Below are positions 1 through 53,590 of a stretch of 53,590 nucleotides of DNA, one piece after another; the first letter of the stretch is position 1; each line of letters begins with the position of its first letter. Source of the stretch: Chlorobiaceae bacterium (GTDB taxonomy: Bacteria; Bacteroidota; Chlorobiia; Chlorobiales; Chlorobiaceae); NCBI GenBank assembly GCA_013334485.1, contig JAAXXL010000012.1:1-53590 (forward strand). The letters are read 5' to 3'. Position numbers and translations under genes: made by a program. The notes below the pieces were generated by a model. That model searched no databases. It saw only the letters and a program-made list of their open reading frames with translations, and had not been told where the DNA came from.

Positions 1-227
1 GCAATACGATCAATTCGCCATGACTTCTCCTTGAGAAATGCCGGACTGGAGCGTAAAACAACACGCAGATCATTAATAGCTGACTCGGCATCCCTGTTCT
101 CTATGCGCAAATCGCGAAGTAAAGCAACTGAACTCTGCTGGCTTGCGAAATTAATTTTTGCAGCGATGTCGCAGTGAATGATGACAGGAGCAATCTCCTG
201 ACAGGACATTTCATTTTCTGAAGGCAT
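1..227 (-). CDS. N-terminus of a DUF4011-type large helicase/ATPase, partial
   Basis: An uninterrupted minus-strand frame starts with ATG at 227 and runs off the left edge, giving 75 residues. The visible part reads as a beta-rich N-terminal domain. Its motifs NFASQQSSVALLRDLRIEN and SSPAFLKEKSWRIDRIA resemble the start of very large DUF4011/DUF3320 proteins, which carry an SF1-like helicase and a C-terminal nuclease-like domain. That family match is from memory. No clear Shine-Dalgarno precedes the ATG; a second ATG six codons in could also serve. The catalytic domains lie outside the window, so the function is inferred only. Confidence 0.55.
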   Translation of the reverse strand, partial: MPSENEMSCQEIAPVIIHCDIAAKINFASQQSSVALLRDLRIENRDAESAINDLRVVLRSSPAFLKEKSWRIDRI

Positions 228-553
228 TGAAAAAAAATGTGTCTACAGATTGCAAAGGGACGCCGACAGGGAAATGAAATTCAGCCCAACGGTCTATTGT
301 ATGTTTTTTTATTTACGAAGATTACGCTTAATTTTCAAGCGATGAATACAAGAGCATTCTCTTTCAGAGACACAAATGACCGAGGTAACAAAAAACCATT
401 CCACTCGCTGAGTATTTAGGGTATTCATTGGAGTCAGTTCAGACCACACACTTTCGGGAGAAGAAGAAAAGAACTATTGAATGCCGAGCTGGTGCTCGGC
501 GTTCCCGGAGGTTTGCCCGACAATCAGTCGCAGGATAAAAGAAGTGAGGGGAA
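228..553. other. Non-coding gap before the tRNA genes
   Basis: No convincing gene is seen. A plus-strand frame at 237-419 is short, lacks a ribosome binding site and resembles no family. A small hairpin (GCCGAGC / GCTCGGC, about 483-500) followed on the minus strand by a T-rich stretch could be a second terminator behind the tRNA transcript. Confidence 0.4.
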
Positions 554-590
554 ATGAAAAAGGCGATTACAGATCTCTCCGTAATCGCCT
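554..590 (-). terminator. Rho-independent terminator of the tRNA operon
   Basis: Perfect 10-bp stem AGGCGATTAC / GTAATCGCCT (561-570 with 581-590). In the minus direction it is followed by a run of T (556-560). It lies just downstream of the two minus-strand tRNA genes. Confidence 0.8.
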
Positions 591-596
591 CTGGTG

Positions 597-669
597 TCGG
601 GGTGGCGGGATTCGAACCCACGACCTCTGCGTCCCGAACGCAGCACTCTACCAACTGAGCCACACCCCG
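597..669 (-). tRNA. tRNA-Pro (CGG)
   Basis: Read on the minus strand this folds as a tRNA. Acceptor stem CGGGGTG pairs with CACCCCG, the D arm contains GGCTCAGTTGGTAGAG, the T arm contains GGTTCGAATCC, and the anticodon loop TTCGGGA gives anticodon CGG. The 3' CCA is not encoded directly after the discriminator A. It lies 19 bp downstream of tRNA-Arg and shares its terminator, so the two are probably co-transcribed. Confidence 0.93.
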
Positions 670-688
670 AAATATCTTTTTACTCCTG

Positions 689-761
689 TGCCCTTGGGCA
701 GATTCGAACTGCCGACCAATAGTTTCGGAAACTACTACTCTATCCACTGAGCTACAAGGGC
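689..761 (-). tRNA. tRNA-Arg (CCG)
   Basis: Minus-strand tRNA. Acceptor GCCCTTG pairs with CAAGGGC, D arm TAGCTCAGTGGATAGAG, T arm CAGTTCGAATCTG, anticodon loop TTCCGAA with anticodon CCG. CCA is not encoded. It is the first gene of a two-tRNA transcript. Confidence 0.92.
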
Positions 762-932
762 CTGCTGACGGGTCGGTCTATTTATCAATAAAACAGATGC
801 AACCCTGATTCGGATCAGGATTTTGAAGATACCATTTTCCGTTTAAAAATAAAGCTCTATTTATAAAAGAGATGATGTGAATTTCAGGATAAAGGCGGTT
901 TTCCTTACGTTACCTCTAAAGGATCCATAACC

Positions 933-1175
933 ATGAATACCATTACCGTAACAAGCGCCCGAGCAGAGCTTTACAAGCTCGTTGAAAATGCCGTAACCGG
1001 GCATGAGCCGGTCATCATAAAAGGAAAAAGAGGCAATGCGGTTCTCCTGTCGGAAAGCGATTGGAATGCGGTGTCAGAAACACTGCATCTTGTCTCAATC
1101 ACCGGAATGCGTGAGTCAATTCAGGAGGGGTTAAAGGAAGAGATCGCTGAATGTTCGAAAATAACTGAATGGTAA
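933..1175 (+). CDS. YefM/Phd-family antitoxin, apparently orphan
   Basis: 80 residues matching the PhdYeFM fold. The N-terminal DNA-binding part MNTITVTSARAELYKLV is followed by EPVIIKGKRGNAVLLSESDW, a strongly conserved antitoxin motif. The C-terminus ends in the acidic-aromatic tail CSKITEW that normally wraps the YoeB-type toxin. AAAGGATC upstream is a good ribosome binding site. Normally a yoeB-like toxin gene follows within a few bases. Here a hairpin follows at once and the next gene is on the other strand, so no partner toxin is present. It may act on a toxin encoded elsewhere or be a remnant. Confidence 0.85.
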   Translation: MNTITVTSARAELYKLVENAVTGHEPVIIKGKRGNAVLLSESDWNAVSETLHLVSITGMRESIQEGLKEEIAECSKITEW

Positions 1176-1181
1176 GATCTA

Positions 1182-1209
1182 CGGGGGCTCTTTTGTGAAA
1201 AAGCCCCCG
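1182..1209. terminator. Hairpin between convergent genes
   Basis: Stem CGGGGGCT (1182-1189) with AGCCCCCG (1202-1209) around an A/T-rich loop, between the stops of the antitoxin gene and the convergent desaturase gene. The T-run after the stem is poor on both strands, so it is only a likely bidirectional terminator. Confidence 0.5.
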
Positions 1210-1216
1210 GGATCAA

Positions 1217-2605
1217 TCATCCCTTCGTCATCCCGGCAGCATTGATAATCCCTTCGGAGGCGAGGTTGGCGCTCATGACTGCTCCGCCCATTGAGTCGTA
1301 GTAGAGTTGCTGTGAAAAACCGCCGGCAAGGAAGAGGTTGCGGATCGGGGTTTTCTGGGTCGGGCGGAACTGCTCCATGTTCGGAGTCGGAGCATAGACC
1401 GATTGCGGAATCTTCACCAGTGTTGACTTCAGAATTTTCGCACCCTGTGACGTTACGGGATAGCAGTTTCGCACCGAGAGATCAACCTGACGGATGATCT
1501 CCTCTTTTGAAAGTCCCATCATATTTTTGGCCGGAGCCACGCAGAATTCAAAGCGGGTTTTGCCGCTGAAGGGCTCCCCTCTCAGTGTCCGGTAGTCGGG
1601 CGTTGTTTGGGCAAGGTTTGCATAAACCGGTATAACACCGTCAGGAGAGAAGAGAACGTTATCAGCCGGAGTGATTTCGCGATCATACCAGATCTGAACC
1701 GAGATCACCGGAACCCCGGCAAGATTTTGAAGTCCTCCGAAAAAGCGATTCTCTTTTTTCAGGCTGTCGGGCAGGACCTTCTGCAGGTTATGGATCGGCA
1801 GGGCGCAAAGATAGTAGTCTGCCGTCAGGATCTCACCGTTCTTGAGCTGTACACCTTTTATCTCTCCGCCATCATAGAGCAGCTCATCAACAGCGGTGTT
1901 TGGCTTGAACTGCGCACCTTTCGATTGAGAGTAGTCAATAAGCGGCTGATGGATATACTCCTGCGGGGATCCTTTCAAAAACCCCATTCGGGAGGCATCC
2001 GGCAGGCGGTAAAAGGTTTCGGTGACATCAAGAATAATCTTGGCTGATATCTCTTCCGGAGGAATAAACTTGAGAGCAAGCGCCATGGGGCGGAACATCT
2101 TCTCCATAAGATGATTGCCGAACTTTTTCTCGGTTGCCCACTCGGCAAAGGTCAGGTGATCCTGGGTTGGCGGATATTTGTCACGCTTGAGTGCCAGAGG
2201 AATGAGCGATCTCGAAAATGCCGCCATCTCAGAGAGTGAAAAGTAGCCATTTTTTACAATCGCCGGCAACAGGTGCAGAGGGCTGGGAAGGTCCCAGGTG
2301 TTGAAGGTAAAACGCTCTCCCTTGTCAAGGGTGTAGGTAAGCTGATGCTCCTTCCAGAGGACTGCATGATTGGTTTTTATCTCTTTCAACAAGTCATAGA
2401 GCACATCGTAGGCACCGAAAAAACAGTGGGTGCCCGATTCAATCCAGTCACCCTCCTCATCTTTCCATGCCGATACCTTTCCGCCAAAAATATCTCTTTT
2501 TTCAAGAACCTTGACCTGAAACCCCTTGTCTGTCAAACGCTTGGCGGCAGTAAGACCGGCAAGGCCTCCACCAAGAATCAGTACCGACTTTTTTTCTGAA
2601 CTCAT
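1217..2605 (-). CDS. crtP: Carotene desaturase, CrtP/CrtQ family
   Basis: 462-residue FAD-dependent oxidoreductase. The dinucleotide-binding motif GGGLAG is at 12-17, and the plant/cyanobacterial-type desaturase signatures [14 protein letters not shown] and [19 protein letters not shown] are present. This family converts phytoene to zeta-carotene (CrtP) or zeta-carotene to lycopene (CrtQ). Green sulfur bacteria use this route to make chlorobactene or isorenieratene for their chlorosomes. It is the last gene of a minus-strand run transketolase half-ybaB-recR-crt, 30 bp downstream of recR. The family is clear. The choice of crtP over crtQ rests on recollection of a similar crtP-recR neighbourhood in Chlorobaculum and is less sure. 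Confidence 0.8.
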
Positions 2606-2635
2606 GTATTCACCAATTGAAAAGAAATTGAAATA

Positions 2636-3250
2636 CTACATTACCGATCTGCCTTCCATCGCCCGTGAAAGTGTCGCTTCATCGACAAATTCAAGCTCTG
2701 CACCCACAGGAATCCCCCTCGCAATTTTTGTTACCTGAACGCCAAGCGGCTTGAGCAGCTTACTGAGATAGAGTGAAGTGGTTTCACCTTCAATGGTAGG
2801 GTTAAGTGCAAGAACAACCTCTTTGACCTCCCCGCTCTCCTGCCCCGAAAAGCGTGCAAGCAGCTCGCGAACCTTGATATCGTCCGGCCCGATGCCGTCA
2901 AGGGGTGAAATGACTCCATGAAGCACATGATAGAGCCCTTTATAGAATCCTGTTTTTTCGAAGGCGAGCATATCAACCGGAGACTCAACAACACAAATAA
3001 CCGAGCGGTCACGGGCCCTGCTGCTGCATACCGCACAGGGATCACGCTCTTTATCGGTAACGTTCTGACAGACTGAACAGCGGATAACCTTGTCTTTTAC
3101 ATCAAGCAGAGCCAGAGCAAGCTTTTCAGCCTCAGCTCTCGGCTCATGCAGGATGTGCATGGCAAGGCGCTGGGCGGTTTTGCGTCCAACACCCGGCAAC
3201 TTGGCAAACTCTTCAATCAGGGCATCAATAGCCGCCGAGGTGTAGCGCAT
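2636..3250 (-). CDS. recR: Recombination mediator RecR
   Basis: 204 residues, the usual RecR length. A helix-hairpin-helix region [20 protein letters not shown] (15-34) is followed by a four-cysteine zinc finger (Cys58, Cys61, Cys72, Cys75). A Toprim domain then begins near 81, with [17 protein letters not shown] and the conserved HG. The C-terminus carries [19 protein letters not shown]-like features. RecR acts with RecO and RecF to load RecA on gapped DNA. It sits 6 bp after ybaB/ebfC, the conserved bacterial ybaB-recR pairing. Confidence 0.97.
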
Positions 3251-3256
3251 AAACTC

Positions 3257-3592
3257 CTATTTACCGAGATTCAGGTTTTTCAGGAGATCAGCAGGATTGA
3301 TCATGCCGCCGGTCGCTTTTCCAATCTCCTCCTGGGCCAGCCGGGCAGATTCGTCAAGAGCACTGTTTACCGCAGCCAGCACAAGATCCTGTACCATCTC
3401 CGCATCATCCATAATATCAGGATCAATGGTCAGGGTGAGCAGCTTCTGTTTGCCGCTGACGGATACCTTGACCATCCCGCCTCCTGCTTCGCCATGAGCA
3501 ACGATCTTCTCAAGCTGTTTCTGAACATCCTGCATCTTTTCGCCCGCCTGCTGGATTTGCTTCATCATATCGCCAAAATTAGGCATTGCCAT
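3257..3592 (-). CDS. ebfC: YbaB/EbfC nucleoid-associated DNA-binding protein
   Basis: 111 residues. The N-terminal helical part is rich in Met and Gln ([21 protein letters not shown]). It is followed by the family core [22 protein letters not shown] and [14 protein letters not shown]. The dimeric protein binds DNA and is usually encoded beside recR, as here. A good AGGAG-type site lies upstream (GGAGAACAATACG before the ATG). Confidence 0.95.
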
Positions 3593-3645
3593 CGTATTGT
3601 TCTCCTGTGCGTTAATATAAATTCATTGCGGGCAAAACGCCGTAA

Positions 3646-4629
3646 TCAGCACTTTCTGCGCAGTGCCAGATAGATTTTCTCAAGAATATCGGCAGTTGTC
3701 AGCTTGTATTTTTCAAGCAGGTCATCGGCTTTTCCGGACTCACCGAACTGATCTTCCACTCCAACCATCTCGATCGGTACCGGTATATTACGGGCGCAGA
3801 CATTTGCCACGGCATCTCCAAGTCCGTTGTAGATCTGATGCTCTTCAGCCGTCACAATGGCTCCTGTATCGTTGGCAGCGCGAACAATGGCAAGGGTATC
3901 AATCGGCTTGATGGTGTGCATGTTGATCACCCTGACACCAACACCCTCCTTTGCAAGAATACGGGCAGCTTCGAGGGCTTTCCATACCATAATGCCGCAA
4001 GCTATAACGGTTACATCTTTTCCGGGGTGCAGTTCAATAGACTTTCCGATCTCAAAACCATCCTCATCAAGCGAGAAGTCAGGTACGTTCGGCCTTCCGA
4101 AACGCAGATAGGTTGGCCCCACATGGCCGATGATGGCATGTGTCGCCCTGACGGTTTCGCTGTAGTCACAGGGAACAACAACCGTCATTCTTGGAAGGCC
4201 GCGCATCAGACCAATATCTTCAAGAATCTGGTGGGTTGCACCGTCTTCACCAAGCGTGAGTCCTGCATGTGAAGCACAAATCTTGACGTTAAGATTTGAG
4301 TAACAGAGCGACTGACGGATCTGATCGTAAACCCGGCCTGTTGCAAACACAGCAAAGCTGGCAGCAACCGGGATTTTTCCTGTTGTGGCAAGTCCTGCTG
4401 CCATGGAGACCATGTTGGCTTCAGCTATACCAGTCTGAATAAAACGATCGGGAAATGCATCTCTGAACAAATTCATGTTCAAAGAGCCTGTAAGGTCAGC
4501 ACAGAGTGCCACGATGTCACTGTTTTCACGTCCGGCCTGCAAAAGAGCGTCTCCAAACCCGGTACGGGTGGCCTTGTTTCCGCGCGAAACGTATTGCACC
4601 GCAGTGGTCCCGATGTTATTTTCTTCCAT
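3646..4629 (-). CDS. Transketolase, C-terminal subunit
   Basis: 327 residues covering only the pyrimidine-binding domain (about 20-180) and C-terminal domain (about 195-310) of transketolase. Visible motifs are [44 protein letters not shown] and [16 protein letters not shown]. Split transketolases encode the N-terminal ThDP-diphosphate half in a neighbouring gene. Here the upstream gene is the divergent rsmA and downstream is ybaB, so the N-terminal partner must be elsewhere. The enzyme would serve the non-oxidative pentose phosphate pathway. A DXS-like role is less likely given the length. Confidence 0.88.
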
Positions 4630-4700
4630 TACTTCAAGAATAACTTAAATTAAAAAAAGCAGTTCCGCCCGGCCATGGCACACGAATAATTCCGGACTCA

Positions 4701-5504
4701 ATGATAAAAGTTGAATATAAGCATACTGAAATAGCGGCGAAAAAAAAATTAGGTCAAAACTTTTTAACCGACCGTAATATTACCAGAAAAATCGTTGCCT
4801 CCTCCGGAGCATGCCCGGAAGATAACATTCTTGAGATTGGCCCTGGGTTCGGAGCACTGACCAGAGAAATTGCCGCGATCGCTCCGGTTTTTACTGTTGT
4901 TGAAAAAGATCCGAAACTTGCCGCATTTATCCGGATTGAATACCCCTTGATCAACGTGATTGAAGCCGATTTTCTCGATATCGACCTTGAGCTTCTCGCA
5001 CAGAAGCAGCCTCTGAGGGTTCTGGGCAATATCCCCTACTCCATTACAAGTCCGATTCTCTTCAAGCTTCTGGAACACCGCCAGAGTTTTGTTTCGGCTA
5101 CACTGATGATGCAGCATGAAGTTGCCATGAGAATTGTGGCACGGCCATCCACAAAGGATTACGGAATCCTTGCTGTTCAGATGCAGGCTTTCTGTGATGT
5201 CAGCTATCTCTTCAAGGTCGGGCGCAAGGTCTTTCGTCCGCAACCCGGTGTAGACAGTGCGGTCATCATGATGAAACCGAAAAAAGAGTCTCCCGTTAAT
5301 GACAGCGACGGGTTCCGGCGGTTTGTCCGCACAGCCTTTCATCAGCGAAGGAAAACCCTGCTGAACAATCTTAAAGAGTCCTACAGTCTTGATGGTGTAG
5401 AGAGCGAGACCCTCAAGCTCAGGGCCGAAGCGTTGAAAATTGAAGAGTTTTTCACGCTCTTCAGCCAACTTAAACCCCTTGAAAAGAAAAAAACAGCCCC
5501 ATAG
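4701..5504 (+). CDS. rsmA: 16S rRNA dimethyladenosine transferase RsmA (KsgA)
   Basis: 267 residues with all KsgA landmarks. [14 protein letters not shown] (14-27), the SAM-binding [11 protein letters not shown] (44-54), acidic GVVEKD/EADF positions, and the catalytic NIPY motif at 110-113. The C-terminal [15 protein letters not shown] helix matches the family. It dimethylates two adjacent adenines near the 3' end of 16S rRNA during 30S maturation. Transcribed divergently from the transketolase half with a 71-bp shared promoter region. Confidence 0.96.
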
Positions 5505-5735
5505 AGGTGCCACCAACCCTTTTTCAGGTGCAAACGTGTTCTACCGACAGGTAATAAATGTTCATTGCTCTGAAGTTTATTTTTTGTTAACATTATGTTT
5601 TACAAAATTGCCGAGCCAAATACAGCCGTGCGAAAATCAATGCAACTCCTCTCCAACAACACGCTCTCTTCTCATCCCGCAGAACCGTCTTCCCTTATTT
5701 TTTTAACACTTTTTTATTAACAGGGGATCACTCGT

Positions 5736-7658
5736 ATGTCGCACTCTTTCAAAACTGTTTATCAACACTCCATTGAGGATCCGGAAGCATTCTGGGGTGA
5801 AGCCGCAGAAAAACTCCACTGGTACAAAAAATGGGACAAGGTGCTTGACTCAGCCAATCCGCCTTTTTATCGCTGGTTTTCCGGAGGCATCACCAACACC
5901 TGCTATAATGCACTTGATCGCCATGTTGATGAGGGGAGGGGAAATGAGACCGCAGTCATTTACGATAGTCCGGTAACAGGAACAAAGAAACAGTACACCT
6001 TCCGGGAGTTTCGTGACATCGTTGCTCTCTTTGCCGGAGCTTTGCAGTCAAGAGGAGTGCGCAAAGGTGACCGGGTCATTATCTATATGCCGATGATTCC
6101 GGAAGCAGTGGTCGCCATGCTTGCCTGCGCAAGAATCGGTGCCATCCACTCTGTGGTATTCGGAGGATTCGCATCACATGAACTTGCCATCAGAATTGAC
6201 GACTGCAAGCCCAAGGTCATTATCTCTGCTTCATGCGGCATCGAACATAACAAGATCATCGACTATAAAAGGCTTCTTGACTTTGCCATTGAACTGGCTC
6301 ACTTCAAGCCTGAAATCTGTATTATCAAGCAGCGCGACCAGCTCAAAGCCGAGCTGAATGAAGAGCGCGACCTGACCTGGAACCAGTCTCTTCTTGGTGC
6401 AGAACCAGCACTCTGCGTTCCGGTCGAATCATCCGATCCCCTCTACATTCTCTATACCTCCGGAACAACCGGCCAACCCAAGGGCATTGTTCGCGATCAC
6501 GGCGGTCACATGGTGGCGCTGCAGTGGTCGATGAAACACGTCTACAATGTTCAACCGGGCGAGGTTTTCTGGGCAGCAAGTGATGTCGGCTGGGTTGTCG
6601 GCCACTCCTATATCGTCTATGCGCCCCTCCTTCAGGGCTGTACCTCTCTCATCTTTGAGGGCAAGCCGGTCGGAACCCCCGACCCCGGCACCTTCTGGAG
6701 AATCATCAGCGAATACAACGTTTCGGTACTCTTTACCGCTCCTACAGCATTCCGTGCAATCAAAAAAGAGGATCCGAACGGCAACTATATCAAGAACTAC
6801 GATCTTTCAAACTTCAGGGCGCTCTTCCTTGCCGGTGAACGGGCTGACCCCGATACCGTCAAATGGGCAGAACAGAAATTGCAGGTACCGGTTATTGACC
6901 ACTGGTGGCAGACCGAAACAGGGTGGGCTATTGCTGCAAACTGCCAGGGAATTGAACCCGGACCAATCAAGTACGGGTCGGCATCAAGAGCCGTTCCTGG
7001 CTATAACGTCCAGGTTGTCAATGCCGATCTTGAACAGCTTCCTCCCGGACAGATGGGCGATATCGTCATCAAGCAACCGCTTCCACCGGGCACCATGCTG
7101 ACGCTCTGGAAAGCTGACAACCGCTTTGTGGAAACCTACATGAAGGAGTTCCCCGGTTACTACCAGACCAGTGATGCCGGATATATTGATGAAGATGGTT
7201 ACATCTATATCATGTCGCGTACTGATGACGTCATCAACGTTGCAGGCCACAGGCTTTCAACCGGAGCCATTGAAGGGGCTCTGTGCGAACACCCTGATGT
7301 TGCAGAGAGCGCAGTTATCGGTGTACATGACGATCTGAAAGGACAGGTGCCGCTTGGATTCCTTGTTTTGAAGTTCAATGTCGATACTCCGCACAGCCAG
7401 ATTATCAAACACGTCATCGAATATGTGCGCGAGAATATCGGACCGGTTGCCTCCTTCAAGAGTGCCATTATTGTCAACAGGCTCCCGAAAACCCGTTCCG
7501 GCAAAATTCTCCGCAGCACCATGCGCAAAATTGCCAACAGCGAAGAGTACACCATGCCTGCCACTATTGATGATCCGGTTATTCTCGACGAAATAAGAGA
7601 GGGCTTGCAAACCATAGGCTATGCCGTAAAAAGCAAATCAATCACAAAGGACGAATGA
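5736..7658 (+). CDS. prpE: Propionyl-CoA synthetase
   Basis: 640-residue acyl-CoA synthetase of the ANL superfamily. The P-loop YTSGTTGQPKG is at 240-250 and is followed by IVRDHGGHMVAL, a motif typical of PrpE rather than acetyl-CoA synthetase. The adenylation motif WWQTETGWAI and C-terminal PKTRSGKILRSTMRKIA carry the catalytic, acylation-regulated lysine (Lys590). It would activate propionate with ATP and CoA. It is the first gene of the propionate run and overlaps the epimerase gene by 4 bp (ATGA). Start ATG is preceded by AGGGGAT. No cobalamin riboswitch core was found in the 230-bp leader. Confidence 0.93.
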   Translation: MSHSFKTVYQHSIEDPEAFWGEAAEKLHWYKKWDKVLDSANPPFYRWFSGGITNTCYNALDRHVDEGRGNETAVIYDSPVTGTKKQYTFREFRDIVALFAGALQSRGVRKGDRVIIYMPMIPEAVVAMLACARIGAIHSVVFGGFASHELAIRIDDCKPKVIISASCGIEHNKIIDYKRLLDFAIELAHFKPEICIIKQRDQLKAELNEERDLTWNQSLLGAEPALCVPVESSDPLYILYTSGTTGQPKGIVRDHGGHMVALQWSMKHVYNVQPGEVFWAASDVGWVVGHSYIVYAPLLQGCTSLIFEGKPVGTPDPGTFWRIISEYNVSVLFTAPTAFRAIKKEDPNGNYIKNYDLSNFRALFLAGERADPDTVKWAEQKLQVPVIDHWWQTETGWAIAANCQGIEPGPIKYGSASRAVPGYNVQVVNADLEQLPPGQMGDIVIKQPLPPGTMLTLWKADNRFVETYMKEFPGYYQTSDAGYIDEDGYIYIMSRTDDVINVAGHRLSTGAIEGALCEHPDVAESAVIGVHDDLKGQVPLGFLVLKFNVDTPHSQIIKHVIEYVRENIGPVASFKSAIIVNRLPKTRSGKILRSTMRKIANSEEYTMPATIDDPVILDEIREGLQTIGYAVKSKSITKDE

Positions 7659-8062
7659 TCAAAAAAATCGACCACATTGCCATTGCCGTTCAAAACCTTG
7701 AAAGCGCACTCGAAACGTTTCTGAACGTTCTCGGGTGCGACCCCAGGAGCGTCACCATTGAGGAGGTCCCTTCCGAAAATGTCCGGGTGGCTTTCATTCC
7801 TCTCGGTGAGAGTAAAATTGAGCTGCTCCAGCCCTTGAACAGTGAGGGCTCAATTGCGAAATTTCTCCAGAAAAACGGCGACGGCCTGCATCATATTGCA
7901 CTGGCAACCGACGATATTGTAAAGGAATCAGAACGCCTCAAAACCGTTAATATCACCCCTCTCTCGGAGCCGAAAGAGGGCGCCGGAGGGAAAAAGATCC
8001 TCTTTCTTCATCCAAAGGAGACAAACAGGGTACTGCTTGAGTTTGCCGAGAAAAGTCACTAA
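7655..8062 (+). CDS. mce: Methylmalonyl-CoA epimerase
   Basis: 135 residues, a two-module vicinal oxygen chelate protein of the usual length. Metal ligands are visible as His7 (KIDHIAIAV), His80 (GDGLHHIAL) and Glu129 (RVLLEFAE). It interconverts (S)- and (R)-methylmalonyl-CoA between the carboxylase and the B12 mutase. The start overlaps the prpE stop by 4 bp and the carboxyltransferase gene follows after 27 bp, so it belongs to the same transcript. Confidence 0.94.
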   Translation: MIKKIDHIAIAVQNLESALETFLNVLGCDPRSVTIEEVPSENVRVAFIPLGESKIELLQPLNSEGSIAKFLQKNGDGLHHIALATDDIVKESERLKTVNITPLSEPKEGAGGKKILFLHPKETNRVLLEFAEKSH

Positions 8063-8089
8063 ATAATTGCGTTAAGCCGATTGTAACCA

Positions 8090-9910
8090 GTGAAACATTT
8101 TTATCTGCCTTTTGAGAAAAAAGAGGGGTTCAATTACTCACGGGAGTGTATTGAAAAATTGACGGAATACGAAAAGTATCAACTCTCCTTTCACCCCGAA
8201 CGCCCCAGGCATCTTGATTATCTGACAGTTTTTGACGAAGCTGAAGAGTGTCTGCAAAACGATCTGCACGGCAGTTGTATCATCCAGACTCACCGGGCTG
8301 TGCTGCGCAATGGTCAGAACAGATGGTGGCCGGTCATGCTTATAGGGCAGCAGTCCGCCCCCACTTCGAATTTCAGTCTCATGCGCCAGCTCATGAGAAA
8401 TCCGGAAGAGATTGCAAAATGGAATCAGGGGATGCCAACTCCGGCAGCATTTGAAAAAGCCATTCAGGCCATAGCACTTGCCGAACAGGAGAACCGTATC
8501 ATCATCACGGTTATTGATACTGCCGGTGCCGATCCAACCGAAAAGTCGGAAGCTGGTGGCATAGCATGGAAAATCGGCCGCTGCATGCAGGCTCTCGCTG
8601 AAGCTACAGTACCAACGCTCTCGGTTATCATCAACCGGGGATGCAGCGGAGGAGCTATTGCATTGACCGGATGCGATGCCGTGCTCGCCATGGAGTACTC
8701 CACCTACATGGTCATCTCTCCGGAAGCCTGCTCCTCCATACTCTTCCGTACACGAGAGAAGGCCGGTCTGGCTGCTGAGATATCGCGCATAACAGCAAAA
8801 GATGCTCTGCAGAACGGTATTATTGATGACATCATTCTGGAGCATGAAGGTCCGGCGCACCACTTCCCGGAATCGGCCCTGCAATCCTTCAAGGGCTCCA
8901 TGGCGAAATGGCTCGAAAAGCTCAGTAAAACACCCGCTTCCGAAATCTTCGCAAAGAGGATGAACCGCTGGGAAAATATTGGCCAGTGGGATACCATAAC
9001 CGATGAGGAGATACTCGCCTTTGAAAAACCGGTCTCCTTCTTCATCCGTAAACCGGATAAAATCATGTTTGTGGCCCGCCATAAACGTTGTGTTGACTCT
9101 ACCGGAAAAACAATACTTGACCCCGTCCTCTACAGCAAACTCTTTGCCGACAATTTTGTCTGTGAAACCTGCGGGCACCGCTATGTACGCCTGACCGCGC
9201 ATGACTATATCGATCTGGTTCTTGACGAAGGCTCATTTACAGAGCATCCGGAGACCCGCTATATTGTCGACAAGGATATCCTGAACTTCCCGGACTACCG
9301 AAAGAAAATCAGTGAAGCACAGCATAAAACCGGAGCTGCATCATCCCTTATAACCGGGAATGCCACAATCGAGGGTGAGGAGGTTGTATTCTGCGCAACC
9401 AACTTCAATTTCCTCGGGGGGTCGTTCTGTATGTCAACTGCAGAAAAAGTGTGGAGAGCAAGCAAAATAGCTATTGAACGGGGTGTGCCGCTTGTCATTC
9501 AGGCTACCGGAGGAGGTGCAAGAATGCATGAGGGGTGCTCTTCAATGGTTGGTCTGCCCAAAATCCATGTTGCCATTTCAAGCGTTGAAAAAGCCGGTCT
9601 GCCGGTGATTACCATCATTACCGACCCTACGCTTGGAGGGGTTGCTATCGGCATAGGATCAAGGGGAATAAAGCTCTTTGAACATAACGCCGGAAATATC
9701 GGATTTTCAGGCAAACGGGTGATTGAACAGTATACCGGTCAACCGACCACAAAAGCTTTCCAGACAACCTGGTGGCTTCAGCAGAAAGGATTTGTTGAAA
9801 AAACCTCCCTGCCAACCGCCATGAAGTATAAAATCTCGGAAATTATCAGAGAACAGCGGGTTCTCTGTAACGGCAACACAAGTAAGTCGTATTGCTCGAC
9901 TGTTGGTTAA
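8090..9910 (+). CDS. Fused AccA-AccD carboxyltransferase, probable propionyl-CoA carboxylase subunit
   Basis: 606 residues joining an AccA-like half to an AccD-like half in that order. The N-terminal half shows MPTPAAFEKAIQAIALAEQ, IDTAGADPTEKSEAGGIAW and NRGCSGGAIALTGCD. The C-terminal half shows LVLDEGSF, GGSFCMSTAEK, ATGGGARMHEG and ITDPTLGGVAIG. There is no biotinyl or biotin carboxylase domain, so these must be supplied in trans. The AccD zinc ribbon is incomplete: Cys358-x2-Cys361 remain, but the first pair reduces to Cys334. Its place between epimerase and mutase genes points to propionyl-CoA rather than acetyl-CoA as substrate (inference). The start is GTG with no clear Shine-Dalgarno. 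Confidence 0.85.
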   Translation: MKHFYLPFEKKEGFNYSRECIEKLTEYEKYQLSFHPERPRHLDYLTVFDEAEECLQNDLHGSCIIQTHRAVLRNGQNRWWPVMLIGQQSAPTSNFSLMRQLMRNPEEIAKWNQGMPTPAAFEKAIQAIALAEQENRIIITVIDTAGADPTEKSEAGGIAWKIGRCMQALAEATVPTLSVIINRGCSGGAIALTGCDAVLAMEYSTYMVISPEACSSILFRTREKAGLAAEISRITAKDALQNGIIDDIILEHEGPAHHFPESALQSFKGSMAKWLEKLSKTPASEIFAKRMNRWENIGQWDTITDEEILAFEKPVSFFIRKPDKIMFVARHKRCVDSTGKTILDPVLYSKLFADNFVCETCGHRYVRLTAHDYIDLVLDEGSFTEHPETRYIVDKDILNFPDYRKKISEAQHKTGAASSLITGNATIEGEEVVFCATNFNFLGGSFCMSTAEKVWRASKIAIERGVPLVIQATGGGARMHEGCSSMVGLPKIHVAISSVEKAGLPVITIITDPTLGGVAIGIGSRGIKLFEHNAGNIGFSGKRVIEQYTGQPTTKAFQTTWWLQQKGFVEKTSLPTAMKYKISEIIREQRVLCNGNTSKSYCSTVG

Positions 9911-9928
9911 TGAATAATAATCGTAGTT

Positions 9929-11692
9929 ATGACACAAAACCGGCCTGATTCACTTTTTCATGAGTTTCCGGGAGTCAGCGCAGATGTCTGGAAAAAAAGA
10001 GCGGTTACCGATCTCGGTGAGAGAGCTTTCGACACCATTGTCTGGCATACTCCTGACGGGTTTGATCTTGATCCATGGTATGCTCACCGGGAGCCAGCCA
10101 CCCGGATTGATCTCCCGAAAACAAAAACAGCAAACACCTGGAAAAGCTGTCACCGGATTAAAGTTCTCGACCCGAAAGCGGCAAACCGGGAAGCCTTGAA
10201 CGCGCTCAATCAGGATGCCTCAGCCCTTGAGTTCAACTTTTCCGACAGTGCAAACTGCTCCGGAGCAGGGCTCACCACTCTGTTTGCCGGAATTGAAACC
10301 TCTGCCATTACAATCTATTTTTCCGGCAACCTCCCCCCTCTTCATGATCTCCTTGAGACCCTCGCCTCTCTTTCAGGTTTCAATGCGTCAACAGGAGGCG
10401 TTCTTGCTCCTCTCCCCCCTGCATCCAAAGAGGTTGATTGCGCACTCTTTCAAACGAGAGAAGCTCTTCCGGGATTCAGCCTGCTCTGTGTTGATACCAC
10501 CCGCTATCATAATTCCGGATCAACTGCCGCCCAGGAGATTGCGCTTGCGCTTGCAGGCACCAGCGACATCATGCACCGTTTTCTTGAGGCTGGAGTTCCT
10601 GCAGAGAGCATTGTATCGGCCATTGAACTGATCCTGCCGGTCGGCTCAAGCCATTTTACCGAACTTGCCAAACCAAGGGCACTTCGCGCGCTCCTTCCGC
10701 ACCTCCTGAAAGCTTACGGTGCATCAGGTTTGACGTTGCCATCGCTCTTTGCCAGAACATCCGAAAGAAATCGATCACTGCTTGACCCCTATACCAATCT
10801 GCTTCGACTGACTACGGAGTCTGTTTCTGCGATTCTTGGAGGCTACGATACCCTGCAGATAGGCCGCTTTGACGATGGCCTTTCGGTAAACCCGGAAGTC
10901 GCCGCACGTATCACCGGAAATATTCATCTTGTGCTCAAGGAGGAGGCCTGGCTTGACCGCGTTGTTGATCCGGCATCAGGCTCCGACTACATTGAAACCC
11001 TTACAGGAAAGCTCGCAGCATCTGCCTGGAAAATCTTTCAGGAGATCGAAACAGATGGCGGCCTTGAAGAGGCGGAAAAAAGCGGCTGTATCACCGCTAT
11101 GACTGCCAAATCGGCTATCCAGAGAGAGAGCTTGCTGAACAAACGCAAAAAGACCCTCCTTGGTGTTAACCGCTACCCTCTCGGGCTGACTGCCGAGCAG
11201 GAAAAAAATATCGAGGCAATAACCTTTGCCGCCGAACACTCGCCGGAAGGGAGTGAAACTGCTGCTTTTGAGAGGTTACGCCTCAAAACCCTCTCAGGAG
11301 CAACAATCCCCTCACTCTTTATCTGGACTCTTGGCGATTCTGCCACAAGCCTTCGGCAGGCGGCATTCTGCGAAGATCTGTTCAAATGCGGAGGATTCGT
11401 CGTCAACGGTGTTGCCTCACTGCCGGTTGAAGAGCCTTCATACGAAACAATCCTTCACTCCAGACCGGACATTGTGGTGCTCTGTATTGCAGAAAAGGAT
11501 CCGGTTCCGCTGGCGGAAACTATCTGTAAACAGCTCTCCCTTCTTCAACCGGAATTGATAACCATCATGGCCGGAAAGCCGCCTGTAGAGGCAGAGCGCC
11601 TCTTCAAAGCCGGTCTCGACAGTTTTGTTTATACCGGCATCAACGTTCTTGACACGCTTACTTCCTGCCAACGTAAAACCGGAGTGCAATGA
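9929..11692 (+). CDS. mutA: Methylmalonyl-CoA mutase small subunit
   Basis: 587 residues. A degenerate TIM-barrel domain of the mutase family shows [25 protein letters not shown] and [10 protein letters not shown]. It is followed by a Rossmann-like domain (about 455-585) that lacks the DxHxxG cobalamin ligand. That is the hallmark of the non-catalytic small subunit of the heterodimeric MutAB enzyme. It overlaps mutB by 4 bp (ATGA). The partner supplies the B12 and substrate sites. Confidence 0.93.
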
Positions 11693-13833
11693 GACCGGAC
11701 TTTTCCAGCATTGATATTTTTTCCACTCCGGAGCTTGCTCTTGTGAGTGAGAATCCGGTTCAGCCTGCAAGCTGGACAACAGCAGAAGGAATTGAGATCC
11801 AATCAACCTACAGTGAAGCCGATATTGAGCATGCCGGTCATCTTGACTTTGCACCGGGTTTTGCCCCATTCACTGCAGGACCATACTCAACCATGTACAC
11901 CACCCGGCCATGGACAATCCGGCAATATGCAGGTTTTTCAACCGCCGAGGAGTCTAACCGCTTTTACCGGCAGAATCTTGCTGCGGGCCAGAAGGGGCTC
12001 TCAGTAGCCTTTGATCTGCCTACCCACAGGGGTTACGATTCCGATCACGAACGCGTCATTGGAGATGTCGGCAAGGCGGGCGTTGCTGTAGATTCGGTGG
12101 AAGATATGAAAATCCTGTTCGACCGGATTCCCCTCGGAGATATCTCGGTCTCCATGACCATGAACGGAGCGGTGCTTCCGGTGATGGCCTTTTATATTGT
12201 TGCAGCCGAAGAGCAGGGTGTCGGAGCTGAAAAGCTCAGCGGGACGATCCAGAACGATATTCTCAAGGAGTTCATGGTTCGCAACACCTATATCTACCCG
12301 CCTGAACCCTCCATGAAAATCATTGCCGACATCTTCCGCTATACCAGCCTCAGGATGCCGAAATTCAACTCCATCAGCATATCGGGCTATCATATGCAGG
12401 AGGCAGGTGCAACCGCCGATCTTGAGCTTGCCTTTACACTCGCCGATGGCCTTGAGTATATCCGCACCGGCCTCAAAGCCGGACTCGACATTGACGCCTT
12501 TGCGCCTCGCCTCTCCTTCTTCTGGGCGACCGGCATGAACTATTTCATGGAGATTGCCAAACTGCGGGCGGCACGAATGCTCTGGGCTAAAATTGTGCAG
12601 CAGTTCAATCCGAAAAGCCAGAAATCGCTGATGCTCCGCTCCCACTGCCAGACCTCCGGGTGGAGCCTTACCGAACAGGATCCCTTCAACAATATTACAC
12701 GGACCTGCCTCGAAGCTCTTGCTGCTACGCTCGGCCACACCCAGTCACTGCATACCAATGCCCTGGATGAAGCAATTGCCCTGCCGACCCCCTTTTCAGC
12801 AAGAATTGCCCGTAACACCCAGCTCTACCTGCAGGAGGAGACCGACATCACCCGCAGCATCGACCCCTGGTCAGGCTCGGCCTATGTCGAATACCTCACC
12901 GGTGAGCTTGCCGCAAAAGCATGGAAGATCATCTCCGACATTGAGGATGCGGGAGGAATGGTCAAGGCAATTGAAAAGGGAATTCCGAAGCTCCAGATTG
13001 AAGAAGCGGCAACCCGCAAACAGGCACGAATTGACAGCGGCAAGGATATTATTGTTGGCGTTAACGGATACAGAACAAGCAGCAAAACCGATATCGAACT
13101 GCTTGAAGTCGATAACACCCTCGTGCTTGAACAGCAGATCAAACGGCTTGAAACAATCAAGCGTGAACGAAACAGCGAAGCTTGTGCAACGGCACTCAGG
13201 GCTATTGAAGAAAGTGCGGCATCAGGAGAGGGAAATCTGCTGGAGCTTGCCGTTGATGCCGCAAGAAAAAGAGCTACATTGGGAGAGATATCATCAGCCT
13301 GTGAAAAGAGTTTCGGTCGATACCGCTCAACCATCAGGCTCAACAGCAATGTCTACATGTCGCAGATGCACGATAACCCGCTCTTCAAAGAGTCACAGAA
13401 GCTTGCTGACCAGTTTGCTCTGATTGAAGGACGACGCCCGAGAATCATGGTATCGAAAGTTGGTCAGGATGGTCATGACCGTGGCGCAAAAGTGATTGCT
13501 GCCGGGTTTGCCGATATCGGTTTTGATGTCGATATCAGCCCACTCTTCCAGACACCCGAAGAGGTTGTACAGCAGGCGCTTGACAATGATGTGCATATTA
13601 TCGGCATATCAAGCCTTGCAGCAGGCCATAAAACCCTGATCCCGAAAATCATTGAGCTGCTTGCTGCTCACGGACGGGAGGATATACTCGTCATCGCGGG
13701 CGGCATCATTCCTGAAAAAGATCACGATTTTCTCTATAAAAAAGGGGTCGCCGGCATTTTTGGACCGGGAACAGTCATTGCCGAAGCTGCTATCAAAATC
13801 CTGAATCTCCTTATCTCAAGTGTTGAAGAGTGA
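11689..13833 (+). CDS. mutB: Methylmalonyl-CoA mutase large subunit
   Basis: 714 residues, a full-length catalytic subunit. TIM-barrel substrate motifs include [32 protein letters not shown] and [16 protein letters not shown]. The C-terminal cobalamin domain carries the base-off ligand motif DGHDRG with His596, followed by [10 protein letters not shown] and AGGIIPEKD. It isomerises (R)-methylmalonyl-CoA to succinyl-CoA with adenosylcobalamin. Its stop overlaps the GTG start of meaB (GTGA), so translation is coupled. Confidence 0.97.
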
Positions 13834-14846
13834 CGAGCGAAGAGCACTATAAAAAGAGAAAGCCGCTTCACGATCCGGATGTCGAGACCATCGTTGCTGG
13901 CATCATGAATGGTAATCGGCAAATGCTCAGCCGTGCGATCACCCTTGTGGAATCGCAAAAACCCGCTCATGAGCATAAAGCACACGAGATTCTTGACCGC
14001 TGCCTTGCAAAAAAAACAGCCGCTCTCCGTATCGGCATAACCGGCTCCCCCGGAGCCGGAAAAAGCACCTTTATCGAGGCGCTTGGCGATGAGATTTTAA
14101 AGAGCGGTCTCACGCTTGCCATTCTTGCCGTAGACCCGAGCAGCCATCACTCAAAAGGGAGTATTCTCGGCGACAAGGCTCGCATGGAAAAGCTCTCCGG
14201 ACGTCAGGATGTTTTCATTCGACCCACACCCTCTTCCGGATATCTTGGCGGCACCTCGCCAAGAACCCATGAGGCCATTCTGCTCTGTGAAGCTGCCGGA
14301 TATGATGTAATACTGGTTGAGACGGTAGGTGTAGGTCAATCGGAGGTTCTCATAGAGTCGATGGTTGATTTCATCCTTCTGCTTATGCTTCCGGGCTCGG
14401 GAGATGAACTGCAGGGGATAAAACGCGGTATTATGGAGATCGCCGACAGCGTGGTCATAACCAAAACCGACGGTGATCAGGCCTCTATTGCCTCTGTGGC
14501 AAAAGCTGAATTTGAAGCCGCACTCATGATGCTTCCGGCCAAACACCCCTTCTGGCACCGTAATGTCCATCTCACTTCAGCCATCGAGAATAAAGGGATC
14601 AAAGAGGTGTGGCAGGATATTTTGGCATTTTTCTCGGAAATGCAAAAGCGTTCGCTGCTTGAAGAGAGACGCCGTCAGCAATTGAAGCAACTGCTCTATA
14701 CCGTCGTTGAAGAGCGTCTGAAAAAAGAGTTCTACACCAGCCCTGAGGTTCTCCAATCAATAGAGCGTATTGAAGAGCAGGTACTCTCTGCCGAACTCAG
14801 CCCATTCAGCGGGGCCAAAACCCTTATGGATGCCTTTCGCAAGTAG
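13830..14846 (+). CDS. meaB: MeaB/ArgK-type GTPase, mutase chaperone
   Basis: 338 residues of the G3E P-loop GTPase family. Walker [10 protein letters not shown] is at 72-80, then [20 protein letters not shown], the switch region [10 protein letters not shown] and the specificity motif TKTDGD. The C-terminal helices match the MeaB dimerisation arm. It gates cofactor loading and protects methylmalonyl-CoA mutase from inactivation. Start is GTG, overlapping the mutB stop. It is the last gene of the propionate run and faces the convergent SUMF1 gene 44 bp away. Confidence 0.95.
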
Positions 14847-14890
14847 CGGGATAGCGGAAACCACACGCCTTCACTCTTGTGCAAGGTGAA

Positions 14891-15889
14891 CTACGGAACA
14901 AACACCATTCGAAAACCAACGTTGGGTTTGCGGGCGCCAGGGGTAGCTCCGATGCGATAAGCCGACCGGCAGTGCTCTGCAAAATCGTACCAGCTCGCAC
15001 CGCGAAGAACACGGCTCGAACCATCTTCCGGCCCATCAGGATTGGTAACGGTACCAACTGCTTTACATTGCTCATAAAAAGTAACTCCATACCAGTCACT
15101 GCACCACTCCCACACATTGCCGTGCATATTGTACAACCCCCACGCATCAGGAGCAAAACTGTTCACAGCTACGGTGTTCTGTCGAAACACGCCTTTCTGA
15201 TTATTGTTGTTGGGGTCCTCGCCATTATAGTTTGCCTGATCTGTCTTCAGGTTTTGGCCGGTATTGAAAGGGGTTGTGGTACCGGCACGGCAGGCGTACT
15301 CCCGCTCCGCTTCGGTTGGCAGGCGGAACTTCCTGCCGGTATTTTGCGACATCCAGTTGCAATAGGCGACAGCATCGTTCCAGCTCACATACAACACCGG
15401 ATGGTTATCTTCACTCTGTGGCCGCACACTGCCTGAAACCCCGGAGCGCCAGTGCGTTCGTTCACCCGCTGTTTCAGCATCACTCTTGTATCCTGTAGCT
15501 TTGACAAATTTTCTGAACTCGGCGAACGTCACCGCATATCTGCTCATATAAAAGTCACTTACCCTTACTTGATGCTGAGTTTCATTCTCCTTCCTGCCAA
15601 CTTCACCGAGAGGGCTTCCCATCGTAAACTCACCACCAGGTATCAAAACGAAGTTTTCAGGTACAACAACCATATTTGCTGCCATAGATGAGGTGCTGAA
15701 CACCATCACTCCGGCAAGGGTAAGGGCTGGAATAATGGCAACCATCTTCCATTGCCGGGGCCTCCTGCCAGGCAGAGCATGCAGCAACAGACGAATCGTG
15801 TCGATAAACGCTGTAAAAGAGAAGGCATCACTCATTGCATTACTGCTCAACGGCAAAGCAATGCTCCGCAGGGAATTGGATTTTTTCAT
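14891..15889 (-). CDS. Exported SUMF1/FGE-sulfatase domain protein
   Basis: About 332 residues. An N-terminal stretch ends in a hydrophobic segment (AIIPALTLAGVMVFSTSSMAA), suggesting export or membrane anchoring. The rest is one formylglycine-generating-enzyme fold: FVLIPGGEFTMGSPLGE, YPVTFAEFRKF-like, HPVLYVSWNDAVAYCNWMS, FRLPTEAEREYACRAG, GLYNMHGNVWEWCSDW and RVLRGASW. The catalytic cysteine pair of true FGE is not obvious (only EHCRSAYR), so an FGE activity is not claimed. The start is uncertain: ATG at 15889 is used, but ATG at 15901 or at 15745, just before the hydrophobic segment, is possible. Confidence 0.82.
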   Translation of the reverse strand: MKKSNSLRSIALPLSSNAMSDAFSFTAFIDTIRLLLHALPGRRPRQWKMVAIIPALTLAGVMVFSTSSMAANMVVVPENFVLIPGGEFTMGSPLGEVGRKENETQHQVRVSDFYMSRYAVTFAEFRKFVKATGYKSDAETAGERTHWRSGVSGSVRPQSEDNHPVLYVSWNDAVAYCNWMSQNTGRKFRLPTEAEREYACRAGTTTPFNTGQNLKTDQANYNGEDPNNNNQKGVFRQNTVAVNSFAPDAWGLYNMHGNVWEWCSDWYGVTFYEQCKAVGTVTNPDGPEDGSSRVLRGASWYDFAEHCRSAYRIGATPGARKPNVGFRMVFVP

Positions 15890-16025
15890 GGTGAGTCTCA
15901 CTTTGCTGATTACAAAACAAAAGTCTCTTGATACACTCGAAATTACTATTTATCATTGAAGGCTATTTCCGGAACAGCGATTCTGCACGATGTGCTTTCA
16001 CCTGTTGATGTAAACCACCCTAAAG

Positions 16026-16478
16026 CTACTCGATAAACTCCTTCTCATCTGTTTTGACTATCAGTACCGGACAATTTGCCTTTCGGACAACAGTCTCGGC
16101 AACACTTCCCATAATCAGACGGCTCAACCCCTTTTTGCCATGAGAGCCCATGATGACGAGATTGGCGTTGCATTCGTCGATTTTATCAAGTATCACATCA
16201 GCCGGATTGCCGATCTCCACCCCGCAGGAGGCCTTGAACCCCCCTCGAATCAACTCCTGCATGATAAGCTCAAGATCTTCCTGTGATGCTTTTTCAAGAT
16301 CCGCTTCAAGAGGCACATAATTTAGTGAAATATCCACAGCCATAGGTCTTGGCTCCACCACACTCAACAGATAGATAGAGGCTCCCATCCCGAGGGAAAA
16401 CTCCTTTGCATACTGTACAGCCTTGCGGGAAGCATCAGAAAAATCAACCGGACAGAGAATCGTATTAATCTTGAACAT
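16026..16478 (-). CDS. Universal stress protein UspA family
   Basis: 150 residues, a single Usp domain. It begins ILCPVDFSDASRKAVQYAKEF and ends with the ATP-binding pattern GSHGKKGLSRLIMGSVAE, then CPVLIVK. This is the ATP-binding class. Its start is 12 bp after the stop of the stomatin-like gene, so the two are probably co-transcribed. The role is stress adaptation in the cytoplasm; the partner is not known. Confidence 0.92.
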   Translation of the reverse strand: MFKINTILCPVDFSDASRKAVQYAKEFSLGMGASIYLLSVVEPRPMAVDISLNYVPLEADLEKASQEDLELIMQELIRGGFKASCGVEIGNPADVILDKIDECNANLVIMGSHGKKGLSRLIMGSVAETVVRKANCPVLIVKTDEKEFIE

Positions 16479-16490
16479 GATCGGAAGAGT

Positions 16491-17261
16491 TTAGGTTGAC
16501 TGGGGCGGTATTGATTGCCTGTTTTCAAAGAAAGGTTTGAAGAGATCCATGGGAATGGGGAAAACAGTCGTAGAGTTGTTTTCTGCCGCAATATCCTTGA
16601 GGGTCTGGAGGTAGCGAAGCTGGATAGCTGCCGGAGAGGAGGAGATAATTGTTGCGGCATCGGCAAGTCGCTGCGCAGCCTGGTACTCCCCTTCAGCGTT
16701 AATGATAGCTGAACGGCGTTCCCGTTCAGCCTCGGCCTGTTTCGCCATCGCCCGGCGCATCCCTTCGGGAAGGTCTATCTCCTTAATCTCAACCTTACTG
16801 ACCTTGACTCCCCAGGGCTCGGTATCCTTGTCGAGAATGGTCTGTATCCGGTCATTGATTTCGTCACGTTCGGCAAGCAAATTATCAAGCTCCCCCTGAC
16901 CGCAAACACTGCGCAGGGTTGTCTGAGCCAACTGGGAGGTGGCAAAATGGAAATCAGCAACATCAACAATTGCCTTGATCGCATCAAGCACACGGAAGTA
17001 TACGACCGCACTCACCTTTACCGATACGTTATCACGGGTAATAATGTCCTGGGGTGGAACATCAAGCGTCACGGTACGAAGATCAACCTTGACCATCTTG
17101 TCTACGGCAGGAATAAGAATGATAAGACCGGGACCTTTGGCTCCGATAATCCTGCCAAGCCGGAACACAACTCCCCGTTCATACTCCCTGAGAATTTTAA
17201 CAGAAGAGGCAAGAAAAACTCCAAGCAGAATCAGAACCGTCATCAGATTGAATGTCAGCAT
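16491..17261 (-). CDS. Stomatin/slipin-like SPFH protein
   Basis: 256 residues. One N-terminal membrane segment (about 5-22) is followed by a Band 7/SPFH domain with [25 protein letters not shown] and [15 protein letters not shown]-terminal Ala/Glu-rich coiled coil (about 180-215) and a Pro-rich tail end the protein. Slipins form membrane-associated oligomers. No NfeD-like protease partner gene is adjacent; the downstream gene encodes a Usp protein. GGAG upstream of the ATG supports the start. Confidence 0.92.
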
Positions 17262-17304
17262 GTCATCAGCTCCGTTTCATAGGGTTTAGTCGCATCTCAT
17301 ATAA

Positions 17305-17446
17305 GGGCACCTCTATTTATTTATTCCGAAACCCGATTACTGCGTTGGGTGGTGCTCGAAATCCTCATGTACTCCGTGTACACTCCGGTTTCTGTGCTCC
17401 ATCCGCCTTGTCCTCGGGCTTCTCACGACAATAAATAGAGGCGCCC
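17305..17446. repeat. MITE-like repeat, copy 1 (142 bp)
   Basis: Ends are inverted repeats: GGGCACCTCTATTTATT at the left and AATAAATAGAGGCGCCC at the right (16 of 17 matched). It is flanked by the direct repeat ATAA on both sides. The interior holds an imperfect palindrome around GTACTCCGTGTAC. The same sequence recurs at 29333 and 42584. No frame in it is long enough for a transposase. Confidence 0.85.
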
Positions 17447-17499
17447 ATAAGAACAATATAGCAATCGAATCGCGGATTAAATTAGCAGAGGGCCCATCG

Positions 17500-19566
17500 T
17501 TAATTCAGAGACGGCATAGTCCTTATAACCGTCTGTCGCTGCTTTACCTTGAGTTCTGACAAATCGGAAACGATACCGGCCGACTCATTGAGCAGCACAT
17601 CTCTGTTCAACTCTTTTGTCGAGTCCTGATCCACAAACCACTGTTTTTCGATCCTTTTAATCGTCTCGATTTCAGACTTGAAAGCAGAATCCTGCAAGGA
17701 AACCACTTTTCGTTTTCGTATCTGATTAAGCGTTCTCTGATCCTGCAGATAGGACTGGTAAAGCGTGCTCCTCGTTGAGCGTTCAAGCTCCTTTTGACGG
17801 AGCTGGCCGATCTCTTCGGGCGTTATCTCGGAAGTAGGACGGTAAAATGAACGGGAGAGGGTACTCCAGGGCAGACTGCTTGTATAGGTATCCTCCCCTA
17901 TGGTAGCGGTATCAATCATGGAGGGCATGAAAATATCGGGCACAACCCCTTTATGCTGAGTACTGCCACCTGATATCCGATAAAACTTTGCTATCGTGAG
18001 CTTGATCTGGCCGAGTTCAGGTTTTTTGACAAAAAATGAAAACGGTCTTGTAAGCTTGATAATACTCTGAACCGTCCCCTTTCCGAAGGTTCTCTCGCCA
18101 ATGACCACGCCACGACCGTAATCCTGTATTGCCGCAGCTAAAATTTCTGAAGCTGATGCGCTGTAACGATTCACAAGCACGGCAAGTGGACCGCCGTAGA
18201 GTACCCGTCTGTCTTCATCCCTGAGAACCATTTTGCCACCGGTTGAATTGCTGATCTGCACCACTGGCCCGGTAGGAATAAAGAGCCCGGTAACGTTTAC
18301 CGCCTCTTCAAGTGATCCGCCGCCATCGTCACGCAGGTCAATAACAATACCATCAACACGTTCGGTATTCAGTTCGTTGAGAATACGCGACACATCACGG
18401 CTGGTGCTGTTATAGTTACCGGTATTCTGCTGCTGTCCTTCAAAATCAAGATAAAATGAAGGGATGGTAATGACGCCTATCTTCTGACCATTCTGATGAA
18501 TTATTCGCTTTCTTGCGGCCTGCTCCTCAAGATCAACCTTATCCCTCACCAGTGCAATGATTTTAGCCGGCCCACGCCCGCTCTGACTTGCAGGGAGGAT
18601 TTTAAGACGCACAAGCGTACCTTTTTTGCCCCGGATCAGCTTGACCACATCATTGATTCTCCAAGCGGTTACATCAACAATATCAAGAGATCTTCCCTGA
18701 CCGACACCGATAATCTTGTCACCCTTTTTCAGCAGATTGCTTCTGAAAGCAGGACCACCCGGAATAACCTCATTGATAACCGTATACTCGCTTTCAGTTT
18801 GCAGTTTTGCTCCGATTCCCTCAAGAGAGCGGCTCATGTCAATCTGAAAATTGGCATACTCATCCTGTGAAAAGTAGTTTGTGTGCGGATCAAAGGATGT
18901 CGTCACCGCATTGATATATGCCTGGAACGCGTCTTCCGGTTTCTGGCGAATCAAGAGATTAAGACGGTTTGTATAGCTCTTTGCAAGCGCAGCACGAACC
19001 GTGGCAGTTGTCTCACCGGAATATTTCTGGTTAAGCCACTGGTATTTCAGCTCTTTCTTCCAGAGATCCGTAAGCACCCGCCTGTCGGATGGCCATGGAT
19101 CTGACTTCCGGTCAAGATCAAAGGTGTCGGGCGCAGAAAAGTTGAAATGGATGGTATCCGCCGCAGCCCTCATAAACCGCATCTTCTCTTTTGCTCGCTT
19201 GAGAAAAAAGTTATAGATGCCAAAACCTGCTGTGGGCTTGCCGGCAAGAAATTCATCATCAATTCTGGTGCCGTAAATCCTGCGGAGACTGGCCACCTCA
19301 CTGGCAACAAAATAACTTTTACTGCCATCAAGATTATCGATGTAGCGATTGAAAATCTGTAGCGAGAGCGAATCATTGACCGCTACCTTTCTGTAATGAT
19401 TTTGAAGAAGGTACTGGCTGATATATTTTCCTGCATCCTCCTGGGCATCAGTCGGGGTAAGCACCTGGGATGCCGGAGCAGCCTTGGCAGTGCCGAAAAT
19501 CCCTGCGGACAAGGGCGAAGAACATCCAATAGTAACTGTGATGAAGAGCAGACTTTTTTTAAACAT
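17500..19566 (-). CDS. prc: Carboxy-terminal processing (tail-specific) protease
   Basis: 688 residues with an N-terminal signal peptide (FKKSLLFITVTIGCSSPLSA). An N-terminal helical domain is followed by a PDZ domain (about 235-325, GIGAKLQTESEYTVINEV) and an S41 peptidase domain. The catalytic Ser lies in YSASASEIL and the Lys in RTFGKGTVQ. The C-terminal DUF3340-like extension (about 540-688) makes it a Prc/Tsp type rather than the shorter CtpA. It degrades or trims proteins in the periplasm. It is transcribed away from the aldolase gene. Confidence 0.93.
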   Translation of the reverse strand: MFKKSLLFITVTIGCSSPLSAGIFGTAKAAPASQVLTPTDAQEDAGKYISQYLLQNHYRKVAVNDSLSLQIFNRYIDNLDGSKSYFVASEVASLRRIYGTRIDDEFLAGKPTAGFGIYNFFLKRAKEKMRFMRAAADTIHFNFSAPDTFDLDRKSDPWPSDRRVLTDLWKKELKYQWLNQKYSGETTATVRAALAKSYTNRLNLLIRQKPEDAFQAYINAVTTSFDPHTNYFSQDEYANFQIDMSRSLEGIGAKLQTESEYTVINEVIPGGPAFRSNLLKKGDKIIGVGQGRSLDIVDVTAWRINDVVKLIRGKKGTLVRLKILPASQSGRGPAKIIALVRDKVDLEEQAARKRIIHQNGQKIGVITIPSFYLDFEGQQQNTGNYNSTSRDVSRILNELNTERVDGIVIDLRDDGGGSLEEAVNVTGLFIPTGPVVQISNSTGGKMVLRDEDRRVLYGGPLAVLVNRYSASASEILAAAIQDYGRGVVIGERTFGKGTVQSIIKLTRPFSFFVKKPELGQIKLTIAKFYRISGGSTQHKGVVPDIFMPSMIDTATIGEDTYTSSLPWSTLSRSFYRPTSEITPEEIGQLRQKELERSTRSTLYQSYLQDQRTLNQIRKRKVVSLQDSAFKSEIETIKRIEKQWFVDQDSTKELNRDVLLNESAGIVSDLSELKVKQRQTVIRTMPSLN

Positions 19567-19613
19567 TTTCTGGTTTTGTGATCAAAGGTTGTGCTGCGAC
19601 AGAGTTACAGTTC

Positions 19614-19642
19614 TTGAAAGGGAATGACAAAAGTATTATATT
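19614..19642 (+). promoter_or_regulatory. Sigma-70-like promoter for the aldolase gene
   Basis: TTGAAA (19614-19619), a 17-bp spacer, and TATATT (19637-19642), about 87 bp before the fba start. The match to the consensus is good, but the assignment is by eye. Confidence 0.5.
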
Positions 19643-19728
19643 GGGCAACACCGGTTAACAGGTAGCAATAATCAAATATTTACTTACAAAAAATTCGTCC
19701 TAAAATACTAATAAAGGGAGAGGTTTCA

Positions 19729-20703
19729 ATGCAAAAGAAAAAGATTAGTTATAAAGAACTTGGCCTTGTCAACAGTCGTGAGCTGTTTCAAAAAGCAGTG
19801 ACTGGAGGATATGCCATTCCGGCATATAACTTCAATAATCTTGAGCAGATGCAGGCTATCGTCATGGCCTGCGCTGAAACTGCATCACCGGTTATTCTCC
19901 AGGTTTCAAAAGGAGCCAGAAGCTATGCAAATGAAACACTTCTCCGTTACCTTGCCCAGGGCGCTGTAGCCTATGCCGAAGAGCTTGGTACCCCTGTACC
20001 AATTGTACTCCATCTTGACCACGGCGACAGCTTCGAACTCTGCAAGGACTGTATCGATTCAGGATTCTCTTCCGTCATGATCGATGGTTCACATCTCCCA
20101 TATGAAGAGAACATCGAACTGACCAAAAAAGTTGTAGCTTACGCACATGAAAATGATGTTACTGTCGAAGGTGAGCTTGGCGTGCTTGCAGGAATCGAAG
20201 ATGATGTATCAGCCGCCCACCACACCTACACACAGCCGGAAGAGGTTGAGGATTTTGTTGCAAAAACCGGTGTTGACAGCCTTGCTATCTCAATCGGCAC
20301 TTCACACGGCGCATTCAAGTTCAAACCCGGTGAAGACCCTAAAATCCGCCTTGATATCCTCACCGAAATCGAGCGTCGCATACCAGGCTTTCCAATCGTT
20401 CTGCACGGATCATCTTCCGTTCCTCAGGATCTTGTCAAAACCATCAACGAGCATGGCGGAAAACTGAAAGATGCAATCGGAATCAGTGAAGATCAGCTTC
20501 GTCTTGCAGCCAAGTCAGCCGTCTGCAAAATCAATATCGACTCTGATGGACGCCTTGCCATGACCGCAGCTATCCGCAAGGTGCTTGATGAAAAACCCGA
20601 AGAGTTTGATCCAAGAAAGTACCTCGGACCAGCCAGGGACTCTCTCAAGAAACTCTATATCCACAAGATCATCAACGTACTCGGCTCAAACGGCAAAGCC
20701 TGA
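19729..20703 (+). CDS. fba: Fructose-bisphosphate aldolase, class II
   Basis: 324 residues. Catalytic Asp97 and zinc His98 lie in VLHLDHGDSFE, followed by GFSSVMIDGSHLPYEEN and the glutamate motif VEGELGVLAGIEDDV. Later motifs are SIGTSHGAFKF and VLHGSSSVP. It joins or splits fructose-1,6-bisphosphate in gluconeogenesis/glycolysis. In a green sulfur bacterium it would lie downstream of the reverse TCA cycle. GGGAGAGG precedes the ATG. Single-gene unit with its own promoter and terminator. Confidence 0.95.
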   Translation: MQKKKISYKELGLVNSRELFQKAVTGGYAIPAYNFNNLEQMQAIVMACAETASPVILQVSKGARSYANETLLRYLAQGAVAYAEELGTPVPIVLHLDHGDSFELCKDCIDSGFSSVMIDGSHLPYEENIELTKKVVAYAHENDVTVEGELGVLAGIEDDVSAAHHTYTQPEEVEDFVAKTGVDSLAISIGTSHGAFKFKPGEDPKIRLDILTEIERRIPGFPIVLHGSSSVPQDLVKTINEHGGKLKDAIGISEDQLRLAAKSAVCKINIDSDGRLAMTAAIRKVLDEKPEEFDPRKYLGPARDSLKKLYIHKIINVLGSNGKA

Positions 20704-20728
20704 TACGAGATAATTGAACAGCAAGAGC

Positions 20729-20757
20729 AAAAGGGCTTCCGGAAGGGAGCCCTTTTT
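20729..20757 (+). terminator. Rho-independent terminator after fba
   Basis: Stem AAGGGCTtCC / GGgAGCCCTT (about 20731-20753) followed by a run of T in the plus direction. It also lies at the end of the convergent amidohydrolase gene. Confidence 0.8.
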
Positions 20758-20789
20758 GCGTTTACGCTTGACGAAGAGAGGCTGTGCTG

Positions 20790-22013
20790 CTATCGAATTC
20801 CAAGAAACCGGAAGGCCGTATAGGCAAGCAGACCTGTTCCTGATTTAAGAGCCAGCTCTTCAGGATTGAAGGTTGGAGAGTGCAGGGTGTTCCCTTTTAC
20901 CGGATCCGGAGTTCCGGTACCAATCTGCCAGAATGTTCCGGGACATACCTGAAGATAGTAGGCAAAATCCTCCGCCGTCATGAGCGGCTCACTCTCAATA
21001 ACATTCTCACCTCCGAGATACTCACTGCAGATAGTCATGGCATCGGTCGTAACTGCCGGGTCGTTGTAGAGCACCGGATAGCCGGTGCGAATTTCCAGCT
21101 CGGCCGTTACACCGAGAGCTTCAGCGGTATGCATCACGGTATGGCGAAGCCGTTTGTGGAGAAGGGCTCGAACATCCTCATTCATCGTTCTCATGGTGCC
21201 CGACATGGTCACCTGACTGGGAATAACATTGGTGGCATTGCCGCCATGAATGGAGGCTATGGAGATAACCGCAGGTTCATGAGGAGGAACCACCCGGCTC
21301 ACAAGATGCTGAACCGCTGTAATGATATGCGCAGCACCAAGCACCGGATCGGCAGCTTTGTGAGGAGCCGAAGCGTGCCCTCCCTGCCCTGTCACGGTAA
21401 AGTAGAGTTCATCGGCAGCAGCCATAAAGCTCCCCTTGCAAAGGGCTACCTGACCGGTTTGAACGTTCGGAAAACAGTGCTGTCCAAAAACAGCCACGGG
21501 ATTGAACCGTTTGAAAAGACCGGCGTCAAGCAGCGGCTTTGCCCCTCCGGGTGCTTTTTCCTCGGCAGGCTGAAAAACAAGGAGCACATCCCCCTCAAGC
21601 TCACCTTTCATCTCCTCAAGAATTTTTGCGGCGCCAAGCAGCATGGCTGTATGCATATCATGACCGCAGGCATGCATTTTTCCATCCTCAAGTGAACAGA
21701 ACCCGTGCCCATTGGCTTCCGACAGCGGCAGGGCATCAATATCGGCCCGCAAGGCAACAAGCTTCCCTCCCGGTGACTTGCGCCCGCCACGAATAACTGC
21801 TACAACTCCGGTTTCAAGCAGGGGCGGTTCAGGAGTAATGCCAAAACCAAGAAGAGTCTCTTTAATGAACGCTGTTGTTCTCACCTCTTCATAGGAGAGT
21901 TCGGGATGACGATGTATCTCACGACGCAGTTCAACGACATCAGAAAAAATCTCATCGGCACGCTGCCTGATCCTCTCAGCAAGAGCGGTTGAAGGTTCTG
22001 TATTCATAAACAA
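20790..22013 (-). CDS. M20-family amidohydrolase
   Basis: 407 residues. Peptidase M20D signatures are ELRREIHRHPELSYEE, ALRADIDALPL, HACGHDMHTAMLLGAAKIL and QPAEEKAPGGAKPLLDAG. A lid domain (about 190-300) contains GQGGHASAPHKAADP. The C-terminus carries SEPLMTAEDFAYYLQ and a metal-site His in HSPTFNPEE. Relatives hydrolyse N-acyl amino acids, hippurate or indole-acetyl conjugates. The substrate cannot be told from sequence. Monocistronic. Confidence 0.92.
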   Translation of the reverse strand: MFMNTEPSTALAERIRQRADEIFSDVVELRREIHRHPELSYEEVRTTAFIKETLLGFGITPEPPLLETGVVAVIRGGRKSPGGKLVALRADIDALPLSEANGHGFCSLEDGKMHACGHDMHTAMLLGAAKILEEMKGELEGDVLLVFQPAEEKAPGGAKPLLDAGLFKRFNPVAVFGQHCFPNVQTGQVALCKGSFMAAADELYFTVTGQGGHASAPHKAADPVLGAAHIITAVQHLVSRVVPPHEPAVISIASIHGGNATNVIPSQVTMSGTMRTMNEDVRALLHKRLRHTVMHTAEALGVTAELEIRTGYPVLYNDPAVTTDAMTICSEYLGGENVIESEPLMTAEDFAYYLQVCPGTFWQIGTGTPDPVKGNTLHSPTFNPEELALKSGTGLLAYTAFRFLGIR

Positions 22014-22138
22014 TAGTTATTCGATTGAACACCGCCAGAGCCATGCGGAAAAAGTGACAAGCATCACCAATAACAGACCGATTCCGAAGAGAGGGGTGTG
22101 AGTGGCAAGATCCAACCCTTGATTGGATAATATATAAA

Positions 22139-22190
22139 GGGTGCCGCTATTTATTTGTTCAAAAACCAGATTATTGCGTTGTGCAGAGCC
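22139..22190. repeat. Truncated copy of the MITE-like repeat
   Basis: GGGTGCCGCTATTTATTTG at the left end and GATTATTGCGTTG further in match the first third of the full repeats. It then diverges and no right end is found. The left flank is again ATAA. Confidence 0.6.
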
Positions 22191-22304
22191 CCCAATAAAC
22201 TATAAAGTTGCTTGCTGATTCTACCTTCTATTCCGGCTCTCTTGAGCTTCGTTGTCAGTCAGCCACCAGTTCATCTTTGTGCAGCGCTTCTGGCGGGTTG
22301 ATCC

Positions 22305-22375
22305 GGCGCTCCACCCGGTGTTTTTTTGCATGTCGGGTGGAGTGTGGAAGGAGCGCCTGTAAGGACACCGGGTGT
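22305..22375. other. Overlapping inverted repeats downstream of the haem-protein gene
   Basis: GGCGCTCC (22305-22312) pairs with GGAGCGCC (22350-22357). CTCCACCCG (22309-22317) pairs with CGGGTGGAG (22334-22342). CACCCGGTG (22312-22320) pairs with CACCGGGTG (22366-22374). The pairings compete for the same bases. The structure could end the DUF3365 transcript, although no T-run follows. Confidence 0.5.
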
Positions 22376-22382
22376 ATCCTGT

Positions 22383-22991
22383 TTAATTGATTGCTCTTGT
22401 AACCGAGATAATTCCCCTGATCTGGTTTATTTCATACCCTGTTGCCCGATCTTTCGGATATACCTCTTTCAGCTTCTCTTTGATCTCTTTCGTGATGCTC
22501 TCCTCTTTGCCGTGACAGAGCAGACACTCCTTGCCTGTTTTCAGCCCTTTGGCATATCTGAAATATTGCTTGCCATTGATGTCAATAATCTCTCCCTTCT
22601 CCAGAACCGCATCGCTATTCGCAGCCAGCCCCTCTTCAAAGCCTTTGATTGCTCTCTTTTCCCATTTGTCCGCACTGCCCTTCGGGTTTCTGTTCTTCAA
22701 GCTTACCCGTTTAATATCCCAGCCTGTTTTTTCACTTGCCGCTTTGGCCATTGCCGGAGCTTTGATGCTGCACACCTCTATCGCTTTTACGGCTCCATTG
22801 GTGGCAATTTCACCAACAAGCACCGATTTTAACTTCTCAGGCATGGGGTCAACAACCTCCCTGGTTGTCTTCATGAGATCAGGGAGCCGTCTATCCTCCG
22901 CTTTATGGGCATCCTCTGCGATGCAGGTTAACGGCAAAAGGGTCAGGGTGGCGATAAGTGCAATTTTTTTCAATGGTTCTGTTCCTTGCAT
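22383..22991 (-). CDS. Periplasmic DUF3365 (Tll0287-like) haem protein
   Basis: About 202 residues from the ATG at 22991. A signal peptide (KKIALIATLTLLPLTCIA) is followed by a soluble DUF3365 domain, a PAS-like fold. It contains VCSIKAPAMAKAASEKTGWDIKRVSLKNRN and a single c-type haem site CLLCH near the C-terminus. Such proteins sense redox state or gas, or act as electron carriers. Here the domain stands alone without a kinase or cyclase. A GTG start 13 codons upstream (23030) is also open, but the ATG places the signal peptide correctly. Confidence 0.88.
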   Translation of the reverse strand: MQGTEPLKKIALIATLTLLPLTCIAEDAHKAEDRRLPDLMKTTREVVDPMPEKLKSVLVGEIATNGAVKAIEVCSIKAPAMAKAASEKTGWDIKRVSLKNRNPKGSADKWEKRAIKGFEEGLAANSDAVLEKGEIIDINGKQYFRYAKGLKTGKECLLCHGKEESITKEIKEKLKEVYPKDRATGYEINQIRGIISVTRAIN

Positions 22992-23030
22992 TGTCTGGTT
23001 ATTAGATTTTTTATTCAAAAAATGCGACAC

Positions 23031-23453
23031 TTATTATAAGCATATGCCTGATAATATACAGATTCCTCTATAAATTATTATGAATCCCGACCGAGTCGGG
23101 GTAGCTATCCTTCGTTTATTTCTGTTCAATAAACACTAATGCCGATTCCTTTTGCTAAATCTCTTCCGGGCTGCAAATACTTGGATTGAAGAGCTATTAC
23201 AAACTCTACAAGCACAACAAAAAAACCATCCGAACAGCAGCAACTCCAAAAAAATTAGTGATTTACCTTACGTCCCATGGATACAGTGCCGAGTTGAAGA
23301 TTTTGAACTACGAAATCACACGAAAAGGCTCGAAAGGAAAAGGGTAAATCTGGCTGGTTTTAGCGTATATTTATTGAGCAAAAGTTGTGATCCTTGCTCT
23401 CGTTTTTGGTAAGTGTGCTTGTGTAGATCAATAAAATCAAAAGGAAGTCTCAC
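23031..23453. other. Divergent intergenic region
   Basis: Separates two oppositely oriented exported-protein genes. A plus-strand frame at 23152-23412 (86 codons) has a fragment LQAQQKNHPNSSNSKK faintly like the N-terminus of IS66-type transposases. No other support exists. A real gene cannot be claimed. Confidence 0.35.
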
Positions 23454-24227
23454 ATGTCAAAGATTGTTTCTCTGGTTGTGGCTGTAACCCTTATGCTTTT
23501 TTCGTTTACAGTCCAGGCTGCCTCAAAATCAACCGCACTCAAACTCGATCCTCAGATTGCCCTTGGCTCGTATAGAATGATTGCTGAAGATCATCTGGGG
23601 GGCGTTTTGCGCACAGCAAGAGTGATTGCATTGACCCCGGAAGCTCAGTCAGCCAATTGGCAATCAGTCAAGCCTCTGCTTGATCGCCTGAGTAGTGACC
23701 TTGCTACCGATGCAACGGTATGGTTTGCGCTTCCTAATGGCAGTTATTTCTCAACAGAAACAGGCGGGGTAAGCGATCAGAATCTGAAGGATCGCCTGTA
23801 CTTCCCGAAGCTCCTCGCCGGTCAGGATGTTTCGGGTGATCTGGTGATCAGTAAATCGACCGGTCACCGATCAATAATTGTTGCCACTCCGGTGATGGTG
23901 AATGGAAAAGTTGTAGCCGCCGTTGGGGTTTCGGTAAGGGTTCGTCTGTTGTCCGGACTTCTTGAATCGGATATCAAATTACCGGAGAACACCTATTACT
24001 ATGCACTTGATCCGACGAACAAGATTGTTCTGCACAGAAACGTCGATCGCCTTTTCAAAAACGTCAGTGATGTTGGAGATGAAAGCCTGGGAGAGGCATT
24101 CCAAGCCATTATGAACAAGGATCATGGCCGCTTTAACTACACACTTAACGGTAAAAAAATAAGCTCGATTTTCCTGAAATCCCCGACTCTTGGCTGGTAT
24201 TTCTTTATCGCTCAGGAGATAAAATGA
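23454..24227 (+). CDS. Exported free-standing Cache-domain protein
   Basis: 257 residues with a clear signal peptide (VSLVVAVTLMLFSFTVQAA). A single extracytoplasmic Cache/PDC domain follows, with DATVWFALPNGSYFSTETGG, DRLYFPKLLAG and the sensory-domain phrase GHRSIIVATPVMVNGKVVAAVGVSV. Cache domains usually form the sensor part of chemoreceptors or kinases. Here no transmembrane or signalling domain follows, so it may be a periplasmic ligand-binding protein acting with a separate transducer. GGAAG lies upstream of the ATG. Confidence 0.85.
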   Translation: MSKIVSLVVAVTLMLFSFTVQAASKSTALKLDPQIALGSYRMIAEDHLGGVLRTARVIALTPEAQSANWQSVKPLLDRLSSDLATDATVWFALPNGSYFSTETGGVSDQNLKDRLYFPKLLAGQDVSGDLVISKSTGHRSIIVATPVMVNGKVVAAVGVSVRVRLLSGLLESDIKLPENTYYYALDPTNKIVLHRNVDRLFKNVSDVGDESLGEAFQAIMNKDHGRFNYTLNGKKISSIFLKSPTLGWYFFIAQEIK

Positions 24228-24247
24228 TTTTTCAGGAAGCATGCTCG

Positions 24248-25369
24248 TCACTCCGAAACCTTCCGGTAACGGTTGACGGCAAGGGCGAGCATGAGAGCAG
24301 CGAAGAGGGTGAGGATCAGGAGCGGGATCGCGATTTCGGCAATACCGGAGCCTTTGAGCATGACGCGGCGCATAATATCGACAAAGTGGCGGACAGGATT
24401 GAGCATGGTCATGATCTGGGCCCAGTGAGGCATGCTTTCAATGGAGGTAAAGAGGCCGGAGAGAAGCGTGAAGATAACCATGAAGAACCAGGCGATAAAC
24501 ATGGCCTGCTGCTGGGTTTCGGTGACGGTTGAGATGAGAAGGCCCATACCGAGCACAACCAGCAGATAGATTCCTGCAACAAGGTAGACAAGAGCATAGC
24601 TGCCAAGCATCGGCACATGAAACAGAAGTCGGGCAATCAGCAGCCCGACACTCAGCTCCCCGAGGCCGATAATCCAAAGCGGAAGCAGCTTGCCGGTGAT
24701 AAACTGATAGCGCTTGATCGGGGTAACATTGATCTGGTCGATGGTGCCGATCTCCCGCTCCCGCACCACATTCATGCCTGAAAGAAAGAGTCCGATGAGA
24801 GTGACCAGAATCACAATGATGCCCGGCACCATGTAGTGGGTGTACTTCAGCTCAGGATTGTACCAGCTTGAGGAGACCATGCCGATCTCCCCCGCCACCT
24901 CAACCGCCCCCGAGGGAATCAGACGCTTCAGCTCCCCTTGATTGAAGTCGGCAACAATCTCGCTGGCATAGGTCTGGATCACTCCTGCCGAAAAACCATC
25001 CTCGGCGTTGATCATGAGCTGTACAGGAGCGTGGCCGGTTGTAACAAGATCACGCTCGAAACCGGAGGGAATGACAAGAACCAGATCGGCATTGCGCCGA
25101 ACAAGCTCGCTCTGGCTCTCCTTGTCTGAAGCGGAGTAACCAGTCAGGATAAAGTAACCCGAAGCGGTAAACTTTTCGGCAAGTAACCGCGATGTTACCG
25201 AGTGGTCTCTGTCCTGAAGGTGAAAGGGTACCCGAGAGATGTCAAAGGTCGCCGCATAGGAGAGAATCACGAGCTGGATGAAGGGCAGCACAAAGATGAT
25301 CGGGAGCATCCCCCTGTTGCGGAATATCTGCAGAAACTCCTTCTGGAGGATGAAAAAAATTGTTCGCAT
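24248..25369 (-). CDS. ABC-2 type permease, second (YbhR-like)
   Basis: 373 residues from ATG 25369. One N-terminal membrane helix (about 18-40) is followed by a large extracytoplasmic loop and five C-terminal helices (about 175-370). The family motif NVVREREIGTIDQINVTPIKRYQFITGKLLP is present in part. A longer upstream frame exists, but the ATG overlaps the previous stop (TAATG) and fits the family start MRTIFFILQKEFLQIFRNRG. With the adjacent permease it would form the membrane channel of a YbhGFSR-type exporter. Last gene of the export operon. Confidence 0.92.
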   Translation of the reverse strand: MRTIFFILQKEFLQIFRNRGMLPIIFVLPFIQLVILSYAATFDISRVPFHLQDRDHSVTSRLLAEKFTASGYFILTGYSASDKESQSELVRRNADLVLVIPSGFERDLVTTGHAPVQLMINAEDGFSAGVIQTYASEIVADFNQGELKRLIPSGAVEVAGEIGMVSSSWYNPELKYTHYMVPGIIVILVTLIGLFLSGMNVVREREIGTIDQINVTPIKRYQFITGKLLPLWIIGLGELSVGLLIARLLFHVPMLGSYALVYLVAGIYLLVVLGMGLLISTVTETQQQAMFIAWFFMVIFTLLSGLFTSIESMPHWAQIMTMLNPVRHFVDIMRRVMLKGSGIAEIAIPLLILTLFAALMLALAVNRYRKVSE

Positions 25370-26484
25370 TACTGAAGTCTTATTTTGAACTTCTTGATAC
25401 TTGCCACGATCAGGATGGTGCTCATGGCCACGAGTACCAGTGTCTCCTTCCAAATGTAGCTGAATCCGGCGCCTTTGAGCATGATGCCCCGCACAATAAT
25501 GAGATACCATTTAGCGGGGATGATGTTGCTGATCATGCGCAGGGGCAAAGGCATGCTGGCTACCGGAAAGATGAAACCCGAGAGCAGGATAGTCGGAAGC
25601 AGCAACCCTGCAAGGGCAATCATCATGGCAACCTGCTGTGAGGAGGTGACCGAGGAGATAAAGATGCCGAGAGAGAGCGCGGTGACAATAAAGAGCAGCG
25701 ACTCCAGCAGCAGAAGCAGCAAACTTCCCCTGCACGGGACACCGAAAACAAGGGCGGCTACGGCAATGATGGTCAGAACATTGATGAAGGAGAGGAGAAA
25801 GTAGGGTACAACCTTGCCGATAATGATCCCGGCGGGGCGAAGCGAGGAGACCAGCAGCACCTCCATCGTGCCGCTCTCTTTCTCCCGCGTGATGCTGATC
25901 GAGGTCATGAGCGCAGAGACCAGCATAAGAATGAGCGCCATCAACCCAGGCACAAAGAGATCAACGCTTTTCAGTTCGGGATTGAAAAGCATAAGGGGAA
26001 CCGCCACAACCCCAGCCTCCATTCCGGATCCTTGCACTGAGCTGTTCCGGAAATCCTGCAAAACAGCGGCTGTATATCCGGAGACAATGCGCGAAAGATT
26101 AGGATTTGAGCCGTCAGTAATCACCTGCACCTCTGCCCTCCCATCCCGCTGGAGGCGGCGGGCAAAATCCGGTTCAAAAACAAGCGCTTCAGTTATGCTT
26201 CCGGTGGAGAATGCATCCTCAATCTCCTTCTCCGAGCGCACCTCACGGGAGAGGATAAAATAGCCAGACGAGGCAAATTTGCTGATGATCGCGCGCGTAA
26301 CCGCGTCGCGGGATTTGTCATACACACCGAGTTTTACATCCTGAATCTCGTTGCGAATGGCGAAACCAAAAAGGAGCAACTGAATGAGCGGCATGCCGAA
26401 GAGTATGACCGCCGTTCTGCGGTCGCGAAAGATGTGGTAGAACTCCTTCTGAAGAAATCCCATAAAACTCAGCATACCATTCAC
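25369..26484 (-). CDS. ABC-2 type permease, first (YbhS-like)
   Basis: 371 residues with the same architecture as its neighbour: LQKEFYHIFRDRRTAVILF at the N-terminus, a periplasmic domain (about 45-170), then several membrane helices. The coupling segment SITREKESGTMEVLLVSSLRP is typical of ABC-2 permeases. Stop and next start overlap by one base. It is separated from the two ATPase genes by the BrnT/BrnA pair, which looks inserted. Confidence 0.92.
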   Translation of the reverse strand: MNGMLSFMGFLQKEFYHIFRDRRTAVILFGMPLIQLLLFGFAIRNEIQDVKLGVYDKSRDAVTRAIISKFASSGYFILSREVRSEKEIEDAFSTGSITEALVFEPDFARRLQRDGRAEVQVITDGSNPNLSRIVSGYTAAVLQDFRNSSVQGSGMEAGVVAVPLMLFNPELKSVDLFVPGLMALILMLVSALMTSISITREKESGTMEVLLVSSLRPAGIIIGKVVPYFLLSFINVLTIIAVAALVFGVPCRGSLLLLLLESLLFIVTALSLGIFISSVTSSQQVAMMIALAGLLLPTILLSGFIFPVASMPLPLRMISNIIPAKWYLIIVRGIMLKGAGFSYIWKETLVLVAMSTILIVASIKKFKIRLQ

Positions 26485-26616
26485 TCCCTCGGTATCCTTA
26501 CAGGACAGCCCGTGTCCACAAATATCAATAGTGTCTTAAACAGATTTAGTAGTCCGAGTGATCGGAAGGGCATGGAATTACATCTCAGTATGAAGAAGTA
26601 AATCGCACCGAAATAA

Positions 26617-26844
26617 TCAAGCGCTCTTCTTTTCGTGCCTTTTCACTATCGGAAGAAGTGACCGCAATGCCTCGTTCACAGAGTCATGGTCAGGAAAATA
26701 TTTAGCCACATCCGGATCAATTACAACGACATTGGTTCCCTCAGCATATTTTGCTGAACACTTACCCCTTACGCCTTTGCTGAAGTCATATTCTTCGAGC
26801 ATATCAGGATCATCCGGCATTACTTTCATACTGTAACCTCTCAT
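26617..26844 (-). CDS. brnA: BrnA-like antitoxin
   Basis: 75 residues. The stretch EEYDFSKGVRGKCSAKYAEGTNVVVIDPDVAKYF has the DFSKxxRGK opening and a short ribbon-helix-helix-like region seen in antitoxins paired with BrnT. It overlaps the toxin gene by 35 bp. Three in-frame ATGs (26844, 26829, 26820) are available and the true start is not certain. In BrnTA pairs the complex represses its own promoter. Confidence 0.78.
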   Translation of the reverse strand: MRGYSMKVMPDDPDMLEEYDFSKGVRGKCSAKYAEGTNVVVIDPDVAKYFPDHDSVNEALRSLLPIVKRHEKKSA

Positions 26845-27091
26845 TTTTTGTCGCCTTTCTGGCGCTAATTATTCGAATATCATCACCTCGCTCCGTATGC
26901 ACAACAATTAACAAACGGTTTTTGTGCGAGGTTCCAATGACAACAAATCTTTCCTCATTTTCAGAATGCAGGGGATCATGAAGTGTCAATGACAGAGAAT
27001 CTCCAAAAACTGTACTTGCCTCAACGAAAGAAATTCCATGTTTTTGTTCATTACTGAGTGCTTTTTGGCTATCCCACTCAAATGAAAGCAT
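26810..27091 (-). CDS. brnT: BrnT-family toxin (RNase)
   Basis: 93 residues with the BrnT core: FEWDSQKALSNEQKHGISFVEAS, FGDSLSLTLHDP, ERFVVIGTSHKNRLLIVVHTERGDDIRIISARKAT and a C-terminal ERLQYE. This RelE-fold family cleaves RNA. The order toxin then antitoxin with overlap is typical. The pair lies inside the ABC exporter operon, between ATPase and permease genes, with its own 157-bp upstream region (27092-27248) that can hold a promoter. Confidence 0.9.
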   Translation of the reverse strand: MLSFEWDSQKALSNEQKHGISFVEASTVFGDSLSLTLHDPLHSENEERFVVIGTSHKNRLLIVVHTERGDDIRIISARKATKNERLQYESNAG

Positions 27092-27248
27092 GTTTAACTA
27101 TTTTAATAAAGCGTTTAGCGAACGTTTATCCCGGCAACCGAATGACAACATTTCAATTGTTTTAATTATACGCAAAATATCACAAGCGCTGAAATCACCG
27201 AAAGAATAACGGTGTGATTGATGCATGAACTACGCATAACCGGTTCAT

Positions 27249-27986
27249 TTAAAACGTTTTGTCATGTCTGGCCAGATTGATAAACACCTCGTTCATGCTC
27301 TCTACTCCGTGCTGCCGCTTTAACGCTTCAGGAGTGTCAAGTGCAGCCACTCGGCCATCAACCATGATCGAGATGCGGTCGCAATACTCGGCTTCATCCA
27401 TGTAGTGCGTTGTCACAAAAACCGTCACGCCCTTTTCGGATGCCTCGTAGATCATATCCCAGAAGCGCCGCCGTGTTATCGGATCAACTCCTCCTGTCGG
27501 CTCGTCGAGAAAAACGATTTTCGGCTCATGCAAAATAGCCACGGAAAAAGCGAGCTTCTGCTTCCATCCGAGAGGCAGTGAACGAAGGAGTGTATTGGCT
27601 GCATGCTGCAAATCAAGAGTCTCAAGCAGCTTCGCACTCTTCTCCCTGATTGCCGTGTCGGTGAGGCCGTAGATTCCTGCGAAAAAACGGATGTTCTCTT
27701 TCACCGTCAGGTCATCGTAGAGCGAAAATCGCTGGCTCATATAACCGATGTTCCGCTTCACCTTCTCGGACTCGGTGTAGAGGTCAAATCCTGCAACAGA
27801 AGCTGCTCCAGTTGAAGGCGTGAGCAGTCCGGTCAGCATCCTGATTGCGGTGGTCTTGCCCGCACCGTTTGCGCCGAGAAATCCGAATATCTCCCCTTTG
27901 TCGACCGAAAAGCTTAACTCGTCCACTGCAATAAAATCGCCGAAGCGGCGGGTAAGCTTGTCGGTAAAAATAACCGGCTTAACCAT
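27249..27986 (-). CDS. ABC transporter ATPase (YbhF C-terminal-half-like)
   Basis: 245 residues. Walker A GANGAGKTT is at 38-46, the Q-loop region is YMSQRFSLYDDLTV, and Walker B is IVFLDEPTGGVDP, with the switch His in VTTHYMDEA. The ABC signature is the atypical LPLGWKQKLAF seen in the second half of YbhF-type proteins. E. coli YbhF carries two such domains in one chain; here they are split between two genes overlapping by 8 bp. It drives the exporter encoded around it. Confidence 0.93.
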   Translation of the reverse strand: MVKPVIFTDKLTRRFGDFIAVDELSFSVDKGEIFGFLGANGAGKTTAIRMLTGLLTPSTGAASVAGFDLYTESEKVKRNIGYMSQRFSLYDDLTVKENIRFFAGIYGLTDTAIREKSAKLLETLDLQHAANTLLRSLPLGWKQKLAFSVAILHEPKIVFLDEPTGGVDPITRRRFWDMIYEASEKGVTVFVTTHYMDEAEYCDRISIMVDGRVAALDTPEALKRQHGVESMNEVFINLARHDKTF

Positions 27987-28920
27987 CAGGCTCTCCGGTT
28001 TTCGATTCCATAAGCGCCATGAAGGTGTCCTCGATTCCGGGAGTTATCCGCATAACCTCGACCTCCGTAAAACCCTGCCGCTGAAGTGCCTCAAGCAACT
28101 CATCAGGAGTTTGCCCAGGGCATTTGGCGGTATAGTGAACCGCACGGCCAAAGGCATAGACAGAGTGCGCTTCGGTTGTAGATCGCAGCCAGGTTATGAG
28201 CTGCCATGTTTGTCGGGCACGGATGGCAAAGAGGGGCCTGCGGAAAAGGGTGGTGATGGCCGAGGGAGTTTCAACGGCAAGAAGACGCCCCTCCTGCATA
28301 AAGGCTATACGGTCGCAGAGCGCCGCCTCATCCATGTAGGGAGTGGAGACAAGCGTGGTAATCCCCTGCTCCTTCAAGCGGCCAAGCATCTGCCAGAACT
28401 CCGCGCGCGAGATCGCATCGACACCGGTGGTCGGTTCATCAAGCAGGAGCAGCTCAGGCCGGTGAACCAGTGCACAACAGAGCGCAAGCTTCTGCTTCAT
28501 CCCTCCTGAGAGTTTACCTGCCCTCCGGTTTTTGAAGGGCTCAAGCTGGATGTAGATATCACGGATAAGCTCGTAATTCTCAGAGATAGTGGTACCGAAG
28601 ATGGTGGCAAAAAAACGGAGGTTCTCCTCAACCGTCAGATCCTGATAGAGCGAAAATCGACCAGGCATGTAGCCGATCCGGCGGCGGATGTTGCGGTATG
28701 AATCCACCACGTCAAGCCCTGACACTTCGGCTTTACCACCGCCCGGCAAAAGCAGGGTGGCAAGAATTCTGAGCAGGGTTGTCTTGCCTGCCCCGTCAGC
28801 GCCGATAAAACCAAACAGCTCTCCCTCATCTACAGAGAGCGTCATCTCCTGAAGCGCCTCGACAGCGCCAAACCGCTTTGAGAGTGCGGAGAGCTGAACT
28901 GCCCGTTTAGCGATACTCAC
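27979..28920 (-). CDS. ABC transporter ATPase (YbhF N-terminal-half-like)
   Basis: 313 residues. Walker A GADGAGKTT, signature LSGGMKQKLALC, Walker B LLLLDEPTTGVDA, and a C-terminal extension of about 90 residues with FTEVEVMRITPGIEDTFMALM, as in YbhF. The start is GTG at 28920, overlapping the stop of the third 48-residue peptide gene (GTGA). That fixes the start and couples its translation to the peptide gene. Downstream it overlaps the second ATPase. Confidence 0.93.
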   Translation of the reverse strand: MSIAKRAVQLSALSKRFGAVEALQEMTLSVDEGELFGFIGADGAGKTTLLRILATLLLPGGGKAEVSGLDVVDSYRNIRRRIGYMPGRFSLYQDLTVEENLRFFATIFGTTISENYELIRDIYIQLEPFKNRRAGKLSGGMKQKLALCCALVHRPELLLLDEPTTGVDAISRAEFWQMLGRLKEQGITTLVSTPYMDEAALCDRIAFMQEGRLLAVETPSAITTLFRRPLFAIRARQTWQLITWLRSTTEAHSVYAFGRAVHYTAKCPGQTPDELLEALQRQGFTEVEVMRITPGIEDTFMALMESKTGEPDG

Positions 28921-29063
28921 CCAACGCGGGTTCCACCTTTTCCCGCTATCGGAACATCCTGCAACTCCTCCTCCGAACTCTTTTCTCCTGCGGGCTCTGC
29001 ACTCTCCTCTTCGTTGACGATCTCCATCAACTCATCAAACTCACTTGACTCTTCTGTTGACAT
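28917..29063 (-). CDS. 48-residue acidic peptide, paralogue 1 of a tandem set
   Basis: Not recognised as a known family. 48 residues: the conserved part MSTEESSEFDELMEIVNE (1-18) is predicted to be helical, then comes a Glu-rich middle and the tail PIAGKGGTRVG. It has no Cys, no signal peptide and no membrane segment. It matches two upstream paralogues without a single gap. Its TGA overlaps the GTG start of the ATPase gene (GTGA), strong evidence that it is translated and part of the export operon. Possible roles are an exported peptide precursor with a leader, or a small partner of the transporter. No peptide-modifying enzyme gene is nearby. Confidence 0.75.
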   Translation of the reverse strand: MSTEESSEFDELMEIVNEEESAEPAGEKSSEEELQDVPIAGKGGTRVG

Positions 29064-29135
29064 GTTAACTGCATGGATTGTAGTTACCGAGAAAAAATGT
29101 ATCGACATACTCCGAAAATGTTCAGAAGCGGTTTT

Positions 29136-29282
29136 TCACCCGCCTTTACCACCGGCTTTTCCCGTCAGTGGAATTTCCAGCTCCTGCTCCTCTTCACTCT
29201 TTTCTCCTGCGGGCTCTGCACTCTCCCCTTCGTTGACGATCTCCATCAACTCATCGAACTCATTTGACTCTTCTGTTGACAT
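29136..29282 (-). CDS. 48-residue acidic peptide, paralogue 2
   Basis: Same length and plan as its neighbours: MSTEESNEFDELMEIVNE, an acidic middle (GEKSEEEQELE), and tail PLTGKAGGKGG ending in Gly-Gly. The frame is open upstream to an ATG at 29327, but the shared MS(T/V)EES start places the real one at 29282. It shows the same lack of an obvious Shine-Dalgarno as the other two. A MITE-like repeat lies between it and paralogue 3, 51 bp upstream of its start. Confidence 0.72.
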   Translation of the reverse strand: MSTEESNEFDELMEIVNEGESAEPAGEKSEEEQELEIPLTGKAGGKGG

Positions 29283-29332
29283 GATAGTAATTCTTAATTG
29301 ACAGTTAGCACCCTTGACAGATTTCAAGTTTT

Positions 29333-29474
29333 TGGCACCTCTATTAATCTATTCTGCGATTCGATTGCTTCATTAGGCGGTGCTCGAAATCCTCAAGTAC
29401 GCCGTGTACATTCCGGTTTCTGCGCTCCGTCCGCATCGCACTCAAACCGCTCACGACAATTAATAGAGGTGCCC
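29333..29474. repeat. MITE-like repeat, copy 2, inside the peptide gene array
   Basis: Left end TGGCACCTCTATTAAT and right end AATTAATAGAGGTGCCC are inverted repeats. The element is flanked by TTTT on both sides (29329-29332 and 29475-29478). The interior GGTGCTCGAAATCCTCA matches the copies at 17305 and 42584 but is the most diverged. It lies between two peptide genes. Confidence 0.8.
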
Positions 29475-29502
29475 TTTTGATTACTTTATGTGGTGGGACG
29501 CC

Positions 29503-29649
29503 TCACCCTGCGCTTGTTCCACCTCTCTTGAGAATTGGCGTTTCCGGCTCCTCCTCCTCTTCACTACCTTCCCCCTGGGGAACTGCGATCTCCTCTTCAT
29601 TGACGATCTCCATCAACTCGTCGAACTCATTTGACTCTTCTACAGACAT
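29503..29649 (-). CDS. 48-residue acidic peptide, paralogue 3 (first in transcription)
   Basis: 48 codons from ATG 29649 to TGA 29503. It starts MSVEESNEFDELMEIVNEEE, continues with the acidic run GSEEEEEPE, and ends PILKRGGTSAG. Residues 4-6, 8-18, Pro24, Gly26, Pro38, Gly44 and Gly48 are identical in all three paralogues. It lies 117 bp downstream of the HlyD gene. No known family is recognised; the conserved N-terminal half and variable basic tail recall leader and core of a peptide precursor, but this is inference. Confidence 0.72.
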   Translation of the reverse strand: MSVEESNEFDELMEIVNEEEIAVPQGEGSEEEEEPETPILKRGGTSAG

Positions 29650-29766
29650 GGTGCTGTTATTTTTGAGTTAGGAAAAACGTGCAAACCGCACAACAGGAAA
29701 TGTAAGGAAAGATTCTTCTAACAAGCAGCAAGAGCTTGTTTTATATCGCTATTAATACCATCCTGG

Positions 29767-30681
29767 TCACAATGCTCGCTTCTGCAAGCGCACTTCACCC
29801 GGCATACCTATCTTGAGCATGCCATCGCGATTCTGAAGCAGCACCTTGACCGCATAGACCATACTGACCCGCTCCGCTTTAGTCTGAATGATTTTGGGAG
29901 TAAACTCCGCCTTTGAAGAGATCCAGGAAATTGTACCCATGAGCACTTTTCCGTCGCTGGCGGCTCCATCCACCGCCACATCAACAACCTGACCGATCTT
30001 CACTTCCGAAAGCTGGGCACCGCTGAGATAGACCCTGAGATAGATGCGCTCAAGATCAGCGATCCGGTACAACGCTTTTCCTGATGAAGCAAGCTCTCCC
30101 TGCTCGGCATATCTGGAGAGTACCACACCGGTAACCGGGTTTCTGACTGTGCATTTGCGGAGCTGGTCATCTATCCGGGAAAGAGCAGCATCATGAGCTT
30201 TGATCTCGGCAGAAAGTGCGGGATACTCGGCCTCAAGAGATCCTCTCTGCCTCTCAAGTACGGTGATCCGGTTCTCAAACTCCTCAAGCTGCCGTGTGGG
30301 TACCGCCCCTTCACTGACCAGCCTCCTGTAGCGATCACGGTCACGAATCAGGTTTGATCGCTCCTGTTGCAGCACGCTGATTTTAGCACCGAGTCCGGGC
30401 GCTTTTGCCACAAGAGCCTCCCGTTCAGCCTTGAGCTGCATCCTCGAGTAGTGGAACTGCGTGGTATCAATAACAGCGGTAATCACCCCTTTCTGCAGGG
30501 TAGAGCCCTCCTCAGCATCGAAGTGCAGCAGCCTGCCGCTTGATTCAGCCGACACAACAACCTCGGTTGCTTCGAAATTGCCGTATCCATCAGCCTTGTC
30601 ATTACTGTGGCAACCGGAAAAGAGAAGCGTGAAAAGCAGAGAGATGGAAGCTCGCCTTACCCATGCATCAAGTCGGAACAT
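29767..30681 (-). CDS. HlyD/YbhG-like membrane fusion lipoprotein
   Basis: 304 residues. The N-terminus is a lipoprotein signal with lipobox FSGC (Cys24). A biotinyl-lipoyl-like domain (SSGRLLHFDAEEGSTLQKG) flanks a coiled-coil hairpin (about 75-170). A beta-barrel domain with VRNPVTGVVLSRYAEQGE and KIGMPGEVRL follows. It would link the inner-membrane ABC-2 permeases to an outer-membrane channel. It is the first gene of the export operon on the minus strand, followed by the three peptide genes and the ATPases. Confidence 0.92.
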   Translation of the reverse strand: MFRLDAWVRRASISLLFTLLFSGCHSNDKADGYGNFEATEVVVSAESSGRLLHFDAEEGSTLQKGVITAVIDTTQFHYSRMQLKAEREALVAKAPGLGAKISVLQQERSNLIRDRDRYRRLVSEGAVPTRQLEEFENRITVLERQRGSLEAEYPALSAEIKAHDAALSRIDDQLRKCTVRNPVTGVVLSRYAEQGELASSGKALYRIADLERIYLRVYLSGAQLSEVKIGQVVDVAVDGAASDGKVLMGTISWISSKAEFTPKIIQTKAERVSMVYAVKVLLQNRDGMLKIGMPGEVRLQKRAL

Positions 30682-31065
30682 TTTTTAACAGGAACAGGTT
30701 AGCCAAAGTTTGCCCTTCTATTTAAAATACCCTTTTCACATTCCGGGAAAGGCTTTTGTGATGTCAGAGTTATCAAGCTGCTCTTCGCCTCTCACGGAGT
30801 GAACCCGAGGCCCTGTTCTTCAAATGTAATGGCAACGTGATTGATTACCAAGCTCCTCAATCCGGAGTCAACGCGCCACAAGCCTTAATGTTTCGATTCC
30901 AGTGTGCAGAGTATTCTTGTATTGAGCTATTTTTACTCATTAGAGTCTCTTGAAGAAAAAAAGCGCTCCTAACTTGAATTATCTCAAGTTATTGAAATAA
31001 GGGATATTTATACGTTATTTCAGTTTAACCTGAATTGAAATCAATAACCATATATCGAAAAAAAG
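30682..31065. other. Divergent regulatory region between the export operon and the HTH gene
   Basis: No gene is seen. It separates the minus-strand HlyD operon from the plus-strand small regulator gene and holds two inverted repeats close to the latter. Confidence 0.5.
30971..31021. promoter_or_regulatory. Two operator-like inverted repeats
   Basis: AACTTGA-N6-TCAAGTT at 30971-30990, and GAAATAA-N14-TTATTTC at 30994-31021. Both have 7-bp perfect arms and lie 45-95 bp before the start of the small winged-helix-like gene. They are candidate binding sites for that protein or another dimeric regulator. Confidence 0.4.
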
Positions 31066-31242
31066 ATGACGGCAAAAGAGAGAGTACTGGAAGTCATGAA
31101 AAAAGAGGGATCACCCATGAACGCAGGGAAGATCACCGAAATCAGTGGCCTTGAACGCAAAGAGGTTGACAAGGCAATGAAAGATCTGAAGGATGAAGGG
31201 GTGATTATCTCTCCGAAACGCTGTTTCTGGGAGCCGGCATAA
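31066..31242 (+). CDS. Small winged-helix-like protein, 58 residues
   Basis: ATG 31066 to TAA 31240-31242. The chain [38 protein letters not shown] and [15 protein letters not shown] has the helix - helix - recognition helix - beta hairpin pattern of a minimal winged-helix DNA-binding domain, with the conserved short wing at the end. It is encoded alone, 64 bp before the IIA-like gene. The target is unknown; the palindromes upstream suggest autoregulation (inference). Confidence 0.75.
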
Positions 31243-31306
31243 GGGCCTCACTGGTTGTAATGCCTCTTGTTTCTGAGATAAAACTATCCTGAAAGGCAAG
31301 CGCTCC

Positions 31307-31927
31307 ATGAACAAAACACCGAAAAACATCCGGCAACACACTGAATCCGGGGTTAAGGGGTTACTTGTAACTGCCCTGGAGAAGGCCAAAAATCTTTGCC
31401 CGGCGTTATTTACCCGGCACGGTGTAGAGGAAAAAGCGCAGAAAGAGCATGCATCCCTGAAGAACAGAGCAAGTGACGGGACGGGTATCAAGCCCACAAA
31501 CGAGTGGCAGGAGTTGGTTATCAATGCGCCTATTCTGCTACTGGAGGAGGGTGTAGATAAGGAAAGAGCTTTTGAACTGCTGCTCCACGAATGCTGCTCG
31601 GCCAACAGCGGAATTGACGAAAAAAGTGCATTCAGGAGCCTGCTGGAACGTGAAGCTCAAGGCGCCACATTTGTAGGCTCTGACATTGCCATACCCCATG
31701 CAAGACTTGAGAGCATAAAACGGGCTCTGGTTGTTATCGGTGTAAGCAAAAAGGGTGTTGTTGACCGGCACTCAGGAAACTCGGCCCGGATAATCTTCCT
31801 CCTCCTGACTCCATCTTCTGACCCGAACAGCCATATAAGAATGCTCGGAGTGATTACAAGATTGGCATCCGACAAGGAGTGGCGCACAAAGACAATACGT
31901 GAAGCTGAACGGGAAAAAATCAGATAG
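31307..31927 (+). CDS. PTS EIIA (type 2, PtsN-like) domain protein
   Basis: 206 residues. The first 65 or so are basic and unrecognised. From about 70 an EIIA fructose/nitrogen-type domain follows, with the phosphorylatable His131 in GSDIAIPHARLESI and the later IIFLLLTPSSDPNSHIRMLGVITRL. No PTS permease gene is nearby, so a regulatory role like that of PtsN is more likely than sugar uptake. It ends just before a strong bidirectional terminator. Confidence 0.85.
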   Translation: MNKTPKNIRQHTESGVKGLLVTALEKAKNLCPALFTRHGVEEKAQKEHASLKNRASDGTGIKPTNEWQELVINAPILLLEEGVDKERAFELLLHECCSANSGIDEKSAFRSLLEREAQGATFVGSDIAIPHARLESIKRALVVIGVSKKGVVDRHSGNSARIIFLLLTPSSDPNSHIRMLGVITRLASDKEWRTKTIREAEREKIR

Positions 31928-31943
31928 AGGGCGCTGTTCCGGA

Positions 31944-31990
31944 TAAAAAAAGCCCCCTCAACCAAAGGCGAAGGGGGCTCTTTTTTTAAA
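31944..31990. terminator. Bidirectional rho-independent terminator
   Basis: Stem AGCCCCCT (31951-31958) with AGGGGGCT (31972-31979). It is flanked by poly-A on the left and poly-T on the right, so it works in both directions between the convergent EIIA-like and chlorosome genes. Confidence 0.88.
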
Positions 31991-32001
31991 GTAAAAACAG
32001 G

Positions 32002-32235
32002 TTACTTTTTAGGCGCAATAGCTGATGATACACTCTGGAGTACATTGTTCAGTGTACCGGCAAGATTGGTCGCTAAATCAGTAACTGTTTTTGCAAGTGG
32101 TTCTGCAATCTGTGACACGGTTTTGATACCGCTGTTCAGGGCATCAATCTGGAGCTGAAATACCTTACCAATAGTATCAGTAAGACTATTAATAGCGCCG
32201 GAGAAGTCAACATTTACGTTTGATCCGTTTGACAT
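32002..32235 (-). CDS. csmB: Chlorosome envelope protein, CsmB/CsmF type
   Basis: 77 residues without Cys or Trp. It opens MSNGSNVNVDFSGAINSLTD, continues with amphipathic Ala/Val/Leu-rich helices, and ends NVLQSVSSAIAPKK. Length, N-terminus and composition fit the CsmB/CsmF proteins of the chlorosome envelope, from memory of the family. These small proteins coat the bacteriochlorophyll-filled antenna organelle of green sulfur bacteria. csmB is more likely than csmF, but the paralogues cannot be separated with certainty. Monocistronic, between a strong terminator and an A/T-rich upstream region. Confidence 0.72.
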   Translation of the reverse strand: MSNGSNVNVDFSGAINSLTDTIGKVFQLQIDALNSGIKTVSQIAEPLAKTVTDLATNLAGTLNNVLQSVSSAIAPKK

Positions 32236-32674
32236 GGCTGTATTGGTTTAAGTTATTGAGATGGACGAAAAAAACAATTTCGATGTCCCATGTATATTGT
32301 TGTATATAAAATATACTATTTCATCAAATACAACTAATTGATTGTTACGTTTTTTTTTAACAATCCCGCATTTACCAACGTCCGAAATAATCCTCTATAC
32401 CCTTATATAGCTGTTATTTGGCTCTCTATTTATAACCAAAGGAATGATCTCCGGGCAGAAGTTTATTTGTTTTTTTTATTATCATGGAGAGGGAAAAGCT
32501 TGTGTATCCACAGCAAAAACAGCTCATTCTGCATGCATAAAAAAATCCCTGTTTTGTTGAACTTGCACGATGAGCATGGAAGGGGATAATTATTTTTTTT
32601 GTAAACCCGCAGAAAATCATTAACAATCGTTAATTCAAGCAAAAGAAAACAAACATAAATAACAGTCGCTAACT
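32236..32674. other. A/T-rich divergent region upstream of csmB and cysK
   Basis: No gene is supported. It contains the near-palindrome GTATATAAAATATAC (32302-32316), about 70 bp upstream of the chlorosome gene start, and long A/T runs. It probably carries both promoters; no element could be assigned with confidence. Confidence 0.45.
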
Positions 32675-33628
32675 ATGGGAAGTATCGCAAAAAAACTGAC
32701 CGACCTGATCGGTAACACTCCGCTGCTTGATCTCGGCAATTTCAGTCTTGAGAATGGTGCTGCCGCATCGATTATTGCCAAACTTGAATACTTCAATCCT
32801 GGGGGTAGCGTCAAAGACCGAATCGGGTTTGCCATGATTGAGGATGGAGAGAAAAAGGGAGCCATCAACAAGGATACCGTCATCATTGAACCAACCAGCG
32901 GCAACACCGGTATTGCCCTTGCATTCATTGCCGCAGCCAAAGGGTACCGCCTGATTCTCACCATGCCTGAAACCATGAGTATTGAACGCCGCAACCTGCT
33001 CAAGGCTCTTGGTGCGGAACTGGTTCTTACTCCCGGACCGGACGGGATGACCGGCGCAATAAAAAAAGCCGAAGCACTTCACGCAGAAAACGCAAACTCT
33101 TTTCTTCCCCAGCAGTTCAAAAACCCTGCGAATCCTGAGATCCACCGAAAAACCACGGCTGAAGAGATCTGGAAGGATACCGATGGAAAGGTTGATATTT
33201 TTATCAGCGGTGTCGGTACCGGCGGCACCATTACCGGTGTCGGAGAGGTGTTGAAGCAGCGTAACCCTGATGTCAAAATTGTGGCCGTTGAGCCGTTCGA
33301 CTCCCCTGTTATATCCGGAGGAAAACCAGGACCACATAAAATACAGGGCATCGGTGCCGGCTTTATTCCTGATATCCTCAACAGGGATATTATTGATGAG
33401 ATCGTTCTTGTTAAAAACGAGGATGCCCTTCGCACCGGGCGCACGCTCGCCCGCACAGAGGGGCTTATTGTAGGTATCTCATCGGGAGCTGCCGCATATG
33501 CAGCCTTGCAGGTCGCTCAGCGTGAAGAGAACAAGGGGAAAAATATTGTTGTCATTCTGCCTGATACCGGCGAACGCTACCTTTCGACCCTCCTCTATCA
33601 GTTTGAACCTGAAGAGAACAATTTATAA
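32675..33628 (+). CDS. cysK: Cysteine synthase (O-acetylserine sulfhydrylase)
   Basis: 317 residues, a PLP fold-type II enzyme. The cofactor lysine is Lys47 in [11 protein letters not shown]. The phosphate and substrate loops are [12 protein letters not shown] and [17 protein letters not shown], and [12 protein letters not shown] and [13 protein letters not shown] complete the family pattern. It makes cysteine from O-acetylserine and sulfide, which is abundant in the habitat of green sulfur bacteria. Single gene ending in a long hairpin. Confidence 0.95.
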
Positions 33629-33650
33629 CCCATCCATCCTTTCAATGGAC

Positions 33651-33687
33651 ATGAAGAAGCATGACTAAAAAAACCATGCTTCTTCAT
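33651..33687 (+). terminator. Long hairpin after cysK
   Basis: A perfect 13-bp stem ATGAAGAAGCATG / CATGCTTCTTCAT with an 11-base A-rich loop, 23 bp after the cysK stop. It lacks a T-run behind the stem, so it may be a weak terminator or an RNA-stabilising structure. Confidence 0.6.
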
Positions 33688-33778
33688 GATACCATCACAT
33701 CCTTACGGTTTCAGTATTTTTGCAAAGAGTGAGCAACCTCTCCATTTAATTCGAAAAAGCCTGCCGGAGTCTCCTCCT

Positions 33779-34024
33779 TTATACCTGATCAAGAGATGCC
33801 GGTGGATCGGTTTTTGTCAGAATACCATCAGCAACAAGTTTTTCAATCGCCTTGGAAAGCTGATCATGTGTTCTGAGCAGTGCCGGAACTGAAAGTGCCA
33901 GCGCTGCTACCGGACGGATATTTGCCTTCTCATCTTCGACCTGAAGAATGTTGACAATATCAAAACGAATAATGCCATCAATAAGCGTGATGTTGGCGAT
34001 TCCGTCGGCATAGATGGTCTGCAT
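33779..34024 (-). CDS. Unknown 81-residue protein downstream of tolC
   Basis: Not recognised. From ATG 34024, which has the good site AAAGGGAG upstream, it runs MQTIYADGIANITLIDGIIRFDIVNI, then a helix-rich part with ALALSVPALLRTHDQLSKAIEKLVADG. It has no signal peptide and no membrane segment. The frame is open further upstream to 34102, but that part overlaps the tolC end and lacks a site. It is 56 bp after tolC and likely the last gene of the type I secretion operon, so it may be an accessory factor (inference). Confidence 0.7.
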   Translation of the reverse strand: MQTIYADGIANITLIDGIIRFDIVNILQVEDEKANIRPVAALALSVPALLRTHDQLSKAIEKLVADGILTKTDPPASLDQV

Positions 34025-34080
34025 GCTTTTTTCTCCCTTTAACTGGTTGTGGTAATGAGATATCGTGAATTGTACAAAAA

Positions 34081-35472
34081 TTATTTTGCTGCCGAAAGCC
34101 ACCTGTTGAGCTGATCAATCTCTTTTTCAGTGAGAACTCCTGCTCTCTGCTTGAGCATCAGATTATTAAGAATATACTGATACCGTAATTTGGCAAGATC
34201 ACGCCGGGTTGTAAGCAGCTTCCACTCTGCATCAAGCACATCCACATTGCTGCGGATTCCAGCTTCGAATCCCTTTTTTGTTCCGGCCAGAGCAATTTCT
34301 CCTGATTTAACCGCCTGTTCGTAGGCCTGAATCTGGGCAATGGCGGTAAGCACAATATTGTAGTACTTACGTATATCCGATTCAACTCCCCGCTCCTTGC
34401 TGCTGAGATCTTCGACGGATTTCAGACTCTTGGCATGCGCCTGGCGTATTGCTGCGCTGGCGTAACCTCCTGTATAGGTGGGAACACTCAATTGCAAACT
34501 GATCGAATAGGTATCGTAGGTCGATCCTATTGAGTAGTTGTTGTCACTCTCGGAATAGTTTTTTCCGCCGACAAGGTCAATCGTCGGATAACGGGTCCAC
34601 CGCTGTTTATCGACCTCGCGTTTTGCAATCTGAATCTCCTGGCGGGCAGCCACAAGTGCAGGATTGGACGTTCGAGCCAGTTCAATCCACTCATCAACGC
34701 TCTGTGGTTCCGGTTTGGATAGAACAATCTTCGAAGGGATCAGCCTTGAGAGCCCTTCCGGATAGACCCCGGTCAAATCTTCCAGCTCCCTGCGACTGTA
34801 CTCCACAGAACTTGAAATATCAACCCCCTCTGCAAGCGCAATATCATAGCTCGCCTGCGCCTCATTGATTTCGGTAATCGTACCGAACCCGTTCTCATAA
34901 CGACGTTTTGCCTGGCGATACTGCTCAAAAGTCGCTCGGGTGTGTGCCTGGCTGAACTGGAGGTTATCCTCGGCAAAAAGAGCGTTGCAGTATGCCTCGG
35001 TCACCCGTACAATCAGGCTTGCCTCTTCACCCTGAAGTTCAGCATCACTCTTGGCCGCAACAAACTTTGATTGCTGATATTCAGCCAAATTTGATAGGTT
35101 CAAAAGCGGTTGACGAACCGTTACGCCGTAATTGATTGTATTGTAATAATCTACAGGTGTGTACCTGCCAAGGTATCCATGCTGCGTTGAGCTGCGACCA
35201 CGCGAAGCACTCAATCGGACGTTGGGACGCAATTTAGATCTTGCTTTTCCGATCTCTTCCCTGTAGATCAGATTATCGGCCTTGGCAACACGGAAACGGG
35301 CATCGTAGGTCAGGGCATTCTGATAGGCCGTCAGGAGATCAAGAGGAGCCGCAAAAACTGTCCGGGCAGCAAACAGCACTCCAACAGCCATCAATAGACT
35401 CACCTGCTTTATCATCGGTACGTTCACGTCATGTTTCGTTATACATGCAATACTTTTAAGCAACCTCACCAT
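34081..35472 (-). CDS. TolC-family outer membrane channel of a type I system
   Basis: 463 residues with a signal peptide (hydrophobic 25-42, cut after VFAA). Two outer membrane efflux repeats follow, each with a long coiled coil. The second ends KKGFEAGIRSNVDVLDAEWKLLTTRRDLAKLRYQYI, the family hallmark. It resembles AprF/PrtF of protease exporters. GAGGAG overlapping the upstream HlyD stop lies at good distance before the ATG 35472. It forms the outer-membrane exit for the HlyD and ABC proteins encoded just upstream. Confidence 0.9.
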   Translation of the reverse strand: MVRLLKSIACITKHDVNVPMIKQVSLLMAVGVLFAARTVFAAPLDLLTAYQNALTYDARFRVAKADNLIYREEIGKARSKLRPNVRLSASRGRSSTQHGYLGRYTPVDYYNTINYGVTVRQPLLNLSNLAEYQQSKFVAAKSDAELQGEEASLIVRVTEAYCNALFAEDNLQFSQAHTRATFEQYRQAKRRYENGFGTITEINEAQASYDIALAEGVDISSSVEYSRRELEDLTGVYPEGLSRLIPSKIVLSKPEPQSVDEWIELARTSNPALVAARQEIQIAKREVDKQRWTRYPTIDLVGGKNYSESDNNYSIGSTYDTYSISLQLSVPTYTGGYASAAIRQAHAKSLKSVEDLSSKERGVESDIRKYYNIVLTAIAQIQAYEQAVKSGEIALAGTKKGFEAGIRSNVDVLDAEWKLLTTRRDLAKLRYQYILNNLMLKQRAGVLTEKEIDQLNRWLSAAK

Positions 35473-35477
35473 TGAAC

Positions 35478-36659
35478 CTACTCCTCTTTCATGGAGACCA
35501 TGATCTTCTTCACTAAAGGATCAATCAGATAGAGCAGAAGTGAGCGCTCCCCTGTCTTGACAACAACAATGACCGGCATTCCGGGCTGCATCTGCCGATG
35601 ACCAAGCGATTTCATTCCCTCCGACGTCACCATAACCCGGGCAAGATAGTAGTTGGCCCCCGGCTGCATGGGATTCGTCTGGGGTTCGGTTATAATGTCT
35701 TTTGAGACTGACTCAACAACACCCTCTACAACAAGCTGAGGGGAGTGTGCAAATGCCGAAAAGCTGACATCAACCGGAAGAGCTTTATGGATACTGTCAA
35801 TAAGATGGGGAGCCACCTTGGCATCAATAAGCAACCCCTCACTCGTCGGAACAATATCCATAATTTTCTGGCCCGGTTGCACCACTGCTCCCACCGTCTG
35901 AACCTGCAAACCAACCACCTGCCCTGAGGATGGTGATCGAATCTCGGTATCAGCAAGCTCTGCAGCAAGCGCTTTGGTTTTTTCAGCATCAGCCTCGACT
36001 TCAAGCAAAATCTGTGCAAGCTGGGAGGCGGTTGCTGATCTGAACTCCGAGATCTTCAACTCCAGATCACGCTGCTGACTCATCGGGGCATATCCCTCTC
36101 TGACCAGTGATTTGATACCCGCAAGCTGTGCATTGAGCAAGCCGAGGGTTGTATTTCGGGAAAGAAAAAGCTGCCGTTCATTGGCCATATTCCTCTGAGC
36201 CAGCTCTCTGTCACTGTCATTCAGCAGATCGGGATGAAACGTAATGGAGCGGGATCCTCTCAGCTCTGCATTAAGCCGGTCGGCGGTTGCCCGTATACCA
36301 AGATAGTGCTGATGAGCTTCATCAAAGCGCGCTCTTGCCGTCTGACTGTCAAGGGTTATGAGCAGGTCTCCCTGACGGACCATCTGCCCCTCACGGACAT
36401 GTACCTTCTCAATACGCCCTCCCCTGAGATTCTCCACAACCTTTCGTTTTGTAGCAATACTCACGATTCCCTGACAGGGCACACCCTCATCAAGAGGAGC
36501 GAATCCTGCCCAGAGCAGAAACCCACCGAATCCGACAAGGAGTATCCAGATACCAAGCCTTACCGGGCCTCTGGTATCACGATACTTCTCCCTGCTTTTT
36601 GCGAGTTGCGCAGCCTTGTCAGCTTCAACATCCGCCTTGAGTGCTTTTCTCTCTTCCAT
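35478..36659 (-). CDS. Type I secretion membrane fusion protein (PrtE/HlyD)
   Basis: 393 residues. A cytoplasmic charged N-terminus of about 30 residues precedes one membrane helix (about 34-50). The lipoyl half-motif RGGRIEKVHVREGQMVRQGDLL, a helical hairpin (about 110-220) and RSPSSGQVVGLQVQTVGAVV follow. The C-terminal MQPGMPVIVVVKTGERSLLLYLIDPL is the classical HlyD/PrtE ending. It bridges the ABC protein and TolC. 41 bp after the second ABC gene and 6 bp before tolC. Confidence 0.95.
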   Translation of the reverse strand: MEERKALKADVEADKAAQLAKSREKYRDTRGPVRLGIWILLVGFGGFLLWAGFAPLDEGVPCQGIVSIATKRKVVENLRGGRIEKVHVREGQMVRQGDLLITLDSQTARARFDEAHQHYLGIRATADRLNAELRGSRSITFHPDLLNDSDRELAQRNMANERQLFLSRNTTLGLLNAQLAGIKSLVREGYAPMSQQRDLELKISEFRSATASQLAQILLEVEADAEKTKALAAELADTEIRSPSSGQVVGLQVQTVGAVVQPGQKIMDIVPTSEGLLIDAKVAPHLIDSIHKALPVDVSFSAFAHSPQLVVEGVVESVSKDIITEPQTNPMQPGANYYLARVMVTSEGMKSLGHRQMQPGMPVIVVVKTGERSLLLYLIDPLVKKIMVSMKEE

Positions 36660-36699
36660 AAGCTTATTGATCTTCCTTTAATACTTCTCAAAATTCAGT

Positions 36700-38403
36700 T
36701 CAGGATGACACTCCTGCTGGCGTTGCCTGCCTCATTGCAGCGATAACCTCATCGCGAGGCCCGCAAAGATCAATCCTGCCTCCCTTCATCAAGACAACCA
36801 GATCGGCTGCACCGAGAATACTTGGACGATGGGTAATCAGAATAACTGTTTTTCCTGCTGCTTTCATATCTCCGACCGCTTGAAGCAGGGAGCGTTCACC
36901 AGCATCATCAAGATTGGCATTCGGTTCATCAAGAACAAGAATGGCAGGATTTCCGTAAATAGCACGTGCAAGCCCAACCCTCTGGCGCTGACCTCCCGAA
37001 AGCATTCCGCCAGCTTCACCAATCTGAGTATCATAACCACGAGCAAAACCAAGAATCATCTCATGAATTCCTGTACGGCGGGCAGCTTCAATCACCTTGA
37101 GTGAATCAACTTCAGTAAATCGTGCAATATTTTCAGCAATAGAGCCATCAAAAAGCTCTATATCCTGCGGAAGATATCCAAGATGTGGTCCAAGCTCCGC
37201 TCTGTTCCAGCTCCCGACAGGGTCACCGTCTATGAGAACAACTCCCTCCGGATGCGGCCATACGCCGACAATACAGCGGGCAAGTGTTGATTTTCCTGAT
37301 CCTGAGGGGCCAAGCACAACAACAACCTTTCCTGCAGGAAACATCACCTGAATATGATCGAGAATGGGCGATTGACGACCTTCCACGCGCACGGTAAGTG
37401 ACTCTATACGGATTTCGCCAAAAGGATCCTGATGCCGCGCTTCCGGCTTCTGTTCCGGAAACTCTTCAAGCAGCTTTTCAAGACGGTTGAATGCTGTAAG
37501 TGAGTGAACAAAAGGCTTCCATGTGGCCACAACAAGATCCAGTGGCTGCAATGCCCTCGACATCAGAACATTTGCCGCGATCATTGAACCGGGAGACATC
37601 GTACCATCAATAACCAGAAGCGCACCGGCTCCAAGAGTCAAAGACTGCATGGTGTAGCGAAGAAACTTTGCCCAGGCCTGTTGACGATGCTGACGATTCT
37701 GGGAAGACTCAGCCTTGGCCAGGGAGGCGTCGTTAAGGATAAACCAGCGTTTCATGAGATTCCCGCTCATCCCCATTGCATGGATCGGCTCAATATTGCG
37801 CAGCTTGCTCTGCAGATAGCGGTAGCTCTCATTACCGGCTTCAGATGCATGCTCAATCTCTCTTCGGGTCAAAAGATGGCTTTGAAAGGTTACCAGAAGC
37901 TGAATAATCGCAAAGAGAATCGAAAGCCAGCCGAGAAGGGGGTTTAGAATAAAAATTACAGCAATATAGATCGGAGTCCAAGGGGTATCAAAAAAGGCAA
38001 TCATGCCATTTGCTGTCAGAAACTGACGGATATTGGCAAAATCCTGAAAAGCTTCACTTATTTTGTGCGTGCTTCGGGTAAGATATGCCTCAAAACTCGC
38101 TTTGAACACAAGGGAGTTCAGCGCTTCATCAAGCTGAACGCCGGCACGAACAAGAAGACGGGAACGCAGCCACTCGGCAAAAGCCATAACCACATAAAAC
38201 AGAATCAGAAAAAGAGTTACCATGAGCAGGGTCAATTCACTGCCGCTCTTCAGAACCCGCCCGTACACCTGAAGCATATAGAGCGTAGGAGCAAGCATCA
38301 GCAGATTGGCGATCATGCTGAAAATACCTACCCACACAAAAAGGCGTCGAAACTTCCAGAGCTGGCGGGAGAGGATACTCTGATTAAAAAATTCAGGTCT
38401 CAT
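36700..38403 (-). CDS. Type I secretion ABC permease/ATPase, second
   Basis: 567 residues, PrtD family. A six-helix membrane domain (about 20-300) with MLAPTLYMLQVYGRVLKSGSELTLLM is followed by a nucleotide-binding domain. Walker A GPSGSGKST, Q-loop GYLPQDIELFDGSIAENIARF, signature LSGGQRQR, Walker B ILVLDEPNANLD and switch His ITHRPSIL are all intact. No C39 peptidase domain is present, so no Gly-Gly leader cleavage is expected. It has the same length as the ABC gene upstream but differs clearly in sequence. Confidence 0.95.
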   Translation of the reverse strand: MRPEFFNQSILSRQLWKFRRLFVWVGIFSMIANLLMLAPTLYMLQVYGRVLKSGSELTLLMVTLFLILFYVVMAFAEWLRSRLLVRAGVQLDEALNSLVFKASFEAYLTRSTHKISEAFQDFANIRQFLTANGMIAFFDTPWTPIYIAVIFILNPLLGWLSILFAIIQLLVTFQSHLLTRREIEHASEAGNESYRYLQSKLRNIEPIHAMGMSGNLMKRWFILNDASLAKAESSQNRQHRQQAWAKFLRYTMQSLTLGAGALLVIDGTMSPGSMIAANVLMSRALQPLDLVVATWKPFVHSLTAFNRLEKLLEEFPEQKPEARHQDPFGEIRIESLTVRVEGRQSPILDHIQVMFPAGKVVVVLGPSGSGKSTLARCIVGVWPHPEGVVLIDGDPVGSWNRAELGPHLGYLPQDIELFDGSIAENIARFTEVDSLKVIEAARRTGIHEMILGFARGYDTQIGEAGGMLSGGQRQRVGLARAIYGNPAILVLDEPNANLDDAGERSLLQAVGDMKAAGKTVILITHRPSILGAADLVVLMKGGRIDLCGPRDEVIAAMRQATPAGVSS

Positions 38404-38446
38404 AGGTTAAAATACACTGTTCCGCTAAAATTCAACTTCGGGGTGA

Positions 38447-40150
38447 TTACGCTCCCGAGTGCTGGGGTTGAGAGGCTCCCTGCTTTGGAGCAAGTACCTC
38501 CTGGGTAGTTCCAAATCGCTGAATCTGACCATCAACAAGGACAAGAACATGCTCCATGGATCCAAGAATATTCAGTCGATGCGTTATAACAACCACCGTT
38601 GTACCCTGTGCCCGTAATACCTTGATAGCATTAAGCAGCGCAATATCTCCAGCTTCATCAAGACTGGCATTAGGTTCATCAAGAACAACAAACTTCGGAA
38701 TACCGTAAACAGCCCTTGCCAGAGCTACCCGCTGCCGTTCGCCACCGGAAAGAAATGATCCGTCATCACCAATCTGTGTATCATACTTTTTCGGCAACCC
38801 TTCAATAAAACCCTCTAACCCTGCCATTCGACACGCATCGCTGACTTTTAACGTATCAGGAACATCAAATCGGGCGACATTTTCTGCAATGGTTCCTTCA
38901 AAGAGCTCCACATTCTGGGGCAGATAACCGACATACTTCCCAAGCTCCTCCTTATCCCATTGATACAAATCGTTACCATCAAGACGCACCTTTCCCTGCA
39001 TAGCCGGCCAAATACCGACAAGAAGCCGTGCAAGCGTGGTTTTGCCGGATGCAGAAGGACCAACAATCGCCAGCGATCCACCCGAGGCAACCCGGAAATT
39101 GATCCCTTTGAGAATCGGATTCTGGCTTCGCGGTGCTCCTGCAACAACACCTTCAACAAGCAAAAAGCCTTTAGGCGGAGGCAGGGGCATCTTTTTTTCA
39201 GGAAGAGGATACTCCCGTAGAAGAGCATCCAGACGATTGGATGCCTCAAGGGTATCTTCAATCTGGCGCCAACTGCCGATTATCTGAACAAGAGGCGCAA
39301 GTACCCGTCCGCCGAGAATGGATCCGACAATCATGCCTGAGCCAAAAAGCTGCCCTTTGAGCATCAACCAGCACCCCATTCCAAGCAAAAGTGAGCTTAA
39401 CAAGCTTTGCACCAGCTTGGAAAGTGCCGCATTGGTACCGGCATGATCCGAAGCGATAGCCTGCTGCATCAGAAACTCCTGCTGGCGAACCATCCACCTT
39501 TTGTGAATATTGCCGAGCATCCCCATCGATTCAATGACCTGGGCATTGCGAATCACCTCCTCAGCATAAACTTGCGCACTGTTGGAACTCCGGTTGGCAG
39601 CAATCATCGGTTCACGAACACGACGCTCATTGACAAAACCAATTGCAAACTGCACAACAGCTCCGCCAAGAGCAAACCATCCGAGCACAGGACTCATCAG
39701 AAAAAGAATCACCAGGATAAGCAGCGCAAGTGGCGCATCAATGATGGCAAGCATTGCTCTGGAGGGAAGAAATTCACGAATGGTCTTCAGATCACGAAGC
39801 GTATTGGCTCCTGATGCCGGCAAATTGGAAAGGCGTGCAGAAACAACAGCGCAAAAAACCTGAGCCCTGAGATCCTTGTCCAGCTTCAGACCGGCATCAT
39901 GCATAATCTGACTGCGAACCCACTCCAGCGCTTCAAGCAGGAGATAAAGAAAAACAACAAGAAGGGTAAGCATCAGGAGGGTCGTATGACTGCGGCTGTT
40001 TAGCACCCGGTCATAGACCTCCATCATATATGCGCTCGGCGCAAGAACAAGCAGATTAACAAAAAAACTGAAAAACAAAGTCTGTTTTAATGATGGGAAA
40101 AGCGCCAGAAGAGCCTCGCGCAAAGGAGATTTCTCTTTTGTGCTGTTCAC
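38447..40150 (-). CDS. Type I secretion ABC permease/ATPase, first
   Basis: 567 residues, PrtD family. The membrane domain contains LVLAPSAYMMEVYDRVLNSRSHTTLLML. The ATPase has Walker A GPSASGKTT, GYLPQNVELFEGTIAENVARF, signature LSGGERQR, Walker B FVVLDEPNASLD and ITHRLNIL, all intact. First gene of the operon abc-abc-hlyD-tolC-small protein. Two complete and different ABC proteins in one type I operon suggest a heterodimeric exporter or two substrate-specific ones. Confidence 0.95.
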   Translation of the reverse strand: MNSTKEKSPLREALLALFPSLKQTLFFSFFVNLLVLAPSAYMMEVYDRVLNSRSHTTLLMLTLLVVFLYLLLEALEWVRSQIMHDAGLKLDKDLRAQVFCAVVSARLSNLPASGANTLRDLKTIREFLPSRAMLAIIDAPLALLILVILFLMSPVLGWFALGGAVVQFAIGFVNERRVREPMIAANRSSNSAQVYAEEVIRNAQVIESMGMLGNIHKRWMVRQQEFLMQQAIASDHAGTNAALSKLVQSLLSSLLLGMGCWLMLKGQLFGSGMIVGSILGGRVLAPLVQIIGSWRQIEDTLEASNRLDALLREYPLPEKKMPLPPPKGFLLVEGVVAGAPRSQNPILKGINFRVASGGSLAIVGPSASGKTTLARLLVGIWPAMQGKVRLDGNDLYQWDKEELGKYVGYLPQNVELFEGTIAENVARFDVPDTLKVSDACRMAGLEGFIEGLPKKYDTQIGDDGSFLSGGERQRVALARAVYGIPKFVVLDEPNASLDEAGDIALLNAIKVLRAQGTTVVVITHRLNILGSMEHVLVLVDGQIQRFGTTQEVLAPKQGASQPQHSGA

Positions 40151-40467
40151 TGGAGAAAAGAGTTGCGTTCACATTGTCTCATCGGTACCAAAATAGATAT
40201 AGATAATCTTCAGCTACGATGTAGCCGATAAACAAAAAAACTGAATTGTGATAATAAAAAAAACCAGGGTCAGGCTGACTGAACTAACAGATAGTCTTGC
40301 AGAATAAAAACATGAATAAACTGGTGTGAATAGTTGTCGATGAAGATAGGCATATCACAGGCCCCCTTCACCGGTTAAATCATCTTGTAAAGCTAAAATA
40401 AAACAGAGTAAATACAATAACTATATACGGGTGCTGCAGCGACCAAAATCAACTGGAAATTGAACTC
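40151..40467. other. Gap upstream of the type I secretion operon
   Basis: No gene is seen. It should contain the promoter of the minus-strand secretion operon and the end of the sensor kinase transcript. No convincing terminator or promoter was found by eye. Confidence 0.4.
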
Positions 40468-42555
40468 CTATACAACGCTGCGACTGAGTAGTTCATCTAC
40501 TTTTTTCATCAGCATAGTGAGTGAAAACGGTTTGCTGATAAATCCCACGCCATCCTCCAGCACTCCTTCCCTTGCAATAATATCGGTAGTATATCCTGAC
40601 ATATAAAGGGTTTTAAGATCCGGATGAACAAGTTGAAGTGTTTTAGAAAGCTCACACCCGTTCATTTCCGGCAAAATAACATCCGTCATGAGAAGGTGAA
40701 TCTTCTCGCCATACTCTCTGCTTATGCGAATCGCATCTGTGGGAGTTGAAGCAGTGAGTACCGCAAATCCATTATTATCAAGTATCAGTTTGCAAAGACT
40801 AAGAATATCCGGTTCATCCTCTACAAGCAATACTGTTTCTTTTCCCTTAACATGAGATGGTCCCGGCTCTGAAAAATCATCCGGTTCGGCATATCCCCGG
40901 TGTTTCGGGAAATAGATCTTGAAGGTTGTTCCCTTCCCCGGATGACTCTGACAGTCAATAAAGCCTTTATTCTGTTTGATGATACCGTAGACAGTAGAGA
41001 GACCCATTCCCGTACCTTGACCTTTTCCTTTAGTTGTAAAAAAGGGTTCAAATATATGAGGCAGATCCTTTTTTGCAATTCCGGATCCGGTATCGGTCAA
41101 TACAATGATAATATATTCTCCCGGCACCTTACAGAGATGACCGGAAGCGCACGCATCCTTGTCAACAGATATGATTCGGGTTTCAATAGTGATTTTTCCG
41201 GGACCTGCAATAGCATCCCGGGAATTAACCGTGAGGTTGCCAAGAATCAGATCAATCTGGACAGGATCAATCTTTACCGGAGTAGTATGGCTGGCGGGTA
41301 TCCACACCAGAGTAATCTGATCACCAACCAGCCCCCTGAGCGTCGAGAGCATTCTTTCAACCATAGTGTTCAGATCAAGAACAATGGGCATAACTGCCTG
41401 TTTACGGGAAAAGGCAAGCAACTGGTTGGTGAGTTCTGAAGAACGCTCCACAGCTTTCAGAATCATTTTAAAGTTATTCTGCAGCGAATGATCAAGACTC
41501 GGCAGGGTCATCGCAAGCTCGACATTACCGAGAATGACGCCAAGCATGTTGTTGAAGTCATGCGCGATACCTCCGGCAAGCTGACCAATCAACTCCATTT
41601 TCTGAGCCTGTAAGAGCACCTCCTGAACTTTCTGCTCCGAAATTTCAGCCCGCTTGCGGGCTACAATATCCCATGCAAAATCGGCCAGCGTACTGACAAG
41701 ATTAACATCATTGTCATCGTAATCATATGACTTACCTCCGACACCCACAATAGCCTGAACAATGCCCCCTCGCAAAACAGGAACCACAAGTGATCGCTGA
41801 ATGTCAGGATGTCCGTCCGGCATACGGATAAGGTGTAGCAAATCCTCACGATTATTGAAAACCACAGGATGCCTGTTCACTGCGGCTTCTGACCACACTT
41901 CCGGAGTGTGAAAAGGAGGATGCTCACGATCTTCCTCAACACACTGAAATGGCATATTCATGTTGCTTGAGAAAACCTGGCCCGATAGTGTGGCCTGATC
42001 ATCTCCGATAAAGTGGCAAAACCCGACACAACTCCCGGTAAGACGTTCAGCTTCATCAAGTGTTGCCCGCAGCAGCATCTCAACAGAACTGGTTTCCGCT
42101 ATATCAAGAAGAGAAAGTCGAAATGCCGTAAGCGCTTCGAATCTTTTCCTTTCAGTAATTTCGATACCTATAGCGACAATAAAAGGTTCGCCGTCAATAA
42201 TGATCCTGCTACCGGAAATCATTCTCCATTGATATTCAGGGCCACCATGAAGCAGTACCCGTCCTTCATCGCTCTCTTCAACTCCATAAGCGAGAATGTT
42301 GCCCATTTTCTCCAGAGCAAGAGCCCTGTCATCCGGATGAAAAACCTTGATCGCGTCAAAACCTTTCAGTTCGCTTTCCGGCAAACCGAGAATAACATCA
42401 CGATAATAGGCATTCCACCAGACAATCTTTCCGTTTACATCGTTGATGGTAAATGAACCCGGAAAGGAGTCAATAATGGCTTTACTGAAAATTTGCTCAT
42501 ATTTCGAGCCAAAACTCCGATCAAGCTCCATGCAGTTTTCGTTCTGACTACTCAT
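40468..42555 (-). CDS. PAS-GAF hybrid sensor histidine kinase
   Basis: 695 residues, no membrane segment. Order: PAS with PAC (about 20-135, SFTINDVNGKIVWWN), GAF domain (about 150-305), HisKA with phospho-acceptor His332 in GGIAHDFNNMLGV, HATPase with DTGSGIAKKDLPHIFEPFFTTKGKGQGTG-type motifs, and a C-terminal receiver with phospho-acceptor Asp625 in LLMTDVILPEMNG. The soluble build suggests sensing of a cytoplasmic signal. No cognate response regulator gene is adjacent; output may be by phosphorelay. A MITE-like repeat lies just upstream. Confidence 0.93.
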   Translation of the reverse strand: MSSQNENCMELDRSFGSKYEQIFSKAIIDSFPGSFTINDVNGKIVWWNAYYRDVILGLPESELKGFDAIKVFHPDDRALALEKMGNILAYGVEESDEGRVLLHGGPEYQWRMISGSRIIIDGEPFIVAIGIEITERKRFEALTAFRLSLLDIAETSSVEMLLRATLDEAERLTGSCVGFCHFIGDDQATLSGQVFSSNMNMPFQCVEEDREHPPFHTPEVWSEAAVNRHPVVFNNREDLLHLIRMPDGHPDIQRSLVVPVLRGGIVQAIVGVGGKSYDYDDNDVNLVSTLADFAWDIVARKRAEISEQKVQEVLLQAQKMELIGQLAGGIAHDFNNMLGVILGNVELAMTLPSLDHSLQNNFKMILKAVERSSELTNQLLAFSRKQAVMPIVLDLNTMVERMLSTLRGLVGDQITLVWIPASHTTPVKIDPVQIDLILGNLTVNSRDAIAGPGKITIETRIISVDKDACASGHLCKVPGEYIIIVLTDTGSGIAKKDLPHIFEPFFTTKGKGQGTGMGLSTVYGIIKQNKGFIDCQSHPGKGTTFKIYFPKHRGYAEPDDFSEPGPSHVKGKETVLLVEDEPDILSLCKLILDNNGFAVLTASTPTDAIRISREYGEKIHLLMTDVILPEMNGCELSKTLQLVHPDLKTLYMSGYTTDIIAREGVLEDGVGFISKPFSLTMLMKKVDELLSRSVV

Positions 42556-42583
42556 TGCTTTACGATATGAGTTATTCTGTAAT

Positions 42584-42722
42584 GGGTACCTCTATTTATT
42601 TATTCCGAAACCCGATTACTGCGTTGGGTGGTGCTCGAAATCATGTACTACGTGTACACTCCGGTTTCTGTGCTCCATCCGCCTTGTCCTCGGGCTTCTC
42701 ACGACAATAAATAGAGGTGCCC
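42584..42722. repeat. MITE-like repeat, copy 3 (139 bp)
   Basis: Ends GGGTACCTCTATTTATT and AATAAATAGAGGTGCCC form an inverted repeat. It is flanked by TAAT on both sides (42580-42583 and 42723-42726). It is nearly identical to copy 1 apart from short deletions around the central GTACTACGTGTAC palindrome. It lies 28 bp upstream of the sensor kinase start. Confidence 0.85.
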
Positions 42723-43155
42723 TAATGTTTTTCGGGATCCCTGGCGACATTCATGCCAGGAGAATCATAGATTACGATCACACTACGGTTCATCTGCGAA
42801 TATTGCGTTATAAACCGAAGTTGACACGGAATCAAAAGTAAGATCAACCGACCGACAAGAGTTTGTGAGACTGATTATCATCTTAAACAGAAATAATAAA
42901 AGCGCTCCATCGGTTACTTTGTCTCACCAATATAGCTCAATTATTGAAAATAATTTCGGATCTCCATCCGCACAAGGCTCAAGGATGAAGATATCCCCAT
43001 GATCCATCGTCCAATCTGAGGCAAGATTTCAAAAAATGATTATTATTGGTTCAGAAAACGGTACATAGCCCGGTTATTGAAAAACACAACCTTATGATCT
43101 ACCTCTATATAATCCTGCTTCTGCCCGACAGGATACAAAACCCGCACACCGCTTT
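42723..43155. other. Divergent gap between sensor kinase and DUF218 gene
   Basis: No gene, RNA or repeat is recognised apart from a small hairpin CTGGC / GCCAG (about 42740-42758). Confidence 0.4.
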
Positions 43156-43746
43156 ATGAAACTCTTTTTCAAACTGGCTCTTGTTACTCTTTTTTCTCTT
43201 TGCGCTGCTGCATCAGCCCTGTTTTTCTCGCTTGGCTTTCTGCTCTCGCTCTATGCCGGTAATCCCGAAAAAACCGATGTTATTATTGTACTTGGAGGAG
43301 ATAACGGACTCCGTGTCCGTAAAGGAGCGGAGCTTTACAATGCAGGTTATGCCTCACATGTCATCCTGACAGGTATTGATGAACGATTTTACAGTCCCGC
43401 TCACCCCAACTGGCGTGAACGGCGGATGATTGCTCTTGGAGTACCTAAAAAAGCGATCAGGGTAGACACCCAATCAACGACAACCTGGGAAGAGGCCGTC
43501 AACACGGCTGACACTATGGAGAAAAAAGGGTGGAAAAGTGCAATTGTCGTCAGCGATCCGCCCCACATGCTTCGCCTGCACCAGACATGGAACAGGGCCT
43601 TCAAAGGCACTTCGAAAACATTCATTCTTGTTTCAACGAAACCTGAATGGTGGCGACCGCTTTCATGGTGGAAAAACAAAAAAAGCTGGCAGTTTGTCAT
43701 CAACGAGATTAAAAAGAATCTCTTCTATACGGTGATGTACTACTGA
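43156..43746 (+). CDS. DUF218 (YdcF/SanA/ElyC-like) membrane protein
   Basis: 196 residues. An N-terminal hydrophobic segment (about 5-33) anchors or exports a DUF218 domain. Motifs are DVIIVLGGDNGLRVRKGAELYNAGYASHVILTG, STTTWEEAVNTADTM and AIVVSDPPHMLRLHQTWNRAF. Relatives act in cell envelope biogenesis and vancomycin or detergent tolerance. The exact reaction is unknown. Single gene on the plus strand. Confidence 0.9.
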   Translation: MKLFFKLALVTLFSLCAAASALFFSLGFLLSLYAGNPEKTDVIIVLGGDNGLRVRKGAELYNAGYASHVILTGIDERFYSPAHPNWRERRMIALGVPKKAIRVDTQSTTTWEEAVNTADTMEKKGWKSAIVVSDPPHMLRLHQTWNRAFKGTSKTFILVSTKPEWWRPLSWWKNKKSWQFVINEIKKNLFYTVMYY

Positions 43747-43970
43747 ACCTATCCAGTGCGGGATGGGATCCTTTCAGCATAACACCCTCCAATGCAAAAG
43801 AGAACATTGGAAACGTGCAACTCACTGCAACACTCTCTTTTTCAACTAAACCTCTCCCGACGCACTATTACTGCCGGAGAATAGCCGTAGTAGCTCTGTT
43901 AATTTGAATATATTAGCAGAGAGTTTAAACTGCATGAGCCCCTGTTGATAACATCCAGACAAGAAATCGT

Positions 43971-44426
43971 ATGAATTTGAACATCAAAACCTGCTACGCA
44001 AAAAAAACGGTGTATGCATGCACGATGCTGACGGCAGCACTCCTGTTTCTCTTTTCTGCAATTGCCTGTGCAGAGAGTTTGCAGCCTCTCAACCGGGAGA
44101 GCAGGAACAAACATGGTGAGCTATCACCAGGCTCCTATCCTCTGGTCACCTTTATTGAACTCGGATCGGTCAAATGTATCCCGTGCCGTAAAATGCAGCC
44201 GGTAATGGAGGCTGTTCAGGCTCGATACGGTGAGCAGCTCAAAATCATCTTTTATGACGTCTGGAAGGCGGAAAATCACCCCTACGCCAAACAGTATGCC
44301 ATCAGGATGATTCCTACTCAGGTGTTTCTCGACCGTAACGGCAAAGAGTTTTTCCGTCATGCAGGCTTTTTTCCTGAAGTATCAATTAATCAGCTTCTTG
44401 AAAAACAGGGTTTGAAACCACTCTGA
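43971..44426 (+). CDS. Exported thioredoxin-fold protein
   Basis: 151 residues with a signal peptide (hydrophobic 17-33, cut near ACA). A thioredoxin domain has redox-active Cys69-Ile-Pro-Cys72 in GSVKCIPCRKMQPV and the cis-proline loop RMIPTQVFLDRNG. It would work in the periplasm on protein disulfides. The CcdA gene follows 20 bp downstream and would supply electrons to it across the membrane. Confidence 0.93.
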   Translation: MNLNIKTCYAKKTVYACTMLTAALLFLFSAIACAESLQPLNRESRNKHGELSPGSYPLVTFIELGSVKCIPCRKMQPVMEAVQARYGEQLKIIFYDVWKAENHPYAKQYAIRMIPTQVFLDRNGKEFFRHAGFFPEVSINQLLEKQGLKPL

Positions 44427-44446
44427 ATAAATTAATCGAGGTATCA

Positions 44447-45157
44447 ATGATTGAATATCTCTTTACAGAGCTTACTCTTGCCCTCGAGAAAAGTTATGGA
44501 GTGGCTCTGATGGCATCGTTCATATGGGGAGTACTGAGTGTCCTGCTCAGTCCCTGCCATCTCTCTGGAATCCCGCTGATCATCGGTTATATCAGCAGCC
44601 ACGGAGAGACAAAAAGAGGGCGATCAATCTCTCTGGCACTTGTTTTTGCGCTCGGAACGCTCTTCACCATAGCATTAATCGGCGTGGTGACCGCATCAAT
44701 GGGCATGATGATCGGTGATACGGGAAGCTGGGGTAACTATGTTATCGCCGTCGTCTTTATGCTGATGGGTCTCTATCTGATGGATCTTCTCAAACTGAAC
44801 TGGAAAAAAATACCCTTCTCTGACCAGCCACGGGGCGGGTTATGGGGTGCTTTTCTCCTCGGCCTCCTCTTTGGAATAGGGCTCGGACCCTGCACCTTTG
44901 CTTTTCTTGCCCCCGTGCTCGGCGTCGTCTTCAACCTTGGCTCACAGAGCCTGGCTGAAGCTCTCCTGCTGATTGCCACTTTTGGTATCGGTCATGCCAC
45001 CGTCATAGCTGCTGCCGGCAGTATGACAAATCTGGTACAGCACTATCTGAACTGGTCAGGAAAATCCGGAACCATGAAGCAGGTGAAAAGGTTTTTGGGG
45101 CTTGTACTGCTGTTGACCGGAATCTATTTTATCTACTCGGCACTCACTCAGGGGTGA
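44447..45157 (+). CDS. ccdA: CcdA/DsbD-type membrane thiol transporter
   Basis: 236 residues with six or seven membrane helices. The two conserved reactive cysteines are Cys37 in LLSPCHLSGIPLI and the Cys of GLGPCTFAFLAPV, in the SPC and GPC motifs of the CcdA family. It carries reducing equivalents from cytoplasmic thioredoxin to the periplasmic thioredoxin-like protein encoded just upstream. This often serves cytochrome c maturation. Confidence 0.93.
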   Translation: MIEYLFTELTLALEKSYGVALMASFIWGVLSVLLSPCHLSGIPLIIGYISSHGETKRGRSISLALVFALGTLFTIALIGVVTASMGMMIGDTGSWGNYVIAVVFMLMGLYLMDLLKLNWKKIPFSDQPRGGLWGAFLLGLLFGIGLGPCTFAFLAPVLGVVFNLGSQSLAEALLLIATFGIGHATVIAAAGSMTNLVQHYLNWSGKSGTMKQVKRFLGLVLLLTGIYFIYSALTQG

Positions 45158-45197
45158 GTGTGCCGTGGATCCTCCTTCGGTTTTTCCACTCCCCCGC

Positions 45198-47639
45198 CTA
45201 CTCACCAATGAGGATCATCTGATCGGTAATTTCTGTAAAGGCAACATCGTGACTGATGAGAAAAAGCTGATCATACCAATGCTCTGTCACCTCCTCCTGA
45301 CCAACATCAATGGCACGAAATGCCTGGGCAAGGTTTTCGCGGCGTGACGAATCGAGATTGGAGGTCGGTTCATCAAAAAATGCAACCCGGGCGCCAATGG
45401 TCTGGAGAAGCGCAAGCCGGAGAGCTACAACCGCGCTCATGGTCTGTCCGCCAGACAACTGATCATCACTGCGTTCACGGATAGCTCCATCTGCCATATC
45501 CCGCAAGACAATCCGGTAGTTATCGCCCCACAAAAGCTCTTCATCAGACTCGGCAATGGTACGGTATATTCGATCGGCATGGAGGCTTATCTCCTGGCGA
45601 AATCGATCAGAGAGTTGTGCTGAAACACTCCTGAAAACCTGGTTACGCAAAAACCTGACCAACCGCTCCTTTTCCTGAAAAGAAGTGATCATGAGCTGCT
45701 TGGCGGCAATGACAAGCTGATGTTTTTTCAGCTCATCAATCTCCTTCCGAAGACGCTGAAGGGTTCTTTCACTCTCTTCAATCTGCTGACGAATCGTTGC
45801 TCCTTCAGCAAGCAGTCGCTCCTTATCCGCACGAAGTTCCTGATGTCGGGCTGCGTTATAGTGCTGACGAAGCTCCGATAGCTCCTCTCTATGTTGAAGA
45901 GACTCCTTTTGCAGCTCCTGTAAGCCATGCTCCCACTGTGACAGGGTACTCTGACGATGTTCAAGATCAAGGGCATCCTTGAGCTGTGCGTTATAGGCGT
46001 CCCGATCCGGCTGAAACCGCTTTCTCTCCGCTTCACTCTTTTCTATCTCTCTATCCAGATCGTCAAAACCCGTAAGATCACCCCTCCTGTCACGAAGCTG
46101 TGCCGCCGCCAAAGCCTGCTGATTCCTGCTCCCTTCGAGGCGTTCGAGCCGTTCACGACTCCTCCTCTGCCCCTCCTCCAGAAGAGATGCCCGCCGGTCG
46201 AGTTCCTGCATCCGGAGCTGACTGGCCTGCAACTCCTTGTCAGCCTTTTCAGACTCGGTCAACTTTTGCTGTGCTTCACTGATCAGGGTGTCAAAATCGG
46301 CCATCGCTCGATCAAGATCGCCGATTTTCAGAGAAAAGTGATCAACAGGAACAAGACCGGCAACATTCTGGCACTGCTCCTGAAAAAAGGGACAAATCCC
46401 TTCTGCCAGATTATCCTGCCCTTCAACAAGAGCTGCACGTCTGCCCTCCAGAAGTGCTCGACCGGCTTTGATGCGGTCGGTTTCGTTGCGCCAGTGCTGG
46501 AGCAGTTCCGCAGATTGAAGCGTCAGAGAATCAACCTGAAGCGCCTTCCTCGCTTGAGCAATCAGAGATGCTTCAACACTCTGCTCCTCATCGGACTTCA
46601 CGATCTCCCGCTCTTCATGCTCAAGGGTCTGTAACAGGAGTCGTGCTTTTACTTCAAGCCGGGCGATATCCTGCTCAATCGTCCTTCGCGTCACTTCCAG
46701 TTTACGGAGCTCTGCGAGCTTTATTTCAGCCTTTTCGCAGAAGTCTTTGCCGGGACGGGATGATTCAACAATCCCCAAGGCACGATGGGCTTCATCAACT
46801 CGCTGCTTCTGGGTAGCTATCTTCTCGCCACCATCCTTTATGCGCCCTTCAAGAAGCTCTATTCTTGAAGAAGTTGTTGCAAGAGCCTTTTCCCGGCTCT
46901 CATACTCTTTAAGCTGCCGGTCAAGTTCCCTGAGAGTGGCTTCCTGCAGGGCCAAATCCTTCTGCTTCTCTTCGGCTTTCTGCCCTTCAGTGCTCCTTTC
47001 CTCCTCTTTTTGGGGAAGAATCGCAACCACACCTTCAAGCCCCTCAAGCTCAACAGCAAGTATGTTCATCTTTTCCTGAACCAGTGCAAGCAGTGACCCA
47101 GTCTCTTTGTAGGTCCTGCGCCAGGTGTCAATGCCAAGAATCTCATCAAACGCCTCCTGCCGCTTGGTCGGCTGGCGAATAATAAAGGGGCCGAGAAAAT
47201 CATTCTGGAAGGGCCCGATAACAAGCTTGAACTGCTCACAGAGCGGTCGGCCACTTGCAAGCCCGAGCAGTTCGGCAATACGGGATTCAGTCTCCGTAAT
47301 CCCGGCATGCTCCTCAACTTCGAATATTTCTCCCTGTTTTACTGCAAGCAACCATTTGGAGGCTGGCCCGACCGTTCTGCTTACCTGCCACTCCCGGCCA
47401 TCATCACTTTGAAATATGACCGATATTTTGCCCCTTTTGGCACCAATCGAAATAAATCGGTCAACATTGGAAACAAAATCACGGGCATCGACACCGAACA
47501 ACGCATAGCCAATAGCCTCAAACACCGTACTCTTGCCTGCCCCGTTCACTCCCGACAGCACATTGATCCCGGCTGAAAAGGTGAGTTCTGTATCGCGATG
47601 TGATTTGATATCAGTGAGATGTATGGAGAGTATTTTCAT
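45198..47639 (-). CDS. sbcC: SbcC/Rad50-type SMC-like ATPase
   Basis: 813 residues. Walker A GVNGAGKSTVFEAIGYALFG is at about 30-49. Long coiled-coil arms (about 180-400 and 440-670) follow, and a C-terminal signature LSGGQTMSAVVALRLALL precedes Walker B VAFFDEPTSNLD. The zinc-hook apex is atypical: Cys416 and Cys423 in CPFFQEQC (CX6C instead of CX2C). With the SbcD nuclease gene 7 bp upstream it would process DNA ends and hairpins. Confidence 0.92.
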   Translation of the reverse strand: MKILSIHLTDIKSHRDTELTFSAGINVLSGVNGAGKSTVFEAIGYALFGVDARDFVSNVDRFISIGAKRGKISVIFQSDDGREWQVSRTVGPASKWLLAVKQGEIFEVEEHAGITETESRIAELLGLASGRPLCEQFKLVIGPFQNDFLGPFIIRQPTKRQEAFDEILGIDTWRRTYKETGSLLALVQEKMNILAVELEGLEGVVAILPQKEEERSTEGQKAEEKQKDLALQEATLRELDRQLKEYESREKALATTSSRIELLEGRIKDGGEKIATQKQRVDEAHRALGIVESSRPGKDFCEKAEIKLAELRKLEVTRRTIEQDIARLEVKARLLLQTLEHEEREIVKSDEEQSVEASLIAQARKALQVDSLTLQSAELLQHWRNETDRIKAGRALLEGRRAALVEGQDNLAEGICPFFQEQCQNVAGLVPVDHFSLKIGDLDRAMADFDTLISEAQQKLTESEKADKELQASQLRMQELDRRASLLEEGQRRSRERLERLEGSRNQQALAAAQLRDRRGDLTGFDDLDREIEKSEAERKRFQPDRDAYNAQLKDALDLEHRQSTLSQWEHGLQELQKESLQHREELSELRQHYNAARHQELRADKERLLAEGATIRQQIEESERTLQRLRKEIDELKKHQLVIAAKQLMITSFQEKERLVRFLRNQVFRSVSAQLSDRFRQEISLHADRIYRTIAESDEELLWGDNYRIVLRDMADGAIRERSDDQLSGGQTMSAVVALRLALLQTIGARVAFFDEPTSNLDSSRRENLAQAFRAIDVGQEEVTEHWYDQLFLISHDVAFTEITDQMILIGE

Positions 47640-47646
47640 TGGTTAT

Positions 47647-48903
47647 TTATAGCTTTTGGGGTGCCGTGAGAAGGGCAAGCAACTCTTCAGCCTCACACTC
47701 CCCCTTCATCACCTGCTCACGGATGGCAAGCGCAATCCTGACCAGTTCATCCTCCCTCCCCTTGAACTCGCTTTTCGCTGTAACCAGCTCCCGAAGTACC
47801 TCCTGTTCAATTTCAGTCAGGTTTTTCTGCTCTCTCTGGCTCGCACCCTCTCTTGTGAAAAGGGAGAGATGGTTTTTTATTTCGACATGCAGGGGGTGGC
47901 AGAATTCATCAAGCAGAAGCCGCAGTCGCTCCCTGCCAAGTTCAAAAGGGTGAAAGCGTACACGACCGGTCAATTTCAGCTCAAGAAGCAGCCTCCGCTC
48001 ATCATCAAGCATCATCATGCCTGAGCCTATCTCATTGCTCAGACGGGAAAGAGCCTCATCAGCATCTTCCGCCCCATCCAGATTGATAGTGGTTACCATC
48101 ATCGGCCGGGGAGATGTTGGCCGGAACTCGTGGCGGTAACGCACCTCATCAACAGTTACAAGATAATATCCCTTGCTATACCGCTCTTCACCGAAGTTCA
48201 CACACTCCGGTGAACCCGGATTATAGGCATAGGGACGACCATCACCCCTCTCGACAATGTAGGGTTTGTGACCATGGCCAAGAGCAACATAATCAAATGT
48301 TTCGGAGAGCGGCAGCGCCTCCTCCGGCCTCATGTTACCGATTTCAACCGGAGAGTAGCTCCAGATACCAACATGAAAAAGCAGGATATTGTTTGTTGTC
48401 GTGACAGCGTTGCAGATGCGGGCAACGTGATTTCCCGCCTGTGTACCGATATAGCCGAGCCCGTAGATGTTAACTCCCCCGATTTCGATATGCCCGCCTT
48501 TTCCCGTTTCCCTCTTAAACGGCTCAAACCGGTAATCGCCCGATTCGGTACGGGAAGGTCGAAGGAGCGTGATATAACCCATCTCTGAAAGAGCCTCCAT
48601 CCAGGAGACACTGTCCCTGCGATGAATCCAGTCATGGTTTCCCTCCACCGCAATGCAGGGTATAGTCGCATCCTTCAGCGGCTGAAGGGTCTCAATAGTA
48701 CGGGCAAAGGTACGTGGCAGGATCTGACCGGTATGAAAGAGATCTCCGGCAATAAGAACAAAATCAACCGCTTCATCAATGGCGCTCTTCACAATGGTGG
48801 CGAGCATGATAAAAAAGTCTTCATACCGTTCCAGCTCAGAGGGCGAAGTTCGATATGTTTTGCCAAGATGGATATCGGCTGTATGAATAAAGCGGATGGT
48901 CAT
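47647..48903 (-). CDS. sbcD: SbcD/Mre11-type nuclease
   Basis: 418 residues. Calcineurin-type phosphoesterase motifs are in order: FIHTADIHLGK, LIAGDLFHTGQ, VEGNHDWIH, LFHVGIWSY and VALGHGHKPY. These supply the two metal sites. A capping domain and a C-terminal helical region that would bind the Rad50-like coiled coil follow. The nuclease acts in complex with the ATPase encoded 7 bp downstream. Confidence 0.94.
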   Translation of the reverse strand: MTIRFIHTADIHLGKTYRTSPSELERYEDFFIMLATIVKSAIDEAVDFVLIAGDLFHTGQILPRTFARTIETLQPLKDATIPCIAVEGNHDWIHRRDSVSWMEALSEMGYITLLRPSRTESGDYRFEPFKRETGKGGHIEIGGVNIYGLGYIGTQAGNHVARICNAVTTTNNILLFHVGIWSYSPVEIGNMRPEEALPLSETFDYVALGHGHKPYIVERGDGRPYAYNPGSPECVNFGEERYSKGYYLVTVDEVRYRHEFRPTSPRPMMVTTINLDGAEDADEALSRLSNEIGSGMMMLDDERRLLLELKLTGRVRFHPFELGRERLRLLLDEFCHPLHVEIKNHLSLFTREGASQREQKNLTEIEQEVLRELVTAKSEFKGREDELVRIALAIREQVMKGECEAEELLALLTAPQKL

Positions 48904-49054
48904 ATAAGAATTAAAGCACAGTTAGAAAATCAGGGAAAAAGCAAAAGAAGTTCACATCAAGGACAATAAGGACTTCAGGGACTGCAAGGACGAAAAGAAA
49001 TACCGCACTCAGGGCTATCACACAGGATTGTCCCTACCCCTCTCTACCCGGCAC

Positions 49055-49417
49055 TCAGCACTTTTCTTCCCCTCTCACAGCAATCCAGGTCCAGAGAGCT
49101 CCGGCTGCATCCACGGCTCCAAACAGAAGAAACACCGGAGTCGCAAACCCGATCAGAATAAACGCAATAAATGCGGCCAGCACAAAAAAACGAGCAATAA
49201 TCGAGGCTTGAATGAAGGATTTGGTCGGGTTTTTCGACGAAAACCAGTAATAGATTCCAAGATTAAATACAAGAACTCCAGCAACCCGTACCCAGACCTC
49301 ATGGGTGGGTGCAATCCTGAAAAAGGAGAGAAGAAGATTCGGCACCAGCACGAGAGCTGTACCAAGCAGATTCATGTAGAGGCCAAAGAGCTTAAGGGAG
49401 AGTACTGTCTTATTCAT
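49055..49417 (-). CDS. Unknown small membrane protein with four helices
   Basis: 120 residues from ATG 49417. Four hydrophobic segments (about 7-27, 41-60, 70-88 and 92-110) and a short charged tail RGEEKC. Not recognised as a named family. A TTG start at 49456 would overlap the end of the protease gene and is less likely. It follows the protease gene by 23 bp on the same strand and may be co-transcribed with it. Confidence 0.75.
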   Translation of the reverse strand: MNKTVLSLKLFGLYMNLLGTALVLVPNLLLSFFRIAPTHEVWVRVAGVLVFNLGIYYWFSSKNPTKSFIQASIIARFFVLAAFIAFILIGFATPVFLLFGAVDAAGALWTWIAVRGEEKC

Positions 49418-49440
49418 CTCTTGAAAATACGACGTTTTAT

Positions 49441-51105
49441 TTATAAGATCAGCCAAGCAAAAATGCCAATTGAAGCAACCCCTGCCACAACACCGACAAC
49501 TCCGGAACCAGAGTTTGCTGACGGGGTATCAACGTAAGGATTGGCGGTCGTAAAGTCATAGGTCTGATTGCCAGCATAGCTGTTTTCATCACTGTCTTTG
49601 ACCAGTCCGCCATCAAGCGAAACAGAGTAGTGAGTGCTGTATGCTAAAGGGGCCGTCGGGTTTATCGTAAGAGTGTTCTCCGAAATAGTGAGGCTTGCAC
49701 TTGTCGATATGTCGTATGGGGTTTCCAGAAAAATGCGACCGGACGATGAATCACTGAAAATCGAAACACTGCCTGAACCCCGCTGTATAACTTCATTGAA
49801 GGTAATGACTATATCATCCATAACGGCGACATTCACCGCACCATCATTCGGGCTGAATAACGTCACCGTTGGAGAATAGCTATTTTCCCTGGTAGTGTCG
49901 GCAAACTGAAACTGTTCAACACCACTCAAATAATCCGCACCATCACCGCCAACTCTCGTGTCCGTAATGGCATATATTCCTGCTCCCGCATCATAGGTGA
50001 TCGTATAGTCACTGCTGATTCCGCTGAACACTGCGATATCCAATCCATTTCCGCCATTGAGCGTATCATCGCCGCCCCCGCCCGTAAAGGTATTGGCAAG
50101 GCTGTTGCCAGTTATCGTATCATTTCCGGAACCGCCTTTGGCATTTTCAATCGAAACACCAAAAGCAATTCCAAGATTATTTGAACCGTCGTAAAGATCA
50201 GGTGCTGCTGAAGCTGAATTGAAAAAGTAAATAGATGAGTATCTACCTGCTGTCAGGTTGATCGTACAATCGGTACTGAAGTTCGAAATATCAATGGTAT
50301 CAATACCTCCTGCATCCCAGATGCTTTTGTAAAATGGAGTGGAGGGATCGAAAGTGTAGGTATTATCCCCACTCTGGTAACTGATGTTTGCCCCGTAAAG
50401 ATACTGGATAGCCGCAATATCATAAACCATAGGGGTTGACGGAACAACACCGATATATTGTTCCGGATTTTGCCTTGTATCCAGATACCAGTATTTCCAA
50501 TCATTATAGGACATTACAGAATAGTTCCTGAAATCCAGACTCTCAGGAAGATAAAGCCCTGTACCCTCTCCACCGAAGTAATTTCCGGGATGTTTAAGAC
50601 CGAGACCATGGCCGGCTTCATGAACAAGCGAGTAGTAGTTGTAAGAACCGGTGCTCCATGCTCCTTCCGTGGCAAAGGCTGGATTGATCCATACATCGCC
50701 AGCGCTTGCCCAGTAGTTGTCCGGATAGTAACACCATCCCCATGAGTCAGTGACAACGGAGGAGAATGCCAGACGGAAGTCACCGACGCTGCTCGCGGTA
50801 TCGGCAACCTGAGTTAAGACGATATTTGCAACATCTGACCAGCTTTGAAGCGCGCTGCTGACAGATGCTATTTGTTCAGCATTCAATGCAAAATGCTGAG
50901 CCGCTTTCTGTTCCAGCATATCACTGTAATCAGCTTGCCAGATCGCATCTTCGCTGTCACTCCAGGGAAAACTGTAGGAGAGCAACACTGCTGAATCAGA
51001 ACCATTACCCCATTTCTGACGATCTTCACTGAGAAGTCCATCAATAGTAGTCAAACCACTCTCAGTGAATATAGTGGTGGGTGAAGATGTTAAGGGAGTC
51101 GGCAT
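49441..51105 (-). CDS. Serralysin-like M10 metalloprotease with RTX repeats and C-terminal hydrophobic helix
   Basis: 554 residues, no N-terminal signal peptide. The zinc site HEAGHGLGLKH is at 162-172 and the Met-turn SVMSY at 196-200. Short RTX calcium repeats (GGSGNDTITG, GGGGDDTLNGG) occupy about 323-356. A Big_5/SbsA-like Ig domain covers about 411-520. The last 20 residues (534-554) are a hydrophobic helix preceded by a Ser/Gly linker. RTX repeats and lack of a signal peptide point to type I secretion, most likely by the system at 34081-40150. The terminal helix is not typical of serralysins and could anchor the enzyme. Confidence 0.92.
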   Translation of the reverse strand: MPTPLTSSPTTIFTESGLTTIDGLLSEDRQKWGNGSDSAVLLSYSFPWSDSEDAIWQADYSDMLEQKAAQHFALNAEQIASVSSALQSWSDVANIVLTQVADTASSVGDFRLAFSSVVTDSWGWCYYPDNYWASAGDVWINPAFATEGAWSTGSYNYYSLVHEAGHGLGLKHPGNYFGGEGTGLYLPESLDFRNYSVMSYNDWKYWYLDTRQNPEQYIGVVPSTPMVYDIAAIQYLYGANISYQSGDNTYTFDPSTPFYKSIWDAGGIDTIDISNFSTDCTINLTAGRYSSIYFFNSASAAPDLYDGSNNLGIAFGVSIENAKGGSGNDTITGNSLANTFTGGGGDDTLNGGNGLDIAVFSGISSDYTITYDAGAGIYAITDTRVGGDGADYLSGVEQFQFADTTRENSYSPTVTLFSPNDGAVNVAVMDDIVITFNEVIQRGSGSVSIFSDSSSGRIFLETPYDISTSASLTISENTLTINPTAPLAYSTHYSVSLDGGLVKDSDENSYAGNQTYDFTTANPYVDTPSANSGSGVVGVVAGVASIGIFAWLIL

Positions 51106-51407
51106 ATCGGCTTCTATGGCTCAATAGGTGAATCTGCAAAACATCAAACCCTAACTCATATTTAAGTTCGGGGGGGGCTCTGACACTGGAAGCTAAAAAA
51201 AGTTCTCATCAATATATGGTCGGATTAGATAAACCAAGTCGAAAAGCGGCCATTACCGTTAAACCATTATCCCGTTGGGCCGAGATAAAAGAAGAGGTAA
51301 AATGAGGAGAAAGAAGAATAAAAACAGCGAAATCGATAAAATTATGGTAATCTGTTTTTACGACTTTTCGTGATTGGCAAATGCAGGTTACTGTAAGGAT
51401 TTCAGTT
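51106..51407. other. Divergent gap upstream of the protease and the HigA-like gene
   Basis: No gene is supported. A HigB-type toxin was looked for directly upstream of the antitoxin and not found. A run of seven G lies at about 51170. Confidence 0.4.
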
Positions 51408-51716
51408 ATGAATGATAAAATCATGTTGCCGCTTCACCCCGGGACGGTTCTGTTTGAGGAGTATATTACACCCATGAATCTGAGCGAAAGCCGGATTGCC
51501 GAGGATATCCATATTCCAGTATGGCGCATTAACGAAATCATTGCAGGAAAACGAAACATTACTGCTGAAACCTCTCTGCGTCTTGCCCGTTATTTCGGGA
51601 CACCGCCACAGTTCTGGTTTGGTTTGCAGATGGATTATGATCTTAAAACTGCCATGAACAGTATGGGTACGATTATTGCTCGTGATATACAGGCATACGA
51701 CGATTCAAGAGAATAA
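51408..51716 (+). CDS. higA: HigA-family antitoxin, apparently orphan
   Basis: 102 residues from ATG 51408, preceded by AAGGAT. An in-frame ATG at 51381 lacks a site. The HigA signature LPLHPGTVLFEEYI is followed by an XRE-type helix-turn-helix (LSESRIAEDIHIPVWRINEIIAGKRNITAETSLRLARYFGTPPQFWFGLQ). Normally higB, a RelE-fold RNase gene, precedes it by a few bases. The upstream 300 bp contain no such frame, so it is either orphaned or a plain XRE repressor. Confidence 0.88.
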   Translation: MNDKIMLPLHPGTVLFEEYITPMNLSESRIAEDIHIPVWRINEIIAGKRNITAETSLRLARYFGTPPQFWFGLQMDYDLKTAMNSMGTIIARDIQAYDDSRE

Positions 51717-51721
51717 AACCA

Positions 51722-53032
51722 TTATCCGTTTTCACGATCCTCATCTCCGGCTTCAGTGTCAGCCCCCGTGCCAAGCTCGGCAGGCATCCGGCGACTGACC
51801 TTTGCTCCCAGCCTGCGAATCTCCTCCACCCGACCGACAAGATTGCCCCTCCCCTCTTTCAATCTTTTAAGAGCCAGGTCAATGGTATCTGTGACTGCTG
51901 AAAGCTTTTTTCGTCCATCCATTACGGCCTCAAGAACAAGATGGACCTGGTCGTAAATTTTACCCGCTTTTTCGGCAATAAGCTCGGCGTTACGGTTCTC
52001 GTTCTCACGCCTCCAGATCTGTGCAATAAGCTTGAGTGTGATCATCAGTGTTGCCGGGCCGCACAACACCACGTTTTTTCCGGCAAGACCATAGATCAGC
52101 TCGGAATCCGCCTGCATGACCGTCTGCCATGCTGGTTCAAGAGGAATGCACATGATGACAAAATCAAGCGTCCGATTACCCCCGATACCGCTATACTCCT
52201 TCGACTGGAGATCGGCAATATGACGGCGTACTGACTGGATATGCTCCCTGAGCGCACTTTGGCGAAGCGTCTCATCCTCAAGAGTGCAGAAGCGCTCATA
52301 GGCGGTAAGTGAAATTTTTGAGTCAACAATTACCGCCTTGTTACCTGGCAGCATCACAAGAAAATCAGGCCGTTTAAGCGTCCCATCCTCCTGGCGGAAG
52401 CTCTCCTGAGCCACATATTCACGTCCCTCTTCAAGCCCGGAAGCCTCAAATATCCGTTCGATTATCAGCTCTCCCCACTCTCCCTGCGTTTTTGAGTCCC
52501 CCTTGATAGCCCGTGCAAGAGCATTGGCATCCTCACTCACTCTGCCGCTCAACTCCTGCAACTGCCGAACCTGTTCAAACAGGCGGCCAGAGAGTTCTGT
52601 ATCGCTGGTATGCACCTCTTCAACCCGCTTGCGAAAACCGTCAAGCTGCTGGCGAAGCGGCAAGAGAAGGGTCTCAAGGCGTTCACGGCTCTCCTGGCCG
52701 AGAGAGCGTCCACGCTCTTCAAAAATTCTGTTCGAGAGATTTTCAAACTCGTTTTTCAGACGCACTTCCGACTCCAGCACAAAAGCAGCTTTTTCAGATG
52801 CACTTCGCCGTTCATTTTCAAGATCAGATTCAAGCCGGGCAAAGCAGATTTTCACCTCTTCAAGTTCGGAGACTTTCGACAAAAGCTGCATTGCCACACT
52901 TTTCGCCTCCTCTTCTACAGCACGAAGTCGCTGCAGCTCGGCTTTCAGCGGAGTATCCCGCACGGTACGGTAAGCCAAAAAAAGAAGAAGCAGAAGCAAC
53001 AGCAGGAGTAATGAAACAATGAAAATGGATAT
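51722..53032 (-). CDS. rmuC: RmuC-family DNA recombination protein
   Basis: 436 residues from ATG 53032. One N-terminal membrane helix (FIVSLLLLLLLLLLFLAY), a long coiled coil (about 30-170), and the RmuC nuclease-like domain follow. The domain shows GDSKTQGEWGELIIERIFEASGL, LPGNKAVIVDSKISLTAYERF and FVIMCIPLEPAW. The frame extends upstream to 53158, but the extension lacks family similarity. RmuC limits recombination at inverted repeats; its enzymology is poorly known. A strong terminator separates it from the next upstream gene. Confidence 0.92.
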   Translation of the reverse strand: MSIFIVSLLLLLLLLLLFLAYRTVRDTPLKAELQRLRAVEEEAKSVAMQLLSKVSELEEVKICFARLESDLENERRSASEKAAFVLESEVRLKNEFENLSNRIFEERGRSLGQESRERLETLLLPLRQQLDGFRKRVEEVHTSDTELSGRLFEQVRQLQELSGRVSEDANALARAIKGDSKTQGEWGELIIERIFEASGLEEGREYVAQESFRQEDGTLKRPDFLVMLPGNKAVIVDSKISLTAYERFCTLEDETLRQSALREHIQSVRRHIADLQSKEYSGIGGNRTLDFVIMCIPLEPAWQTVMQADSELIYGLAGKNVVLCGPATLMITLKLIAQIWRRENENRNAELIAEKAGKIYDQVHLVLEAVMDGRKKLSAVTDTIDLALKRLKEGRGNLVGRVEEIRRLGAKVSRRMPAELGTGADTEAGDEDRENG

Positions 53033-53159
53033 CATAGGCTGTATGATCTGCTTGCTTGAATTTCCTCTATGGGCTTCTGTAAGGGAATTTTCCTCTTCTG
53101 TTTGAAAATATAGTGCTGAAGAGCCGCAAAAACCTCTCTGGAGGGAAAATAGCCACAAT

Positions 53160-53193
53160 AAAAAAGCCCCGCTCTGTTTTACGGGGCTTTTTT
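53160..53193. terminator. Bidirectional rho-independent terminator
   Basis: AAAAAAGCCCCG (53160-53171) pairs with CGGGGCTTTTTT (53182-53193). In the minus direction it ends the small lipoprotein transcript. Confidence 0.88.
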
Positions 53194-53215
53194 GGGAGAG
53201 ATCGCTACCGCTCGC

Positions 53216-53392
53216 TTATTTGCAAACTGCACTTCCTGATGAAGTTGATCCTGAATAGCTCACCAGACACTGACGGCTATTTGCTGATTCAGGAGTATTG
53301 GAGCTTTTGATATCGCCCTTGTATGAGGCCGAGCAACCTGCAAGCGTAAAAATACCTGCTACGATTAACATCACTACTTTCTTGATAGTCAT
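53216..53392 (-). CDS. Small lipoprotein, 58 residues
   Basis: ATG 53392 with a perfect AGGAGG six bases upstream, stop TAA 53216-53218. A lipoprotein signal IKKVVMLIVAGIFTLAGC has the lipobox LAGC (Cys20). About 38 residues of Ser/Gly-rich mature peptide follow, with two further cysteines (RQCLVSYSG and the final VCK) that could form a disulfide. No family is recognised. It ends 23 bp before a strong terminator, so it is a single-gene unit with high predicted translation. Confidence 0.85.
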   Translation of the reverse strand: MTIKKVVMLIVAGIFTLAGCSASYKGDIKSSNTPESANSRQCLVSYSGSTSSGSAVCK

Positions 53393-53479
53393 TATAAACC
53401 TCCTGTTTTGTTTATCTTTTCAAAGCTCGATACCGTTTACCAGCACTTGGAAAATACTTTATGCAATAAAGCTCCTCAG

Positions 53480-53590
53480 TAGTGTCCGATAAAAAATAAA
53501 GAAGGTCTGAAAAACGCTTGAGAAACGGCGATATTAAAAGTGACCAAACCTTTGATATCAGCACCATACACAAGGAGTTCCAGACCATGA
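53480..53590 (+). mobile_element. Possible left end of an insertion sequence, with a gene start at 53587
   Basis: The stretch beginning AGTGTCCGATAAAAAAT resembles the GTGTCC-type terminal repeats of IS4-like elements (from memory). A gene start follows: AAGGAG (53572-53577), nine bases, ATG (53587), cut by the window edge. The product cannot be seen. The transposon reading is weak. Confidence 0.3.

Follow-up and report, generated by a model that had tools for sequence, protein, structure and literature searches.

An apparently undescribed family of tandem 48-residue acidic peptides within an ABC-2 exporter operon

To our knowledge, the physiological substrates of YbhFSR/RbbA-type exporters are largely unknown, and we know of no small genes of the kind described below in the E. 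coli YbhGFSR/RbbA systems. Phenol-soluble modulins (PSMs) are short, leaderless peptides, amphipathic and membrane-active, whose exporter, PmtABCD, has two ATPases and two permeases. The E. coli protein MntS, 42 amino acids (aa) in length, is not known to be duplicated inside the operon of its exporter. MntS acts on the MntP exporter, with genetics suggesting inhibition (PMC4361602), and NHLP is reported from Chlorobium luteolum (PMC2887384).

The window (the whole stretch of DNA analyzed, 53,590 nucleotides) carries three 48-codon open reading frames (ORFs), in tandem on the minus strand, between the gene for a HlyD-type periplasmic adaptor and that for the first ATPase of an ABC exporter. 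The gene order is HlyD (29767..30681), peptide copies a (29503..29649), b (29136..29282), and c (28917..29063), ATPase 1 (27979..28920), ATPase 2 (27249..27986), and then ABC-2 permease 1 (25369..26484) and permease 2 (24248..25510), all on the minus strand. These coordinates confirm the placement of the peptides between the HlyD gene and the two ATPase genes in the initial annotation, and the set of a HlyD adaptor, two ATPase domains, and two ABC-2 permeases fits its description of a YbhGFSR-like export operon. The adaptor matched Pfam HlyD_D23 and HlyD_3 and has, by reading, a lipoprotein-like N-terminus; both ATPases and both permeases were identified with Pfam and NCBIfam. The best NCBIfam matches were PRK03598 for the adaptor, below its cut-off (115.9 versus 393), and RbbA for the ATPases and permeases, where scores of 250.2, 308.1, 234.4, and 205.5 compare with a cut-off of 1050 that was set for one fused protein of 909 positions and is hardly reachable by separate genes. 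The listed start of permease 2 is probably too early (420 aa versus 373 in relatives).

The peptide genes had been described as three in a row; they are tandem, but a dispersed repeat of about 140 bp (29334..29473) lies between copies a and b. This repeat has 15-bp terminal inverted repeats (GGCACCTCTATTAAT and ATTAATAGAGGTGCC), looks like a MITE-type element, and was found at at least 43 places in the 2.6-Mb genome, this one included (40 of 134 first-look candidates were scored), with another copy in the window at 17306-17446 and further ones at loci L002-L008. Rfam returned nothing beyond a subthreshold sX9 match on the repeat core (29395-29448; E 0.075, 23.3 bits versus a gathering threshold of 44). 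A BrnT-type RNase toxin gene (26810..27091, minus strand; Pfam BrnT_toxin, 3.5e-30) splits ATPase 2 from permease 1 and is absent from this gap in the relatives' loci L017 and L018; downstream of it, at the position of the BrnA antitoxin, is a small ORF without a Pfam match (region 26617-27091, minus strand). Directly upstream of HlyD in the relatives lies an apparent branched-chain amino acid ABC importer operon (L017:8549-13053 and L018:1375-5879), in which the L017 binding protein matched Pfam Peripla_BP_6 and the remaining genes were assigned by resemblance; this operon is not upstream of HlyD in the window. Regions 34081-40150 and 49441-51105 of the window carry a type I secretion system, made up of TolC, HlyD, and a tandem pair of 567-aa ABC transporters of which the one at 38447-40150 is of the PrtD type by NCBIfam, together with a gene whose product matches serralysin C-terminal and RTX repeat families.

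Six copies of the peptide are known, three from the window's own genome (own_a, own_b, and own_c), two from the relative G028, and one from the relative G024. The length of exactly 48 residues and the gapless alignment first noted for the window's three peptides are right and extend to all six, each of which ends GGG-TGA; frameshifts in close relatives, raised earlier as an objection, were not seen, and the six copies in three genomes are without indels. Across all 15 pairs of copies, dN/dS was 0.16 to 0.62. Seven pairs were covered by a Fisher test of synonymous bias, which was pronounced in own_b/G024 (differences at 16 of 30.7 synonymous versus 15 of 113.3 non-synonymous sites, p 2.1e-5) and G028_b/G024 (p 4.1e-5), and also present in own_a/G028_c (p 0.0012), own_a/own_b (p 0.011), and own_c/G028_c (p 0.013); neither own_b/G028_b (p 0.19) nor own_b/own_c (p 0.16) rejected neutrality alone. 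Each of the six copies has an open antisense frame as well, but in all seven pairs compared (of 15 possible) pN/pS was lower in the sense frame. Finally, the last copy (copy c in the window) ends in all three genomes with a TGA stop that shares bases with the GTG start codon of ATPase 1, an arrangement kept in L017 and L018. Because the six copies align without gaps, their substitutions are skewed to synonymous sites, and the ATPase 1 overlap recurs in three of three genomes, we conclude that the 48-codon ORFs are real coding genes under purifying selection. Chance ORFs are ruled out by the gapless conservation, the synonymous bias, and the sense/antisense comparison, and an N-terminal extension of copy c is ruled out by a 2-nt indel upstream of its ATG between the window's genome and G028.

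Shine-Dalgarno (SD)-like pairing is absent from five of the six copies (0 to -0.4 kcal/mol; -6.6 in G024), although 18 of the 35 window genes also score weaker than -3. In the window, the tail codons of copy c contain an SD-like site for ATPase 1 (AAAGGTGGAA). The 117-nt leader of copy a aligns gap-free to the leader of the first copy in G028. The copy a leader (TAACTCAAAAATAACAGCACC) is also resembled by the 5' leader (TAACTTAAACCAATACAGCC) of a gene for a 77-aa protein (32002-32235, minus strand), which resembles chlorosome envelope proteins but matched Pfam Bac_chlorC only at E 0.15.

Residues 4-6 and 8-18 had been called invariant, which applies to the three window copies but not to all six (G024 has A4, K11, and K13). 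The tails, earlier described as variable, do differ between paralogues (PILKRGGTSAG in copy a, PLTGKAGGKGG in copy b, PIAGKGGTRVG in copy c) yet agree between presumed orthologues: own_b, G028_b, and G024, the only three of the six copies with a C-terminal GG, share GKAGGKGG, and own_c shares GKGGTRVG with G028_c. Over codons 21-48, dN/dS was 0.41 to 0.69 among the three window paralogues, 0.26 for own_c/G028_c, 0.47 for own_b/G028_b (few changes), and 0.12 for own_b versus G024, the last with dS near saturation (1.47) and with 13 synonymous and 10 non-synonymous differences (p 5e-5). Since G024 was typed as b from its tail, part of the conservation seen in that tail is circular, which does not apply to the synonymous changes. 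Because the tails are paralogue-specific yet kept between presumed orthologues, they look like fixed functional parts of distinct paralogues and not like hypervariable cores, in a comparison of conserved leader with hypervariable core that spans six sequences only.

All six peptides are acidic (pI about 4.05 to 4.27, net charge -9 to -14), lack Cys, and have, by reading, no long hydrophobic segment. AlphaFold2, run on the six-row alignment, predicted a helix at residues 3-21 with a block pLDDT of 74-77, falling to 50-55 beyond it (mean 62.3); residues 8-18 have a hydrophobic moment of 0.52, a value reached by 3-4% of shuffles for five copies and 10% for G024. The three window copies had no match in Pfam, and none of the six had one in NCBIfam. 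Two weak similarities were judged to be chance, one to PHROG 2310 (matched by four of the six peptides, best E 0.063) and one to a SecB chain in the PDB (E 0.56). No homologue occurred in the viral contigs, plasmids, and phages searched, or in two contig-collection scans (pattern pre-filter, and tblastn at E <= 1e-3), which possibly lack records near the window's genome and returned nothing from G024 or G028 either. The family was likewise not found in the open-access literature under narrow search terms. Lacking a significant family, structure, or literature match, the peptides are apparently an undescribed, tandemly duplicated small-protein family, in line with the initial annotation, which knew of no described system of this form. 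Such families, confined to one lineage and encoded within a transporter operon, are nevertheless familiar in kind.

The distribution of the family is narrow. Of 98 genomes from the order, whole-genome searches, repeated with a profile, identified three carriers, and the same three were the only ones among 394 genomes sampled from the phylum. Weak hits to part of the query (E 0.145-0.73; two in the plain and seven in the profile search) were left out of these counts; the raw tallies were four genomes at E <= 1 in the first search and 9 of 98 at E <= 10 with the profile, the extras being partial matches of E 0.188 or worse. All copies lie in the HlyD/ATPase 1 junction in the window's genome, G028, and G024, and the profile search found no significant copy away from it in the 98 genomes. 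The proposed check, whether homologues always neighbor HlyD/ABC-2 genes, therefore gave a yes in three of three genomes, but these form one clade, so the exporter linkage counts as a single evolutionary event and not as repeated co-occurrence.

As for the exporter itself, at the chosen cut-offs 49 of the 98 genomes have a match to ATPase 1 and 48 have one to HlyD. The two are side by side in 46 genomes when both match tables are combined (leaving out G056, with the genes on different contigs; G074, with HlyD only; and G088 and G090, with a weak ATPase and no HlyD). Three of these 46 junctions hold peptides, two, in the genomes G086 and G087 of another family, hold a DUF2147 gene (L089:1904-2401, minus strand, and L090:2431-2886, plus strand), and 41 have no room for a gene, their HlyD and ATPase 1 matches overlapping or lying at most 39 nt apart; 34 of these closed junctions were read from sequence (in two of them, G031 and G078, the HlyD match is partial) and seven from match coordinates. 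Because HlyD and ATPase 1 adjoin without peptides in 41 genomes, the exporter is older than the peptide family. An ATPase 1 tree of loci drawn from 30 of the 49 genomes places the three peptide-bearing ATPases in a single clade (support 0.997), which is most simply read as a single gain of the peptides followed by copy-number change.

Within this clade, the peptide cassette and the adaptor gene group the genomes differently. HlyD sites pair G028 with G024 (141 sites, versus 21 pairing the window's genome with G028), whereas the latter pairing dominates in the cassette leader (44 versus 4), copy b (27 versus 3), and copy c (30 versus 5), with a Fisher p below 1e-15 in each case when compared with HlyD. 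ATPase 1 sites are mixed (67 for G028 with G024, 60 for the window's genome with G028), and its tree pairs the window's genome with G028 (support 0.813). In 100-column blocks, G028-G024 identity is 92-98% over most of HlyD, 64-71% over the cassette and its flanks, and, within ATPase 1, 88-95% in the initial ~700 nt and 69-76% in the final ~300 nt. These patterns indicate that the cassette has been exchanged or replaced by recombination in one lineage, giving it a history different from that of HlyD.

The initial annotation had taken the peptides for a secreted or modified family with a conserved leader and a variable core. Against this, besides the kept tails and the absence of Cys, no double-glycine site was found, nor any shared maturase among those searched. 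A Gly-Gly or Gly-Ala cleavage site right after the helix is absent, residues 17-18 being Asn-Glu in all six copies. The C39 peptidase (PF03412) was found in none of the three peptide-bearing genomes, which are 94-99% complete, while the control was positive in 8 of 14, and LANC_like in none of three (control positive in 1 of 14). YcaO occurred in one of three, the window's own genome, on another contig (G000:C66:50294-51358, L091), and not in G024 or G028. Secretion of a modified peptide is thus unsupported, because there is no GG site, C39 and LanC-like proteins are missing from all three genomes, and YcaO is present in only one; none of these enzymes is common to the three. A Pup-like modifier was also considered and rejected, its ligase PafA (PF03136) being found in none of the three genomes (control positive in 1 of 14) and a terminal GG being limited to three of the six copies. 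The alternative offered at the outset, that the peptides are small exporter subunits or regulators, accounts for the data no less well than a secreted peptide does.

We tentatively favor the reading that these clade-specific peptides are soluble accessories or modulators of the ABC-2 exporter that are translated along with it, to which we give a probability of roughly 0.36. They would be small cytosolic proteins, strongly acidic and probably for the most part disordered, that are expressed together with the exporter. The predicted amphipathic helix at residues 3-21 may dock on a partner, most simply the ATPases encoded on the same message, with the Glu-rich stretch as a putative spacer and the Gly/Lys(Arg) tail possibly giving each copy its own contact or specificity. 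Because the exporter genes occur without peptides in most relatives, the peptides would tune the exporter and not be essential parts of it. The recurrent overlap with ATPase 1, the SD-like site in the tail of copy c, and the acidic, soluble product support a modulator, and MntS with MntP is a precedent for a small protein that acts on an exporter; the 41 of 46 junctions with nothing in them and the lack of SD-like pairing in five of six copies weaken that reading, and three copies with distinct tails are not typical of a stoichiometric subunit. The main rival, in that the operon carries other inserted genes both in other lineages and in the window's own genome, is that the peptides are passengers with an unrelated job that sit in the HlyD/ATPase junction and use the operon only for expression. 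This is possible though doubtful: a DUF2147 gene fills the same junction in G086 and G087, the operon tolerates the BrnT toxin gene and the dispersed repeat, and the peptides are limited to a single clade, but the stop/start overlap is kept in every carrier and no significant copy lies off the junction.

By analogy with PSMs and Pmt, the exporter could instead secrete the peptides unmodified and leaderless, which we consider unlikely. The tandem copies within an exporter operon and the combination of two ATPases, two ABC-2 permeases, and an adaptor would fit, and the separate history of the cassette mildly favors it, this kind of exchange being common at diversifying peptide loci. However, HlyD adjoins ATPase 1 without peptides in 41 genomes, the products are strongly acidic and in this differ from membrane-active peptides, the tails are kept between presumed orthologues, and neither the C39 peptidase nor any shared maturation enzyme among those searched was found. 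A bolder form, of distinctly low probability, would be a young, diversifying peptide-export system, in which an ancestral HlyD/ABC-2 exporter, retasked in one small clade (presumably Chlorobiales), secretes two or three acidic peptides, unmodified and each bearing its own fixed Gly/Lys tail, the cassette being swapped between lineages for signaling or competition. Regulatory leader ORFs, that is, translated spacers that set ATPase 1 translation by coupling, with the purine-rich tail as a ribosome site, are very improbable. They would account for the GTGA overlap and the SD-like site in copy c, but copies a and b are not beside the start of a larger gene, and a pure leader role is disfavored because the tails of own_b, G028_b, and G024 keep their amino acids while synonymous sites differ, and the six leader/intergenic RNAs show no folding advantage over shuffled sequences (z -1.62 to 1.38), which also leaves an RNA attenuator in the leaders unsupported.

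The locus neatly illustrates the entry of a new family of small-protein genes into an old transporter operon, and the before/after series, from a closed junction in 41 relatives to one, two, and three copies in three genomes, makes it a good test case. Should the peptides bind or ride the exporter, this would connect orphan small proteins with exporters of the YbhFSR/RbbA type and show how these come to acquire peptide partners.

Compared with known systems, the peptides share a helical acidic N-terminus, a short C-terminal tail, and tandem copies with double-glycine-leader and NHLP/Nif11 RiPP precursors, but differ in having no GG site, C39 peptidase, family match, or Cys. Unlike phenol-soluble modulins, they are strongly acidic, Glu-rich, and Gly-tailed. 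They resemble MntS in being small proteins linked to an exporter (PMC4361602), although MntP is an exporter of a different class. The operon itself is closest to the YbhGFSR and YhiI-RbbA-YhhJ exporters, with which it shares the HlyD adaptor, the two ATPase domains, and the two ABC-2 permeases and from which it differs in that its ATPases are encoded by separate genes.
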